From positions 1-53,805 of the forward strand of contig JASEGR010000008.1 of the NCBI GenBank assembly GCA_030017955.1: 53,805 nt of DNA, read 5' to 3'. Below are positions 1-53,805 of this stretch, one piece after another. The stretch's first letter is position 1; each line of letters begins with the position of its first letter. The notes beneath the pieces are model-generated. The model had not been told where the DNA came from. It saw nothing but the letters and a program-made list of their open reading frames with translations, and did no database searches. The position numbers were made by a program, and so were the translations under genes. The stretch is from Candidatus Eisenbacteria bacterium (lineage in GTDB: Bacteria > Eisenbacteria > RBG-16-71-46 > JASEGR01).

Positions 1-251
1 AGCGTCAGAGGGGCGAGAAGCCCCTATGAAAGTGTCGTGTCCAGGGGCAAAGACACATAGACAACGGAATTTCCGGGACACGAGACTAACGCGCTCCGCT
101 TTGAAGAAGATGGCTTATCGCGGGAGGCCGACATAGAGATGCATGGGCAGTTGGAATTCCCCGCATACGAACCATCACCCTCCGATCATTCCCGAATGAG
201 CTTCATCTCCCGGCCGTATCCTGCGCGTAAATCCACAAAAGGAGAGCGAGT
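1..251. other. Leading non-coding stretch with two hairpins
   Basis: I see no convincing gene here. A perfect 6-bp stem AGGGGC/GCCCCT with a GAGAA loop lies at 9-25, without a T-run, and a second inverted repeat TCGTGTCC/GGACACGA pairs 35-42 with 76-83. These could be the tail of an upstream transcription unit or leader structure for the following glgC pair. The only clear signal near the next gene is a GGAGAG ribosome site at 241-246. Confidence 0.4.
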
Positions 252-1514
252 TTGAGGGGCGCCGTCGCGATGGTTCTTGCCGGAGGCAGGGGCGAGGCCC
301 TCACTATCCTGACGAAGCACAGGCCGTCTTCGGCTCTGCCATTCGGCGGGAGGTACAGGATAATAGATTTTGCCCTCAGTAACTGCGTGAACTCCGAGAT
401 CTTCAGGATCGGAGTTCTGACGCAGTACTCACCTGTTTCGCTGCGCGACCACATAGGCATAGGCCAGCCGTGGGATCTTGACAGAAGAGACGGTGGTGTG
501 AAGCTTCTTCAGCCTTTCGTCAGGAGCGATCGAAGCAACTGGTATCGCGGCACGGCGGACGCCATCAGGCAGAACCTGCACGTAATTGACAGGTCAGATG
601 TGAAGACCGTGCTGATTGTCTCGGGCGACAGCGTTTACAAGATGGACTACAGCGAAATCCTCTCATTCCATCAGAAACGCGGTGCGAAGGTTACGCTTGT
701 TGTCACTCCGGTGTCGAGAGAGAAATCGGACAGGTTCGGAATGGTCGACCTGAATGCAGACTCCCTGGCGACGTCGTTTGAAGAGAAACCGTTGAACAAA
801 AGAGAAGGGCTGGCTTTCACGGGAATCTACGTCTATGATGCGAAACTCCTCACAAAGGAAGTTACGTCAAACCCGGGGCTCTTTGACCTCGTCAGGAATT
901 TCGTCGTACCTATGATCGAGAAGGGAGAACCGGTCCTTGGCTATGTTTTCCGGGATTACTGGGAGGACATGGGAGAGATATCCGCCTACTACGATGCCAA
1001 CATGGCGCTTCTTTCCAAGAATTCGCGGTTCAACCTTTACGATCCTGATTGGATAATCTACACGAAGAGTGAAGAGAGGCCGCCTGCCAAGCTCGGAGCC
1101 GGAGCAGAAGTGTCTGCCAGCCTGGTTGCCAATGGCTGCGAAATAGAAGGGACGGTCCTGAACTCAATCCTCTTTCCGGGCGTGGTCGTTGGAAGAAACG
1201 CACTGGTCAAGGATTCGATTCTCATGCACGGGACGGTGGTCTCAAGGAATGCAAGAATCGAGAAAGCCATTCTTGACAAGAGAGTCCGTGTTGGAGACGC
1301 GGCAGTAGTTTCGCCGGAAGGGGATCTTTCACCAAATAGCCGGTTTCCGGCATATCTCTCCTCCGGCATTTCTATTCTCGGCAAGGGAACAGTCGTTCCC
1401 GGTGGCTTCCGGATTCTGGGAAATTCTATTGTCGAGGGCGATCTCGGCCGGCTTCTGCCTTCTAAGGAGAGCGAGATTTGCTCCGGGAGCTGTTTGATCG
1501 AGGAGAAGAAATAG
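252..1514 (+). CDS. ADP-glucose pyrophosphorylase paralogue, probably non-catalytic/regulatory
   Basis: A 420-residue GlgC-family protein: nucleotidyltransferase domain (about 1-270) followed by a left-handed beta-helix of hexapeptide repeats. The family makes ADP-glucose from ATP and glucose-1-phosphate for glycogen synthesis. The N-terminal loop reads GGRGEALTILT, so the invariant Arg of G-x-R-L is Ala16, and the Lys of the downstream RAKPAV motif is Ser26 (RPSSAL). The HDFG and DIG-T motifs are also lost ('DMGE'), while the SGD motif and EEKP are kept. The same Arg and Lys positions distinguish catalytic small from non-catalytic large subunits in plants. TTG start with GGAGAG upstream. It lies 4 bp before the canonical glgC, suggesting co-translation and a hetero-oligomer. 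That the protein is regulatory is inference. Confidence 0.9.
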   Translation: MRGAVAMVLAGGRGEALTILTKHRPSSALPFGGRYRIIDFALSNCVNSEIFRIGVLTQYSPVSLRDHIGIGQPWDLDRRDGGVKLLQPFVRSDRSNWYRGTADAIRQNLHVIDRSDVKTVLIVSGDSVYKMDYSEILSFHQKRGAKVTLVVTPVSREKSDRFGMVDLNADSLATSFEEKPLNKREGLAFTGIYVYDAKLLTKEVTSNPGLFDLVRNFVVPMIEKGEPVLGYVFRDYWEDMGEISAYYDANMALLSKNSRFNLYDPDWIIYTKSEERPPAKLGAGAEVSASLVANGCEIEGTVLNSILFPGVVVGRNALVKDSILMHGTVVSRNARIEKAILDKRVRVGDAAVVSPEGDLSPNSRFPAYLSSGISILGKGTVVPGGFRILGNSIVEGDLGRLLPSKESEICSGSCLIEEKK

Positions 1515-1518
1515 GGCG

Positions 1519-2799
1519 ATGGGGCTTGAATATGCAATGATTCTTGCGGGAGGTATGGGGAAGAGGCTGTGTCTTCTCTCGGAGGGAAGGGCGAAACCGG
1601 CCGTTCCTTTCGGCGGAAAGTACAGGATCATAGATTTCACTCTAAGCAATTGCGTGAACTCCGGAATCTATGACATTGGAATCCTCACCCAGTACCGGCC
1701 CGGGTCCCTGCATGACCATATCGGGATTGGCAGGCCGTGGGACCTCGACAGAAAGAACGGTGGTGTGAAGGTCCTTCAGCCGTATATCGGTTGGAGGGAA
1801 AGCGATTGGTACAGCGGTACGGCCGACGCCGTCTATCAGAATCTTTCGGAAGTGACAGACAGGGGAGTGAAATACGTTCTGGTTCTCTCCGGCGACCACG
1901 TTTACAGCATGGACTATGGGAGACTCTTCCGATGTCACATCAGGGCAGGAGCAGAGGTTACGATTGGCGTGGTCGATGTTGACAGGAGCGAGACGAAACA
2001 TCTGGGGATGGCTGAGCTGGATGCGGACGGGAAGGTCCTGGGCTTTGAGGAAAAGCCTGAGAGCGCAAGGTCTCTTACGGCTTCTATGGGAATCTATGTC
2101 TTTACTGCCAGCGCCCTCATCGAGGCCCTGAAGGAAGATTCCAGGGATGAACACAGCAGGCATGACTTTGGACGCGACATACTTCCTGTCTTCGTGAAAA
2201 AGGGGACTGCCTATGGATTCAGATTCAGAGGATACTGGCAGGACATAGGCACGCTTGATTCGTACTTCAGGGCAAACCTTGACCTTGTTCACAAGAGTTC
2301 GTTGATCAAGCTTGAACGCGGGAGATGGGTTGTGCATACCCGCGATCTGGATATGCCGCCCGCAAGATTCGGAAAGAAGTCAGTTGCAAGAAAAAGTATC
2401 ATAGCAGGGGGCTGCGTGGTTAACGGCTCCGTCACTGAGTCTGTCCTTTTTCCGGGGGCCATTGTTGAAGAGGGTGCCCGCGTTACGAACTCAATCGTTA
2501 TGAACGATTGCTGGATCGGGCCCGGTGCCATTCTTGACAGAGTGATTCTCGACAAAGAAGTTCATATTGGAAACAGGTCGGTCATTGGTGCGGGCGAGGA
2601 GATGACACCGAACAAGGAATGTCCGGAGCACCTCAGCAGCGGCATAACAATCGTCGGGAAGAATGCAATTCTACCGGATGGCATAGAGGTAGGGAGAAAC
2701 TGCAAGATCTATCCGGGAGTCAGGCCGCATAATTTCCACTCTGCAAAGATAGCGAGCGGTGAGACGATTCGTGGAGAACTACTGAAGTTGTGGAGCTGA
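1519..2799 (+). CDS. glgC: Glucose-1-phosphate adenylyltransferase (catalytic copy)
   Basis: A 426-residue ADP-glucose pyrophosphorylase, the committed step of bacterial glycogen synthesis in the cytoplasm. It keeps Arg16 (GGMGKRL) and Lys26 (RAKPAVPFGG), the YRIIDF motif, SGDHVYSMDY with the metal-binding Asp, the FEEKP motif, SMGIYVF, HDFGRDILP and YWQDIGTLDSY. The C-terminal part, from about residue 290, is a beta-helix of hexapeptide repeats. ATG start 4 bp after the stop of the paralogous gene, so the two are almost certainly one transcript. Its last 21 bp overlap the 3' end of the opposite-strand transglycosylase gene. Confidence 0.96.
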   Translation: MGLEYAMILAGGMGKRLCLLSEGRAKPAVPFGGKYRIIDFTLSNCVNSGIYDIGILTQYRPGSLHDHIGIGRPWDLDRKNGGVKVLQPYIGWRESDWYSGTADAVYQNLSEVTDRGVKYVLVLSGDHVYSMDYGRLFRCHIRAGAEVTIGVVDVDRSETKHLGMAELDADGKVLGFEEKPESARSLTASMGIYVFTASALIEALKEDSRDEHSRHDFGRDILPVFVKKGTAYGFRFRGYWQDIGTLDSYFRANLDLVHKSSLIKLERGRWVVHTRDLDMPPARFGKKSVARKSIIAGGCVVNGSVTESVLFPGAIVEEGARVTNSIVMNDCWIGPGAILDRVILDKEVHIGNRSVIGAGEEMTPNKECPEHLSSGITIVGKNAILPDGIEVGRNCKIYPGVRPHNFHSAKIASGETIRGELLKLWS

Positions 2800-4230
2800 T
2801 GGATGAAGTGAGTCCTTTGAATCCTTCCTGCTGGCGCCCCCCATTGAAATGTTCATGTGCCCCGGAACAGTCACTGTTTCCCCGATAGCGAGCTTGTGGT
2901 TCTTGCTGAATCCGTTTGTCTTGAGAAGCTCGTCTAAACTCACCCCGAATCTCCTGCTGAGGCCATATAGAGTATCGCCCCGCCTGACCTTGTACTCGAA
3001 GCTGCCGGAGCTCGGGGATGAGTCCCGAGACGGCCCCACGGCGGGGGAAGCCGCATTCTTGGATCCCGGGATGGAAAGAACCCCGCCCGCCTTGATCATT
3101 GAGGATTCTCCCAGGTGATTTGCCCTTCTTAAGGCAGATAGCGAAACACCAAGCTCGGCTGCTATTCCGCTCAGCGTATCCCCTTTCCTCACCACGTATT
3201 TGCCTGCCTTTGTCTTTGGTTCGTCGGAAGGGACAGGCGAAGGGGGAATTGAAGCCAGTCTTGCCAGGCACAGCTCTCCGGTCCCCGGCGGAACCCTGAG
3301 CGTAACGCCGGAAGCTCCAGGGGGCGTCCTCTGCCGGAGAAGTCCCGGATTCAGGGCTTTTATTGCTTCAAGCGGGACGTCGCATATAGATGCCACGGTT
3401 TTCAGGTCCACAAGCCCGCCAACAGCTATCTCGTCAAATTCAAGAGGATCATCATATTGCACGTTGAATCCGTACTGCGAAGGGTTCTTGGAAAGAATTA
3501 GCGCGGCCATGAACTGCGGCACATATTCCCGGGTCTGCCTGGGCAGCCGCCTGAGCGACCAGAAATCCGAGGTTCCATGCCTTCTCATTGCGGATAAGAC
3601 GTTATTCTCGCCGGTATTGTACGATGCCACAGCGAGAGGCCATGACTGGAAGAGCTCGTACAGGTGCTTGAGGTACTTGGCAGCTGCGACCGTTGATTTG
3701 ACGGGGTCTCTTCTCTCGTCCACCCAGCTGTTCATGGTAAGATCGAATAGTCTTGCAGTCCCCTTGATGAACTGCCACGGTCCAACTGCGTGCGCCCAGG
3801 ATCTTGCGTGAACGTTGAATCCGCTTTCCACAAAGACAAGCGCCGCAAGGTCGCTGGGAATGCCTTCACTCGTGAGAATATCGGCCATGAGATTCATGTA
3901 CCGGCCAGAACGCGCAAGATAGCGCTCGAATACTTTTCTTCCGCCGCCTGTGAAATAGTCTATCCACGCAAGAACCTTCTCATTGACCTCTGGAACAAAA
4001 AGGAGCTCGCTGCTCCCGATGTACGTCGAGTCAGGAGGAGGCGGACCCATGCTGGGCTCATACCTTTCACTTTCCCTGCGCGGAGGGCCGTAAACGTTTT
4101 TCTCGGAAGATAACGAGGGACCGGCAGCGGCAGCGGGCTGAGCCGCTATCTGCGAGCTCAAGAAAGGGACTGAACCGAGCAGCAAAACAACAGCACAAAC
4201 GAATATCTTCATTCTCCTCCGGTCAGACAT
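2779..4230 (-). CDS. mltD: MltD-like lytic transglycosylase with two LysM domains
   Basis: About 483 residues. A positively charged n-region (MSDRRRMK) and hydrophobic core (VCAVVLLLGSVPF) form a signal peptide, so the protein is periplasmic. The central SLT domain carries the catalytic Glu in FVESGFN (about residue 135), then GPWQF and YNTGE motifs. Two C-terminal LysM repeats (VRKGDTLSGIA and VRRGDTLYGLS) bind peptidoglycan. The enzyme cleaves the MurNAc-GlcNAc bond to give 1,6-anhydro ends. Start is uncertain: an in-frame ATG at 4212 lies just after a GGAGGA, and a further one lies at 4278. The 4230 start gives the best signal peptide. It converges on glgC with a 21-bp overlap. Confidence 0.92.
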   Translation of the reverse strand: MSDRRRMKIFVCAVVLLLGSVPFLSSQIAAQPAAAAGPSLSSEKNVYGPPRRESERYEPSMGPPPPDSTYIGSSELLFVPEVNEKVLAWIDYFTGGGRKVFERYLARSGRYMNLMADILTSEGIPSDLAALVFVESGFNVHARSWAHAVGPWQFIKGTARLFDLTMNSWVDERRDPVKSTVAAAKYLKHLYELFQSWPLAVASYNTGENNVLSAMRRHGTSDFWSLRRLPRQTREYVPQFMAALILSKNPSQYGFNVQYDDPLEFDEIAVGGLVDLKTVASICDVPLEAIKALNPGLLRQRTPPGASGVTLRVPPGTGELCLARLASIPPSPVPSDEPKTKAGKYVVRKGDTLSGIAAELGVSLSALRRANHLGESSMIKAGGVLSIPGSKNAASPAVGPSRDSSPSSGSFEYKVRRGDTLYGLSRRFGVSLDELLKTNGFSKNHKLAIGETVTVPGHMNISMGGASRKDSKDSLHPSAPQLQ

Positions 4231-4436
4231 AGTATTCTGCCAAATAGGTTTCACGTTTCTGGGAAAGCCGGCGACCACTTAAGTCAGGCCAACTATTGCC
4301 GATAATCTCAACAGGAGGATAACCCGAGGATGACTTGTCGCCATGTTACAGAAACCATTGAGATAATGCAAGCTTTTTTTCGAGATTGACCGGTTGTGCA
4401 GCCAAAGACACGAAATTCTGACAAACTACGACATTT

Positions 4437-4736
4437 GTGAAATCTGAAGACTACAGGGTCAATGCATCGGTAAGGGCTGTCCTCGTGAAACACTGGGTGG
4501 ACACCTCCAAGATAGACTATGGAACGGTAAATGGGGTCGTCTACTTGAGAGGTATTCTGAGGCGCGCGTACGGCCGTGAGCGTCTCATGGATGAGTGCAT
4601 TGACAATTTCGCGCTCACCCTCGTTCGGGTGGTCGAGGAGGAGATTCGAAGAATTCCGGGCGTGCGTCATGTGATGTTCAAACTGGCAGATTTTGCGAAG
4701 GAGGGAGGCCTTTGGAAACGGAAGATAAGACTCTGA
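4437..4736 (+). CDS. Small single BON-domain protein
   Basis: A 99-residue protein resembling one BON domain: an initial helix (VRAVLVKHW), a beta-hairpin around NGVVYLRG, then a long helix (VVEEEIRRI) and the closing PGVRHV strand. BON domains usually bind phospholipid or pack against other domains. No signal peptide or membrane segment is visible, so it is probably cytoplasmic. GTG start at 4437; a stop lies just upstream in frame, so no longer form is possible, but no clear ribosome site is seen. Its last 25 bp overlap the TPR gene, which implies coupling. The BON call rests on pattern only. Confidence 0.7.
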   Translation: MKSEDYRVNASVRAVLVKHWVDTSKIDYGTVNGVVYLRGILRRAYGRERLMDECIDNFALTLVRVVEEEIRRIPGVRHVMFKLADFAKEGGLWKRKIRL

Positions 4737-6028
4737 TAAGAACAACCTTCGAAAGAACACTCGAAGAAGCGGAGGAAGTGCTGGCGGGAGAAACTGCCGA
4801 GCATCCTTCTTATCCGGACTTGCGCAACAGACTTGGCCTTCTCCTTTTCTTCAAAGGCGAAGAAGGCAGAGGACGCGAGCAGTTCGAGAGGGCGATATCC
4901 GTCAATCCGGACTATCTTTCAGCGCTCTCGAATCTTGCTCACTGCCACCTGAGATCGGGTGACTTGAAGAGCGCCTCCCGCTGGTTTCAGAGGGAGATTG
5001 ATATCTTTCCCTTTGCCAGCAAAGGTTATCTCGACATGTGGAACTTCTTCCAGACGACAGGAAAATTCGAGGAGGCGGAAAAGGTTGCAATGAAGGGAGA
5101 AGAGCTTTCACCCGGGGATCCCTTCGCTCCCTACCTCCGGCTTCGGACGGCGGTGAAACGGAAGAGAATGAAAGATGTAGATGAGCTCATCAGCAGGCTT
5201 GAACAGATGGCACACGGCAACAAGATATTCCCGTTCCTTGATGCGGGTTTTTCCCTCGAAGAGATTGACACCAACTCAAATCTCTTTGAATTGTTTGAAT
5301 ACCTGGCGTTTCTGAGTGCGAAGAACGGACGGATTGCCGAAGCCAGGGAGTGGCTCATCGAGGCACAGAAGGTGAGACCGCGGCTCGGTGAGCACATGCT
5401 TGCCCTTGCCTTGCTCTCGGAAGTCAGCGGCGACGAGGACGGGACCTTGACCTACAAGAAGAAGGCGGCCGCGCTGAGCCCGGCTTCGCCGGAGTGCTGG
5501 AGCTCCCTGGCATTTGAATACAGCAAGCGAGCTCTTCCAGACAAGGCACTGATAGCATTTGTCAGGGCTCTGGAGCTGGCCCCGAACTATGCTGATCTCC
5601 AATTCAATTGCGGTTTGGTCTATCTCGAAGAGCGTAATCTTGAGAAAGCAGTCGGAAGATTCAGGGAAGCGCTTCACATAAATCCCGGCTATACGTTTGC
5701 CAGAAACAGTCTGGCTTCCACACTGGCCAAGCTGGGCAGGGTGGATGAGGCGCTGGAGGAATACGAAAAGACCATGAGGGCCGGCCTTGAATCTCCCGAT
5801 GTCTGGGTCTCGACTGCAAGGCTTCATCTCAAGAAAGGGAACTCCTCCGACGCCATCATGTTCCTGAAGATGGCCGCCGAAGACAAGACGGGCTATCCGC
5901 ATGCGTCCGCACTTCTTGCAAGAACCTATGGAAAGCTCGGAGATATGGAACTGGAGAGAGAGTGGCGGAGGAAATTCATGTCCGCCCGCAAAGGAAAATC
6001 CTCCGTAACCACAGTTGACACAAAATAG
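4712..6028 (+). CDS. TPR-repeat protein
   Basis: A 438-residue soluble protein built almost wholly of tetratricopeptide repeats. Recognisable units include residues around 45-110, and a clean series in the second half (AFVRALELAPNY, RFREALHINPGY, EYEKTMRAG). No signal peptide or membrane span, so a cytoplasmic scaffold is likely. TTG start at 4712 directly after a strong AAGGAGGGAGG (4698-4708), inside the end of the BON gene, so the two are translationally linked. Partner unknown. A second TPR protein of the same general type is encoded at 27.8 kb. Confidence 0.85.
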   Translation: METEDKTLIRTTFERTLEEAEEVLAGETAEHPSYPDLRNRLGLLLFFKGEEGRGREQFERAISVNPDYLSALSNLAHCHLRSGDLKSASRWFQREIDIFPFASKGYLDMWNFFQTTGKFEEAEKVAMKGEELSPGDPFAPYLRLRTAVKRKRMKDVDELISRLEQMAHGNKIFPFLDAGFSLEEIDTNSNLFELFEYLAFLSAKNGRIAEAREWLIEAQKVRPRLGEHMLALALLSEVSGDEDGTLTYKKKAAALSPASPECWSSLAFEYSKRALPDKALIAFVRALELAPNYADLQFNCGLVYLEERNLEKAVGRFREALHINPGYTFARNSLASTLAKLGRVDEALEEYEKTMRAGLESPDVWVSTARLHLKKGNSSDAIMFLKMAAEDKTGYPHASALLARTYGKLGDMELEREWRRKFMSARKGKSSVTTVDTK

Positions 6029-6095
6029 CACGAAGTGTGAACTATTGGATTCACCGGGAGCCTCAACACATTAGAATCCCCGACCGGCACCAAGC

Positions 6096-8642
6096 TTGCT
6101 GATAGCCCTTGATGTGCCCCTTCTGAAAATTGTACCGCCTCTGCTTCTCGGAATATTTCTAGGTAGAAAATTCGCGCCGGAGGGTTTCCTTCTTTCAGCA
6201 GCATCGCTGGCCTTTCTTTTGCTGGGAAGCCTCCTCTCCGTGCCGGGCAAGAGGCGGCCGCTTTCAATTGCCGCAAACCTCTTGTTCCTCCTGTCAGTTG
6301 TTACCGCCGGAGCTCTGAGGTATCAGCTAAGTACCCCTCGGGACGGAGGTGGCGCCCTTCGGGAGAATTCGGGCCATGAATGCACGGTCGTCGGAAGAGT
6401 CTCCAGCTTTCCGGTGGTAGAAGAGGGCACGACCAGCTTCAAGCTCGAAATTCTCCAAACCAAAAATGAAGACTCTGGAGTTTCACGCAGGCATCTTTGC
6501 GCAAGAGCAGTCCTTGCCGGAAAATGGCCCACCATCCGCTACGGAGACGTGCTGAAGGTCAAGGGGGTTCTGGAAGCGCCAGCCACACAGAGGAATCCAG
6601 GGGGCTTTGACGAGAAACGATACCTGCTCGAAAGGGGAATGTCTGCGAGGTTCAGAAATACGAAGCCGTATGCCGTTGAGCTGGTTGGGAGAGGTTTCGG
6701 GAATACATTCCTGGGCAATGTTTCGCATCCTCTCAGGGTTTTCTTCGAAGGCAGCCTCTCGAGAAATATCACGGGGGAGCCTCTTTCACTTCTCAAGGGC
6801 GTCATATTCGGAGAAGACAAGGAAATCTCTGATGAGACAATGCTCGAGTTCAGGCGCACAGGCATTGTGCACATTCTCTCGGTATCAGGTCTTCATGTTG
6901 GCATCGTGTCCGCATTCGTAATGTTCCTCTCACGGCTCTTTGGGTTCAGTACGCGTTCAGCCGTGATAGTCACCGGTATCAGCACCTGGCTGTATGCTTC
7001 ACTTTCAGGGTTCTCGCCGCCAAGCGTAAGGGCCAGCATCATGGTGAGCGCGGTGATTGCAGGTTTCCTGATGAAGAGATTTGTCTCGGTGCGGAACTCT
7101 CTTCTCTCCGCCTGTCTTGTAATGCTCGTCATTAGACCCTCCAACATCTGGGACATCGGATTTCAGCTTTCGTTTCTCGCGACAGCAGGAATTCTGTTTC
7201 TCTCCAATCCACTTGAGAGAATCTTTCTGAGACGCAAAGCGATCAAATGTGAACGCTTTCTTATTAAAGGAATCGTTGTTTCCGTCTCCGCGCAGCTTGC
7301 AACCGCCCCTCTCCTCATGTACCACTTTGGCTTCGTCAGTTTTTCGGCCATCATTGCAAACATAATCATCGTTCCCCTGGCGGCACTGCTCCTTCCGATT
7401 GCTCTGGTTACTCCGATGGCTGCGGTCCTCTCATCAACATGCGGCGAGATGATGTCTGGCTGTGTCTGGTTTCTCACAGAAGCTGTCCTGCTCTCGACTG
7501 CAACGTTGTCGAAAATGCCTTTTGTGTTGCCCTATGTAGTAAAACCCCTTGCCTGGCAGGTCGTCCTCTACTATGGCGGAGCCATTCTTATTGCCTCAAA
7601 GAAAACTGATGTGAGGAGGACCTTGATTGGCCTCGCAATAGTCATTCTTTCCGGCACGCTCATGCTCCTCGGTGTTCCAAGAAAGAGAATCACGGGTTTT
7701 GAAGCGAATTTTCTTGATGTCGGGCAAGGAGACTGTGCTGTCCTTCTTTTCCCTGCGTGGAAGACCGTTGTGATAGACGGAGGCGATGTGAAGGGTGGCT
7801 ATGATGCAGGGGAGAAGGTTCTCATCCCATTCCTAAGGGAGAGGCGGATAAGAAAGGTCGACCTCGCTGTAGTTTCTCACTGGCACACGGATCATGCGGG
7901 CGGACTCCGTGCATTGGCAATGAGAGGAATGGTGCGAGAAATTGCGGAACCTGGGTTCTACGCCGGAGACAGCGCTTCGGTTCAATTGATGAACGACATC
8001 CGATCCAAGGTCCCGACATTCGTACCGGCTTGGGGAGAGACCCTGCTGGAAGAAGAAACATCCAGAATCATTGTTGTCCACCCTTCTCCGGAGTTCGCAA
8101 GCGACCTTCAGGATACGAGCGATTTCGCACTGAACGAGAAGTCGCTGGTCGTCCGCGTGGAGGTTCGGGGGTTCGATCTTCTTTTTGCGGGAGATCTTTC
8201 GTCAAAAGGGGAGGACTGGCTCTTGAGCGAAAAAGCCCTCAAATCCGTCCAGGTTCTCAAAGTTCCACATCACGGAAGCAGGCACTCGTCAACGGAGCAG
8301 TTCATCCGGACATTGGCGCCTTCACTATCCGTGGTGTCTGTCGGCAAGAACAATAGATTCGGGCATCCCTCAGAAGAGGTGATTCGAAGACTTAATCATG
8401 CGGGGCGCGTCCTCAGAACCGATGCTGATCATGCAATACGGGTCTATGCCGACCACGGCCAAATGCGCGCAAGAACCATGAGGAAACAGAATGAAGATGT
8501 TTTCAGGATTTCTTTCCCTGGACGAACCTTCCCTCCAACTTCTTCATTATCTGAGGAAGAGTCGTGTACTCCATCTCGGAAAGAGGGAGCCTGTGCGGCT
8601 CAAAAGGACCGTGCCTCCTCATATAATCAGCCACTTCCATAG
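6096..8642 (+). CDS. comEC: ComEC/Rec2 DNA-uptake channel
   Basis: An 848-residue polytopic membrane protein with the full ComEC order: N-terminal membrane segments and an OB-like external domain (DUF4131, about 1-180), the competence channel domain with many transmembrane helices (about 215-515, with VSGLHVGIVSAF), and a C-terminal metallo-beta-lactamase domain with HWHTDH (His595-His600), a GGDV motif and HHGS. The family forms the inner-membrane channel for single-stranded DNA uptake. The TTG start has no good ribosome site; GTG at 6114 is an alternative. The last 46 codons run antisense through the FBPase gene and look non-conserved, so the original stop was probably lost. Confidence 0.93.
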   Translation: MLIALDVPLLKIVPPLLLGIFLGRKFAPEGFLLSAASLAFLLLGSLLSVPGKRRPLSIAANLLFLLSVVTAGALRYQLSTPRDGGGALRENSGHECTVVGRVSSFPVVEEGTTSFKLEILQTKNEDSGVSRRHLCARAVLAGKWPTIRYGDVLKVKGVLEAPATQRNPGGFDEKRYLLERGMSARFRNTKPYAVELVGRGFGNTFLGNVSHPLRVFFEGSLSRNITGEPLSLLKGVIFGEDKEISDETMLEFRRTGIVHILSVSGLHVGIVSAFVMFLSRLFGFSTRSAVIVTGISTWLYASLSGFSPPSVRASIMVSAVIAGFLMKRFVSVRNSLLSACLVMLVIRPSNIWDIGFQLSFLATAGILFLSNPLERIFLRRKAIKCERFLIKGIVVSVSAQLATAPLLMYHFGFVSFSAIIANIIIVPLAALLLPIALVTPMAAVLSSTCGEMMSGCVWFLTEAVLLSTATLSKMPFVLPYVVKPLAWQVVLYYGGAILIASKKTDVRRTLIGLAIVILSGTLMLLGVPRKRITGFEANFLDVGQGDCAVLLFPAWKTVVIDGGDVKGGYDAGEKVLIPFLRERRIRKVDLAVVSHWHTDHAGGLRALAMRGMVREIAEPGFYAGDSASVQLMNDIRSKVPTFVPAWGETLLEEETSRIIVVHPSPEFASDLQDTSDFALNEKSLVVRVEVRGFDLLFAGDLSSKGEDWLLSEKALKSVQVLKVPHHGSRHSSTEQFIRTLAPSLSVVSVGKNNRFGHPSEEVIRRLNHAGRVLRTDADHAIRVYADHGQMRARTMRKQNEDVFRISFPGRTFPPTSSLSEEESCTPSRKEGACAAQKDRASSYNQPLP

Positions 8643-9615
8643 CCTTTTCCCTGGTCAGGTCAAAGCTCGGGTCTCTGAACATGTCAACCGGACCTTCAAG
8701 CTTCCCTTCGTTGAGCTGGAATCCGGCGGCTATGACTCTCGGGGGGCCGTCGAATCTCGTTGGAGTCGCGTCCGTGAATGAAACGGGCATGAGAGGACCA
8801 CAGTGGGAGCCTCTCATCCACCCCTCAACAAGGTGCGGGAAGGCGAATCCCTCGAGTATCTCGCCAACTGCCGGAAAGCCGCTCTGCGACCTGGCTATCA
8901 TTACAGGGTCATCCTTGCCAACGTATTTGCCTGCGATGAGACTTAGTCTCTGCGTGGAAGCGGCCGCTGCTATCTCGCCGTCCGATTTCCTGTGCACGTA
9001 GCTGACCATGAACCTGGCTGACGCTCCCAGGAAAACAAGGAGATCATAGAGTTCTTCGGGTGCGTTCAGCACGATTGACTTGTTTTCAATCACATCGAGA
9101 ACTGTGAACGAGAATCCCCCGTGCATCGATGGGTCTATGATAAGCCCCGCCGTAGTGAACGCGTCAGCGAACATTCTGAAAAGTGGAAGGTTCCACGCTC
9201 CGGGAGATGTCTTGTCCGCCATGAAGATGATTACCGGCTCACTCTTCCTTTCGACGAATTCCATCTCTGCGACGCCAGGTCCCATGCCCTTTACCGTTCC
9301 GCTGAAAGCATCCGAGAGGAGGTCCTGTCCGGCTCCGTAAAGCTTGAGTTTTTTTGCCACTTCAGTCGCTTTCACGAAAACATCCCATGCGAGGGAATGT
9401 ATCTCGTCAGATTCCACACCTTTTGAGTGAGTCATTACAAGTTCGAGATCGTCTCCACATGCAAGGACACAGGAATCAATGACAAGGCCTTTTGATTTCG
9501 CCTCAATCAGACACTCCTTTCCGCAGTCCATCAGCGCAGGATGCATGCTGGAATGGCCGACATAGCCTCCGACATCGGCCTTTATGACACTCAGAGTGAC
9601 TTTGCCGAACTTCAT
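8503..9615 (-). CDS. fbp: Archaeal-type fructose-1,6-bisphosphate aldolase/phosphatase (class V)
   Basis: A 370-residue bifunctional FBPA/FBPase that turns triose phosphates into fructose-6-phosphate in gluconeogenesis. The match runs end to end: SVIKADVGGYVGH, CGDDLELVMTH, GAGQDLLSD, GPGVAEMEF, FMADKT, DPSMHGGF, IAGKYVGKDDPVM with the Tyr and Schiff-base Lys, WMRGSH.GPLMP, RFDGPPR and YMRRHGPFEPHRL, with acidic Mg-binding residues. The family is typical of archaea and deep-branching, often thermophilic or autotrophic bacteria. ATG start overlaps the stop of the M16 gene by 4 bp (ATGA), so it is translated from the same mRNA. Its 3' end overlaps comEC by 140 bp. Confidence 0.97.
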   Translation of the reverse strand: MKFGKVTLSVIKADVGGYVGHSSMHPALMDCGKECLIEAKSKGLVIDSCVLACGDDLELVMTHSKGVESDEIHSLAWDVFVKATEVAKKLKLYGAGQDLLSDAFSGTVKGMGPGVAEMEFVERKSEPVIIFMADKTSPGAWNLPLFRMFADAFTTAGLIIDPSMHGGFSFTVLDVIENKSIVLNAPEELYDLLVFLGASARFMVSYVHRKSDGEIAAAASTQRLSLIAGKYVGKDDPVMIARSQSGFPAVGEILEGFAFPHLVEGWMRGSHCGPLMPVSFTDATPTRFDGPPRVIAAGFQLNEGKLEGPVDMFRDPSFDLTREKAMEVADYMRRHGPFEPHRLPLSEMEYTTLPQIMKKLEGRFVQGKKS

Positions 9616-12443
9616 TTCTCCTCGATTATGATATTACCGCTCTCGTCGACCCTTCCGACCACGGCAAGCGAGTAGTTGTCGGGATCCAGATATTTTCTGG
9701 CGACCCTCTGAACGTCACCGACGGTAACACTCCTTATGAGACCAGGATACCTGGATATGTAGTCATCCCCCAGGCCGTAGAACGACGATTTGAAAAAGTA
9801 GGTGGCAAGCTGATCGTTGGTCTCAAAATCGAAAACATAGTTTCCCGTAAGGTACTTCTTGGCATTCTCGAGCTCTTCCTCTTTTACAGGTTCGTCCCTT
9901 ATTCTCCTGATCTCGCCAAGGAAGCCGTCAAGGGCCTTATCCTTGTTCCCGGGGGACGTTCCGATGTATGCAACGAAAACGCCAGGGTCGATTCCGCTCG
10001 AACGGGTTATATCGCTGTACACGGAGTAAGCGAGTCCCTGTGTGTCCCGCAGGTTGGAGATTATCCTCGACGTGAAAAGTCCGCCGAACCCAAGAATCAC
10101 GTCCATGGCTTGAAGAGCGTAATAATCCGGGTTGTCGCGGGTTATGCCAAGATGCCCAAGATAGACGTTTATTTGTTCCTTCTCCATCTTCACGAATTTT
10201 GTTCTCTTCTCCTGTTGTCTCACCGCAAGCGGTATGGATGGAGGGAGGAACTTCTCTTTCTCCCACGTACCGAAATACTCCCTGACTTTCTTTTCCACCA
10301 GAGAGCCATCGACATCTCCGACAACAATGAGAAACGTATTCTGCGGCAGATAGTAGCTCCTGTGAAACTTCCTCAGGTCATCCGCCGTGATAGAACTCAC
10401 TGTGGATTTGTAACCCTCCACTGGATGGCTCAGCGGGTGAGTCCCATAGACGATTTCATTGAAGCTCCTTCTCGCAACCAGGCGCGGGTTGTCGTCTGAG
10501 GCCCTGATTTCCGCAAGAACCTTGTTCTTCTCTTTCTCAACGGATTCATCCTGGAAAGCAGGATTCCTGACGAGATCGGAAACCAGAGAGATGCCCAGGT
10601 CAAAATCCTTTGAGAGAAGCGAAGCCGAGACCGAGCTGAAAGAAACCGATGCATCCGATGATATGTTTCCCCCGACAGATTCGATATCCTCTGCTATCTT
10701 GAAGGAAGTTCTCTTCTTTGTTCCTTCCTTGAGCATCCTGCCGGCCAGCGATGCAAGTCCTGCTTTGCCCTCGGGATCGTTCCTGGAGCCGACCTTAACA
10801 TATGCACCTATTGAAACAGAAGGGGTTGTCGCCTTTCTGTACGTGATAAGCGTGAGTCCGTTGGGCAGCACTTTCTTTGTAGGTTTTGGCGCCTTGAAAA
10901 GGCTTGTGCTCTTTGGATGCGCGGCATCCTTGGCTGACGGCACTACTTCGTGCTTTGATACGGCGGACTTCTCGCAAACGGACGGAGGAAGTCTGAGCAA
11001 GCCGGCACCATGCCCATACAACTCGAATCCAGATTGCGGACGGTTTGTTCTCTCGAGAGAGCCAAAAGCTTCCCTGAATGATTCTTCTCCCCGAGGATTG
11101 GAAGAAGTCTCAGGTTCCGGCATGAGCCAGCCAACGATCCTGTTTTTCCTGACGAAGTACTTTGCAGCCGCGGCCTTTATGTCATTTGGAGTCACTCGAT
11201 AGATGTTGTCGAGATAGGTGTCGAGGTACGTGTGGCTCAAGATAGTCTCAAACGCTCCGAGCCTCACCGCCTCACCCCAGGTCGATTCCGACTCCATGAT
11301 GAATTCGGACTCTGCCAGCCTCTTCGCCTTGAGAAGCTCATCCGCGCCGACCTCTTCATCCGAAAGCCGAACCAGTTCGCTCACAATCACTGATTCCGCG
11401 AAAGCCGGGGAAGCATCGGGCTTGAGCTCGCAATTCACGACGAATAGGCAGGGATCCTTGAAGTCGTATCTCTGCACATCGACCGATGTTGCCACGCGAA
11501 GCTCTTCAACAAGTTTCTGATAAAGTCTTGAGCTTCTTCCCTGGGCCAGAAGCTTCTGGCTGAGAATGAGCGGGAAGTTGTCCCTATTCCCCGCCTCAAC
11601 TGCATGGTGGGCCACGGAGACCCGCGGCACGTTGGCACTCATCTCGAGAACTACTCTTCTTTCACCAACCTGGCGGGGTTCGACAGTCGCCGCCCTCCGG
11701 ACAGCCGGACCCGTCTCCTTGCCTCCGAACAGCTCCTCGATTTTCTTAAGGGCTTCCTTTGTATCAAAGTCGCCCACGATAACCAGCACTGCATTTCGAG
11801 GGGTGTAGAACCTGCTGTAGAAAGAAATCATGTCATCTCTAGTAACTGTCTCGAGGTCGGACATCCAGCCGAGCGTCGGATGATGATAGCCGTGGGCCTT
11901 AAACGCTATGGCGTCAAGCTCCTCGGAAAGAGCCTCCTCAGGAGTGTCCTCTCCGATTTTCCTCTCTTCTATGACAACCTTTTTCTCAGACTCGAACTCC
12001 TCGGAAACGAAAAGACATCCATTCATCCTGTCAGCTTCAATCTCAAGGGCATCCAACCATCTATCTGACGAGAATTCGAAGAAATACGCAGTGTAATCTG
12101 TCCAGGTAAAGGCGTTGTTGATTCCCCCGTTCTTGAGCGTCGTGAGATCTATCTGACCTTTTCCGTACTTGGAAGTTCCTTTGAACATCATGTGTTCAAG
12201 GAAATGGGCGATACCTGTCTTCCCGAAGTCTTCGTCCTTTGAACCGGCCTCATACCAGATCATGGAGGTTACAATTGGGGCGGAATGGACCTCGCTGAGA
12301 AGAACCGTCAGGCCGTTCGGCAAGACCTTCTTGGTTACAGGAGCTGCGGACGATGTGTCCGGAGCGAGTGAAAGGCTTGGGATAATGAGAAAAAGACACA
12401 GAAAATGCAGAAACAGCTTGCCTGCCAATGAGTTGGTTCGCAT
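9612..12443 (-). CDS. Exported M16-family zinc protease (tandem two-domain)
   Basis: 943 residues with a signal peptide (LFLHFLCLFLIIPSLSLA). Two M16 halves are fused. The first carries the inverted zinc motif HFLEH (His80, Glu83, His84) and the downstream Glu segment. The second (from about residue 510, KKVLPNGLTLITYRK) lacks the motif and is the usual structural half that closes the chamber. Such proteins degrade peptides in the periplasm. Start chosen at 12443: AAGGAG lies 9 nt upstream and the signal peptide begins there, although the frame is open much further upstream. It is co-translated with the FBPase gene through an ATGA overlap, and a good minus-strand promoter sits at 12504-12533. 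Confidence 0.93.
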   Translation of the reverse strand: MRTNSLAGKLFLHFLCLFLIIPSLSLAPDTSSAAPVTKKVLPNGLTVLLSEVHSAPIVTSMIWYEAGSKDEDFGKTGIAHFLEHMMFKGTSKYGKGQIDLTTLKNGGINNAFTWTDYTAYFFEFSSDRWLDALEIEADRMNGCLFVSEEFESEKKVVIEERKIGEDTPEEALSEELDAIAFKAHGYHHPTLGWMSDLETVTRDDMISFYSRFYTPRNAVLVIVGDFDTKEALKKIEELFGGKETGPAVRRAATVEPRQVGERRVVLEMSANVPRVSVAHHAVEAGNRDNFPLILSQKLLAQGRSSRLYQKLVEELRVATSVDVQRYDFKDPCLFVVNCELKPDASPAFAESVIVSELVRLSDEEVGADELLKAKRLAESEFIMESESTWGEAVRLGAFETILSHTYLDTYLDNIYRVTPNDIKAAAAKYFVRKNRIVGWLMPEPETSSNPRGEESFREAFGSLERTNRPQSGFELYGHGAGLLRLPPSVCEKSAVSKHEVVPSAKDAAHPKSTSLFKAPKPTKKVLPNGLTLITYRKATTPSVSIGAYVKVGSRNDPEGKAGLASLAGRMLKEGTKKRTSFKIAEDIESVGGNISSDASVSFSSVSASLLSKDFDLGISLVSDLVRNPAFQDESVEKEKNKVLAEIRASDDNPRLVARRSFNEIVYGTHPLSHPVEGYKSTVSSITADDLRKFHRSYYLPQNTFLIVVGDVDGSLVEKKVREYFGTWEKEKFLPPSIPLAVRQQEKRTKFVKMEKEQINVYLGHLGITRDNPDYYALQAMDVILGFGGLFTSRIISNLRDTQGLAYSVYSDITRSSGIDPGVFVAYIGTSPGNKDKALDGFLGEIRRIRDEPVKEEELENAKKYLTGNYVFDFETNDQLATYFFKSSFYGLGDDYISRYPGLIRSVTVGDVQRVARKYLDPDNYSLAVVGRVDESGNIIIEEK

Positions 12444-12461
12444 GTCATCTTGCTCCTTCTT

Positions 12462-12476
12462 CTTTTGCCGCAAAAG
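12462..12476 (-). promoter_or_regulatory. Short hairpin in the M16 leader
   Basis: CTTTTGC-C-GCAAAAG is a perfect 7-bp inverted repeat lying in the predicted 5' leader of the M16-FBPase transcript, just before its ribosome site. The one-base centre makes it a poor RNA hairpin unless inner pairs open, so it might equally be a DNA-binding palindrome. No known regulator matches. Confidence 0.3.
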
Positions 12477-12503
12477 GTGAATGAGGGGACAAAGCAGCGC
12501 CAA

Positions 12504-12533
12504 AGGATACTTTCTTGAGACGCCTGATGTCAA
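12504..12533 (-). promoter_or_regulatory. Candidate sigma-70 promoter for M16-FBPase
   Basis: Read on the minus strand: a perfect -35 TTGACA (12533-12528), an 18-bp spacer and -10 TATCCT (12509-12504). Transcription would start near 12497, giving a leader of about 54 nt before the M16 ATG. A 7-bp inverted repeat overlaps the -35 box. Confidence 0.55.
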
Positions 12534-12551
12534 CAGGAAACACGCCTGTTG
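12531..12551. repeat. Inverted repeat overlapping the M16 -35 box
   Basis: CAACAGG-N7-CCTGTTG, perfect 7-bp arms with a 21-bp overall footprint. The left arm shares bases with the TTGACA box of the minus-strand promoter, the usual place for a repressor operator. The regulator is unknown. Confidence 0.45.
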
Positions 12552-12592
12552 TTGGACGTCTGAATTGTCCGCCTTCTTGGATGTCTGAACTG
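12552..12592 (+). repeat. Pair of 16-bp imperfect direct repeats
   Basis: TTGGACGTCTGAATTG (12552-12567) and TTGGATGTCTGAACTG (12577-12592) match at 14 of 16 positions and are 25 bp apart, in the middle of the divergent M16/PLD intergenic region. The arrangement would suit a regulator binding to one face of the helix, but this is inferred from spacing only. Confidence 0.4.
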
Positions 12593-12644
12593 ATCGCGTC
12601 AGTCGGCGGGCGAGCCTGTGTTTCGGGGGAAGAAAGATTCTGGG

Positions 12645-12672
12645 TGCGTTTCGCTGTGCGCTATGGTATAAT
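12645..12672 (+). promoter_or_regulatory. Candidate extended -10 promoter for the PLD-type gene
   Basis: A perfect TATAAT at 12667-12672 preceded by TGG, giving the extended -10 form TGnTATAAT. The best -35 is weak (TGCGTT, 12645-12650, 16-bp spacer), as is common for extended -10 promoters. The gene starts at 12783, leaving a leader of about 105 nt. Confidence 0.5.
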
Positions 12673-12782
12673 ACTGATGCGCGTAGAACAAATGGGTCCC
12701 CGCCTCTTGGTTTCCGTCTGGGCAAATGGCGGATTGGGGGCGGTTTTTCATATCATTCGGTTCTTATCCTTGGAGGGGGAAA

Positions 12783-15700
12783 GTGAAAACCAGACTTATT
12801 ATCTTGGCTTTTGTGCTTCAAGCTTTGGTTCTTCCAGGTCTTGTCTCTGCTGCAGCGGTTGACCTCTCGGGCTGGAAGGTGGTTCAGGCGAACTCCGACC
12901 AGACCTACACGATTCCTAACGGTACAGCAATTCCGGGTAAAGGTTACGTGATTGTCGCAAGGAATGCGACTCAGGCTCAGTTCGAAACGTTCTGGGGCGT
13001 CACATTAGGACCGAATGTCGTTTTTCTAAACACCGGTGATGCAACTGGTGTTGCGCCAAAGATAAACGGCGATGAGACATTCACTCTGAAAAACGCGTCG
13101 CTTGTGGTTATTGATGGGCCGACCGTGGCGATGGCTCCGTACGGGACGGCCGGACAGTCAATCAGAAGAAACAATCCAGGAGACCCAGCCGGGGTCGAGG
13201 CAAGCTGGACACGGGGTCCTGATAGAGCGACCGGTAACCCTGGAAGTGGTGCCGGGACTCTCTCGAATGCCGGCGTAAGAATAAATGAGTTCTCCGACGC
13301 ACTTGGGACGGGAAACTTTGTATACGAGTTTGTTGAGCTTTTCAATGACGACGGAACAGGTACCAGTGGCGATGGGACCGGCTCGGCAGCCATCTCTCCC
13401 AGGTACAGAGTAGTCTCCAGCTCCGGCTCCGAGAAGGTGAGCATAGCGGGGGACGGTACATATACGCTTGCGAATGTTGCTGTGATCGTTCCGACCGGAT
13501 GGGGATTCTCGCGGTCGCTGAGCGATGTGGCAATCTCCGGTTCGGGATTCGCGTCCGCCACTCCATCGGTCTCCGGCGATACGATCAAAGTGACTGGGGC
13601 TGCGGTCACGGCGTCAGATAGCGGCCATGTGACAATTCTTAACCTCACAGCTCCTTCATCTCCGGCGACTGCTACCTTTGTCGTCAAGACAGCAGTGAGT
13701 GGTGGTACCTTGACTTCTATCGCCGGTTCTCCAACGGTGCTAGTAATCGGCGGTCTTATTCCGATTTCCAATCTTCATCAGAATGACTCTCAGGGGATTC
13801 CTGCAGCGCCATACCTGAAAGGGACAAGTTGGACAGTTACAGGCGTTGTGACAGTCGGTTCAGGAACACTCGGAACCTACAAGACACATATTTTCATTCA
13901 GGATGCAACTGGCGGAATCGCATTCTACTCATCAGATTCGACCCTTGTATTTGTTCCGGGTGATTCGATCACACTCGCCGGCACAGTGGATCAGTACAGG
14001 GGACTCACCGAGCTTGTTCCAATCATGGAAATGAGGACGATACATGGAAGTGGATTCCCGGGGCCTGCTCCGCTTGTTCTCACGTGTGCCCAGGTTGCCA
14101 CTTCCTTCTACCCGGACTACACCGAGCCAAACGAGTCGCGGCTCGTAAGGGTGAACCGTGTGACATACGACCCGGTCACGCACATTCTTACCGACTCGAC
14201 AGGGACAACCAGCCTGTACATTGCAGCAGCCACAGGGATTCCGGCACCGACCGGAACATTTGATGTGATCGGTATTCTGAGTCAGTATACCGGCTATAAC
14301 CCTCCTTACACCAGTGGTTACGAAATAATACCGCGCTATCCGAGTGACATCATCTACCCGGCGGGTCCGATGTTCACTTCTGTACCAGTCGAGACCCTGA
14401 TGACGGCAACGTCAGTCACAATCAAATGGGACACCGACGTGGCATCGACCAGCGAAGTTCACTATGGTTTGACACAGGCGTACGAGCTCGGTTCGGTCAC
14501 TGATACTGCGCACGTCATGCACCATATGGTGACCCTCTATGGACTTCGTTCAGGCACAATCTATAACTCAAGGTCGTTCTCTTCGAGTGCGCAGGGAACA
14601 AACTCATCAGGAAATCTCATCTTCTCAAGCGCTTCGGCGCCCACCTCGACGGGGGCTATGAATGTTTACTTCACGAAGAGCGTCGATGTGAGCTGCGCAT
14701 CCGGGGAGCAGGCGTGGGGAAATGTCGATATACCTGCCCGCCTGATCCTGAGAATCAACGCCGCATCGTACTCGATAGACTGCTGCGTCTATAACCTCCT
14801 TCTCACGAATATATCTGATGCTCTCGTCGCGGCGAAGAACCGCGGGGTGAAGGTTCGTGTCATAGTTGAGTACGACAACAGCACGTCGTCGCAAATACAA
14901 AGTCTCATAGCGAATGGAATCCCAGTCATAACTGACCGCTATGGAAGCAACTCCGGCAGCGGCGCGATGCACAACAAATTCTATCTTTTTGATGCACGCG
15001 ATACGTCTTCTTATGCAGACGACATGATCTGGACAGGTTCCTGGAATGCTTCATCGACTGCGAGCTACAGCAACATGGAAAATGCAATGGAGATCTGGGA
15101 CCAGGCGCTTGCCAATGCATACACTGCCGAGTTCAATGAGATGTGGGGATCTTCCGGAGATACACCGAACCCAACGAATTCACGTACCGGAGCGGCAAAG
15201 TCGAATAACACCCCCCACAGATTCATGATTGCCGGGCAGGACGTGAGGTGTTATTTCAGTCCAAGTGATGCCGTGAACAGCCGCCTGATTGAGACAATAA
15301 ACACTGCGGACTACTCTGTTTACTTTTCGATACTCGCATTCACCCGCTGGGACATTCAGGCTGCCTTGAAAGCGAAGTGGATGAGTAATCCGCAAATCCC
15401 AGTTCGCGGTGTATTCGATTCCGGGCAGGACTGCGGAGGCATGTACTACGTTATGCGCTGTGCACTGTGCGGAGGACTGCCGCCTGATGAATGCTGGGAT
15501 CCCGTTGGTGATGTATTGCTTGACGGTGAGTCAGGCACGCTCCATCACAAGTATCTCATAGTTGATGGAAACTGCCCGGACAGCAAGCCGTGGCTTGAGA
15601 CCGGCTCGTACAACTGGTCCGTCTCAGGAACAACCGCCAATGACGAAAACGTCGTTATCATTCAGTCCGCAAGGGTTGCGAACCTTTATCTCCAGGAGTT

Positions 15701-16073
15701 CAAGGCAAGGTACGCGGCAGCAGGCGGAACTGCGAATCCGTGCGAACAGTGCGTCATAGGTGCCCCGGTGAGTACCGACAGATACAAGAATCCGGAGGGC
15801 TTCTCGCTTTCCCAGAACGTTCCAAATCCTTTCAACCCGGTGACTACGATTGAGTTCAACGTGGCAAAGAAGGCAAATGTCTCGCTGAGGATTTATGATG
15901 TCTCCGGCAGACTGGTCAGGGTGCTCGTGGACAAGAACCTGCAGCCCGGCGTTCACAAGGTTAACTGGGATGGAAGAGACGGCAAGGGCAGACGTCTACC
16001 GAGCGGAATCTATCTCTACAGGCTCACAGCAGGGAAGGAAGAGCTTTCGAAAAGAATGGTCTTCATAAGATAG
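12783..16073 (+). CDS. Exported double-HKD phospholipase-D/nuclease-type protein with lamin-tail and sorting domains
   Basis: 1,096 residues. GTG start chosen because GGAGG lies 6 nt upstream and a signal peptide (RLIILAFVLQALVLPGLVSA) follows. Order seen: lamin-tail-like beta domain (about 25-195), a beta-rich stretch, an OB-fold-like nucleic-acid-binding segment (about 345-430, GVVTVGSGTLGTYKTHIFIQD), a fibronectin/phosphatase-like domain (VTIKWDTDVASTSEVHYG), two PLD catalytic units with H730-x-K732-x4-D737 and H921-x-K923-x4-D928, each followed by GS-x-N, and a C-terminal FlgD/T9SS-like domain (NVPNPFNP, NWDGRD, ending VFIR). The HKD pairs hydrolyse phosphodiesters. The OB fold hints at DNA rather than lipid as substrate. 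Surface attachment is inferred. Confidence 0.9.
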   Translation: MKTRLIILAFVLQALVLPGLVSAAAVDLSGWKVVQANSDQTYTIPNGTAIPGKGYVIVARNATQAQFETFWGVTLGPNVVFLNTGDATGVAPKINGDETFTLKNASLVVIDGPTVAMAPYGTAGQSIRRNNPGDPAGVEASWTRGPDRATGNPGSGAGTLSNAGVRINEFSDALGTGNFVYEFVELFNDDGTGTSGDGTGSAAISPRYRVVSSSGSEKVSIAGDGTYTLANVAVIVPTGWGFSRSLSDVAISGSGFASATPSVSGDTIKVTGAAVTASDSGHVTILNLTAPSSPATATFVVKTAVSGGTLTSIAGSPTVLVIGGLIPISNLHQNDSQGIPAAPYLKGTSWTVTGVVTVGSGTLGTYKTHIFIQDATGGIAFYSSDSTLVFVPGDSITLAGTVDQYRGLTELVPIMEMRTIHGSGFPGPAPLVLTCAQVATSFYPDYTEPNESRLVRVNRVTYDPVTHILTDSTGTTSLYIAAATGIPAPTGTFDVIGILSQYTGYNPPYTSGYEIIPRYPSDIIYPAGPMFTSVPVETLMTATSVTIKWDTDVASTSEVHYGLTQAYELGSVTDTAHVMHHMVTLYGLRSGTIYNSRSFSSSAQGTNSSGNLIFSSASAPTSTGAMNVYFTKSVDVSCASGEQAWGNVDIPARLILRINAASYSIDCCVYNLLLTNISDALVAAKNRGVKVRVIVEYDNSTSSQIQSLIANGIPVITDRYGSNSGSGAMHNKFYLFDARDTSSYADDMIWTGSWNASSTASYSNMENAMEIWDQALANAYTAEFNEMWGSSGDTPNPTNSRTGAAKSNNTPHRFMIAGQDVRCYFSPSDAVNSRLIETINTADYSVYFSILAFTRWDIQAALKAKWMSNPQIPVRGVFDSGQDCGGMYYVMRCALCGGLPPDECWDPVGDVLLDGESGTLHHKYLIVDGNCPDSKPWLETGSYNWSVSGTTANDENVVIIQSARVANLYLQEFKARYAAAGGTANPCEQCVIGAPVSTDRYKNPEGFSLSQNVPNPFNPVTTIEFNVAKKANVSLRIYDVSGRLVRVLVDKNLQPGVHKVNWDGRDGKGRRLPSGIYLYRLTAGKEELSKRMVFIR

Positions 16074-16104
16074 AGAAGCAGCACATCAAGTTCCAGGACT
16101 TACC

Positions 16105-16142
16105 GAGCGCGTCATGAGGCCCAGTGACGCGCTCAGTTTTTT
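16105..16142 (+). terminator. Strong intrinsic terminator after the PLD-type gene
   Basis: A perfect 10-bp stem GAGCGCGTCA (16105-16114) / TGACGCGCTC (16125-16134) with a 10-nt loop, followed by AGTTTTTT. It closes the single-gene PLD transcript and insulates the purine genes. Confidence 0.93.
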
Positions 16143-16268
16143 CCAACGCACCGCCGTCACAGACTTGCATTGAACCGTCATTCTCCCGTAGTGCGACGCG
16201 TGAATATCTTTCCGCCGCTCCTCAACGCTATTGATAGCCCGGGTAATGCGTGGTATCTTCTTTCTGGT

Positions 16269-16904
16269 ATGGCGCAAGAAAAAGCGTTGCTGAAGTGCGG
16301 GGTGCTTGCCTCGGGGAGAGGAACAAACCTTGAGGCCATCCTGAAAGCTCAGAAAAGAGGAGTGCTTGGTGCGGAAGTTGCAGTTGTCCTCAGCGATGTC
16401 CAAACTGCAGGAGCTCTTGAGAAGGCCAAGGAGTATGGGATTCCGTCATTCTTCGTGAGCCCTGGGACTCAGAAGGCGAGGCTCCCGGCCGAGACTGAGA
16501 TGGAGTACACGCGGATATTGAAGTCCTTCGACGTGGGCCTTGTCTTGCTTGCGGGATTCATGAGAATCCTCGGAAAAACGTTTCTGGAGAACTTCCGGAA
16601 TCGAATCCTAAACATTCATCCATCGCTGCTTCCTTCCTTCAGAGGCCTTGAGGCGCAGAGACAGGCGCTTGAGTACGGTGTCAAGTATGCCGGGTGCACA
16701 GTTCACTTTGTTGATGAAGGCGTTGACTCGGGCCCAATCATATTGCAGGCAGTTGTGCCTGTTTACGACAACGACACGGCTCATTCTCTTTCCGAGAGAA
16801 TTCTGGCTGAGGAGCATAGAATCTATCCGGAGGCCGTGAGGCTCTTCGCTCAAGGCAGACTCGAAGTCTCAGGCAGAAGGGTCGTTGTCCGGCCGGAAGA
16901 ATAG
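16269..16904 (+). CDS. purN: Phosphoribosylglycinamide formyltransferase
   Basis: 211 residues. PurN transfers a formyl group from 10-formyl-THF to GAR in de novo purine synthesis. Seen: the N-terminal GRGTN phosphate loop, LLAGFMRIL, the formyl-transfer motif NIHPSLLPSFRG with its Asn and His, and VHFVDEGVDSGPII with the catalytic Asp. The ATG at 16269 puts the protein start in register with the family. An upstream in-frame ATG at 16170 would add 33 unconserved residues; neither has a clear ribosome site. It heads the purN-purC-purH-guaA cluster but is separated from purC by 293 bp of palindromic sequence. Confidence 0.95.
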   Translation: MAQEKALLKCGVLASGRGTNLEAILKAQKRGVLGAEVAVVLSDVQTAGALEKAKEYGIPSFFVSPGTQKARLPAETEMEYTRILKSFDVGLVLLAGFMRILGKTFLENFRNRILNIHPSLLPSFRGLEAQRQALEYGVKYAGCTVHFVDEGVDSGPIILQAVVPVYDNDTAHSLSERILAEEHRIYPEAVRLFAQGRLEVSGRRVVVRPEE

Positions 16905-16957
16905 ATGGCGAACAGTGAGTCGTGTCGGCGATGAGCCATGAGTCGGCTTTCGCGGGA

Positions 16958-17061
16958 GGGATGGGGAACCCATCTCGGCGAGCAAGGTGGGGATACCCAG
17001 CCCTTTAGAGGCTGGGAGGGGTAAAGATTCCCCGCCTGGCGAGCCATAGATGGGTCATCCC
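16958..17061. repeat. 104-bp nested imperfect palindrome between purN and purC
   Basis: Arms pair in layers: GGGATG..ACCCATC (16958-16974) with GATGGGTCATCCC (17049-17061), GGTGGGGA (16986-16993) with TCCCCGCC (17029-17036), and an inner perfect 7-bp stem CCCAGCC/GGCTGGG around a CTTTAGA loop (16996-17016). No T-run follows, so it is not a standard terminator. It could be a MITE-like or REP-like element or an mRNA-stabilising structure. Confidence 0.7.
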
Positions 17062-17095
17062 GGAGCGGAGCCGGTGAAGGGCTCAGTCGCCATCA

Positions 17096-17159
17096 CGCAG
17101 ATTCGAGTGAGCGAGTCTAAGAAGGATCGACACTTTCGGCAGGAGGGAAAGGACATCTC
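17096..17159 (+). repeat. Dispersed 64-bp repeat, copy 1 (upstream of purC)
   Basis: Matches 27713-27776 at 62 of 64 positions, in the same orientation. It runs from CGCAGATTCGAGTGAGCGAG to AAAGGACATCTC and contains AGGAGGG. It ends 38 bp before the purC start; the other copy ends 25 bp before a TPR gene. It is non-coding and lies next to a large imperfect palindrome, as does copy 2. Confidence 0.85.
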
Positions 17160-17197
17160 GATGGGGACAGAGCCCACGAGCACCAGAAGCCCAGCCC

Positions 17198-18094
17198 ATG
17201 AATGAAAAGGATATTCTGACGGAGCTCTCGCTAATACATGCCTCGCCCTGGATAAAGGGGAAGGTGAGGGAAGTCTATGACCTTGGCGAGAGACTTCTGA
17301 TAGTGGCGACGGACAGGATTTCTGCATATGATTGCGTGCTTCCGACTCCCATCCCAGGCAAGGGAAAGATCCTGACTCAGATCTCGATTTTCTGGTTCGA
17401 GATACTGTCCCACGTTGTCCGGAATCACTTCATCACTTCTTCGCTCGACTCGCTTCCCGGCGAGATGATTGAGCACAAGATGCTTCTCGAGGGAAGGTCG
17501 ATGATCGTGAAGAAAGCCAGGAGAATCGATATCGAATGTGTTGTCCGGGGATACGTTTCCGGTTCCGCCTGGAGAGAATATCTGGAGACAGGCTGCATCG
17601 GCGGAAGGAAAGCTAAATCGGGCCTCAAGGAATGCGAAAAGCTTGATGAGCCGCTTTTCACTCCGACAACGAAATCGACAACCGGGCATGATGAGCCGAG
17701 AAGCATGGAGGTGCTCCGCCGTGATTTCGGGGCAGAGCTGGTGGAAGAGCTGCGCAGAAGAAGCATCAAACTCTATTCGGAAGCGCATGAGATCGCCATG
17801 AAAAAGGGGATCATCGTTGCAGATACGAAGTTTGAGTTTGGAATGGTCGGAGAGAATCTCACTCTCATCGACGAAGCCCTCACGCCTGATTCATCGAGAT
17901 TCTGGCCGCTTCAGGGGTACTGCCCCGGCAGCCCGCAGAGAAGTCTCGATAAGCAGATCGTGAGAAACTATTTGGATTCGATTGGCTGGAGAAGAGAACC
18001 TCCTCCTCCGGTCCTTCCACGGGAAATTGTAGAAAAGACCAGACTAGGCTACGAAGACATGCTGACCAGGCTCACCGGCAGAAAGGGAATCTAA
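17198..18094 (+). CDS. purC: SAICAR synthase
   Basis: A 298-residue phosphoribosylaminoimidazole-succinocarboxamide synthase, joining aspartate to CAIR with ATP. Family motifs: GKVREVYDLGERLLIVATD, SAYDCVLPTPIPGKG, the IECVVRGYVSGSAW signature, the GHDEP motif, and DTKFEFG ... LIDEALTPDSSRFW. The length fits the bacterial long form. ATG start at 17198 has no ribosome site in its immediate upstream sequence; the nearest AGGAGGG lies about 46 bp upstream inside the 64-bp repeat. Eight bp separate it from purH. Confidence 0.96.
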   Translation: MNEKDILTELSLIHASPWIKGKVREVYDLGERLLIVATDRISAYDCVLPTPIPGKGKILTQISIFWFEILSHVVRNHFITSSLDSLPGEMIEHKMLLEGRSMIVKKARRIDIECVVRGYVSGSAWREYLETGCIGGRKAKSGLKECEKLDEPLFTPTTKSTTGHDEPRSMEVLRRDFGAELVEELRRRSIKLYSEAHEIAMKKGIIVADTKFEFGMVGENLTLIDEALTPDSSRFWPLQGYCPGSPQRSLDKQIVRNYLDSIGWRREPPPPVLPREIVEKTRLGYEDMLTRLTGRKGI

Positions 18095-18101
18095 CTCCAA
18101 A

Positions 18102-19688
18102 ATGAAAGGAGTCGTGGGACAAGTGAAACCCAGGAGAGCGCTCCTATCTGTTTCGAACAGAGAAGGGCTTGACGAGCTCGGAAGAGGGCTTTCGAGAAGC
18201 GGGGTGGAGGTCTTTGCAACACGCGGCACTGCCGGCTTCCTGAAAAAGGCCGGTATATCGTGCTTTACTCTTGAAGAGGAACTTGAACTTCCAGAGCTTC
18301 TTCACGGGAGGATAAAGACTCTCAGGGAGAAGCTTCTTGCCGGTGTACTTGTCAGAGACAACGTTTCCGGCGAAGAAGAGGAGCTTAGCGGAATCGGTGG
18401 AATTTCATTTCAGATAGTTGTCTGTAACTTCTATCCATTCTCGGATCAAGTGAAGAAAGGTGAAACTGGACCGGAAGACGCTGTTGAGATGGTTGACATA
18501 GGCGGTGTCGCTCTTGTGAGGGCTGCCGCGAAGAACTGGGAGCATGTGGCGGTACTCTCGAGGCCTTCACTCTACGGGAGCTTCATATCGGAACTCGACA
18601 GGACCGGCGAAATCTCAAGGGCAACGAGACTCGGGCTTGCTTCAATAGCTTTCAGGGACGTCAAAGAATACGACAATGACATAAGCTCATACTTCTCTCA
18701 ATTTGCGATGGCGGGTGAGGCAGGTGAGAATGACAGCCTGCCTCAGGAGCTTCTGCTGCGGCTCAAGAAGGAGAAGGAACTGAGGTATGGTGAGAATCCC
18801 GACAGGGATGGAGCTTTCTATTCAACTGGCAGGGAGGAGTTTTCTCTCTCCTCTTTGACCCAGGTTTCGGGAGAAGGGCTTTCCTACACCAATCTGCTTG
18901 ACGTGACCTCGCTCTCCAGGATTCTCAGGGTTTTCAGTGAGCCTGCGTCCTGCGTTATCAAGCACGGAAATCCGTGCGGAGTAGGAGAGGGAAGAAACTT
19001 ATCAGAGGCCTTCTCCCTGGCCATCCAGTCAGACCCGGTTTCTTCCTTTGGTTCCGTCATTGGGTTCAACAGGGAAATCGATGAAGATGCGGCAAATCTC
19101 ATTAACGCTGCAGGCTTCATCGAGGCAATCGTTGCGCCCTCTTTTTCTGAGACTGTTGTTGGTGCCCTGTCAAAGAAAAGCAAGAGGAGGAGACTTCTCC
19201 TTCTCCCATGGCTGGGGGATCCTGGCTATTATGAAGAATTCGAATTCAAACAGTGCCCCGGAGGGATGCTCGTCCAGACCAAGCCGAAACTTCTGGGGAC
19301 GGAGACACTTCAAGTTGTGACCGAAAGGAAGCCGTCGAAGGAAGAGATGGATTCACTTCTCTTCGCGTGGAAAATAGTGGAGTATGTTCAGTCGAACGCG
19401 GTAGTAATAGCAAAGGGCAAAGGCACTGTTGGAATAGGGGCAGGACAAATGAACCGGCTCTATTCCATATCGATCGCACTCAGGACCGCAGGTGAAAGAG
19501 CCGAAGGGGCTGCGATTGCTTCAGACGGTTTTTTCCCTATGGTCGACAACGTCGAAGAATGTGCCAGAGGAAAGGTCTCTTCAATAATCCAGCCCGGCGG
19601 ATCGATCAGGGACAGGGAAGTGATCGATTCATGCAACAGGCTCGGTATCTCCATGGTTTTCACGGGCAGAAGATGCTTCAAGCACTGA
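18102..19688 (+). CDS. purH: Bifunctional AICAR transformylase/IMP cyclohydrolase
   Basis: 528 residues, the usual PurH length. The N-terminal IMP cyclohydrolase/MGS-like domain (about 8-200) starts RRALLSVSNREGLDELGRGL and includes GTAGFL, HGRIKTL and VVCNFYPF. The C-terminal AICAR formyltransferase domain has KELRYGENPD, IKHGNPCGVG with the catalytic Lys-His, and the DGFFPMVDNVEEC segment. It performs the last two steps to IMP. ATG at 18102 lacks a ribosome site; GTG codons at 18114 or 18123, after AAAGGAG, are alternatives. It follows purC directly and precedes guaA. Confidence 0.96.
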   Translation: MKGVVGQVKPRRALLSVSNREGLDELGRGLSRSGVEVFATRGTAGFLKKAGISCFTLEEELELPELLHGRIKTLREKLLAGVLVRDNVSGEEEELSGIGGISFQIVVCNFYPFSDQVKKGETGPEDAVEMVDIGGVALVRAAAKNWEHVAVLSRPSLYGSFISELDRTGEISRATRLGLASIAFRDVKEYDNDISSYFSQFAMAGEAGENDSLPQELLLRLKKEKELRYGENPDRDGAFYSTGREEFSLSSLTQVSGEGLSYTNLLDVTSLSRILRVFSEPASCVIKHGNPCGVGEGRNLSEAFSLAIQSDPVSSFGSVIGFNREIDEDAANLINAAGFIEAIVAPSFSETVVGALSKKSKRRRLLLLPWLGDPGYYEEFEFKQCPGGMLVQTKPKLLGTETLQVVTERKPSKEEMDSLLFAWKIVEYVQSNAVVIAKGKGTVGIGAGQMNRLYSISIALRTAGERAEGAAIASDGFFPMVDNVEECARGKVSSIIQPGGSIRDREVIDSCNRLGISMVFTGRRCFKH

Positions 19689-19737
19689 AAATCCGCGTTA
19701 GGATGTTCTTGAGGTCGAATTTCCGGGGTGATGTCCG

Positions 19738-21258
19738 ATGATTGCGGTCCTTGACTTTGGCTCCCAGTACAAACAGCTCATTGTAAGAAGGGTGAGGGAG
19801 CTGGGTGTCTCGTGCCTGCTCTATCCATACGATATTGACCCGGATGAGCTCAGGAAACTCCGGGTATCAGGAATCATTCTAAGCGGAAGTCCTAAAAGTG
19901 TAACTGAGGATGGTGCCCTTCTTCCGCATCCTGGAATTCTCTCGCTCGGGGTGCCGATTCTTGGCATCTGCTACGGAATGCAAGCCCTGTCCCGCCTGCT
20001 GGGCGGGGAGATAGTCCGGTCGTCGAAAAGAGAGTACGGATTCTCCGAACTTGAGCTCATCAAGCGGGGCGAGCTTTTCTACGGCATCGGGATGCATTCG
20101 AAAGTCTGGATGAGCCACGGCGATAATGTCTTGGTTCTTCCTGACGGGTTCGTCAGAGCTGCGCGGACAAAAGACTGCAGGAATGCCGCGGCATTTCACG
20201 AAGAGAGAAGAATATTCCTGGTGCAATTTCATCCGGAGGTGACGCATACAGGTTGTGGAAGAAAAGTGATAGGCAATTTTGTGTTTCGGGTATGTAGAAG
20301 CAGGAAAGACTGGAGAAGCAAGGGATTCGTTGAGGAGTCAATTGCTCTCTTGAGGAATGAAATCGGGGAGAAGAAGGTTATATGCGGATTGAGCGGTGGC
20401 GTTGATTCAACGGTCACCGCGGTTCTTCTCAAGAAAGCCGTTGGGGATTCGCTGATTCCAGTCTTTGTTGATCACGGCCTTCTGAGGGAAGGAGAGAAGG
20501 AAGAAGTCCTGAGAAACGTCAAGCGGCTGGGCCTCGCTGTACGGAGCGTTGATGCGAGGGATAGATTCCTCTCGAATCTCAAGGGAATAGTTGACCCCGA
20601 GGAAAAGAGAAAGGTCATCGGAAGAGAATTCGTCGGAGTCTTCGATGAAATTGCAGGCTCTGCCGGTGCGACCTTTCTCGCACAGGGGACACTCTATCCT
20701 GACGTGGTAGAGAGCGGCCGTGTGGGCTCTTCATCGAGTGCGATAAAAAGCCATCACAATGTCGGAGGACTTCCCGGTGACATGAAGCTCAGAGTGGTCG
20801 AACCCCTGAGGCTCCTCTTCAAAGACGAAGTAAGGAAGGTGGGGAAGGTTCTCGGGATTCCCGATTCGATGCTGTCAAGGCATCCTTTTCCGGGCCCTGG
20901 TCTCGCAGTAAGAATCATTGGAGAAGTTGACGCCAGGTCTGTTGAGATTCTGAGAAAAGCCGATTCTATATTCCTGGAAGAGCTAAAGGTAGCCAAGCTC
21001 CTGGGGAAAGTCTGGCAGGCGTTTGCCGTCCTTCTTCCCGTGAGAACAGTCGGTGTCATGGGAGATGAAAGGAGCTATGAGAGGGTGGTTGCAATAAGGG
21101 CTGTGACAAGCCGGGACGGGATGACGGCGGATTGGGCGCGGCTTCCTCACCGATTTCTGGCCAAGGTGTCAAACAGGATAGTAAATGAGGTGAAGGAGAT
21201 CGGCAGGGTGGTCTATGACGTCTCTTCAAAGCCTCCCTCAACGATAGAATGGGAATGA
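19738..21258 (+). CDS. guaA: GMP synthase (glutamine-hydrolysing)
   Basis: 506 residues. It converts XMP to GMP using ATP and glutamine-derived ammonia. The N-terminal class I glutamine amidotransferase has the nucleophile Cys78 in GICYGMQ and FHPEVTHT for the His/Glu. The ATP pyrophosphatase domain has the P-loop GLSGGVDST and the DHGLLREGE strand. The dimerisation domain ends in SKPPSTIEWE, the canonical terminus. ATG start after GGGGTGATG. It completes the route from purN-purC-purH to GMP. One feature to note is the unusual FGSQYKQLI (family usually FGSQYTQLI). Confidence 0.97.
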   Translation: MIAVLDFGSQYKQLIVRRVRELGVSCLLYPYDIDPDELRKLRVSGIILSGSPKSVTEDGALLPHPGILSLGVPILGICYGMQALSRLLGGEIVRSSKREYGFSELELIKRGELFYGIGMHSKVWMSHGDNVLVLPDGFVRAARTKDCRNAAAFHEERRIFLVQFHPEVTHTGCGRKVIGNFVFRVCRSRKDWRSKGFVEESIALLRNEIGEKKVICGLSGGVDSTVTAVLLKKAVGDSLIPVFVDHGLLREGEKEEVLRNVKRLGLAVRSVDARDRFLSNLKGIVDPEEKRKVIGREFVGVFDEIAGSAGATFLAQGTLYPDVVESGRVGSSSSAIKSHHNVGGLPGDMKLRVVEPLRLLFKDEVRKVGKVLGIPDSMLSRHPFPGPGLAVRIIGEVDARSVEILRKADSIFLEELKVAKLLGKVWQAFAVLLPVRTVGVMGDERSYERVVAIRAVTSRDGMTADWARLPHRFLAKVSNRIVNEVKEIGRVVYDVSSKPPSTIEWE

Positions 21259-21343
21259 GGAGAAACGGAGCCAGCCAAGGCTCATTGGCCATCCGGTCGT
21301 CATCGTTGGCGAGACGGCGTGCGTATCTGAGAGAAAGGGACCT

Positions 21344-24286
21344 GTGAGAAGAATTGTATTCCTGGCGGCTCTTGTCGTTCTTTTCCTTCCGGGACCTTTG
21401 CTCTCAGCGCCGCTCCACCCCGAAGTGGTTGAGCAGCTCAAGTCAGAAGGGAAGCTCGGCCTCTTCGTCGAGGAAAAGAAGGAATTGGCGAAACTCGGCG
21501 TTGACCGCCCTTCGCAGAAGCCCGGGGAATCTATTCGAAGGAAAAACAGGCGTCTCTCTGCAAGAAGCTTCGTGACAGGCTGGAATACGCTTGCCATTTT
21601 GGTTGAATTTCAAGATGTAACAGCCCGTAAGACTAAAGGTTATATTGATACACTTTTGTTCAGCAAGGGGGTGTATCCCACCGGCAGCATGCGGGACTAC
21701 TACCTTGAAAATTCCTATGGGAGCTTCGACCTGATTGGGACAACCACGGTCTGGGTCAAGGTTCCCCACCCGATGTCCTATTACACCATGAACGGCGGGA
21801 CCTCGAACTTTGGACTCTGCGCCTCGTGCTACCCACAGAATGCGCAAGGTCTTGTTGAGGAAGCGGTCCAGCTTGCGGACCCTCTTGTGGATTTTTCTCA
21901 GTTTGACAATGACGGAGACGGGGTTGTGGATGGTATCATTGTCATTCATGCAGGAATGGGCTATGAGAACAGCGGTTCTCCGTCTGATTTCCACTCTCAC
22001 TTCTGGTTTGTGCAGAACCCTCCTCTTGTCGATGGCGTTCATATCCTCGAATATGCCTTTGCCCCCGAGCTCGGCTCGATAGGAGTCCCTGCCCATGAGT
22101 TTGGCCACGTCATGGGGCTTCCTGATCTTTATGACACTTCCCCCCCTTATTCACAGGGAGTTGGCTTCTGGTCTCTGATGGGAACAGGGGTTTGGGGAGG
22201 TCCCCAGTCGGACGGCGATCCGTACAACGATGATTCCAGGCCGGTCCATCTTGATGCCTGGTCAAAGGCAGCTCTTGGTTTTGTGATCCCTGACGAGCCT
22301 TCGACAAACCAGACATCCGTTTCGATCCCGGCTGCAGAAGACAATGCCTTTTCGCTGAAGCTCTGGAAAAACGGTCTTGCCGGGCAGGAGTACTTCCTCG
22401 TCGAAAACAGGAAGAGGCGGCTTTTTGACGAATATCTGAAGGGTGAAGGACTTCTTATCTACCATATCGATGAATCGGTCTATGGAAATGATGACAAGAA
22501 CCACTACATGGTGGCAGTTGAGCAGGCGGATGGAAGAAGGGACCTTGAATCAAACAAAGAAGCTGACTCAGGAGATCCGTTCCCCGGAAGTACCTGGAAC
22601 AGGGAATTCGGCCCGAACACGAATCCGGGCTCAAAATCATACTCCGGCAGCGATGTCCAGGTTGCGGTTTCCGGGATTTCAAATCCGGGGCTGGTCATGA
22701 AGGCAGACGTGACCGTCGAAACCACGCCATCACTGCGGATTTCAACTGCCAGTGTTGTCGATACGTTTCCCATAGGGAATGGCGACGGCCGCCCTGATTT
22801 CGACGAGGATTTCAAGCTTAAGTTTTCGGTGAGAAATGACGGCACCGATGCCCCGGGTGTGAATGTGTCCTTTGTTGGTGAGGGCAATCCTCCTGGATAC
22901 CTTGAGATTCAACAGAGTTCGCTTGATCTTGGACAGATCGGCGGTGACTCTGAGGCAGAAGGGACTTTCGATTTTCACGTCAAGTCACAACCTCCTTCGG
23001 ATCCCTTTCCAGTATGGATTGTATTCAAGCTGACGTCCGGAACCTATTCTTCCTCAGACAGTGTTGTTGTCCTCATAGGCGATGCGTACGGGCTGTCGGA
23101 GGAGGTTGAGAGCGGTGCAGCCGGCTGGAGTCATTATCCTGTCAGGAGCGGATATTCGGATCAGTGGCGTATCTCAGGTCAGAGAGCAAGAAGCGGGACT
23201 CACAGCTGGAAATGCGGGATGGGAGGACTGGCGCCATACGGCAACCTCTTGGATGCGGCCCTGGTCACACCGTTCTTCATGCTTGGAGAGGATTCAAAGC
23301 TTGCGTTCTACTACTGGATTGACGCCGAGACTTTGAGCCTGAACAGGGCATGGGACGGCGGAACTGTCGAGATGAGTTCCGACGGCAAGACATGGAAAGA
23401 GATTGCGCCTGCCGGAGGCTATCCCTTTACAATCGAAGGCAATCCTGACAGCCCAATTTCACGGAGGGGCGCATTTTCTGGAAGCAGCGAGAAGTCTGTT
23501 CCCGGCGGGTGGATACCGGCTGAGTTTGACCTTTCTTCAGTAAGCGGACCCTGCAGAGTCAGGTTCAGATTCGGCGCAGACGGCAGCGTAGGCGGGGAGG
23601 GTTGGTACATCGATGACATCACCGTGACCACAAGATACGATCCATATGTCGTGCAGCTCGAATCGCCCTATCTCCAATCAGGAAAGGTGACACTCACCTG
23701 GACGATACATGAGATCACGGGAGCCTACTCAAGGGACGGATTCAACGTCTACAGGTCATCTTCTCTCGATGAGATTTCCTGCCTGGGAATTGCCCCGAGT
23801 CAATACATCAAGCTGAACAGTCTTCCGATCCAGCCATCCCCCGGCGATTCGACCCTTTCGTTTGTTGACTCGACAGTCACCGAGGGATACGCCTACTCAT
23901 ATATCCTGGAGGATTCCTCGGCCACAAAGGGTACGAGGACACATGGTCCCAGGAGTATTTACATCCCGCGCGGGATCGCAAGCTCGTCGATTTCGCGTCC
24001 TTTTCCTAATCCGTTTCTTGCCGAAAACACTAATTGTGAGATCGCTGTGTTTGTGGCAGAGGGGGCGAATGGCGCGGTCCTGAACGTCCCTGTCGAGGCA
24101 AAGATCTTTAATCCCATGGGGAGACTCACGAGATCATTCAAGCAGAGATTGATCACTTCCGGCTACCACAAAATCGTGTGGGACGGAAAAACCGACGAAG
24201 GGAAGAGAGCTCCAGCGGGGTTATACATGGCCAGAATCTCGGTGGGAGGACTTTCCGTCACCAGAACAATCGTCCTTCTGAGATAG
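21344..24286 (+). CDS. Exported M6 (immune inhibitor A-type) metalloprotease with sorting tail
   Basis: 980 residues. Signal peptide at 1-24 (RRIVFLAALVVLFLPGPLLS), then the M6 catalytic domain with zinc motif HEFGH (His251, Glu252, His255), GLPDLYD and the Met-turn WSLMG. Residues about 490-760 hold beta-sandwich domains, including an Asp-rich GNGDGRPDFDED loop that looks calcium-binding and a MAM/jelly-roll-like domain ending WYIDDI. The C-terminus is a FlgD/T9SS-like domain (PFPNPF, VWDGKTDEG, ending VLLR), the same kind as on the PLD-type protein. GTG start with GAGAAAGGGA upstream. Probably surface or secreted proteolysis. Confidence 0.93.
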   Translation: MRRIVFLAALVVLFLPGPLLSAPLHPEVVEQLKSEGKLGLFVEEKKELAKLGVDRPSQKPGESIRRKNRRLSARSFVTGWNTLAILVEFQDVTARKTKGYIDTLLFSKGVYPTGSMRDYYLENSYGSFDLIGTTTVWVKVPHPMSYYTMNGGTSNFGLCASCYPQNAQGLVEEAVQLADPLVDFSQFDNDGDGVVDGIIVIHAGMGYENSGSPSDFHSHFWFVQNPPLVDGVHILEYAFAPELGSIGVPAHEFGHVMGLPDLYDTSPPYSQGVGFWSLMGTGVWGGPQSDGDPYNDDSRPVHLDAWSKAALGFVIPDEPSTNQTSVSIPAAEDNAFSLKLWKNGLAGQEYFLVENRKRRLFDEYLKGEGLLIYHIDESVYGNDDKNHYMVAVEQADGRRDLESNKEADSGDPFPGSTWNREFGPNTNPGSKSYSGSDVQVAVSGISNPGLVMKADVTVETTPSLRISTASVVDTFPIGNGDGRPDFDEDFKLKFSVRNDGTDAPGVNVSFVGEGNPPGYLEIQQSSLDLGQIGGDSEAEGTFDFHVKSQPPSDPFPVWIVFKLTSGTYSSSDSVVVLIGDAYGLSEEVESGAAGWSHYPVRSGYSDQWRISGQRARSGTHSWKCGMGGLAPYGNLLDAALVTPFFMLGEDSKLAFYYWIDAETLSLNRAWDGGTVEMSSDGKTWKEIAPAGGYPFTIEGNPDSPISRRGAFSGSSEKSVPGGWIPAEFDLSSVSGPCRVRFRFGADGSVGGEGWYIDDITVTTRYDPYVVQLESPYLQSGKVTLTWTIHEITGAYSRDGFNVYRSSSLDEISCLGIAPSQYIKLNSLPIQPSPGDSTLSFVDSTVTEGYAYSYILEDSSATKGTRTHGPRSIYIPRGIASSSISRPFPNPFLAENTNCEIAVFVAEGANGAVLNVPVEAKIFNPMGRLTRSFKQRLITSGYHKIVWDGKTDEGKRAPAGLYMARISVGGLSVTRTIVLLR

Positions 24287-24314
24287 ACTGCGGAGGAAAA
24301 CGAATCTGAATATC

Positions 24315-26681
24315 TTGAGACATATGGTCAGCGCAGCTTTCTTCCTTGCTCTCTTCATGGGCCAGAGCTTCGGAAATCCAATTGCCTCCAGGGCCTTTTC
24401 CCTTGTTGACTCGATAGAGAACTGCGAAACCAGTGAGGTTCTCAACCGCAAGTTTGGACTCCGGGAAGCGGCGGCGAATGTTGCGGTGAAGAAGAGAGAG
24501 TTGCGCGACAGCCTCGGTGTTCTGATCTCGTCCGGTCCGATCGGGGTGCCTGCCGGCGAGAAGGAAGCAGAAAGTTTCCTGAGACTCGCAAAGCTGCTGG
24601 TCCGGGACAAGAAAGAATCCGAGGCCAGGCTTATCCTCGAAAGCGTGAGAACTGACGGCGCCGGCGGACCAGAGGCAAGAAGAAAGGCGGCCTCGATTCT
24701 TCTCCTTCTGACGATGAACTCCGGCCGGTACGAGACAGTGACGGCCTCAGATTTGAAAGACATTGAAGGGAGTCTTCTGGAAGGTCAGATTCTTGATAAG
24801 CTGGCATCCTGGAAGGAGAGAAACGGCGGCCTGGAGGGGGCGATCCAGCTCAGGAAAGTCATCCTTGAGAGATTCAAAGGTGAGCCATTCGAGGTCAAGT
24901 CCAGGCTGGCACTTGCCGGACTCTATCTTCAGTCGGGTGACGCCAAGAAGTGTGAGGATGAGCTTTCGATACTTCTTATGGATGAGAGAGTTGCCATGCA
25001 GGCACTCTTTCTGAAAGCTCAGCTTGAGGAGAAGAATTCCAAGCCGGAGAGCGCGCTGGAATATTGGAAAGAGATCATCCGGAGTTTTCCGAAAACAAAG
25101 GAGTCGGAAGAAGCCGGGAAGAGAATTCAGGCGATAAGGAGAACTCAACGGAAACCTCTTACCGACGAAGACAAGTACTTCACCTCGATCTCAGCCCTGC
25201 GCGGCCGGAGCCCCTCAAAGGCATTGCTGCAGCTGCGCCAGCTTTCATTAAGGTCAAGGCAACCGGAAGTGATGAAACTCTCTCTTGTATCCCTCGGGGA
25301 TTACCTCCAATCCAAAAGGATGTATTCTCAGGCGTTCGACGCATACAGGAAAGCGATCTCGCTGGAGAATGACCCTGGCGAAAAGGCCGGGATCGCTCTC
25401 AAGATTGGGAGAGTCTCCATGGCGATTGGAAGGTACAAGGAAGCTATATCAAGCTACACCGAGGCGTCGCGAGCTTCGCCGGGAGACGCGACCTTCGATG
25501 CGGCTCTCTGGGAGCTCGGCAGAGTCTGGGAGCATATAGGCGAACTTGACAGTGCCATAGTAGTCTACCGGCGATCTTTCTCCGTGCCGCCTTTTAGCAA
25601 TGCAAAAGCTCAGGCGGTCTCAAGAGCAGGACTCTGTGCCCTGAGGCTGGGAAGACCGGGAGAAGCGCTCGAGCTCATGACGTCTCTTTTCCGTGCCGAC
25701 ATTGACACCTCAATCCGCGGGTCCGCCCACTTCTGGGCGGGAAAGGCCCTTCTTTGCCTCGGCCTGAACGGGAAAGCGCTATCTCAGTTCGAGCTTGCAG
25801 GAAGGATGGGAGAGAATTCCTACCACGGCGTTAGAGGAAGGGAGCTTCTCGGGGAAATGTCAGGCGGTGAGCGTGGCGTAGATGGCGGGGCAGCCAGGGA
25901 TGGTTCCCAGGCATGGCGCGGCGGCAGCATGTATTATTTTCTTGAGGTACTCTCAGATAGTGATTCAACTCTCTCCCCCGACAGGGCCTTCAGAATCGCG
26001 ACCGAGCTATTCTCCTGCGGAATGAAAAGTGACGCCGCCTCACTGCTCACTAAGAACCACAGGAGCTATGACCCGTCATGCCGCCTCCTGAGAGCTTTCC
26101 TGCTGAGTTATGAATCCATGGTGCCGCAGTCTCTTCTTGTCGGCCGCACCATTCCGGATGGGAGCTACAACCTGTCACTTCCTTACGGAAAAGCCAAAGT
26201 GCTTCATCCGCTGGCCTTTGTAAGTGAGTTTTCAACTGCCTCCAGCCGCGCCGGGGTGGACATGCTTCTTCTCCTCTCCATAGCCAAGAGCGAAAGCTCA
26301 TTTGAACCTCAATCGGTTTCTCCGAAGGGAGCGACGGGCCTGATGCAGCTCATGCCCCAGACGGCGCGAAGTATCTCGCGAAAGGCCGGCCTCAAGAGAG
26401 TAGAGAAGAAGGAACTCTTCTCGCCTGAAAAGAACACGCTTCTTGGCGCGCACGAGCTCTCCAGAATGATTGAACGGTTCAATGGAAACCTTACTTTTGC
26501 GATTGCCGCCTACAACGCCGGACCTGACGCGGTAGCGAGTTGGGTCAGCACAAGCAGCGAGAAAGATCCCGACATGTTTGTCGAAACAATTCCGTATAAG
26601 GAAACAAGAAAATATGTGAAAGATGTGATCGCATCCTATGCTGCTTATTCTGAGCTGTATCCAAATCTGTCCCGGGAGTAG
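24315..26681 (+). CDS. TPR-rich Slt-type soluble lytic transglycosylase
   Basis: 788 residues: hydrophobic export segment (HMVSAAFFLALFMGQSFG), a long alpha-solenoid of TPR-like repeats (about 80-560), and a C-terminal SLT domain with catalytic Glu660 in SESSFEPQSVS, then GATGLMQLMP and FAIAAYNAGP. It cleaves peptidoglycan glycan strands in the periplasm; the solenoid resembles the doughnut of Slt70. The TTG at 24315 is 18 nt from GGAGG (24292-24296). An in-frame CTG at 24306 is better spaced, and ATG at 24324 is another option. It begins 28 bp after the M6 gene, so the two are likely co-transcribed. Confidence 0.93.
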   Translation: MRHMVSAAFFLALFMGQSFGNPIASRAFSLVDSIENCETSEVLNRKFGLREAAANVAVKKRELRDSLGVLISSGPIGVPAGEKEAESFLRLAKLLVRDKKESEARLILESVRTDGAGGPEARRKAASILLLLTMNSGRYETVTASDLKDIEGSLLEGQILDKLASWKERNGGLEGAIQLRKVILERFKGEPFEVKSRLALAGLYLQSGDAKKCEDELSILLMDERVAMQALFLKAQLEEKNSKPESALEYWKEIIRSFPKTKESEEAGKRIQAIRRTQRKPLTDEDKYFTSISALRGRSPSKALLQLRQLSLRSRQPEVMKLSLVSLGDYLQSKRMYSQAFDAYRKAISLENDPGEKAGIALKIGRVSMAIGRYKEAISSYTEASRASPGDATFDAALWELGRVWEHIGELDSAIVVYRRSFSVPPFSNAKAQAVSRAGLCALRLGRPGEALELMTSLFRADIDTSIRGSAHFWAGKALLCLGLNGKALSQFELAGRMGENSYHGVRGRELLGEMSGGERGVDGGAARDGSQAWRGGSMYYFLEVLSDSDSTLSPDRAFRIATELFSCGMKSDAASLLTKNHRSYDPSCRLLRAFLLSYESMVPQSLLVGRTIPDGSYNLSLPYGKAKVLHPLAFVSEFSTASSRAGVDMLLLLSIAKSESSFEPQSVSPKGATGLMQLMPQTARSISRKAGLKRVEKKELFSPEKNTLLGAHELSRMIERFNGNLTFAIAAYNAGPDAVASWVSTSSEKDPDMFVETIPYKETRKYVKDVIASYAAYSELYPNLSRE

Positions 26682-26735
26682 CGGAAACCGGGCGGGCGCA
26701 TCCGGATCTCAGGAGCGGGGGTAAAAGGGATAGGC

Positions 26736-27305
26736 ATGTTTTTTTTCTCTGAGCTAAAACGGAAATCTATTCACTTTGCATCTCTGGTCATACCTCTCTG
26801 GTACTATTATGCCCCGACGGAGACTGTTGCCAGAAGGGTTCTTCTTGTTGTCACTCTGATTGTTCTCCTGGTGGATACAGTACGGTTGAATCAGCCGAGA
26901 GTAAGGAACTTTTTCCGCTATTTCCTTGGGGAACTGATACGGGACCATGAGGATATTAGTCTCCTGGGTTCGACCTATCTGCTTCTTGCCACGCTGCTCA
27001 CAGTCCATCTTTTTCCGAAAGCACCTGCGGTCGCCTGTGTCTCCTTCCTGATAGTGGGTGACACGATGGCGGCTCTCTTCGGAAAAGCTTTTGGCAGGAC
27101 TCGTGTCTTTGGCAAGACAGTTGAGGGCAGCGCGGCCTGTTTCGTCTCGTGTCTGATTGTCGGCTGGATTGTGCCGGGGCTAACGCCCGCACAGATCTTT
27201 GCCGGCTCACTTGTTGGCACCATCTTTGAGCTTCTACCTATACCCTTGGATGATAATTTCCGCATTCCACTTTCGGCCGGCTTTGCCATGAGCCTCGTCG
27301 GGTGA
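26736..27305 (+). CDS. Diacylglycerol/polyprenol kinase-like membrane protein (Dgk1/SEC59 family)
   Basis: A 189-residue integral membrane protein with about six hydrophobic segments. The family fingerprint is visible: RKSIHFASLVIPL at the N-terminus, VLLVDTVRL, then SFLIVGDTMAALFGKAFGR, VFGKTVEGSAACF and FELLPIPLDDNFRIPL. Members use CTP to phosphorylate diacylglycerol, dolichol or phytol, and relatives include CDP-diglyceride synthases. The substrate here is unknown; a role in recycling lipid or prenol carriers is plausible. It follows the transglycosylase by 54 bp. The end is followed by about 500 bp without a gene. Confidence 0.8.
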   Translation: MFFFSELKRKSIHFASLVIPLWYYYAPTETVARRVLLVVTLIVLLVDTVRLNQPRVRNFFRYFLGELIRDHEDISLLGSTYLLLATLLTVHLFPKAPAVACVSFLIVGDTMAALFGKAFGRTRVFGKTVEGSAACFVSCLIVGWIVPGLTPAQIFAGSLVGTIFELLPIPLDDNFRIPLSAGFAMSLVG

Positions 27306-27602
27306 GAAGTGGCCCAGCCTTGCGGGAGAGAACATGCGTCCAGGAACACGGCTATTTGTCGGCGCTTGGGCTCGGCCGGGTTCGGTTCCTCGGCACGGGC
27401 TTGGCTGCGCTTCCGGTGCTCGCCAGCCCTCTGCTCTCGACCGCCAGAACGACCCTATACCATTTGTGTGGCCCACGGGGCGTGCTCGCTCCGCTGCGTG
27501 CGCCCGTCGCTATACGCGTCGCTCCTGCTCGTCGCGACAGCGACCTCCGAGAAGGCCGCGTCACCGATCCTGGCCGAGCCCAACGGACATGGTCGCCACT
27601 GG
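27306..27602. other. GC-rich non-coding stretch
   Basis: About 300 bp, visibly richer in G+C than its neighbours, with CGCGTCGC-, GCTCGCTCCGCTGCG- and CGACCGCC-type runs and a short inverted repeat GTCGC-GACA-GCGAC. Three plus-strand frames are open at once, as expected from base composition, and none resembles a protein. It adjoins the 178-bp palindrome and may be part of the same inserted element. Confidence 0.45.
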
Positions 27603-27780
27603 CGGAGAGATGTCCTTGAACCGACTTTCTGAAAATATCTGGACTCCCTTCTTGGACGAGTGAACGACCCGGAAGGGACGAATTTGCGCTGTCTGAGGGC
27701 AGAGCCCGAGTTCGCAAATTCGAGTGAGCGAGTCTAAGAAGGATCGACATTTTCGGCAGGAGGGAAAGGACATCTCTCCG
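27603..27780. repeat. 178-bp imperfect palindrome
   Basis: The outer ends are a perfect 15-bp inverted repeat, CGGAGAGATGTCCTT (27603-27617) with AAGGACATCTCTCCG (27766-27780). Inner matches include GAAAATATC/GACATTTTC, CCTTCTT/AAGAAGG and a perfect 10-bp pair CGAATTTGCG/CGCAAATTCG (27679-27688, 27713-27722) around a 24-nt loop. This looks like a MITE or other fold-back element. The right arm is the second copy of the 64-bp dispersed repeat. Confidence 0.75.
27713..27776 (+). repeat. Dispersed 64-bp repeat, copy 2 (upstream of TPR gene)
   Basis: 62 of 64 positions identical to 17096-17159, same orientation, ending 25 bp before the next gene start. Here it forms the right arm of the 178-bp palindrome; at copy 1 the matching left arm is absent. 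Confidence 0.85.
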
Positions 27781-27801
27781 GTGAGGAGTGCCGACTAGTC
27801 T

Positions 27802-28710
27802 ATGTACCTTGACAGGTTGTTTGTTGTTCTTGGCGAGGAGGGGCTTGCCGGGGCTCAGAAGCTCTTCGGGCTGGGAAAGTACAAGCAGTGCCTGGAGCAT
27901 CTGAAGCCGTATCTTGGCATGCATGCCAATCCTGCCGCGATGGAGCTGGCCACAATGTATTCGACCAGATGCCACATTGAGATGGGGAAAATGTTCGAGG
28001 GAAAAAATGACAGCGCCTCTGCAGAGGAGGAGTACATGAAGGCGCTGAAGCTCAACCCGACATACGCCGACCTTTATAACCGTCTCGGGCTTCTGAGGGG
28101 GGAAAGGGGAGAGAACGAGAAGGCGCTGGCAGATTTCAGGAAAGCCGTCGACATAAATCCCGACTACATGGAAGCTCATATGAGTCTCTATGTGCTCTTG
28201 AGCAAGATGGGCATGGTCGGGGAGGCCGGAAAGAACCTGCAGGAGGTTTCCGGGAGACTTCATCGTCCTGAAATTATCTCCGAGGCGGAAGCGCGCCTCA
28301 AGGCCGCGAAGCGAAAGAGAAATCCGGTGACAAAGAAATCTGCGCGGCGAGAAGCAGGCGAGAAAACCCGGGGCGTTGACAAGGAAGCCCTGAAATTGAT
28401 TTCGCAAGGTGACTGTATGGCGGCCGTGAAGCTGCTCAAGCATGAGTTGGGTGGGACACCGACCCATGCAGATCTTGAGAACCTTCTGGGAGTCGCCTAC
28501 GGGAATGAAGGTATGCTGGATGATGCTATCGAGGCATTCGAAAGAGCGCTTCGCAGAAATCCGTCTTTCATCGCTGCAAGAATAAACCTGAGTGTGGTCC
28601 TTATGAGGCGCGGACTCTGGAACGAAGTGAAGAGGGAGCTTGAGCATCTGGTCCTTCTTGATCCATTGAATGGAATTGCCAGGAATCTTCTTTCTGTCCG
28701 TCCCGCTTGA
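27802..28710 (+). CDS. TPR-repeat protein
   Basis: A 302-residue soluble protein with no signal peptide. TPR units are clear at about 75-150 (EYMKALKLNPTYADLYNRLG, DFRKAVDINPDY) and again at 215-290 (AFERALRRNPSF), joined by a basic linker around residues 170-195 (KAAKRKRNPVTKKSARR). It probably acts as a cytoplasmic adaptor; partner unknown. The ATG at 27802 lacks a well-spaced ribosome site (GAGG 14 nt upstream). It lies immediately after the 64-bp repeat and 66 bp before secA. Confidence 0.85.
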   Translation: MYLDRLFVVLGEEGLAGAQKLFGLGKYKQCLEHLKPYLGMHANPAAMELATMYSTRCHIEMGKMFEGKNDSASAEEEYMKALKLNPTYADLYNRLGLLRGERGENEKALADFRKAVDINPDYMEAHMSLYVLLSKMGMVGEAGKNLQEVSGRLHRPEIISEAEARLKAAKRKRNPVTKKSARREAGEKTRGVDKEALKLISQGDCMAAVKLLKHELGGTPTHADLENLLGVAYGNEGMLDDAIEAFERALRRNPSFIAARINLSVVLMRRGLWNEVKRELEHLVLLDPLNGIARNLLSVRPA

Positions 28711-28776
28711 AAGCATGCATGCCGGCATGGTAACTTTGTAGTATGTCCAGACGGCATATTAAGGAGGTAGCGAAGA

Positions 28777-31761
28777 GTGCTTGATTCGATTCTGGGGAAA
28801 CTGTTTGGCACAAAGCACGAGCGGGACCTCAAGAAGCTGGCTCCGGTCGTTGATGAAATGAACCGCCATGTTGAGGAGGTCAAGAACCTCACAGACGAAG
28901 AACTGAGGGGGAAGACCGCCGAGTTTAAGGCCCTCCTCAAAGACGGCGCGACCCTGGACGAGATCCTTCCAAGGGCATTTGCCTGCGTCAAGGAAGCCTG
29001 TGTACGACTTCTGGGAACATCCTGGGATGTGTGCCGCATTCCCACCACGTGGGACATGATTCCGTACGATGTCCAGCTCATGGGTGCAGCGGCGCTCTAC
29101 GAAGGGAAGATTGCAGAAATGGCGACCGGTGAGGGCAAGACTCTTGTCGCCACCATGCCGCTCTACCTCAATGCGCTTGCCGGAAGAGGAGTTCACCTCG
29201 TCACCGTGAACGACTACCTCGCCAAGAGAGATAGCCAGTGGATGGGCAAGATATATGAATTCCTCGGTATGACGGTCGGCTGCATTCAGAACGAAATGGG
29301 GCCCCAGGAAAGAAGGCAGGCGTACGCCTGCGACATAACATACGGAACGAATAATGAGTTCGGCTTCGATTACCTGAGAGACAACATGGCTATCAGAATG
29401 GAAGACAGGGTGCAGAGGGGGCACTACTATGCGATCGTTGATGAAGTAGACTCTGTTCTGATAGACGAAGCGAGAACACCGCTCATTATCTCGGGCCCGG
29501 TCGCCCAATCAAACCAGATGTACGATGAACTCAGACCGGTTGTTGAAAGACTTGTCAAGAACCAGACCGTTCTCGTCAACCAACTTATCTCCGAAGCCGA
29601 AGAGCTCATTAAGAGCGGTGACTCTGAATATGAGGTTGGATCGAGACTCCTTCAGGTTTCGAGAGGAAGCCCAAAGAACAAACGGTTCCTCAAGCTCATG
29701 ACCGACGGGAGGTTGAAAAAGCTCGTCCAGAAAATGGAGCTGGAGCACATCAGGGACAAGAAGATAGGCGAGCTTGATGAGGGACTGTTCTTCGCGATAG
29801 ACGAGAAAAGAAACAGCGTGGACCTTTCTGAGAAAGGAAGAGACAGTCTCTCGCCGAAGGACCGAAATCTCTTTGTACTGCCTGACCTGAGCGTTGAGAT
29901 TGAAATCATTGAATCGGACGGGCAGCTTAGCCCCAAGGAAAAGGTAATCAAGAAAGACGAGATTCACAGGCTGTACGGCGAGAGGAGCGAGAAGATACAC
30001 AACATCTTCCAGCTTCTCAAGGCCTACACTCTCTTTGAGAAGGACGTCGAATACGTTGTCAAGGATGGCAAGGTTCTGATTGTGGACGAGTTCACCGGCA
30101 GGCTGATGCCGGGAAGAAGATACTCGGACGGACTGCATCAGGCGCTTGAGGCCAAGGAGAATGTGAAGGTAGAGGGAGAGACTCAGACGCTCGCAACGAT
30201 CACTCTCCAGAACTACTTCAGGCTCTATGAAAAACTGGCAGGTATGACCGGCACCGCCGAAACGGAGGCGCCTGAGTTCTTCCAGATATACAAGCTCGAC
30301 GTGGTTGTGATACCCACAAACAGACCCGTTAGAAGGGTCGACTACGAAGATCTCATATACAGGACGAAGAGGGAGAAGTACAACAAGATAATCGAAGAAA
30401 TCGAGGCGCTGTACAAGCAGAAGAGACCTGTCCTCATTGGAACTGTAAGCGTGGAAGTATCTGAGACCCTGAGCAGGCTGCTTAAAAGAAAGGGTATCCC
30501 GCACTCGGTCCTCAACGCCAAGTACCACCAGATGGAGGCGGAGATTGTGGCGAAAGCCGGACAGCCCGGCGCAGTCACCATCGCGACCAATATGGCAGGA
30601 AGAGGAACCGACATCAGGCTTGGAGCCGGAGTGGTGAAGTGCTCAAGCTGCTGCATAGAGTGCAGCGACAACTGCTCTGAATGCGCGGAGACTCTGAAAA
30701 GAGAGAAGTGTCTGGAAGAAGTGCCGTGCGGTCTCCATATCATCGGAACCGAGAGGCACGAGAGCAGGAGGATTGACAGGCAGCTCAGGGGAAGAAGCGG
30801 GCGACAGGGTGACCCTGGATCTTCAAGCTTCTATCTGTCACTTGAGGATGACCTGATGAGGCTCTTCGGTTCCGAGAGAATCGCCTCGGTAATGGAGAGA
30901 ATGGGTGTTCAGGAAGGCGATGTGATCGAGCATCCGCTTGTGACCAAGGCGATAGAAAGGGCGCAGAAGCGGGTCGAGGCATACAACTTCGACATAAGAA
31001 AACACCTGCTCGAGTATGACAATGTGATGAACCAGCAAAGGGAGGTCATATACGGCTTGCGGCTAAGCGTGCTCGAGGGCGGTGACCTCTCTGAGGAAAT
31101 GATGCGCCTGATCGAAGATGTTGTGCGGGACAAGGCGGAGCGAATGCTCGATAAGAAACTTCCCTCCGACGAATGGGAGATTGAAGAGTTTGCCGAAGAG
31201 CTCGCGCTCATTTTCTTGAGCCCCTTCCAGTTCAAGGAATTCATGGAAACCAGGGTCAGCTGGGAAGAAGCGGTTGAGCATTTCACCGCGGAGGCAAAAG
31301 AGGCATACAAGAGGAAAGAGGCAGAGATCTCGCCCCCGTTGATGAGGGAAATCGAGAGGTACGTCTATCTGATGATTATTGACGAGAAATGGAAGGACCA
31401 CCTCCACGAAGTAGACATTCTGAAGGAGGGCATAAGCCTCCGGGCATACGGGCAGAAGGACCCGCTGCTCGAATACAAGAGTGAAGCTTTCCGGATGTTC
31501 ATGGAAATGACTCAGCAGATTTCGGAGGATACGCTGAAAAGGATAATGCGGACCACACTAAGAAGAGAGCCGGAACCGGTCCCAACCAGAGTGCCGGAAA
31601 CGCGAGAGCTTTCGCATGCTTCTGTCTCTGCCTTCGGAGGTGAAGTTCCTGCCGCAGCCTGGGCGCCAAAAGCACAGCCAAAGCATCTTGTGAAGGTTGG
31701 AAGGAACGACCCATGTCCCTGCGGCAGCGGGAAAAAATTCAAGAGGTGTCACGGTGCCTAA
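28777..31761 (+). CDS. secA: Protein translocase ATPase SecA
   Basis: 994 residues. SecA drives preproteins through SecYEG at the inner membrane. Seen: Walker A with GEGKT (about 118-122), DEVDSVLIDEARTPLIISG, GMTGTAETE, NMAGRGTDI, HESRRIDRQLRGRSGRQGDPG, and the zinc-binding tail CPCGSGKKFKRCH. Between GRGTDIRLG and GLHIIGTERHE sits an insertion with eight cysteines in 30 residues (Cys622-Cys651), absent from the standard E. coli or Bacillus form. GTG start with a textbook AAGGAGGT 8 nt upstream. It opens the 18-kb gene run and overlaps topA by 8 bp. Confidence 0.98.
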   Translation: MLDSILGKLFGTKHERDLKKLAPVVDEMNRHVEEVKNLTDEELRGKTAEFKALLKDGATLDEILPRAFACVKEACVRLLGTSWDVCRIPTTWDMIPYDVQLMGAAALYEGKIAEMATGEGKTLVATMPLYLNALAGRGVHLVTVNDYLAKRDSQWMGKIYEFLGMTVGCIQNEMGPQERRQAYACDITYGTNNEFGFDYLRDNMAIRMEDRVQRGHYYAIVDEVDSVLIDEARTPLIISGPVAQSNQMYDELRPVVERLVKNQTVLVNQLISEAEELIKSGDSEYEVGSRLLQVSRGSPKNKRFLKLMTDGRLKKLVQKMELEHIRDKKIGELDEGLFFAIDEKRNSVDLSEKGRDSLSPKDRNLFVLPDLSVEIEIIESDGQLSPKEKVIKKDEIHRLYGERSEKIHNIFQLLKAYTLFEKDVEYVVKDGKVLIVDEFTGRLMPGRRYSDGLHQALEAKENVKVEGETQTLATITLQNYFRLYEKLAGMTGTAETEAPEFFQIYKLDVVVIPTNRPVRRVDYEDLIYRTKREKYNKIIEEIEALYKQKRPVLIGTVSVEVSETLSRLLKRKGIPHSVLNAKYHQMEAEIVAKAGQPGAVTIATNMAGRGTDIRLGAGVVKCSSCCIECSDNCSECAETLKREKCLEEVPCGLHIIGTERHESRRIDRQLRGRSGRQGDPGSSSFYLSLEDDLMRLFGSERIASVMERMGVQEGDVIEHPLVTKAIERAQKRVEAYNFDIRKHLLEYDNVMNQQREVIYGLRLSVLEGGDLSEEMMRLIEDVVRDKAERMLDKKLPSDEWEIEEFAEELALIFLSPFQFKEFMETRVSWEEAVEHFTAEAKEAYKRKEAEISPPLMREIERYVYLMIIDEKWKDHLHEVDILKEGISLRAYGQKDPLLEYKSEAFRMFMEMTQQISEDTLKRIMRTTLRREPEPVPTRVPETRELSHASVSAFGGEVPAAAWAPKAQPKHLVKVGRNDPCPCGSGKKFKRCHGA

Positions 31762-34009
31762 AACTCCATCGCGCGCTCCGAAACAGAAGGGAAAGCAAAA
31801 GGAAGGAACTCCCCTGATAATAGTCGAGTCTCCTTCCAAGGCGAGAACCATCGGCAAGTTTCTCGGCGGCAAGGCCAAAGTCGCCGCATCGAACGGTCAC
31901 GTTGTTGACCTCCCCAAAAGCAAGCTTGGAGTTGATATCGAAAACAATTTCGAGCCCGAGTACAAGGTGATAACAGCGAAGAAGAAGATCCTGAAAGAGC
32001 TGAAAGAAGCCGCGGGGAAGGCAAGCATGGTTTACCTTGCGCCTGATCCGGATCGCGAAGGAGAAGCCATAGCCTGGCATTTGTCAAATCATCTCGACAG
32101 CGGGAGGATCGATGTCAGGAGGCTCACGCTCTACGAAATAACCAGGAAGGCGATTGAAGAAGCGCTCAAGAATCCCGGCAAGATAGACATGAACAAGGTA
32201 AACGCCCAGCAGGCCAGGCGCGTCCTGGACAGGATTTTCGGGTACAAGGTCAGCCCGTTCCTGTGGACTACCGTGAGGCGGGGGCTCAGTGCAGGCAGGG
32301 TTCAATCCGTTGCGCTGAGGCTTGTTGCGGAAAGAGAAAAAGAGATAGCGGCCTTCCGGGTGAGTGAGTACTGGTCGGTTCACGGAAGATTTGTCACGAA
32401 GAAAGACGAAAAGTTCGAGGCAAAGCTCGTGAAGGTCGGGGAAGGTAAGCCCGAATTCAAGATAGAGGCAGAGGCAAAAGACGTCATCGCCTCGCTCATG
32501 GGTGAGAAGTTCTCGGTGGCCGCTGTTAGGAAAGTTGAACGGCCTAAAGCTGCATATCCTCCTTTCATTACGAGCACTCTTCAGCAGGAGGCATCCAGAA
32601 GATTCAGATTCTCCGCGCAGCGGACCATGGCCATTGCCCAGCAGCTCTATGAAGGCGTTGAGTTGGGCGAAGAAGGAACGTCCGGACTTATCACCTACAT
32701 GAGAACCGATTCCACAAGAATTTCAGCGGATGCAATATCGGAGGCGAGAAGGCTTATCGCGAGTCAGTTCGGGAAAGACTATCTGCCGGACTCTCCAAAC
32801 TTTTTTGCGGACAGGTCACGAACGCAGGGAGCTCACGAGGCAATAAGGCCGACATCCACGTCCAGGACCCCTGAATCAGTGGCGAAGTCCCTTTCACAGG
32901 ATCAGCTCAAGATATACAGGCTCATTTGGAGCAGGTTTGTCGGCTCCCAGATGACCCCGGTGAGATACAGCATTACGACCGTTGATATCGCCGGCGGCAA
33001 GGCGATTTTCAGGACCGCCGCCACGATCAAGGTCTTCGATGGGTTCTCAAAGGTTTATGACATAAACGAACCTAAGAAGGAAGACAGGATTCCTCATATT
33101 GAGGAAGGAGATAATCTGAACCTTGACCAGCTTTGGCCCGAACAGCATTTCACCCAGCCGCCTCCCAGGTACTCCGAGGCCACGCTCATCAAGATCCTTG
33201 AGCAAAAGGGGGTGGGCAGGCCGAGCACTTACGCCACCATCCTTGGCACTCTTACGGCGCGGGATTATGTGGTGAAGGAGAAGGGCAACATAACGCCAAC
33301 CGAGCTCGGCATGGCGGTCTTTGAGCTTCTCCTCAAGACGTTTCCCGACATATTTGAAATAGAGTTCACGGCAAAAATGGAAGATGAGCTTGATGGGATT
33401 GAATCCGGAAAGGAGGATTGGGTGGATGTCGTGAGAGACTTCTACGAGCCTTTCCGCAAGAGCCTTGAGGAAGCTGAAGGAAAGAAAGCTGAGTTCAAGA
33501 GCTCCGTCCAGACTGAAACCGACGTGATATGCGAGAAGTGCGGCAAGAAAATGGTGAGGAAGTTCGGCAGAAGAGGAGTATTTCTCGCCTGTCCCGGCTA
33601 CCCGGACTGCAAATTCACAAAACCGGTGGAAGACGAAAGCGATGAGCTGGAGAAAGACGTCTTCTGCGATCTATGCGGTTCAAAGATGGCCATAAAGAGG
33701 GGGAGATTCGGCCGGTTCCTTGCCTGTACGAAGTATCCTGACTGCAAGGGGACCAAACCGCTTAGTCTGGGGATTCGATGTCCGTCAGAAGGCTGCGACG
33801 GCTCACTGGTTGAGAAGACCTCGAAAAGAGGCAAGGTATTCTATGGATGCAGCAGCTATCCAAAGTGCAAGTTTGCGACATGGGATAAGCCAAGGGGGGC
33901 GCCTTGCGGGGAATGCGGCTTCCCACTGACTGTTGAGAAGACGGCCAAAGACGGCGGAGTAATGCTGAAGTGCCCGCGATGCAAGGCAGAAAGAGATGAA
34001 GAACCGTGA
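31754..34009 (+). CDS. topA: DNA topoisomerase I
   Basis: 751 residues. It relaxes negative supercoils by transient single-strand cleavage. The N-terminal Toprim domain has LIIVESPSKARTIGKFLG, SNGHVVDLPK and the DPDREGEAIAWH acidic triad. The catalytic Tyr315 is in GLITYMRTDSTRIS. The C-terminus carries four zinc-ribbon modules (first two as CEKCGKKM/CPGYPDCKF and CDLCGSKM/CTKYPDCKG). GTG start at 31754 overlaps the secA stop and has AGAGGTG 5 nt upstream; the frame is open further back inside secA, but that part is not topA-like. It is followed by trmFO with a 4-bp overlap. Confidence 0.97.
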   Translation: MPKTPSRAPKQKGKQKEGTPLIIVESPSKARTIGKFLGGKAKVAASNGHVVDLPKSKLGVDIENNFEPEYKVITAKKKILKELKEAAGKASMVYLAPDPDREGEAIAWHLSNHLDSGRIDVRRLTLYEITRKAIEEALKNPGKIDMNKVNAQQARRVLDRIFGYKVSPFLWTTVRRGLSAGRVQSVALRLVAEREKEIAAFRVSEYWSVHGRFVTKKDEKFEAKLVKVGEGKPEFKIEAEAKDVIASLMGEKFSVAAVRKVERPKAAYPPFITSTLQQEASRRFRFSAQRTMAIAQQLYEGVELGEEGTSGLITYMRTDSTRISADAISEARRLIASQFGKDYLPDSPNFFADRSRTQGAHEAIRPTSTSRTPESVAKSLSQDQLKIYRLIWSRFVGSQMTPVRYSITTVDIAGGKAIFRTAATIKVFDGFSKVYDINEPKKEDRIPHIEEGDNLNLDQLWPEQHFTQPPPRYSEATLIKILEQKGVGRPSTYATILGTLTARDYVVKEKGNITPTELGMAVFELLLKTFPDIFEIEFTAKMEDELDGIESGKEDWVDVVRDFYEPFRKSLEEAEGKKAEFKSSVQTETDVICEKCGKKMVRKFGRRGVFLACPGYPDCKFTKPVEDESDELEKDVFCDLCGSKMAIKRGRFGRFLACTKYPDCKGTKPLSLGIRCPSEGCDGSLVEKTSKRGKVFYGCSSYPKCKFATWDKPRGAPCGECGFPLTVEKTAKDGGVMLKCPRCKAERDEEP

Positions 34010-35313
34010 AGAAGGTTCATGTCGCGGGTGGAGGCCTTGCTGGCTGCGAGGCCTCCTGGCAGATTGCAGAGAGAGGAGTGCCTGTAGTTCTCCATGAGAT
34101 GAGACCGCTCGTGGAAACCGAGGCCCACAAGACCCCATATCTTGCCGAGCTAGTCTGCAGCAATTCGTTCAAGTCTCAGGATCCCATCACCGGAGCGGGA
34201 CTTCTCAAGAGGGAGCTCAAGGAGCTTGGCTCTCTCCTCATCAGAATCGCGGAGTCTGTTAGCGTCCCTGCCGGCACCGCTCTTTGCGTTAACAGAGAGG
34301 AGTTCTCGAACGAGGTCGAAAGGGTTCTCAGCTCGCATCCCCTCATAGAAGTGAGGAGAGAGGAGGTCTGCGAGTTGCCTGAGCCCCCGGCAATAGTAGC
34401 AACCGGCCCGCTGACGAGCCGGCGGATGGCAGATGCGATAGCGAAACTTGCAGGAAGAGAAAGCCTCTTTTTCTTCGATGCGATATCGCCGATCGTGGAC
34501 GGAGAGAGCATTGACCTCTCAAAGGCATTTGTTCAGTCACGCTACGACAAGGGAAAAGGAGGTTACCTGAACCTCCCGCTCTCCCGGGAGGAGTTCAGGA
34601 AATTCAGCAGGGCACTTCTCGACGCGGAAGTCACACCTCTCAGGGATTTTGAGAGACAGTACTTCTTTGAGGGATGCCTTCCCATAGAGGAGATGGCAAG
34701 AAGAGGCCCGGAAACTCTCGCATTCGGCCCGATGAAGCCGGTCGGCCTCGTCGATCCGAAGACTGGAACAAGACCTTATGCTGCGGTCCAGCTGAGACCC
34801 GAGAACAGAGAGAGAACCATGTACAGTCTCGTGGGGTTTCAGACCAAACTGAAACAGGCCGAACAAAGACGGGTGCTGAGAATGATTCCAGGACTTGAGA
34901 ACGCGACTTTTCTGAGATACGGAAGCGTTCACAGAAACACGTATTTGAGCTCGCCGGGCTTCATAGGCGTGAATCTTGAGTGTCTCAAGGAGCGCGGACT
35001 GTTCTTTGCAGGACAGATAATCGGCTGTGAAGGTTATAGTGAGGCGATTGCATCAGGGCTGTATGCAGGGATAAATGTCGTGAGAGCAGTCGAAGGAAGA
35101 CCGCCCGTCATACTTCCCAGGCAGACGGCGCTTGGCTCTCTGATGATCTTCCTGACTACGCCTGTCCCTCACAGATTCCAGCCGACAAATTTCAACTTCG
35201 GGCTCCTTCCCCCGCTGGCGAAGCGAAAGAGACCTGCAAAGGAAAAGCGGGAGCTGCTTTCCAGAAGGGCCGAGGAGAGCATGAGGCCATTTGTTGGAGA
35301 AGCTCTGAGATGA
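34006..35313 (+). CDS. trmFO: Folate-dependent tRNA (uracil-54) methyltransferase TrmFO
   Basis: 435 residues. An FAD- and methylene-THF-dependent enzyme that makes m5U54 in the tRNA T-loop. Seen: N-terminal FAD fold VAGGGLAGCEAS, HEMRP, AELVCSNSFKS with a conserved Cys, FFDAISPIVD, and the C-terminal GQIIGCEGYSEAIASGLYAG and NFGLLPPL motifs. GTG start overlaps the topA stop as GTGA. The order topA-trmFO-xerC-hslV-hslU is the same as the topA-gid-codV-clpQ-clpY cluster of Firmicutes, here without codY. Confidence 0.97.
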   Translation: MKKVHVAGGGLAGCEASWQIAERGVPVVLHEMRPLVETEAHKTPYLAELVCSNSFKSQDPITGAGLLKRELKELGSLLIRIAESVSVPAGTALCVNREEFSNEVERVLSSHPLIEVRREEVCELPEPPAIVATGPLTSRRMADAIAKLAGRESLFFFDAISPIVDGESIDLSKAFVQSRYDKGKGGYLNLPLSREEFRKFSRALLDAEVTPLRDFERQYFFEGCLPIEEMARRGPETLAFGPMKPVGLVDPKTGTRPYAAVQLRPENRERTMYSLVGFQTKLKQAEQRRVLRMIPGLENATFLRYGSVHRNTYLSSPGFIGVNLECLKERGLFFAGQIIGCEGYSEAIASGLYAGINVVRAVEGRPPVILPRQTALGSLMIFLTTPVPHRFQPTNFNFGLLPPLAKRKRPAKEKRELLSRRAEESMRPFVGEALR

Positions 35314-36188
35314 TGAATCTTGTTGAAGGTTTTCTCCTTGAGCTCAAGGCAAGAGGCAGTTCCGGGTTTACGATTGAGTCGTACAGAAAAGACCTTTCCC
35401 AATTCGCGGATTTTGTCGGCAGGAAGGCTGGAGAAGGTCCGTGGAGCATAACGAATGAAGAAGTCAGAAAGTTCACCGCATCGCTCACGTCTCGTGGATA
35501 TTCTGGAAGAAGTGTCGCACGGAAGCTGTCGTCGGTCCGGTCCTTCTTCAGCTACCTTTGCGAGAAGAAGATTCTTTCTCAGAACCCTGGCAAATCAGTG
35601 CGCTCGCCGAGAATTGTGAAATCTCTCCCGAATTTCCTCTCGGCGAAGGAGATGGAAGAGCTCTTCTCGACTGTGGAAGAGAAAGGGGAGGCCGGGAAGA
35701 TGGCCAGGGCAGTCCTTGAACTTCTGTACAGTACAGGGATAAGATTAAGGGAGCTCGTTGGCCTCGATGTTACTGATCTGAACACAGGCGAACGCCTTCT
35801 GAGAGTAAGGGGAAAAGGCAAAAAGGAGAGGATAGTGCCCGTGGGCAGAATGGCTATATCTGCCGTTCAGGAGTATCTTGCCGAGAGAAAGAAATTTCCC
35901 GGGCGGACCGCAGAGCCGTTGTTCTCGGGACGGGGAGGAAACAGGGTCAGTCCGAGGACCGTGGAGAGAATTGTAAAGAGATGGCTGGGGAAAGTGTCAA
36001 CTCTCTCCAAGCTTTCTCCTCACGTCGTGAGGCATTCTTTTGCGACTCACCTGCTCGACAGGGGCGCAGAGATCCGGGCTGTTCAGAAACTCCTCGGACA
36101 TTCTTCGCTGAGGAGCACTGAGATCTACACGCACGTGACACCTGATAGACTGAAAAGAGCTTACAGCCAGGCCCATCCGAGGGCTTGA
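35310..36188 (+). CDS. xerC: Tyrosine recombinase XerC/XerD
   Basis: 292 residues, the standard Xer length. The N-terminal core-binding domain (SAM-like, 1-90) is followed by the catalytic domain with Arg145 (STGIRLRELV), the Lys beta-hairpin (RVRGKGKKERIVPVG), HVVRH (His238, Arg241), LGHSSLRSTEIYTHV and nucleophile Tyr273. It resolves chromosome dimers at dif. ATGA overlap with trmFO. Its place in the cluster equals codV of Bacillus, so XerC is the better name, although XerC and XerD cannot be told apart by eye. Confidence 0.95.
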   Translation: MMNLVEGFLLELKARGSSGFTIESYRKDLSQFADFVGRKAGEGPWSITNEEVRKFTASLTSRGYSGRSVARKLSSVRSFFSYLCEKKILSQNPGKSVRSPRIVKSLPNFLSAKEMEELFSTVEEKGEAGKMARAVLELLYSTGIRLRELVGLDVTDLNTGERLLRVRGKGKKERIVPVGRMAISAVQEYLAERKKFPGRTAEPLFSGRGGNRVSPRTVERIVKRWLGKVSTLSKLSPHVVRHSFATHLLDRGAEIRAVQKLLGHSSLRSTEIYTHVTPDRLKRAYSQAHPRA

Positions 36189-36206
36189 GTCGAGGGAGGG
36201 TAAGGC

Positions 36207-36734
36207 ATGATAAGAGGGACTACTATCGTTGGTGTTCGCAAGGGCGGACGAGCTGCGCTCGGCGGAGACGGTCAGCTCACGTTTGGCGATACTATAATGA
36301 AAGAGAATGCAAGGAAGGTGAGAAGGATGTTTCACGGCAAGATTCTGGCCGGTTCTGCCGGCGCGGCAGCCGATGTGCTCACCCTCTTCGAGAAGTTTGA
36401 GGAGAAGCTTGAGGAATTCAAGGGCGACCTGCGAAGGGCCGCTGTTGAACTGGCCAAGGAATGGAGGACTGACAGGATACTCAGAAGACTTGAAGCGCAG
36501 CTTGCAGTTGTATCACACGAGCATTCAATGATCATAACCGGAACAGGCGAGGTCATCGAGCTGGAAGATGGAATTGTGTCGATTGGCTCCGGCGGTCCTT
36601 ATGCCCTGGCTGCATGCCGTGCCCTTATGAAACATTCAGACCTGGATGCCGCGTCAATTGTGAAGGAAGCGCTTGAGATAGCTTCCAAAATCTGTGTGTA
36701 CACTAACGCAAACATCGTTGTGGAGGAGCTGTGA
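36207..36734 (+). CDS. hslV: ATP-dependent protease peptidase subunit HslV
   Basis: 175 residues. A proteasome-beta-like subunit that forms the proteolytic double hexamer with HslU. After the short propeptide MIRG the active N-terminal Thr begins [19 protein letters not shown], followed by the conserved KVRRM and [18 protein letters not shown] segments and [12 protein letters not shown] good ribosome site, GAGGGAGGG, precedes the ATG. A GTGA overlap couples it to hslU, giving matched synthesis of the two subunits. Confidence 0.97.
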
Positions 36735-38149
36735 GAACTTTGCCCCGCGAGCTGACTGACAAGACTTCTGAGGCTGATGGAACTGTGTTGAAAAAAGAGA
36801 AGGAGCTCACCCCAAGGCAGATAGTCAAGGAGCTTGACCAATATGTTGTCGGGCAGGACAACGCCAAGAAATGCGTTGCCATAGCCATGAGGAATAGATG
36901 GAGAAGGCAGCGGGTGAAAGGCGATCTCAAGGAAGAGATCATGCCCAACAACATAATACTCATTGGGCCGACCGGCGTTGGGAAAACCGAGATCGCGAGG
37001 AGACTCGCGAGGCTTGGAGGATGTGCGTTTATAAAAGTCGAAGCGTCGAAATTCACTGAGGTCGGCTACGTGGGACGTGATGTTGAATCGATGGTGAGGG
37101 ATTTGGTTGAGCTCTCGGTGGGCATGGTCAAGCAGGAGAAATCCGGCGAGGTCATGGAAGTCGCCGGCCAACAAGCTGAAGAGAGGCTTCTGGACACTCT
37201 CCTTCCGAGACCGAGAAAGAAAGTGAAGGAGGAGCCGACTCAGGAGAACTCCGGCGCTGTTGCGGATGTCCAGGAGACCAGGGAGAAACTGAGAAAACAG
37301 CTGAGAGAGGGCAAGCTTGACGAACGAATCGTCGAACTCGAGGTAAGATCACACGTGTACCCTACGATTGAGATCTTCTCGGCCTCGGGCATGGAAGAGA
37401 TGGACTTGAACATCCAGGAAGCATTTGGAGGACTCCTTCCCACCAGAAAGAAAAGAAAGAAGGTAAAGGTCAGGGAAGCAAAGCAGCTCCTTTTCCAGGA
37501 AGAGGTGGACAAGCTTGTCGACATGGATAAAGTCGTTCAGGAGGCGTTGGCCAGGGCCCAGAACTCGGGCATAATATTTATTGATGAGATTGACAAGATA
37601 GTTGCGGACAAGAGCACGATGGGACCGGATGTCTCACGAGAGGGAGTTCAAAGGGATATTCTTCCTGTGGTTGAGGGCTGCTCTGTTCCAACAAAATATG
37701 GAATGGTGAAGACTGACCACATTCTTTTCATCGCCGCAGGGGCATTCCATGGCTCCAAGCCATCCGACCTGATTCCGGAGCTTCAGGGAAGATTTCCTAT
37801 AAGGGTTGAGCTTGACAGCCTGTCAAGTGACGACTTTAAGAGAATTCTAAGGGAACCCAGGAACGCCCTGCTCAAACAATACACGGCGCTCCTTGACACG
37901 GAAGCCGTGAAGATAGCCTTCACGGATGGAGGAATAGATGCAATTGCAGAAATCGCAAGTCTGGTGAATGAGAGAACAGAAAACATAGGTGCAAGAAGGC
38001 TGCACACTGTTCTGACCCTTCTGCTTGAAGAAATACTCTTCGAGGCTCCAGACTGCGGCGATAAGGAAATACTTGTGACAAAGGAAATGGTAAAGGAGAA
38101 GCTTGGACGGATTGCTGAGGACCAGGACCTGAGCAGGTACATTCTCTGA
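36731..38149 (+). CDS. hslU: HslU unfoldase ATPase
   Basis: 472 residues. An AAA+ ring that unfolds substrates for HslV. Seen: [22 protein letters not shown], Walker [10 protein letters not shown], the [10 protein letters not shown] segment, an inserted I-domain (about 135-245, charged and coiled), Walker [40 protein letters not shown] and the sensor-2 arm [10 protein letters not shown], with a C-terminal tail ending RYIL, close to the family's HslV-docking end. About 25 residues precede the usual N-terminus. GTG start overlaps hslV. Confidence 0.97.
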
Positions 38150-38159
38150 AAGGAGCGTT

Positions 38160-39080
38160 GTGAAGAAAGACTTCATTCGCATTCCTGATCTGACAAGGGA
38201 TGAAATAGATGGCATATTCAACACGGCATTTGAATTGAAAAGAGGATCTCCGTCGGAGACCGGCCAGGCGCCTCTCAAAGGGAAAACTCTTATCATGATT
38301 TTTCACAAACCCAGCCTCAGGACCAGAGTCAGTTTCGAGGTCGGTATGGCGCGCCTCGGGGGGAGAGCCGTTCACCTCAGGGATGAGGAGATCGGCGTTG
38401 ATTCAAGGGAGAAGCTGGAGGATGTTGGAAAGGTCCTTTCGAGGTATGGGGATGGAATAATGATAAGAACTTTCCGGAATGAATGGGTTGAGAGGCTTGC
38501 ATCAGCTTCGTCAATACCGGTGGTAAACGGGCTCACGGACATCCATCATCCATGCCAGGTGCTTGCCGACATATTTACGCTGAAGGAGAAGAATCTTGAC
38601 CCGGACAAGATGATTGTCGCTTACCTTGGCGACGGGAACAACGTGTGCAATTCATGGATTGATGCCACGCAGAGATTCGGGTTTGAGCTTCGAGTCGCTC
38701 ATCCGCAGGGATATTCACCTGACCCGGATGTCCTGGCCGAAGCCGGAAAGAAAGGGAAGGGCAAGGTTCTGCTGACACAGGATCCCCGGGAGGCCGCGAA
38801 AGGAGCCGATGTCATATACACCGACGTCTGGGCAAGCATGGGCAAGGAATCTGAGAGAGAAGCAAGAGCCCGCCAATTCAAGCCCTATCAGGTGAACCGA
38901 ACCGCGGTTTCTCTGGCTAAGAAGAACTGTCTCGTCATGCATTGTCTCCCGGCTCACAGAGGAGATGAGATCACAGATGATGTTATTGACGGGCCGAACT
39001 CAATCGTTTTCGATGAGGCGGAAAACAGAATGCACCTTCAAAACGGCCTTCTTGCAACTCTACTCGGGAGAAAAAAGTGA
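38160..39080 (+). CDS. argF: Ornithine carbamoyltransferase
   Basis: 306 residues. It makes citrulline from ornithine and carbamoyl phosphate in arginine synthesis. Phosphate-binding motif is KPSLRTRVSFE (Leu where many have STRTR), then HPCQVLADI, GDGNNVCNSW, DVWASMG, and the ornithine motif HCLPAHRGDEITDDV with the catalytic Cys. The HCLP and DVWxSMG motifs favour ornithine over acetyl- or succinyl-ornithine as substrate. GTG start with AAGGAG 4 nt upstream, 10 bp after hslU. No other arg gene is in the window, so it sits apart from its pathway. Confidence 0.93.
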   Translation: MKKDFIRIPDLTRDEIDGIFNTAFELKRGSPSETGQAPLKGKTLIMIFHKPSLRTRVSFEVGMARLGGRAVHLRDEEIGVDSREKLEDVGKVLSRYGDGIMIRTFRNEWVERLASASSIPVVNGLTDIHHPCQVLADIFTLKEKNLDPDKMIVAYLGDGNNVCNSWIDATQRFGFELRVAHPQGYSPDPDVLAEAGKKGKGKVLLTQDPREAAKGADVIYTDVWASMGKESEREARARQFKPYQVNRTAVSLAKKNCLVMHCLPAHRGDEITDDVIDGPNSIVFDEAENRMHLQNGLLATLLGRKK

Positions 39081-40102
39081 ATGGAAGGAACCTGCTCCTT
39101 CTTGTTCTAGCTCTCGGTGTTCTTCCATCCTGCGCGAGAAAGGGTCCTCCTCCGGGAGGCCCCATTGATTTTTCGCCGCCGGCGGTCAGTTCGACCTTTC
39201 CTGATTCCGGCCAGGCCAGGGTTCCGCTCGATTGCAGGATCAGCATCGGATTCAGTGAGAGAATGGAGAGGCGGACCGTAGAGGACTGGCTCTTCACCAG
39301 GCCTCCGATTCAGACTTCTTCAGCAGGCTGGAAGCAGAATAACCTGATTCTGACTCCCCTCGAACCTCTTCGTCCGGACACCACGTACACAGTTCTGATC
39401 GGTGCGGGAGCCAGGGACTCGCATGGAAATCTTATGGGCGAGCCTAAGCTTTTCTTGTTCTCGACCGGAGAGGTCATGCTCAATGGAGTGGTGACGGGAA
39501 AACTGGAAGGCAGGAGAGTCCGGGTCGAGAATGCGATGCTGTACATGGTTCCCTCCGGGGTGCCGTTCCGGGCGACCGAGGACGGAATCGGCAGAATCTG
39601 CCAGGCCGGCAAGGCAGGGGATTTCAGGATGCCGGGAATTGAGCCGGAAACGAGCTACGACCTCTTCTGCTTCGTGGACAGAAATGGAAACAGGGCCTAC
39701 GATGAAGAGGATGACGTACTTGCGAAATACAAATGGCCGATTCAACTGGAAAAGGGAAATGAATCGGTCAAACTGCCAGCCTGGTTTGTGGCCGACCCGA
39801 AAGAACCCGGCATTATTCTCGGCAGTGTCGGTGACTCTCTTTCGGCGAAGCAAGAGAAGCAGATCTTCGGGCGCGCAGTTTCTACCGGCGATTCCACAGT
39901 CTCATTTTCGGCAAAGGCAGATACACTTGGACACTTCAGGATTGACAGGGTGCCTGCCGGGGAGTACTCGGTCTGGTGCTTCAGAGACACCGATGGGAAT
40001 GAAAAGCAGAATCCCGGAGAGGTCTTCTCCGAAAAGACGACTGTCATGGTCAAGCCCGAGGAAGATAGCAAGGCGAAGTTCCCTCCTCTTCCGAAACAGT
40101 AG
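39077..40102 (+). CDS. Lipoprotein with Ig-like (SbsA/Big_5-type) domain
   Basis: 341 residues. A signal peptide with lipobox LPSC (cleavage before Cys19) predicts a lipid-anchored protein. The next part fits a bacterial Ig-like 'Big_5' domain: PPAVSSTFPDSGQARVPLDCRISIGFSERM and PDTTYTVLIGAGARDSHGN. The second half holds repeated small beta units with Asp-rich turns (DRNGNRAYDEEDD, DTDGNEKQNPGE), as in cell-surface proteins of Bacteroidota-like groups. Function unknown. GTGA overlap with argF and 8 bp before dapF, so it is embedded in a housekeeping operon. Confidence 0.82.
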   Translation: MNGRNLLLLVLALGVLPSCARKGPPPGGPIDFSPPAVSSTFPDSGQARVPLDCRISIGFSERMERRTVEDWLFTRPPIQTSSAGWKQNNLILTPLEPLRPDTTYTVLIGAGARDSHGNLMGEPKLFLFSTGEVMLNGVVTGKLEGRRVRVENAMLYMVPSGVPFRATEDGIGRICQAGKAGDFRMPGIEPETSYDLFCFVDRNGNRAYDEEDDVLAKYKWPIQLEKGNESVKLPAWFVADPKEPGIILGSVGDSLSAKQEKQIFGRAVSTGDSTVSFSAKADTLGHFRIDRVPAGEYSVWCFRDTDGNEKQNPGEVFSEKTTVMVKPEEDSKAKFPPLPKQ

Positions 40103-40110
40103 AGGACGCA

Positions 40111-40932
40111 ATGACCTCCAGAAAGATCCCGTTTCTCAAGATGGCAGGAGCCGGGAATGACTTCGTCGTGATAGACAATAGAAAGGGCGTCATCAAGAGG
40201 AGAAATCTCGCTGCAAGAAGGCTCTGCGACCGGAAGCTGATCGGCGCGGACGGCCTTCTTCTTCTCGAAAACACGGGTCGCCGCGGCCTCAAAATGCGTT
40301 ATTTCAACAGGGATGGAAGTGAAGCGGAAATGTGTGGAAACGGCGGGAGGTGTTTTGCACGGTTCATATCCATCGTAGCCCGGGGCACAAAAGAAGTCTG
40401 TTTTCAAGCCATTGACGGGCCTCACGAAGCGAAAGTGCAAAGAGCATCAGTTTCCCTGAAAATGTCAGACAGCCGCATGATCCGCGAAGACATGAGAGTC
40501 GAAGTAACCAGAAAGAAAATGGCCGGGAGTCTCATAAACACGGGCGTCCCGCACTTTGTCGTCCTGGTTGACAATGTCAGAACGATTGATGTGGCGGGGC
40601 TCGGCAGGACGCTGAGAAATCACACTTCGTTCAGACCTCACGGAACGAATGTGGATTTTGTCCAGAGGTTAGGGGGCCGGAAAATCAGGGTCCGAACCTA
40701 TGAGCGGGGAGTCGAGGCTGAGACCCGGGGATGCGGGACCGGTGCAGTTGCGGCGGCATTGGTAGCTTCAAGGGCATGGGGAATTCCGTCTCCGGTTAAA
40801 GTATTGACCGAAAGCGGAGTGTGGCTCGAAGCCGCGTTCAATGAGTCTGGTAAAACTTTTAATGAGATATGGTTACGCGGAGATGCTCAAGTATTATTTG
40901 AAGGGGAAGTCTTACCGCAATACATTGGTTGA
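40111..40932 (+). CDS. dapF: Diaminopimelate epimerase
   Basis: 273 residues. It interconverts LL- and meso-diaminopimelate without cofactor. Both active-site cysteines are present: EMCGNGGRCFARF and ETRGCGTGAVAAAL. Also seen: N-terminal KMAGAGNDFVVID, RYFNRDGSEAE and NTGVPHFV. ATG start. It opens a dapF-dapA-dapB block giving meso-DAP for lysine and peptidoglycan cross-links. Confidence 0.97.
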   Translation: MTSRKIPFLKMAGAGNDFVVIDNRKGVIKRRNLAARRLCDRKLIGADGLLLLENTGRRGLKMRYFNRDGSEAEMCGNGGRCFARFISIVARGTKEVCFQAIDGPHEAKVQRASVSLKMSDSRMIREDMRVEVTRKKMAGSLINTGVPHFVVLVDNVRTIDVAGLGRTLRNHTSFRPHGTNVDFVQRLGGRKIRVRTYERGVEAETRGCGTGAVAAALVASRAWGIPSPVKVLTESGVWLEAAFNESGKTFNEIWLRGDAQVLFEGEVLPQYIG

Positions 40933-40946
40933 AAGGAGGGAGTCAG

Positions 40947-41837
40947 ATGTTTGAAGGAGTCTTTGTGGCAAGCGTTACGCCTTTTAGAAAAGGCCAGGTT
41001 GACGAGGAGGCGTTTGCCTCTCACGTTGAGCGGCTCATCGAGGGCGGGGTTCAGGGAATTGTGCCTGCCGGCTGTACCGGCGAAGCTGCAACGCTTACTC
41101 TGGATGAGAAAAAGAGACTCTTCAAACTGACAAAGGAGATCTCTGGGGGCAGGGTGTCTGTTGTGGGCGGGAGCGGCACGAATGCGACCTCCACGTCGAT
41201 TGAACTTACAAGACTCGTCAAGGAATGCGGCCTCGACGGTGCGATGCTGATCACGCCATATTATAACAAGCCTACCCAGGAGGGGCTCTTCAGGCACTAC
41301 GAGGCAGTGGCGGAAGCAGTGAACATCCCGCTCGTGATCTATAATGTCCCGGGCAGGACAGGTGTGAACATACTTCCTGACACGGTTGCACGGCTCTCCG
41401 AAATCAAGAGCATCGTCGCAATAAAGGAGGCAAGCGGACTGCTCGACCAGGTAAGCGCGATCCTCTCGAAGTGCAGTATCACTGTTCTTTCGGGCGACGA
41501 TTCATTGACCTTGCCGATGCTGTCGATCGGCGCCAAGGGAGTGGTTTCTGTTACGGCAAACGTTGTCCCAGAAGATGTAGTTGAGATGGTAGAGAGTTTT
41601 CTTTCCGGAAAGGAAGCCCTGTCAAGAGAGAAGCATATGAAACTCTTTCCGCTTTCAAAGGCAATGTTTGTAGAAACCAACCCGTCGCCGGTCAAGAAGG
41701 CTCTTGAACTTCTGGGGTTGATTGAAGGCGACCTACGGCTTCCTCTTGTCCCGGTTGGAAAGGAAAGCGAACGGGTGATAAGAGAGGCGCTGACACGGCA
41801 CGGCCTCAAACCAAGAGAACCTCTGGGCGCCAGATAG
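40947..41837 (+). CDS. dapA: 4-hydroxy-tetrahydrodipicolinate synthase
   Basis: 296 residues. It condenses pyruvate with aspartate semialdehyde through a Schiff base. Seen: VASVTPFRKG, GCTGEAATLTLDEK, GGSGTNAT, TPYYNKPTQEG, YNVPGRTGVN with the catalytic Tyr, and AIKEASG with the Schiff-base Lys. ATG at 40947 chosen because AAGGAGGG lies 7 nt upstream; an in-frame TTG at 40929 lies before that site. It is 14 bp after dapF. Confidence 0.97.
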   Translation: MFEGVFVASVTPFRKGQVDEEAFASHVERLIEGGVQGIVPAGCTGEAATLTLDEKKRLFKLTKEISGGRVSVVGGSGTNATSTSIELTRLVKECGLDGAMLITPYYNKPTQEGLFRHYEAVAEAVNIPLVIYNVPGRTGVNILPDTVARLSEIKSIVAIKEASGLLDQVSAILSKCSITVLSGDDSLTLPMLSIGAKGVVSVTANVVPEDVVEMVESFLSGKEALSREKHMKLFPLSKAMFVETNPSPVKKALELLGLIEGDLRLPLVPVGKESERVIREALTRHGLKPREPLGAR

Positions 41838-41853
41838 GTGCGCGAAAGAGAGG

Positions 41854-42645
41854 ATGACTGAATTGAAAACCGAAGGCGCTGTCAGAATTGTCGTCTGCGG
41901 GGCAGGCGGAAAGATGGGCAGGAGGATCATCGAGATTGCCCGCCTCTCCGGTGAATTTGAGGTCGTTGGCGGGGTCGAAGCCAAGGACTACAAAGGAGAA
42001 CCCCCCCCCTGCGAGATTGTCGATGATCTGAGCCGGGTTGTGGAGCGGTGCCAGGTGGTCATTGAATTCACGAGTCCGGAAGCTTCTGCCATGCATGCCA
42101 AGATCTGCGGCAGAATTGGCAAGCCGATGGTAATCGGAACTACCGGGTTGGGGTCCCTCGAGATGAAAGAGATAGAGACTGCCGGCAAGAGTTCCCCGAT
42201 TTTTGTTTCTCCGAACATGAGCTGGGGAGTGAAAATACTCACGGAGGCCTCCCGTATGCTGGCAGCCAAGCTTGGTGATGGGTACGATATCGAGATTGTA
42301 GAGAAACATCACAGGGAGAAGAAGGACTCTCCGAGCGGGACTGCTCTAGGCATTGCAGAGGTAATCTGCGAGGCGAAGGGGTGGAGCTTTCCTGATGTCC
42401 TCAAGCACGGGAGGGAAGGGAAAGTCGGCGCAAGACCTGCCTCAGAGCTGGGAATCCACGCGGTGAGAGGCGGCACAATAGTCGGAGAACATGAGATCAT
42501 CTTTGCAGGAAAAGGTGAGAGGATAACTGTCTGCCACAAGGTGGAAAGCAGGGACTGTTTTGCGGCCGGGGCTCTGAAGGCCGCGAAATTCATAATCGGC
42601 AGAAGGCCGGGACGGTACACGATGCGCGACATGGAGCAGGCGTGA
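41854..42645 (+). CDS. dapB: 4-hydroxy-tetrahydrodipicolinate reductase
   Basis: 263 residues. It reduces HTPA with NAD(P)H, the step after DapA. Seen: the nucleotide loop VVCGAGGKMGRRI, IEFTSPEAS, IGTTG, SPNMSWGV, and the substrate motif EIVEKHHREKKDSPSGTA. ATG start 16 bp after dapA. Its stop overlaps the start of the next gene as GTGA. Confidence 0.97.
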   Translation: MTELKTEGAVRIVVCGAGGKMGRRIIEIARLSGEFEVVGGVEAKDYKGEPPPCEIVDDLSRVVERCQVVIEFTSPEASAMHAKICGRIGKPMVIGTTGLGSLEMKEIETAGKSSPIFVSPNMSWGVKILTEASRMLAAKLGDGYDIEIVEKHHREKKDSPSGTALGIAEVICEAKGWSFPDVLKHGREGKVGARPASELGIHAVRGGTIVGEHEIIFAGKGERITVCHKVESRDCFAAGALKAAKFIIGRRPGRYTMRDMEQA

Positions 42646-45425
42646 GATTAATCCGTGCAATTGCTTTCTCAATTACCCTCGCGGTCCTATTCCCTTCTCT
42701 TCTTTCTGCGCAGGGCATATTCGGAATGAACAAGGTCCAGTATTCGCGGCTGCGGTGGTCGGTGATCGAGACCCCGAGCGTGAATCTGCATTTCTATCCT
42801 GAAGAACGTGAGCTCGCCTACTTCGCGGCCCAGGAGGCCGAATCTATCTGCGTCGAGTACCAGAGACGATTCAATTTCAAACCCCCGGGCAGGATTCCGC
42901 TCATCGTCTACAGCTCTCATCATTACATGGAGCAAACGAACGTCATTCCTTTCCTGATTCCCGAGGAAGTTGGCGGGCTTACCGAACTCATCAGAGGAAG
43001 GGTGCTTGTCCCTCACACCGGGTCATACTACCGGTTCATCAAGGTACTGAGACATGAACTTGTTCACGCGTTCATGCTTGAGAAACTTGATTTCGTTCTC
43101 AAAAAGCACAAGACCACCCGCTATGCGTTTCCCCCTCTCTGGTTCTCTGAAGGACTTGCGGAAATCTGGTCCGGGCCGTGGGATTCCGAAGCGGACATGA
43201 TTCTTGGGGATGCTGTTCTTACAGGCCGGCTTGTCCCGGTTGGAGAACTCTGGAAGATATCGGGGAGTCTTCTTCTCTACAAAGAGGGACATTCATTCCT
43301 TCTGTTCCTTACTGAGAAGTACGGGGAAAATTGCATACTGGACATAATGGACAACTGGTGGAGGAAGGAAAGGTTTGAGGACGTCATAAGATTTGTTACG
43401 GGAAGCGACCTTTCGGTCCTCAATAGAGAATGGGTTCAGGAGCTGAGAAGAAGATACTACCCTCTTATTGGAGACCGCAAATCCCTGGAGGAAGTGGGTG
43501 AGAGACTCACCTCATCCGGGACGATCAACATCCGGCCGTACTGTTTCAATCAGGATGGCGAGTCGAAAGACGAAGAGTTCGTCTATCTTTCAAACGAGAA
43601 AGGATACTCAGACATCAACGAGCGCAAGTTGAGCTCCTCAAGCCAGAAGTCCCGGAGATTGGTGAAAAGCGGGTTCTCCAGCGGCTTCGAATCACTTCAT
43701 CCTTTTCGGAGCAGGCTTTCCGTGAACTCGAAAGAAGAGCTGGCTTTTGTCTCGAAAAGCGGAGGGAATGATGTCCTGAACATCCTCGACATCAAATCGG
43801 GAAAGGTCCTCAAGAAGTTCGAGTTTCCTTCACTTGTGTCCCTGTCTTCCCCATCCTGGTCGCCGGACAGAACAAAAATAGTATTCAGCGGCGCCACCAT
43901 GGCCGGGAAAAGCGATCTATACCTTGTCGAGATCCCGGAAGGCAAATCGACCCAGCTCACGGACGACCCTTTTGACGACCGGGACCCGGACTGGTCACCG
44001 GCAAGAGATGAAGTAGTTTTCTCGTCAGACAGAGGTGCCGACGGCAAGGCGGGCTGTTCGAATCTCTTTGTGCTCAGCGTTGCATCGGGCAAAATTCTCC
44101 AGCTTACCGCGGGACCCTATCATGACTACGATCCATCGTGGAACCCTGACGGAGAGCGGGTCTGCTTCAGATCTGACCGGGACGGACAGTTTGAGCTGTA
44201 TGTCGTCTCCAGGGACGGCAGCTATGCAAGAGCCACGGCACTTCTTTCATCACCATTTCATCCCGACTGGGAACCGTCCGGGAATGGGCTTCTGTTCTCC
44301 GGCTACGAAGGAAGGGAGTTTCACATATACAGGATAGACCTGAAAGACTCACTCGCCTGGCAGAGCGGAGAAGCAAGACCCTACCATCAGTCCTGGACTC
44401 CGGGCTACAAGTCGACGACAAACTACCGCGTCAGACCGTACAGAAGAAAGTTTGGGCTGGATGCGGCGCAAACAGCAGTTGCTTACGACCCGGATTTCGG
44501 GAGCGGCGGACTCGGACAGCTCGCCCTGACAGACGTCCTTGGAAATGAGCAGCTTTATTTTCTTGTATCAAGCGAAGCGATGTTCGGGGGTGACTTCTTT
44601 GACTACTTCGACGTCGGCATGACCTATCTCAATCTTTCGAAAAGACTCAATTACGGCCTGGGAGTCTTCAGACTTACCCGGCTCTACGATGAGGAGCTTG
44701 ACGTTGTGAGAAGAGAGGAGAGGGCGGGCGGGCTTCTCATAACGAGTTATCCATTTTCAAAATTCCAGAGACTGGACGGGACAGCTGTCTTGAGAAATGT
44801 CGAAAAGCATCTCTACCGTTCAGGCAAAGTCGAGGACACGGTTCTCTCTTCACTTTATCTCTCTCTTGTCAGGGACACCGGCTTTTGGACTGCCTCAGGG
44901 ATAAGCAGCGGTCTCAGATTCTATCTGACTTTGGGTGCAACGAGAGATCTGAAGAGGGTGGATGGGAATTCCCTGAGCCTTCTTTTTGACGCACGGAAAT
45001 ACACAAAGCTCTTCAGGGGCGGCGTGGTAGCAGCAAGGGTCTGCGGCAGAACGAGCGTAGGGAAGGAACCTCAGCGGTACTTTCTCGGCGGCAGCGGCAC
45101 GCTGAGAGGATTCGAGAGGAGGGCACTCTCCGGCACAAGGGCTTTTCTTGGTAATCTAGAGATAAGGTTTCCACTCATTGATAAACTCATTTTCTCTCTG
45201 CCGATGGGCTCGCTCGAATTCCCGACCCTGCGGGGCGCCATTTTCACCGATTGGGCGACGGCAGGAGATACGGCTCTTCAGGAACCGGTAGGCAGCACCG
45301 GGGTCGGCGTATTCCTGGGGAGCGGATACCTGCCTGTCATAAGAATAGACTTTGTCAGGCGTATATACGGCGGTAGAATCGAGCCCCGGACTTATTCTGA
45401 ATTTTCAGTAGGATGGAATTTCTGA
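42642..45425 (+). CDS. Gluzincin protease / TolB-like propeller / outer-membrane barrel fusion
   Basis: 927 residues. Signal peptide at 1-23 (AIAFSITLAVLFPSLLSA), then a peptidase-MA-type domain with HELVH (His138, Glu139, His142) and WFSEGLAE (Glu170 as likely third ligand). Residues about 360-590 are TolB/PD40 propeller blades (SPSWSPDRTKIVFSG, DRDPDWSPARDEVVFSSDR, DYDPSWNPDGERVCFRSDR). From about 630 the protein resembles a BamA/D15 surface-antigen barrel, with YFLGGSGTLRGFERRALSG and LGNLEIRFPL, and ends in Phe, as outer-membrane barrels do. Function is unknown; an outer-membrane-tethered protease or assembly factor is inferred. GTG start overlaps dapB. Confidence 0.85.
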   Translation: MRLIRAIAFSITLAVLFPSLLSAQGIFGMNKVQYSRLRWSVIETPSVNLHFYPEERELAYFAAQEAESICVEYQRRFNFKPPGRIPLIVYSSHHYMEQTNVIPFLIPEEVGGLTELIRGRVLVPHTGSYYRFIKVLRHELVHAFMLEKLDFVLKKHKTTRYAFPPLWFSEGLAEIWSGPWDSEADMILGDAVLTGRLVPVGELWKISGSLLLYKEGHSFLLFLTEKYGENCILDIMDNWWRKERFEDVIRFVTGSDLSVLNREWVQELRRRYYPLIGDRKSLEEVGERLTSSGTINIRPYCFNQDGESKDEEFVYLSNEKGYSDINERKLSSSSQKSRRLVKSGFSSGFESLHPFRSRLSVNSKEELAFVSKSGGNDVLNILDIKSGKVLKKFEFPSLVSLSSPSWSPDRTKIVFSGATMAGKSDLYLVEIPEGKSTQLTDDPFDDRDPDWSPARDEVVFSSDRGADGKAGCSNLFVLSVASGKILQLTAGPYHDYDPSWNPDGERVCFRSDRDGQFELYVVSRDGSYARATALLSSPFHPDWEPSGNGLLFSGYEGREFHIYRIDLKDSLAWQSGEARPYHQSWTPGYKSTTNYRVRPYRRKFGLDAAQTAVAYDPDFGSGGLGQLALTDVLGNEQLYFLVSSEAMFGGDFFDYFDVGMTYLNLSKRLNYGLGVFRLTRLYDEELDVVRREERAGGLLITSYPFSKFQRLDGTAVLRNVEKHLYRSGKVEDTVLSSLYLSLVRDTGFWTASGISSGLRFYLTLGATRDLKRVDGNSLSLLFDARKYTKLFRGGVVAARVCGRTSVGKEPQRYFLGGSGTLRGFERRALSGTRAFLGNLEIRFPLIDKLIFSLPMGSLEFPTLRGAIFTDWATAGDTALQEPVGSTGVGVFLGSGYLPVIRIDFVRRIYGGRIEPRTYSEFSVGWNF

Positions 45426-45461
45426 GGAAGAAGAAGTGCTCGGGCCGGATGAAAGGAGGAA

Positions 45462-47162
45462 ATGTTGCGCTGGACAAAGGCTTTCATACCGACATTGAAA
45501 GAAGATCCCTCTGATGCGGAGATCACGAGTCACAAGCTGATGATCAGGTCAGGAATGATAAGGAAACTGACCGGAGGGGTTTACACGTTTCTCCCGCTTG
45601 GCTTGAAGGTCGTCAAGAAAGTGGAAGCGATAGTCAGGGAGGAGATGAACAGGATAGGCGGGCAGGAGACCCTCATGCCGATTCTTCATCCAGCTGAGCT
45701 CTGGAAGGAATCCGGCAGATGGGATATCTATGGAGAGGAATTGCTGCGGCCCATTGACAGGCAGAAACGCGAATATGCTCTGGGGCCTACACACGAGGAG
45801 GTCGTCACCGACCTTACGAGGAAAGAGGTAAGGTCGTACAGGGAGCTTCCGCTCATTCTCTATCAAATCCAGACGAAGTTCAGAGACGAGATCAGGCCCC
45901 GCTTTGGAGTGATAAGAGCACGGGAATTCATGATGAAGGATGCGTATAGCTTTCATGAAGACGCTGACTCGTTGATGAAAGTTTATGCCGACATGAAGGA
46001 GGCATATTCAAGAATATTCTCACGGTGCGGACTTAACTTCGTGATAGTTGAAGCCGATTCCGGGGCGATCGGAGGGGATATCACGCATGAATTCACGGTG
46101 CTGGCAAAATCGGGAGAAGCAGAGATCCTAAGTTGTGACTGCGGATATGCTGCTTCCAGCGACAGGGCCGGGACCGGGACTGAAGAGTCTCCCTCTGAAG
46201 CCGAAAGGCCGATGACGAAAGCCCACACGCCGGGGAAGAGGTCAGTTGAAGAGGTGACACTATTTCTCGGAGTTCCTTCGCGGAGGCTCATAAAGACCCT
46301 GATTGTGAAATCTCAGGACAAGATCTGCGCGTTTCTTATTCCGGGTGACAGGGAGATGAGCGAGGCAAAGGGTAGAAGGGTTCTGGGAGGAATGCCTTTC
46401 GAGATGGCAGCGCCCGAAGAGGTTTTCAAGGTAACCGGCGGACCAATGGGGTATTCGGGACCGGTTGGCCTGAGGGGAGTGAGGATAGTTGCTGACAACC
46501 GCGTCAGGAACATGAAGAACATTGTCGTGGGGGCAAATGAAGAAGACTACCATTTCGTGGACGCAAATCCTGGTCGTGATTTCGCGATTGGGGAATACGC
46601 AGATATTGCCGTGGCGCGTGAAGGCGATAGATGCCCCCGCTGCGAGAAGAAGCTGAAATCATTCAGGGGAATAGAGGTCGGGCAGATTTTCGAGCTGGGT
46701 ACGAAATACAGCACCAGTATGGGGGCAAAATTCCTCGACAGGGAGGGGAAAGAGAAGCCATTCATAATGGGCTGCTATGGAATCGGAATAACGAGGACGG
46801 TAGCGGCAGTGATTGAGCAGAGCCATGACTCGGATGGAATTATATGGCCGCCGTCGCTTGCCCCGTATCAGGTGCTGATTCTTGTCGTGAACATGAATGA
46901 ACCTGAGGCGGTGAATATTGCTGAGTCAATCTACGAGGAGCTGGTTGGCAAGGGGTTTGACGTTCTTCTGGACGACCGGGATGAAAGACCCGGCAACAAA
47001 TTCAAGGATGCCGATCTTATTGGTATTCCGGTGAGAATCACAGTTGGTGCAAAAACGCTGAGCGAGAAAAAGGTGGAGGTAAGGCATCGAAGAACGGGTG
47101 CTGTAGAGATGGTGGATAGGGACAAACTGCCGTCAGTGCTCAACAAGTTCCTGAGCGGTTGA
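45462..47162 (+). CDS. proS: Prolyl-tRNA synthetase (bacterial type with editing domain)
   Basis: 566 residues. A class II synthetase charging tRNA-Pro. Seen: SHKLMIRSGMIRKLTGGVYTFLPLG, motif 2 QTKFRDEIRPRFGVIRAREFMMKDAYSFH (read in two parts), an insertion of about 225-400 that matches the INS/YbaK editing domain (hydrolyses Ala-tRNA-Pro), motif 3 in GCYGIGITRTVAAVIEQ, and the anticodon-binding domain with LLDDRDERPGNKFKDADLIG. ATG start with AAAGGAGGA directly before. It is the last gene of the long plus-strand run and faces rpsT. Confidence 0.97.
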   Translation: MLRWTKAFIPTLKEDPSDAEITSHKLMIRSGMIRKLTGGVYTFLPLGLKVVKKVEAIVREEMNRIGGQETLMPILHPAELWKESGRWDIYGEELLRPIDRQKREYALGPTHEEVVTDLTRKEVRSYRELPLILYQIQTKFRDEIRPRFGVIRAREFMMKDAYSFHEDADSLMKVYADMKEAYSRIFSRCGLNFVIVEADSGAIGGDITHEFTVLAKSGEAEILSCDCGYAASSDRAGTGTEESPSEAERPMTKAHTPGKRSVEEVTLFLGVPSRRLIKTLIVKSQDKICAFLIPGDREMSEAKGRRVLGGMPFEMAAPEEVFKVTGGPMGYSGPVGLRGVRIVADNRVRNMKNIVVGANEEDYHFVDANPGRDFAIGEYADIAVAREGDRCPRCEKKLKSFRGIEVGQIFELGTKYSTSMGAKFLDREGKEKPFIMGCYGIGITRTVAAVIEQSHDSDGIIWPPSLAPYQVLILVVNMNEPEAVNIAESIYEELVGKGFDVLLDDRDERPGNKFKDADLIGIPVRITVGAKTLSEKKVEVRHRRTGAVEMVDRDKLPSVLNKFLSG

Positions 47163-47225
47163 TTTAAGGGAAGTCCGTGCCGTTCTGCCCGGCGCCTTGG
47201 CTCCGGTTGCAGGGTCCGATCTTTA

Positions 47226-47483
47226 TCACTTCTGCAATTTGTTCACAGATATGCTCAGCCTGGATTTCTGCCGGCTGACAGTTCTTCTATTGAGTATGCC
47301 TTTCCTTGAGGCCTTATCGAGAAGGGAAGAGACAACGCTCAGGTTCGCTGAAGCCTCTTCCTTGGAAGTTGCCGCTCCAAGTTTCTTTATCTCGGTCTTA
47401 AGTCTTGATTTCACTCCTTTGTTCCTCAAACTCCGCTTGAGCGTCTGCCTCGCCCTTTTCGCCGGCGATTTGTGCCTGGGCAT
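47226..47483 (-). CDS. rpsT: Ribosomal protein S20
   Basis: 85 residues, basic and helical: MPRHKSPAKRARQTLKRSLRNKG, then VKSRLKTEIKKLG and a C-terminal KASRKGILNRRTVSRQKSRL, the family fingerprint. It binds 16S rRNA in early 30S assembly. Start at 47483 chosen because GGAGGAGGT lies 5 nt upstream; an earlier in-frame ATG at 47501 falls before this site. It converges with proS across 63 bp in which no clear terminator is seen. Confidence 0.96.
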   Translation of the reverse strand: MPRHKSPAKRARQTLKRSLRNKGVKSRLKTEIKKLGAATSKEEASANLSVVSSLLDKASRKGILNRRTVSRQKSRLSISVNKLQK

Positions 47484-47634
47484 CAAATACCTCCTCCACA
47501 AAGATTGCCTGTTGCCGATTCGCTGATTTAGCGTTTCTGATTAAAATGCGGTCCAAACTTACCATTGCCAGCCGTATCAGTCAAAGAGAAAAACGCGCAG
47601 GCAACGTCAAGTATGACCCTGTTGCCGAACTCGC

Positions 47635-47940
47635 TTGGCGGTGGTTCTGCACTGGATTGTGAAAAGGCAATTCAGAAGAAGATACAATCTCATTCTCTCT
47701 TTGAAGAAGTTAGGCCCCCGGATGGTTCAGGGAAGCTTGGTCTCATTGGATGGGCCCTGCGGAAAACCGTCCTGTTGTTGTCTGAAGGGACGGGAGTACC
47801 ATCACTGGGGAAGTGTGAGTCTCACTTGACTGGAGGGACAAAAGACAATAGCCTTGGCAAGGGAGAGAAACTCTGGCGTTATCCAGCCGTGAGGCAGTTC
47901 CGGCAACTGTCGTCAGAAGCTGGAGTTGAGGCTGCCTTAG
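47635..47940 (+). pseudogene. Decayed DUF6788-like (transposon-associated) ORF, frameshifted
   Basis: In one frame, residues LGPRMVQGSLVSLDGPCG and KPSCCCLKGREYHHWGSVSL match the GSLV-x5-CGKP-x-C-x-C-x-x-G-x-x-H pattern of small zinc proteins (DUF6788) often found with transposases. The frame hits a stop at about 47829. A second frame then continues in a fitting way (GGTKDNSLGKGEKLWRYPAV, RQFRQLSSEA), so a single frameshift near 47825 would restore one reading. No intact transposase is next to it. Read as the relic of a mobile element. Confidence 0.4.
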
Positions 47941-48534
47941 ATATGTTGATGGTCTTCTATGACACAAAGGGCAGGCAGGTGGAAGAACAAATTCTGAGAC
48001 GAAACGTAGTGTCGGACAGGTACAGTGAGTGACACGGTTTCCTCAGAGGTCAGCTTTTCGGGAGTATTCACATTCTCTATTTCGCCGGGAAAGTACTTGA
48101 TGGTCGTTTGGCCCACGGCCTACGAGTATGGATTCGGCTGCATACGAGATACGGTACTACTTCGCGCGAAGCAGGAAATTCGTCTTTGTTGAGAGGCTGG
48201 GATTTGGGAACTGTGAGCTTGTGAGCCAGGGGGCTGGTAGAGAAGCCTCAGACGCAGCATGGGCGTCGGGGAGAAGACCGATGGGTGAAGCTCGGCATGG
48301 AAAAAGTCGTAGCAGCCAGTGCGGCGGACGTGAGGAAAAACGTTGCCCCTCCTCCGAGCTCGTTTTTACAGACTCTAACGGGGGTGGACGATCCACTGCC
48401 ACGCCGAGTCAGAATGGGAAGTGTAAGGACAGAAAGCAAGCTCTGCGATGCGTCTCTGATGCGTCTTTTTCACGGTGTGAAAAGGATTGTCGGTGATATG
48501 ATTTCCTGGTCTCCCTGCATTTCTGCAAGGACTT
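47941..48534 (+). other. Gene-poor stretch before the histidine kinase
   Basis: About 600 bp with only short overlapping frames (for example 48128-48496 and 48285-48623) that show no domain, no ribosome site and low-quality composition. They may be relics of the same element that left the DUF6788-like fragment, or leader sequence. No RNA gene was recognised. Confidence 0.4.
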
Positions 48535-48564
48535 TCAACAAAGATTCCGTTGCGACTTTAGAAT
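48535..48564 (+). promoter_or_regulatory. Possible sigma-70 promoter for the kinase operon
   Basis: TCAACA (48535-48540), an 18-bp spacer and TAGAAT (48559-48564), 42 bp upstream of the kinase start. The match is fair only. Confidence 0.3.
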
Positions 48565-48606
48565 CGTTGGTGAGAACCGGTTGCAAAACAAGGCGGAGTC
48601 CCTATT

Positions 48607-49941
48607 GTGACTGCGAGAAATAAAGCGAAAACAAACCCCGAGGTCGTTCACGAACTTCGGACACTGCGGCATCAGCTTTCCAATCTGAAATCAAAGTACT
48701 CCAAGCATCGATCGGCGGAGGACCAGGCACGCGAACTCAGCCGGCAGCTTCAGGAGCGGGTCAAAGAGCTGAACTGTCTTTACAGTATTTCCAGGCTCAG
48801 TGATAGACGAGACGTCTCTCTCAACGATCTGCTTCAAACCATCGTTGAACTCATTCCGTCAGCCTGGCAGTATCCTGAAAGCACATGTGCGAGACTTGTT
48901 CTCCAGGACCGAGAGTTGAGAACCAAAAACTTCCGGAAGTCAAAGTGGAAACAGTCGTCAGATATCTTTCTGCAGGGCAAGAGAGCAGGCACCCTTGAGG
49001 TTTACTATGTGAAAGCCGTGCCTGAGAACGAGCCAGCCCCATTTCTAGAGGAAGAGAGGAGTCTCCTCGATACCATTTCAGAACATGTGGAAAGAATCAT
49101 CGGATACAAGCAGGCTGAGGAGCAGGCCGAAAGGCAGCGCGAGCAACTGATCCAACTCGACAAGATGGCTGCTCTCGGCACCCTGGTGTCAGGGGTCGCG
49201 CACGAGATCAACAATCCTAACAGCTTCATCATGTTGAATGCGCCCATATTAGCTGAAACGTGGGAGAGCATCGCTCCAATATTGGAGCAATACTACAGGG
49301 AACATGGGGATTTCATGATGGGTGGTATTTCCTACTCTGAAATGCGGGAAGACATCCCGATCCTGTTTTCCGGAATCCTGGAAGGATCTCAACGGATCAA
49401 AAAAATTGTTCAGAGCTTGAAGGACTTTGCCCGGGCAGAAACGCCGAACCTGGAGCAGTCCGTTGACATCAACCTGGTGGTAAAATCAGCTCTGACCTTG
49501 CTGAACAACCTGACAAGAAGGTCAACGAAATGTTTCTCTGTCCAGTATGGAAAAGAGATTCCCCCCATCAAGGGGGATTTCCACAGGTTAGAGCAAGTTG
49601 TCGTCAACCTAGTGCAGAACTCATGTGAGGCGCTCCCGGATAGGCACAAAGGCATCTATGTCTCAACCGAATATGAGAAAAATCCACGCAGGGTTGTGGT
49701 CATAGTGCGGGATGAAGGTAGAGGGATTCCGCGCGAACATCTGCCCCATATCATGGACCCGTTCTTCACCAGCAAGAGACAAACCGGTGGAACCGGCCTC
49801 GGATTATCGGTCTCAGCAGGCATCGTAAAAGATCACAATGGGACACTGAGTTTCACGTCGGAGCTCGGAAAGGAAACTGTAGCCACACTCATCTTGCCTG
49901 TCTCAAGTGATCAGAATTCAAATAATGCAGCGGTGCGATGA
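48607..49941 (+). CDS. Sensor histidine kinase
   Basis: A 444-residue soluble-looking kinase with no membrane span. An N-terminal coiled coil (about 12-58, rich in Lys/Glu/Gln) leads to a GAF-like sensing region (about 60-165), then a HisKA domain with phospho-acceptor His199 in SGVAHEINNPNS, and a HATPase domain with N-box NLVQNSCEA, G1 DEGRGIP and G2 GGTGLGLSV. The HEINNP type usually pairs with NtrC regulators, and one follows with an ATGA overlap, so this is a cognate pair. GTG start, with AAGGCGGAG upstream. Signal unknown; it is probably cytoplasmic. Confidence 0.93.
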   Translation: MTARNKAKTNPEVVHELRTLRHQLSNLKSKYSKHRSAEDQARELSRQLQERVKELNCLYSISRLSDRRDVSLNDLLQTIVELIPSAWQYPESTCARLVLQDRELRTKNFRKSKWKQSSDIFLQGKRAGTLEVYYVKAVPENEPAPFLEEERSLLDTISEHVERIIGYKQAEEQAERQREQLIQLDKMAALGTLVSGVAHEINNPNSFIMLNAPILAETWESIAPILEQYYREHGDFMMGGISYSEMREDIPILFSGILEGSQRIKKIVQSLKDFARAETPNLEQSVDINLVVKSALTLLNNLTRRSTKCFSVQYGKEIPPIKGDFHRLEQVVVNLVQNSCEALPDRHKGIYVSTEYEKNPRRVVVIVRDEGRGIPREHLPHIMDPFFTSKRQTGGTGLGLSVSAGIVKDHNGTLSFTSELGKETVATLILPVSSDQNSNNAAVR

Positions 49942-51353
49942 ATAGACCCATCTTTCCTTCTCTCCCGATACTGCTTATTGATGACGAAGCTCAGGCTCTT
50001 CAGAGCTTCCGCATAACCCTGTATGCTGGCGGGATAAACAACATCTTGGCATGTCAGGACAGTTCGAAAGCAATCGCTATGATCGCAAGTCAGGAGATGG
50101 AGTTGATCCTGCTTGATCTCTGGATGCCAAAGATGTCGGGCGAGGAGATCCTTGTTAGTGTCACGAGAGACTTCCCCGATATTCCTGTAATCATCATCAC
50201 CGGCGCAAACGAAGTGGAAACGGCCGTCAGATGTATGAGATTTGGGGCCTTCGACTACCTTGTCAAGCCCGTGGAAAAAAACCGGCTCATCACGACAGTC
50301 AACTGCGCCATTGAGCTGAGTGAATTGAGACGTGAAAACAATATGCTGAGAACGCGCATTCTTTCGAGCGGGCTGGAATATCCTGAAGCTTTCTTTGAGA
50401 CAGTTACCCAAAACGAGGCCATGAAATCTATCTTCCAATACGTTGAAGCTATCGCCAGGACCTCCCAGCCAGTGCTAATTACAGGTGAGACCGGAGTTGG
50501 CAAAGAACTGATTGCCAAGTCAACCCACACCTTAAGCAGACGTGAAGGGGTTTTTGTTCCCGTCAATGTGGCAGGCCTGGACGATAACGTCTTCGCCGAT
50601 ACTCTCTTCGGGCATAAGAAGGGTGCATTCACGGGTGCTGATGAGGCTCGAAGCGGTATGATAGAACAGGCGCAGCGAGGAACCCTCTTTCTTGATGAAA
50701 TAGGAGACCTGAGCCCTTCTTCTCAAGTAAAGCTTCTGCGACTCTTGCAGGAGCGCGAATATTTTCCTCTTGGGTCGGATCTTCCCCAACACACGGACTC
50801 CAGAATCATTGTGGCAACCAACCAAAATATTCATGCCCTACTGAAATCTGGTAAAATCCGGCAGGATATTTATTACAGATTGCGAACACATCATGTCCAC
50901 ATCCCGCCGCTGCGTGAGCGTCTAAGTGACTTGCCTCTTCTGATCGACCATTTCCTCAAAGAAGCTGCCAAGGCCCTTGGAAAGAAAGCACCGACCGCTC
51001 CGAAAGAGCTCCTCACTCTTCTGGGCACCTACAACTTCCCCGGGAATATTAGGGAACTGAGGGCCATGATCTTCGATGCTGTCAGCAGTCATAAGTCTGG
51101 GATCCTGTCCTTGGTGCATTTCAAGAAAGCGATTGGCCGAGAAACAGACTCAGCCAACGACGTGACAAAGGAGCCCTCACGGATCGAGGAGGGAGCTTCT
51201 GTTGTCTTTCCGGAAGAGCTGCCGACCCTTAAGAAGGCTGAGGAACAGCTTCTTGCGGAGGCCTTGAAGCGGTCCGGCAACAACCAGGGCATTGCAGCCC
51301 GGCTGTTAGGAATAAGCCGCCAGGCACTGAACAGGCGCCTGAGAGCAAAGTAG
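49938..51353 (+). CDS. NtrC-family sigma-54-dependent response regulator
   Basis: 471 residues: receiver domain with phosphorylation site Asp60 (LLDLWMPKMSG), Thr and Lys switch residues (IITGA, LVKPVEK); AAA+ domain with Walker A GETGVGKE, the sigma-54 contact loop GAFTGAD, and Walker B LFLDEIGD; and a C-terminal Fis-type helix-turn-helix (NNQGIAARLLGISRQALNRRL). It activates RNA polymerase with sigma-54 from upstream sites. ATGA overlap with its kinase. Genes just downstream, where a -24/-12-like site is visible, are candidate targets. Confidence 0.96.
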   Translation: MNRPIFPSLPILLIDDEAQALQSFRITLYAGGINNILACQDSSKAIAMIASQEMELILLDLWMPKMSGEEILVSVTRDFPDIPVIIITGANEVETAVRCMRFGAFDYLVKPVEKNRLITTVNCAIELSELRRENNMLRTRILSSGLEYPEAFFETVTQNEAMKSIFQYVEAIARTSQPVLITGETGVGKELIAKSTHTLSRREGVFVPVNVAGLDDNVFADTLFGHKKGAFTGADEARSGMIEQAQRGTLFLDEIGDLSPSSQVKLLRLLQEREYFPLGSDLPQHTDSRIIVATNQNIHALLKSGKIRQDIYYRLRTHHVHIPPLRERLSDLPLLIDHFLKEAAKALGKKAPTAPKELLTLLGTYNFPGNIRELRAMIFDAVSSHKSGILSLVHFKKAIGRETDSANDVTKEPSRIEEGASVVFPEELPTLKKAEEQLLAEALKRSGNNQGIAARLLGISRQALNRRLRAK

Positions 51354-51375
51354 AGTAGATTCCAGCGTCAGAAGG

Positions 51376-51478
51376 GTGCAACATTCCTTGCATCCCCTCC
51401 GTTTTCGATCCTTCCAATCTCTAGATTACGAAAGACATTGGCATTGATGAGGAAAGACTCGTCAACATATGTTGCACC
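51376..51478. repeat. Paired 10-bp inverted sites between the two regulators
   Basis: GGTGCAACAT (51376-51385) and its exact reverse complement ATGTTGCACC (51469-51478), with 83 bp between. They lie about 100-200 bp upstream of a sigma-54-like promoter, where enhancer sites for an NtrC-type activator would be expected. Binding by the neighbouring regulator is inferred only. Confidence 0.4.
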
Positions 51479-51553
51479 ATTTCACTGCCTCCTCGTCCGC
51501 CTGACTCTCCCATAATCTCAAGATTCCCAAAGGATTAAGCAACACGCGAGGAA

Positions 51554-51570
51554 TCGGCCTATTCCTTGCA
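51554..51570 (+). promoter_or_regulatory. Candidate sigma-54 (-24/-12) promoter
   Basis: CGGCCTATTCCTTGCA has GG (51556-51557), exactly 10 bp, then GC (51568-51569) in a perfect TTGCA -12 element. The -24 element is only GGC. Transcription would begin near 51581, ahead of the receiver gene at 51606 and shortly after a sigma-54 activator gene. Confidence 0.4.
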
Positions 51571-51605
51571 AGTGCCTTACGGCTGTGTAGAGCGCTGATG
51601 TCGGA

Positions 51606-52190
51606 ATGCGCAGGCTAATTCAAATGAGAGTCAAGGTGAGGAAGAAGAATATCCTTGTAGCGGATGATGAAAAGCACAGCCGGCTTGGTCTTTCTCTGGT
51701 ACTCAGGAAAGCTGGGTACGAAGTCACGATCGTAAGTGACGGCGTTGAAGCGCTGGCACGGATCGTGGAATCAGCGAAGCATTCCAAGTCCTTTGATCTC
51801 CTGGTGGTGGACGTCCAAATGCCGGGACTGACAGGGTCCGAACTAGTCGAAGAGCTGCTTAGGATCAATGCCGTCATCCCGGTTCTTGTCATGTCGGGGT
51901 ACAGGGACAAGGACACCGTGGCAGGGCTTTCGCGCAACGGTTGCTTGTGCTATGCGGAGAAGCCATTCAGTCCTTCTGAGTTGCTTGATCATGTGGCTCG
52001 TGCCTTCAACGAATTCAAGAGGAGAAAGAATCTGCCGGAGGGGAAAGGCGATTCCATCGGGGACAAAGGCTCGGCCCCTTCTGCGTTGGGGGTCATCAAA
52101 AACTGTACGATTGTGAGCCCTTCCTCTCAGAAGACCCGCGCAGCGAAAGGCGGGACAGATGGGAAATCCGGAGAGAGGGGGCGGTTTTGA
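51606..52190 (+). CDS. Receiver-only response regulator
   Basis: 194 residues. One CheY-like domain: acidic pair ADDEK, phosphorylation Asp69 in LLVVDVQMPGLTG, VMSGYRD and AEKPFSP with the conserved Lys. The last 60 residues have no domain and are low in complexity. No output domain, so it would act by protein contact or as a phosphate sink. ATG at 51606 or 51624, neither with a clear ribosome site. It lies behind a candidate sigma-54 promoter and next to the kinase/NtrC pair, which may phosphorylate it. Confidence 0.9.
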   Translation: MRRLIQMRVKVRKKNILVADDEKHSRLGLSLVLRKAGYEVTIVSDGVEALARIVESAKHSKSFDLLVVDVQMPGLTGSELVEELLRINAVIPVLVMSGYRDKDTVAGLSRNGCLCYAEKPFSPSELLDHVARAFNEFKRRKNLPEGKGDSIGDKGSAPSALGVIKNCTIVSPSSQKTRAAKGGTDGKSGERGRF

Positions 52191-52227
52191 AAAGTGCAAG
52201 AAAATGAATGGGTATCTGAATTTGACA

Positions 52228-52242
52228 CCTGGCACGGCCAGG
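52228..52242. repeat. Palindrome CCTGGC-ACG-GCCAGG upstream of the NuoE-like gene
   Basis: Perfect 6-bp arms with a 3-bp centre, 40 bp before the NuoE-like gene start and directly after a TTGACA (52222-52227). It could be an operator or a small RNA hairpin. Confidence 0.4.
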
Positions 52243-52281
52243 GAGCCAACGCGAGAACATTATCTGCACAGGAGAAATGAT

Positions 52282-52884
52282 ATGAATTCCGAAACAATAT
52301 TCCGGATCATAGAGAGACATGATAAGGAGGAGCGTGGGCTTGTCTCGATACTTCTCGACATACAGAACACCTTCGGCTACCTCCCGAAAGAAGCCCTGAG
52401 AATCTTGGCTTACAGTACGGGACGTTCACTGCCTGACATTTATTCCCTTGTTACCTTCCACGACTCTTTCAGGCTCAGACCCGCGGAGGAAGACAAGGAC
52501 AGTCGAAACGACGCAAGGGGAGCCCTCCAATCCCGCAAGATCAGATGCTCGCATTGCAACCACAGTCTGATGTGCCAGGAGCATCCGGTTGACGGTCATC
52601 CATCAATCAACATTACAGCCTCCTTCGGCGTGGAGTGCGGGTGGCTGAGGTTCTCCTCCATACCGTGCAGTTACTCCGTGGAATGCGAGTACGAATTATC
52701 GCGGGAAGGAGTCGTGAATTTCTTCTGCCCCCACTGCCACGCAGAGTTTCTTCCGGCAGGAAACTGTGGGAAGTGCGGAGCACCGATGGTTCCCATGATT
52801 GACCGCCATGGGTTAACGATGCAGGTCTGTTCGAACTTGAAGTGTACTAAACACATGAGGGAACTGGTCCATGTCGTTGGCTAG
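52282..52884 (+). CDS. NuoE-like N-terminal domain fused to zinc-ribbon modules
   Basis: 200 residues. Residues 1-65 match the helical N-terminus of the NADH-dehydrogenase 24-kDa subunit (GLVSILLDIQNTFGYLPKEA, ALRILAYSTGRSL, IYSLVTFHDSF). The thioredoxin-like half with its four [2Fe-2S] cysteines is missing. In its place is a cysteine-rich part: C89-x2-C92-x5-C98-x2-H101, C119, C129, C135, then C149-x2-C152, C162-x2-C165 and C183-x4-C188, which look like zinc ribbons. ATG chosen at 52282 after CAGGAG; an in-frame ATG at 52159 adds an unconserved leader overlapping the receiver gene. Role unknown; a partner of a flavin/NADH or hydrogenase-type complex is possible. Confidence 0.75.
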   Translation: MNSETIFRIIERHDKEERGLVSILLDIQNTFGYLPKEALRILAYSTGRSLPDIYSLVTFHDSFRLRPAEEDKDSRNDARGALQSRKIRCSHCNHSLMCQEHPVDGHPSINITASFGVECGWLRFSSIPCSYSVECEYELSREGVVNFFCPHCHAEFLPAGNCGKCGAPMVPMIDRHGLTMQVCSNLKCTKHMRELVHVVG

Positions 52885-52945
52885 TTGCTGAGCTAACCGG
52901 CGGAAGTCTTATGCTACATCATCATTGGACAAAGGAGGATAGTCA

Positions 52946-53605
52946 ATGCGAGCAGTCAAGGAACTAGTCGAAGAGGAAAGAACGAGCGCTTACCGAAATG
53001 CAAGCAGGCAGTTTGACAACGCGGCCGACATCATGAAACTCGACCCGGATATCCGGAACATTCTTAGCACCACCACCAACGAGCTCACCGTTCATTTTCC
53101 TGTGCGAATGGACAACGGACACATCGAGGTGCTCACAGGTTACCGTGTCCAACACAACAACGCCTTGGGCCCATTCAAGGGAGGACTTCGGTACCATCCG
53201 TCGGTGGACATTGACGAAGTGCGAGCACTGGCGACATGGATGACATGGAAGAGCGCCATCGCGGATATCCCTTTCGGTGGGGCAAAGGGGGGGATTCAGA
53301 TCGATCCGACCCGGTTCAGCTTGAATGAACTTGAGCGCATTACACGTCGCTTTACGTTTGCACTAGGGAATAACATTGGACCTGAGTACGACATCCCTGC
53401 GCCCGATGTAAACACAAATGCCCAGATCATGGCCTGGATTATGGATACGTACTTGTCCACAGTCCCTCCCCATGAGAGGCACCGATGCACCCACGTTGTC
53501 ACAGGCAAGCCAATAGAATCGGGCGGGAGTCTTGGACGCAACAAGGCTACGGGCCAGGGAGTTGTGTTTCTGATAGAGCAATGGGCTAGCCTGCTTTATG
53601 CATAA
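52946..53605 (+). CDS. Glutamate dehydrogenase, truncated (N-terminal domain only)
   Basis: 219 residues matching the N-terminal dimerisation/substrate domain of Glu/Leu/Phe/Val dehydrogenases: VRMDNGHIEVLTGYRVQHN, GPFKGGLRYHP, TWKSAIADIPFGGAKGGI with the catalytic Lys, and DIPAPDVNTN. The family is about 420 residues. The reading stops soon after ATGQGVVFLIEQWA, where the NAD-binding Rossmann domain should start, with a short foreign tail (SLLYA) and a TAA. No GDH-like continuation is found in the remaining 200 bp. Broken by an insertion or rearrangement, or by an assembly join. AAGGAGG lies 7 nt before the ATG. Confidence 0.9.
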   Translation: MRAVKELVEEERTSAYRNASRQFDNAADIMKLDPDIRNILSTTTNELTVHFPVRMDNGHIEVLTGYRVQHNNALGPFKGGLRYHPSVDIDEVRALATWMTWKSAIADIPFGGAKGGIQIDPTRFSLNELERITRRFTFALGNNIGPEYDIPAPDVNTNAQIMAWIMDTYLSTVPPHERHRCTHVVTGKPIESGGSLGRNKATGQGVVFLIEQWASLLYA

Positions 53606-53805
53606 ACTTACATGAACATGGTATCGAGTGCCACAAGTTACGGTTTGCATGGTCCGTTGGCGGGGAGTCGCATTGTGGATAGTGTTTTTCTGTCCCGGTT
53701 CGGGTTGGGAAGCGAGTGCGTGTCGTCGCGAAGGCGTACCTGTCCCCTGGGACCAGATTTCTGAGTGAGATTTATATGTCAGCGAAGGGTCAGACCGGAT
53801 CAACC
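53606..53805. other. Unidentified sequence after the broken GDH gene
   Basis: Two hundred bp with no recognisable protein in any frame. A perfect 10-bp palindrome TTATGCATAA straddles the GDH stop (53597-53606). Further on, GGTACGCC and GGGGACAGG-type sequence appears on the minus strand (complement of GGCGTACCTGTCCCCTGGG). It could be the end of an insertion element, but no transposase is in view. Confidence 0.35.

Follow-up and report, generated by a model that had tools for sequence, protein, structure and literature searches.

A tandem pair of GlgC-type AGPase genes with one degenerate copy, proposed to encode a catalytic and a modulatory subunit of one enzyme

The closest described counterpart of the locus reported here is the GlgC/GlgD pair of Firmicutes, which, in the part of the source available, differ from other bacteria in having both proteins (PMC5268466). 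For Streptococcus mutans the same text reports low activity for GlgC, none for GlgD and full activity with different effectors for GlgC/GlgD (PMC5268466). Another paper, in its available portion, likewise treats the arrangement as a Firmicutes trait and states that Actinobacteria and Proteobacteria lack GlgD (PMC9093745). Within the open-licence literature, we found no description of GlgC/GlgD-like pairs outside Firmicutes. In the accessible sections on the ADP-glucose pyrophosphorylases (AGPases) of Agrobacterium tumefaciens and potato, a homologous Arg matters for catalysis in both enzymes, its replacement by Ala lowers the Vmax of the A. tumefaciens enzyme by two orders of magnitude, and the potato large subunit is revived by changing Lys44 to Arg (PMC4643126).

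The stretch of DNA analysed here (the window) is an entire contig of 53,805 bases (C8) from a genome of 3.1 Mb in 248 contigs (G000). Two AGPase genes, copy 1 and copy 2, lie next to each other on the same strand (Table 1), as the first-pass annotation of a tandem GlgC pair has it, and their products are 42% identical. The junction between the genes makes translational coupling likely. Both proteins consist of an NTP_transferase domain followed by a left-handed beta-helix, with GlgC as the top-scoring profile model. Against the GlgC model TIGR02091, copy 1 scored 368.3 bits and copy 2 408.2 bits, both under the NCBIfam cut-off of 424.9 bits; since 7 of 14 control genomes also fell below it, this threshold is a strict naming cut-off. 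Copy 1 passed the cut-off of the GlgD model TIGR02092 (236.6 bits) with 242.4 bits, and copy 2, with 236.4 bits, was just 0.2 bits short, so this score does not discriminate between the copies.

Table 1. Features of the tandem AGPase locus (positions in the window)
Feature	Position	Strand	Details
Ribosome-binding-like purine stretch 5' of the copy 1 TTG	238..246	+	Read from the sequence; start choice inferred
Copy 1, a degenerate paralogue of GlgC and proposed modulatory subunit	252..1514	+	TTG start, 420 aa; Ala16, Ser26, Ser127, Phe189, FDLV
End of copy 1: purine-rich stretch, TAG stop (1512-1514), 4-base gap, then the copy 2 ATG	1499..1518	+	Read from the sequence
Copy 2, GlgC with catalytic residues, proposed catalytic subunit	1519..2799	+	ATG start, 426 aa

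A profile search of the genome returned the two copies as the sole strong GlgC matches (407.8 and 368.7 bits), the third-best reaching 71 bits. The contig starts 252 bases upstream of copy 1. The glgA gene is on another contig (C40), so the pair stands outside any visible glg operon, and a GH57 branching-enzyme C-domain is on a further contig (C3). Searches of this genome did not find glycogen phosphorylase (TIGR02094) and gave nothing beyond weak partial matches for the GH13 branching enzyme. A fructose-1,6-bisphosphatase gene (PF01950) occupies positions 8503-9615 of the minus strand, at a distance of about 6 kb on the downstream side of the pair. It had no match in the relatives' flanks that were read, so its link to the pair is not conserved.

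Both copies were aligned to E. coli GlgC, whose numbering is used below. Arg32 and Lys42 are two basic residues located close to the phosphates of ATP; the ATP-site Lys is the second position altered in the potato large subunit. In copy 1 (motifs LAGGRGEAL and HRPSSAL) Ala16 stands at Arg32 and Ser26 at Lys42, and in copy 2 (LAGGMGKRL and GRAKPAV) Arg16 and Lys26 are kept, exactly the assignment made at first pass. The reported loss of HDFG and DIGT from copy 1 was also borne out, the motifs reading FDLV and DMGE. Within FDLV, Phe240 has become Leu and Gly241 Val; copy 1 also has Ser in place of His143 and Phe in place of Ser212. Copy 2 carries the complete catalytic set (Arg32, Lys42, Asp142, Lys195, Asp239 and Asp276) and is also unchanged at His143, Glu194, Ser212, Tyr216, Phe240, Gly241 and Trp274. 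Copy 1 falls short of the set at Arg32 and Lys42, and retains Asp142, Glu194, Lys195, Tyr216, Asp239, Trp274 and Asp276. Judged by these residues, it has preserved both the catalytic Asp and the sugar-phosphate side of its active site.

An AlphaFold2 model of copy 1, built from a 50-row alignment, had a mean pLDDT of 94.8 and a pTM of 0.93. The nearest solved chains were AGPases of A. tumefaciens, E. coli and plants, with Z of 40 to 45 (top 44.6), and the matches spanned residues 1 to about 408. Nothing in the predicted model suggests truncation or unfolding. A check that copy 1 might be a nucleotidyltransferase of another pathway came out in favour of GlgC; GlgC models far outscored those of GlmU, RmlA and GalU, AGPases led the fold list, and the candidate was rejected.

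The pair is conserved within the class. Among 47 genomes, namely our own and 46 relatives (G001-G046), the same kind of tandem pair as in the window is present in 30 (own included), and eight carry tandem copies of a different kind (families f4, f7 and f9; in G031 the second copy is in pieces). The remainder comprise one genome with both copies on separate contigs (G044), one with a 5' fragment resembling copy 1 at the end of a contig (G004), two with catalytic-type 3' fragments (G015, G033), two with a single plant-type GlgC (G005, G013), one with a partial match (G009) and two in which the search gave no GlgC match (G018, G042). In all 30 pairs copy 1 precedes copy 2 on the same strand, and the distance from the copy 1 stop to the first aligned residue of copy 2 is -4 to +8 bases. 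An SLT/LysM transglycosylase gene lies 3' of the pair in 12 of 13 flanks and ComEC further along in 10 of 13, some of these contigs being short.

Lys42 is lost, and Phe240 and Pro43 are altered, in every one of the 30 copy-1 orthologues. Arg32 is kept in 20 of the 30 and is therefore not what sets the group apart. The first-pass statement that copy 1 lost both the Arg and the Lys thus holds for the window copy and for 10 of the 30 class orthologues, and Lys42 loss is the constant part. Arg32 and Lys42 are both intact in all 30 copy-2 orthologues; the losses in copy 1 are thus not chance. Values of dN/dS were 0.09-0.39 for copy 1 (all nine genome pairs) and 0.06-0.27 for copy 2, somewhat higher for copy 1 in eight of the nine, and no in-frame stops occurred among the listed class matches. 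These ratios indicate that both copies are under purifying selection.

To look beyond the class, 385 genomes were searched; there were many more matches, and loci of 32 out-of-class genomes were taken from the best of them. A degenerate partner, alongside or apart from the catalytic copy, was seen in 24 of these 32, which is not a frequency because the genomes were selected. Residues were tallied over 159 rows, including 30 copy-1, 12 GlgD and 30 type-B degenerate sequences. Lys42 is lost in 30/30, 12/12 and 3/30 of these, respectively, and Arg32 in 10/30, 10/12 and 30/30. Asp276 is kept in 29 of the 30 copy-1 orthologues, whereas it is replaced in all 12 GlgD (by Asn in 10) and lost in all 30 type-B degenerate copies. 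Copy 1, GlgD and type B have thus lost different residues. The type-B degenerate copies, from Desulfobulbaceae, Myxococcota and Acidobacteriota records and from class families f4, f7 and f9, mostly have Glu or Asp at Arg32, mostly keep Lys42, have lost Asp239 and carry Tyr at Asp276. Other degenerate copies outside the class, whose clade is described below, share with copy 1 a changed Pro43 and an altered HDFG loop (Phe240 to Leu or Ile, Gly241 to Val or Leu); those of G325, G188, G151, G175 and G181 retain Lys42, and those of G325 and G188 combine FDLV with an intact Arg32 as well.

Several loci depart from these arrangements. Type-B degenerate copies were solitary at 12 of 12 loci (L064-L069, L071-L073, L077, L078 and L083) in records named Myxococcales, Myxococcaceae or Deltaproteobacteria; a second GlgC-like frame was absent from the DNA read, and some flanks were short. 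At L129, L135 and L136 (G377, G247 and G106) another kind of pair has the catalytic copy first and the degenerate copy second, the latter with SPSL/SPAL and RAAAA/RTEAA motifs and with DFG and DVGT kept. Other genes separate the copies at L124 (G325) and L128 (G188); in G188 the intervening ORFs are two, with 512 and 354 aa. The 40-mers common to L106 and L058/L083 are probably runs of N, which all three loci contain, and were set aside.

To trace the descent of copy 1, we compared the copy-1 and copy-2 groups (A1 and A2), the type-B degenerate and catalytic groups (B1 and B2) and GlgD. The 159-row tree was built without duplicates (L001, L002, L008, L012, L060 and L061), the unpaired L023, the broken L097 and the partial L081, L084 and L107, and the 120-row tree without the very divergent second frame of L146; trees of 73, 82 and 88 rows are hand-picked subsets of the 159- and 120-row sets. 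Type B is separate from copy 1 throughout. A single clade of A1 and B1 (p-AU 0.00048), a single clade of A2 and B2 (p-AU 0.000937) and a single origin of all degenerate copies including type B (p-AU 0.0101; 0.00758 in an earlier set) were all rejected.

The relation of copy 1 to GlgD shifts with taxon sampling, and the trees disagree. In the 88-row tree A1 and A2 are sisters at 96/96, but A1 joined to GlgD is not rejected (p-AU 0.48). With more Firmicutes GlgD rows, A1+A2 persists in the best trees, and p-AU is 0.215 for A1 with GlgD and 0.118 for a shared duplication of both subunits. These trees favour a lineage-specific duplication, in which the two copies split within the ancestry of the class, copy 1 has no kinship with GlgD and its catalysis was lost independently; this concerns descent only and is compatible with a modulatory role. 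A quick tree joined copy 1 and nine degenerate copies from out-of-class genomes in one clade at 98, with GlgD outside. When these nine were added to the best-sampled careful tree, copy 1 left copy 2 and formed a clade with the outside copies and GlgD at 95/96. On the same set, A1+A2 was 26.6 log units worse but not rejected (p-AU 0.14), nor was a single clade of the type-A pairs that leaves out GlgD, as the lineage-specific duplication would have it (p-AU 0.237). An alignment check found no sites common to A1 and A2 alone, and in separate trees of the N-terminal and C-terminal parts copy 1 and copy 2 did not group as one clade. The join of copy 1 with GlgD itself depends on active-site columns; when 29 of these were removed, it dissolved in a quick tree, where copy 1 and the outside copies still grouped at 98, with GlgD elsewhere. 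We regard the lineage-specific duplication as rather unlikely. Copy 1 probably arose by a duplication that predates the class. A further reading, which we rate as somewhat less likely than not, places copy 1 at the base of the GlgD lineage. AGPases with a catalytic and a modulatory subunit would then be older than Firmicutes and spread over many bacterial lineages, their modulatory subunit being a milder version with GGxG and Asp276 still in place; type B would be separate, and inactivation of a partner would have occurred at least twice in bacteria, besides plants. The independent evolution suggested at first pass is not established, as the copy-1 clade reaches nine out-of-class genomes. Its element of repeated loss is retained: parsimony on the 95/96 tree required five changes at Arg32 and four at Lys42 within the set of copy-1, outside and GlgD sequences, so on that tree both plant positions were hit repeatedly and the losses came in several steps.

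What, then, would copy 1 do? We think it probable that the two genes encode two subunits of one AGPase, copy 2 catalytic and copy 1 non-catalytic and modulatory; the conserved tandem, the purifying selection on both genes, the confinement of the losses to copy 1 and its intact fold all point this way. Copy 2 would convert ATP and glucose-1-phosphate to ADP-glucose, the precursor of glycogen. Copy 1 would be a folded, maintained protein with its glucose-1-phosphate site still present, and with Arg32, Lys42 and the HDFG loop gone, it would by itself be inactive or nearly so. By analogy with GlgD and GlgC, the two proteins most likely form a mixed tetramer, in which copy 1 would govern how active copy 2 is and how it responds to effectors. 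The catalytic/regulatory heterotetramer put forward at first pass is therefore kept as the best reading of the pair, in which the inactivity of copy 1, co-assembly and regulation are the conjectural parts.

Three other roles for copy 1 were weighed. That it is a functionless, decaying relic is extremely improbable; it is more substituted than copy 2 at conserved active-site positions and has the somewhat higher dN/dS in eight of nine pairs, but its ratios are far under 1 in all nine, the listed class matches are free of in-frame stops and the model is of high pLDDT. GMPPA, KJC2 and eIF2B subunits are non-catalytic relatives of this fold with sensor- or scaffold-like roles, and complexes containing them also match the copy 1 model, with Z of about 29 to 39. 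That copy 1 acts on its own as a metabolite sensor, or as a scaffold in some other process, is nevertheless very unlikely, since AGPases are the closer matches and the copy 1 gene is coupled to copy 2. Less improbable, but still unlikely, is that copy 1 forms an active homotetramer of its own, with different kinetics or with a different nucleotide or sugar as substrate. The fold and the residues of the glucose-1-phosphate site are kept, and with Asp142, Lys195, Asp239 and Asp276 present some activity is possible; against this, the window copy lacks both Arg32 and Lys42, copy 1 is strictly paired with a catalytic copy, and loss of the homologous Arg is costly in A. tumefaciens, in the available text (PMC4643126).

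Similar pairs, with distinct patterns of loss, were seen beyond Firmicutes: in the class of the window, in records named as Thermotogota, Thermodesulfobacteriota, Myxococcota and Acidobacteriota, and in further families. The degenerate-partner arrangement, best known from plants and Firmicutes, thus occurs in other bacteria too and appears to be old. Natural partners that lack Lys42 only, Arg32 only or both offer a series for testing a stepwise conversion from catalytic to regulatory subunit.

Among known systems, E. coli GalU/GalF resembles the window in having a paralogue with a lost Arg, for which the accessible text gives residual activity (PMC4643126). The likeness ends there: the nucleotide is another one, and GalF is a monomer not known as a partner of GalU. 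In plant and algal AGPases, the potato large subunit is altered at the same ATP-site Arg as copy 1, according to the part of the source at hand (PMC4643126). The plant subunits, however, cluster together in the trees, far from the window pair, and on that position a plant-type large subunit was rejected as an identity for copy 1; in the solved large subunit of Arabidopsis (9xuk_B) both Arg and Lys are kept. Type-B pairs share with the window the order of degenerate copy first and catalytic copy second, but they have their own sister catalytic clade and different residue losses. The GlgC/GlgD pairs of Firmicutes (TIGR02091/TIGR02092) come closest, with adjacent genes, one of them catalytic, and a partner without Lys42 and the HDFG loop. 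In GlgD Arg32 is mostly lost too, and at the GlgC/GlgD loci (L110, L121 and L122) glgC comes first, whereas in the window the putative modulatory gene leads. Copy 1 is also the longer protein, 420 aa as against about 370 for GlgD, and it keeps GGxG, Asp276 and the C-terminal part.

What the first reader, a model, noticed from the sequence alone, without database searches (positions are those of the whole stretch)
42642..45425. Protease, propeller and outer-membrane barrel in a single polypeptide
A HELVH/SEGLAE gluzincin, TolB-like blades and a BamA-like barrel with GGSGTLRG and terminal Phe form one 927-residue protein. This would put a protease and a protein-binding propeller on the periplasmic face of a pore. 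A self-contained outer-membrane quality-control or processing machine is possible and, to my knowledge, not well described.
Basis: partly seen in the sequence, partly recalled or inferred. Interest (0 to 1): 0.75.

Follow-up and report, generated by a model that had tools for sequence, protein, structure and literature searches.

The report
Protease–propeller–barrel outer-membrane protein family
One bacterial protein joins a zinc protease, a TolB-like propeller and an outer-membrane barrel; it is a real, ancient family found in every genome examined of two poorly studied phyla, probably an uncharacterised part of how these bacteria build or police their outer membrane.

Summary
ORF 42642-45425 (+) encodes a 927-residue protein with a signal-peptide-like N-terminus, a gluzincin-type peptidase domain (H138-E139-x2-H142 and E170), a TolB-like propeller and a POTRA-less Omp85 barrel. 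All three parts are supported by family profiles. A barrel-only model, of modest confidence, matches BamA/TamA structures.

It is not a one-off fusion. Members occur in 47/47 genomes of the window's phylum (Eisenbacteria) and 82/82 of a second phylum. They form two ancient paralogues (here FUS1, the finding, and FUS2), and the four catalytic/zinc residues are invariant in all 69 fusions checked. In part of the phylum FUS2 follows TamA and TamB in one gene cluster; FUS1 usually neighbours a propeller lipoprotein, though not in this genome.

Closest description: the uncharacterised WD40-Omp85 subfamily (Heinz & Lithgow 2014), not described there with an N-terminal peptidase. Best reading: an outer-membrane-anchored zinc peptidase with its working domains in the periplasm, serving outer-membrane protein assembly or quality control. 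The architecture is near certain; the function is inferred. The simple idea that it replaces BepA-type M48 proteases was tested and failed. New variant of a known kind.

The parts
42642..45425 (+). FUS1: protease-propeller-Omp85 barrel fusion, 927 aa (GTG start, TGA stop)
42642..42710 (+). signal-peptide-like N-terminus, residues about 1-23 (VRLIRAIAFSITLAVLFPSLLSA|QG), no lipobox
   Evidence: sequence itself; predicted helix 2-22; no signal-peptide program was available
42720..42743 (+). family signature FGxNKVQY just after the signal peptide, residues 27-34
   Evidence: alignments A1/A2: G28, N30, K31, Y34 invariant
42720..43511 (+). gluzincin-type metallopeptidase domain, residues about 27-290
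   Evidence: Pfam Peptidase_MA_2, flagellinolysin-like, M9 collagenase profile hit
43053..43067 (+). HELVH, residues 138-142 (zinc ligands H138 and H142, catalytic base E139)
   Evidence: invariant in 33 FUS1, 36 FUS2 and Salinibacter
43134..43163 (+). PLWFSEGLAE, residues 165-174, third zinc ligand E170 (28 residues after H142)
   Evidence: E170, G171 and W167 invariant in 69 fusions plus Salinibacter; E174 varies in FUS1
43527..44366 (+). TolB-like beta-propeller, residues about 296-575, about six blades
   Evidence: PD40, TIGR02800 below cut-off, TolB structures, strand pattern in the best part of the full model
44430..45422 (+). Omp85-type barrel, residues about 597-927, no POTRA
   Evidence: Pfam PF01103, model, Foldseek to BamA/TamA
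45087..45110 (+). GGSGTLRG, residues 816-823, the Omp85 loop motif ((V/L)RG(F/Y))
   Evidence: G816, G817 and G823 90-100% conserved in A2
45411..45422 (+). C-terminal GWNF, aromatic last residue
   Evidence: all FUS1 rows checked end in F or Y
40111..42645 (+). upstream dapF-dapA-dapB; dapB overlaps FUS1 by 4 nt, so probably one transcript
   Evidence: the same neighbours in L016, L018, L019, L024, L025, L026

Best explanation
FUS1 is an outer-membrane-anchored zinc metallopeptidase. It is exported by Sec, the Omp85-type barrel sits in the outer membrane, and the N-terminal peptidase and propeller stay in the periplasm. The propeller binds a partner or substrate, as TolB and BamB do, and the peptidase cleaves proteins on their way to or stuck at the outer membrane, for maturation or removal; the barrel anchors the enzyme there and may offer a seam for substrate strands. 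Shown: the three domains, the intact and invariant active site, near-universal presence in two phyla, an ancient FUS1/FUS2 duplication, and linkage of the paralogue to TamA-TamB in one clade. Inferred: topology, proteolytic activity, substrate, and the role in outer-membrane assembly or quality control.
For: Three-domain architecture. Active-site residues 100% conserved in 69 fusions. Present in 47/47 and 82/82 genomes of two phyla. FUS1 and FUS2 each group across both phyla with strong support, so the duplication is old. In 15 of 26 FUS2 loci of this phylum, including this genome, the order is TamA-TamB-FUS2, usually followed by UvrD (L058 shows TamB only, at the start of the stretch); Pfam confirms POTRA+Omp85 and TamB in L011. 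A lipoprotein with FN3 and propeller repeats lies next to FUS1 in about 28 of the 31 genomes that have it full length, and is missing in the genomes that lack FUS1 (G005, G034, G037). A canonical 5-POTRA BamA is also in the genome, so FUS1 is additional to BAM. In PlpD, another Omp85 with an N-terminal enzyme, that enzyme stays in the periplasm (PMC11116518).
Against: No experiment exists. FUS1 itself is not next to TAM genes; in this genome it follows lysine/DAP biosynthesis genes. The TAM link belongs to FUS2 and to one clade only; 11 other FUS2 loci in the phylum and the ten fetched from the second phylum lack it at the sensitivity used. The lipoprotein neighbour was not found full length in the window's own genome, nor in G015 or G023. 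M48 (BepA-type) proteases are present in 25 of 26 good relatives, so FUS1 does not simply replace BepA.
Confidence: 0.5

Rival explanations
1. Surface or secreted protease: the barrel translocates the peptidase-propeller part to the cell surface (as once proposed for PlpD), where it digests external protein or processes surface proteins.
For: Omp85/TpsB barrels can translocate proteins (PMC4104836). The protease domain is nearest to M9 collagenases and flagellinolysin, which act outside the cell. A Salinibacter plasmid protein has the protease-propeller part with no barrel, next to a serine carboxypeptidase gene.
Against: Present in every genome of two phyla as conserved paralogues, which suits a housekeeping role better than an accessory exoenzyme. 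The PlpD enzyme domain was shown to stay periplasmic. FUS2 lies with TAM genes. A folded domain of about 550 residues through a 16-strand barrel is hard to picture.
Confidence: 0.2
2. Dedicated processing peptidase for a specific partner, for example the neighbouring NPLDP-type lipoprotein or one class of outer-membrane proteins, rather than general quality control.
For: The FN3/propeller lipoprotein lies next to FUS1 in most genomes of the phylum, on either strand, and is missing where FUS1 is missing (Fisher p 0.03 in 26 good genomes by my reading of the tables).
Against: The lipoprotein was not found full length in the window's genome, so it cannot be an obligatory substrate. Neighbourhood is not proof of interaction.
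Confidence: 0.2
3. The peptidase domain is a structural or binding domain that no longer cleaves, and the protein is an assembly factor like a BamA-BamB fusion.
For: Heinz and Lithgow likened WD40-Omp85 to a BamA-BamB fusion (PMC4104836).
Against: H138, E139, H142 and E170 never vary in 69 fusions of two phyla; an inactive domain would be expected to lose E139 somewhere.
Confidence: 0.08

Closest known systems
WD40-Omp85 subfamily of the Omp85/TpsB superfamily (Heinz & Lithgow 2014, PMC4104836)
   Same: TolB-like propeller directly before an Omp85 barrel, no POTRA
   Different: Described with an N-terminal WD40 domain only in the text read; no N-terminal metallopeptidase mentioned (its supplementary tables could not be read). 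Function never tested (PMC11116518).
PlpD / patatin-like Omp85
   Same: N-terminal enzyme, C-terminal Omp85 barrel; enzyme in the periplasm
   Different: Lipase instead of protease, has a POTRA, no propeller
BepA (M48 metallopeptidase with TPR, E. coli; own knowledge)
   Same: A periplasmic zinc peptidase acting on outer-membrane assembly intermediates is the role proposed here
   Different: Different peptidase family, TPR instead of propeller, not membrane-embedded; M48 genes coexist with FUS1 in relatives
TAM (TamA-TamB)
   Same: The paralogue FUS2 sits directly behind tamA-tamB in one clade, including this genome
   Different: TamA has POTRAs and no enzyme; known TAM has no peptidase
Peptidase_MA_2 / M9 collagenase / flagellinolysin
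   Same: HExxH with a downstream EGxAE and Tyr-x2-Gly, aligned in the same positions
   Different: Those are soluble secreted or filament-borne proteins without a barrel

Membership tests
Omp85 superfamily | 16-stranded barrel matching the family profile | tested here: met
   PF01103 over cut-off; 18 of 25 members match; model of about 16 strands matches BamA/TamA/Sam50, with TM only 0.5-0.6 on a modest model
Omp85 superfamily | conserved (V/L)RG(F/Y) loop motif and aromatic C-terminus | tested here: met
   GGSGTLRGF at 816-824, G823 nearly invariant; all FUS1 rows end in F/Y
BamA / TamA | POTRA domains before the barrel | tested here: not met
   no POTRA match in the protein; the genome's POTRA proteins are other genes
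WD40-Omp85 subfamily | TolB-like propeller directly N-terminal to the barrel, no POTRA | tested here: met
WD40-Omp85 subfamily | clusters with the named 2014 sequences | not testable with these tools
   supplementary tables with accessions could not be read
TolB (Tol-Pal) | TIGR02800 equivalog score | tested here: not met
   119 bits against a cut-off of 343
gluzincin metallopeptidases (Peptidase_MA_2) | HExxH plus downstream Glu ligand | tested here: met
   Pfam just over cut-off; H138, E139, H142, E170 invariant
gluzincin metallopeptidases (Peptidase_MA_2) | zinc binding and proteolysis | not testable with these tools
   needs biochemistry
M9 collagenase | significant profile match across the catalytic domain | tested here: inconclusive
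   E 8e-4, about 117 residues only
PlpD type (patatin-Omp85) | patatin domain | tested here: not met
   no patatin match

The most novel reading that the evidence does not exclude
A built-in proteolytic arm of outer-membrane biogenesis: two ancient barrel-anchored proteases, one working with TAM and one with a lipoprotein propeller, core to at least two phyla and unknown from model diderms.
Probability: 0.35. Interest if true: 0.8.

Novelty: new variant of a known kind. Interest (0 to 1): 0.55.

Why it matters
Omp85 proteins are the central machines of outer-membrane building, and enzyme-carrying members are barely understood. A peptidase-carrying member that is universal in two phyla, duplicated since before they split, and linked in one paralogue to TAM would suggest that some diderm bacteria tether proteolysis to outer-membrane assembly. 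The Peptidase_MA_2 family was not found in any of 14 well-known control genomes, so model organisms would not have revealed it.

Tried and rejected
BepA replacement: the window genome has no M48 peptidase match, but 25 of 26 good relatives do, so the idea fails for the group. Sole or primary BamA: rejected, a 5-POTRA BamA-like gene exists. TolB proper: rejected by score. Full-length structure from a 3-row alignment: too poor to use; the tool admits only sequences from certain sources, so a deep alignment could not be used. Relatives in viral contigs: none. Plasmids: only partial matches; the best, Salinibacter, lacks the barrel. Promoter/terminator and repeat scans gave nothing above chance or of use. 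The minus strand of the locus has no long competing gene. Literature searches for the triple fusion found none, within an open-access library only.

Full report
What is there. The reading frame 42642-45425 on the + strand is intact and encodes 927 residues. It begins with a GTG that overlaps the stop codon of dapB by four bases, behind dapF and dapA, and is followed by proS. The N-terminus looks like a signal peptide without a lipobox. HELVH lies at 138-142, SEGLAE at 169-174 and GGSGTLRG at 816-823.

Domains. Pfam finds Peptidase_MA_2, PD40 repeats and Omp85, the first only just above its cut-off. The family profile makes the case firmer: built from 25 relatives, it matches TolB structures, M9 collagenase around the active site and an Omp85 barrel, each in the expected part. 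With the protease part alone, M9 collagenases are reached at E 8e-4, with HE-x2-H, EGxAE and Tyr-x2-Gly aligned. The full-length AlphaFold2 model from a 3-row alignment was not usable (pLDDT 47.5), although it drew propeller strands with fair confidence. A barrel-only model (pLDDT 60.8) has about 16 strands and matches BamA of F. nucleatum, D. radiodurans and E. coli, TamA and Sam50, with probability 1.00 and TM 0.5-0.6. There is no POTRA.

Spread. Every one of 47 genomes held of the window's phylum has a match, 26 of 26 good ones. The group is Candidatus Eisenbacteria/Eiseniibacteriota, judging by L009. By my reading of that table, 24 of the 26 good genomes have a FUS1-type gene (G005 and G034 do not) and practically all have FUS2. 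The phylum of L010's genome is a different one, since none of its genomes carries a handle of the first set; there 82 of 82 genomes match at E 1e-80 or better. The 14 control genomes have no Peptidase_MA_2 at all.

Two paralogues. A tree of 70 sequences places FUS1 of both phyla together (support 100) and FUS2 of both together, with the Salinibacter protein on the FUS2 side on a very long branch of uncertain place. The duplication is therefore older than the split of the two phyla, unless there was transfer between them. H138, E139, H142 and E170 are identical in all 33 FUS1 and 36 FUS2 and in Salinibacter. A few genomes have a further, more distant copy (e.g. G035:C9, G046:C25).

Neighbours. 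FUS2 of the window's genome (L011) follows a 3-POTRA Omp85 gene and a TamB gene (Pfam). The same order stands in 15 FUS2 loci of families f1, f6 and f8, which form one clade (one, L058, shows TamB only because the stretch begins there); 11 FUS2 loci of the other families and the ten fetched from the second phylum do not show it at the sensitivity used. FUS1 follows dapFAB in one clade that includes the window. Over most of the phylum FUS1 adjoins a lipoprotein (invariant Cys, NPLDPxN motif, FN3-like part and NHL-type propeller), on the same or the opposite strand, and in several a PEGA-domain protein. Some second-phylum loci (L079, L080) show the same neighbours weakly. The lipoprotein is missing in genomes without FUS1, but also full length in the window's own genome, G015 and G023. 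The association has p 0.03 in 26 genomes that are not independent.

How it probably works. The signal peptide, N-terminal position and an even-stranded barrel place peptidase and propeller in the periplasm; in PlpD this was shown by experiment (PMC11116518). An invariant active site argues for catalysis. Universal presence and the TAM link of the paralogue argue for outer-membrane biogenesis. The most likely job is cleavage of outer-membrane-bound proteins, for removal of stalled ones or for maturation, with the propeller as the binding platform. Topology, activity, substrate and partner are all inferred. The simple version, that it stands in for BepA, was tested and fails, because relatives keep M48 peptidases.

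Known or new. Heinz and Lithgow (PMC4104836) defined WD40-Omp85 and described it as reminiscent of a BamA-BamB fusion; the 2024 PlpD paper still lists WD40-like Omp85 as uncharacterised. The 2014 paper's 'metalloprotease' Omp85 class rests on PF00149, which to my knowledge is a calcineurin-like phosphoesterase family and not this domain. No paper found describes the triple fusion, and no NCBIfam model covers it. It is a new variant of a known kind: membership in Omp85 and the propeller-barrel layout are met; BamA/TamA, TolB and PlpD membership are not.

Noticed in passing
L011:1309-10288 (G000:C14): TamA-like, TamB-like and FUS2 genes in a row in the window's own genome, followed by UvrD; the same order in 15 loci of the phylum.
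   Followed up: partly
L009:8561-9979, L016:10906-12324 and relatives: Lipoprotein family with invariant NPLDPxN after the Cys, an FN3-like part and NHL-type propeller, nearly always next to FUS1.
   Followed up: partly
L042:3938-5836: Salinibacter ruber plasmid pSR116 carries a 633-aa protease-propeller protein with the FGKNK signature and intact active site but no barrel.
   Followed up: partly
L012:3355-6754: FUS2 of G006 is split over two overlapping frames, either a sequencing error or a decaying copy.
   Followed up: no
G000, whole genome: No M48 peptidase found although 37 of 39 genomes searched have one; could be real loss or a gap in the assembly.
   Followed up: no
window:39077-40102: Big_5 (bacterial Ig-like) domain protein with a lipoprotein-like N-terminus, conserved upstream of dapF in several relatives.
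   Followed up: no
G000:C22:11750-12199: A third POTRA protein (open frame of 577 aa) besides BamA and TamA.
   Followed up: no
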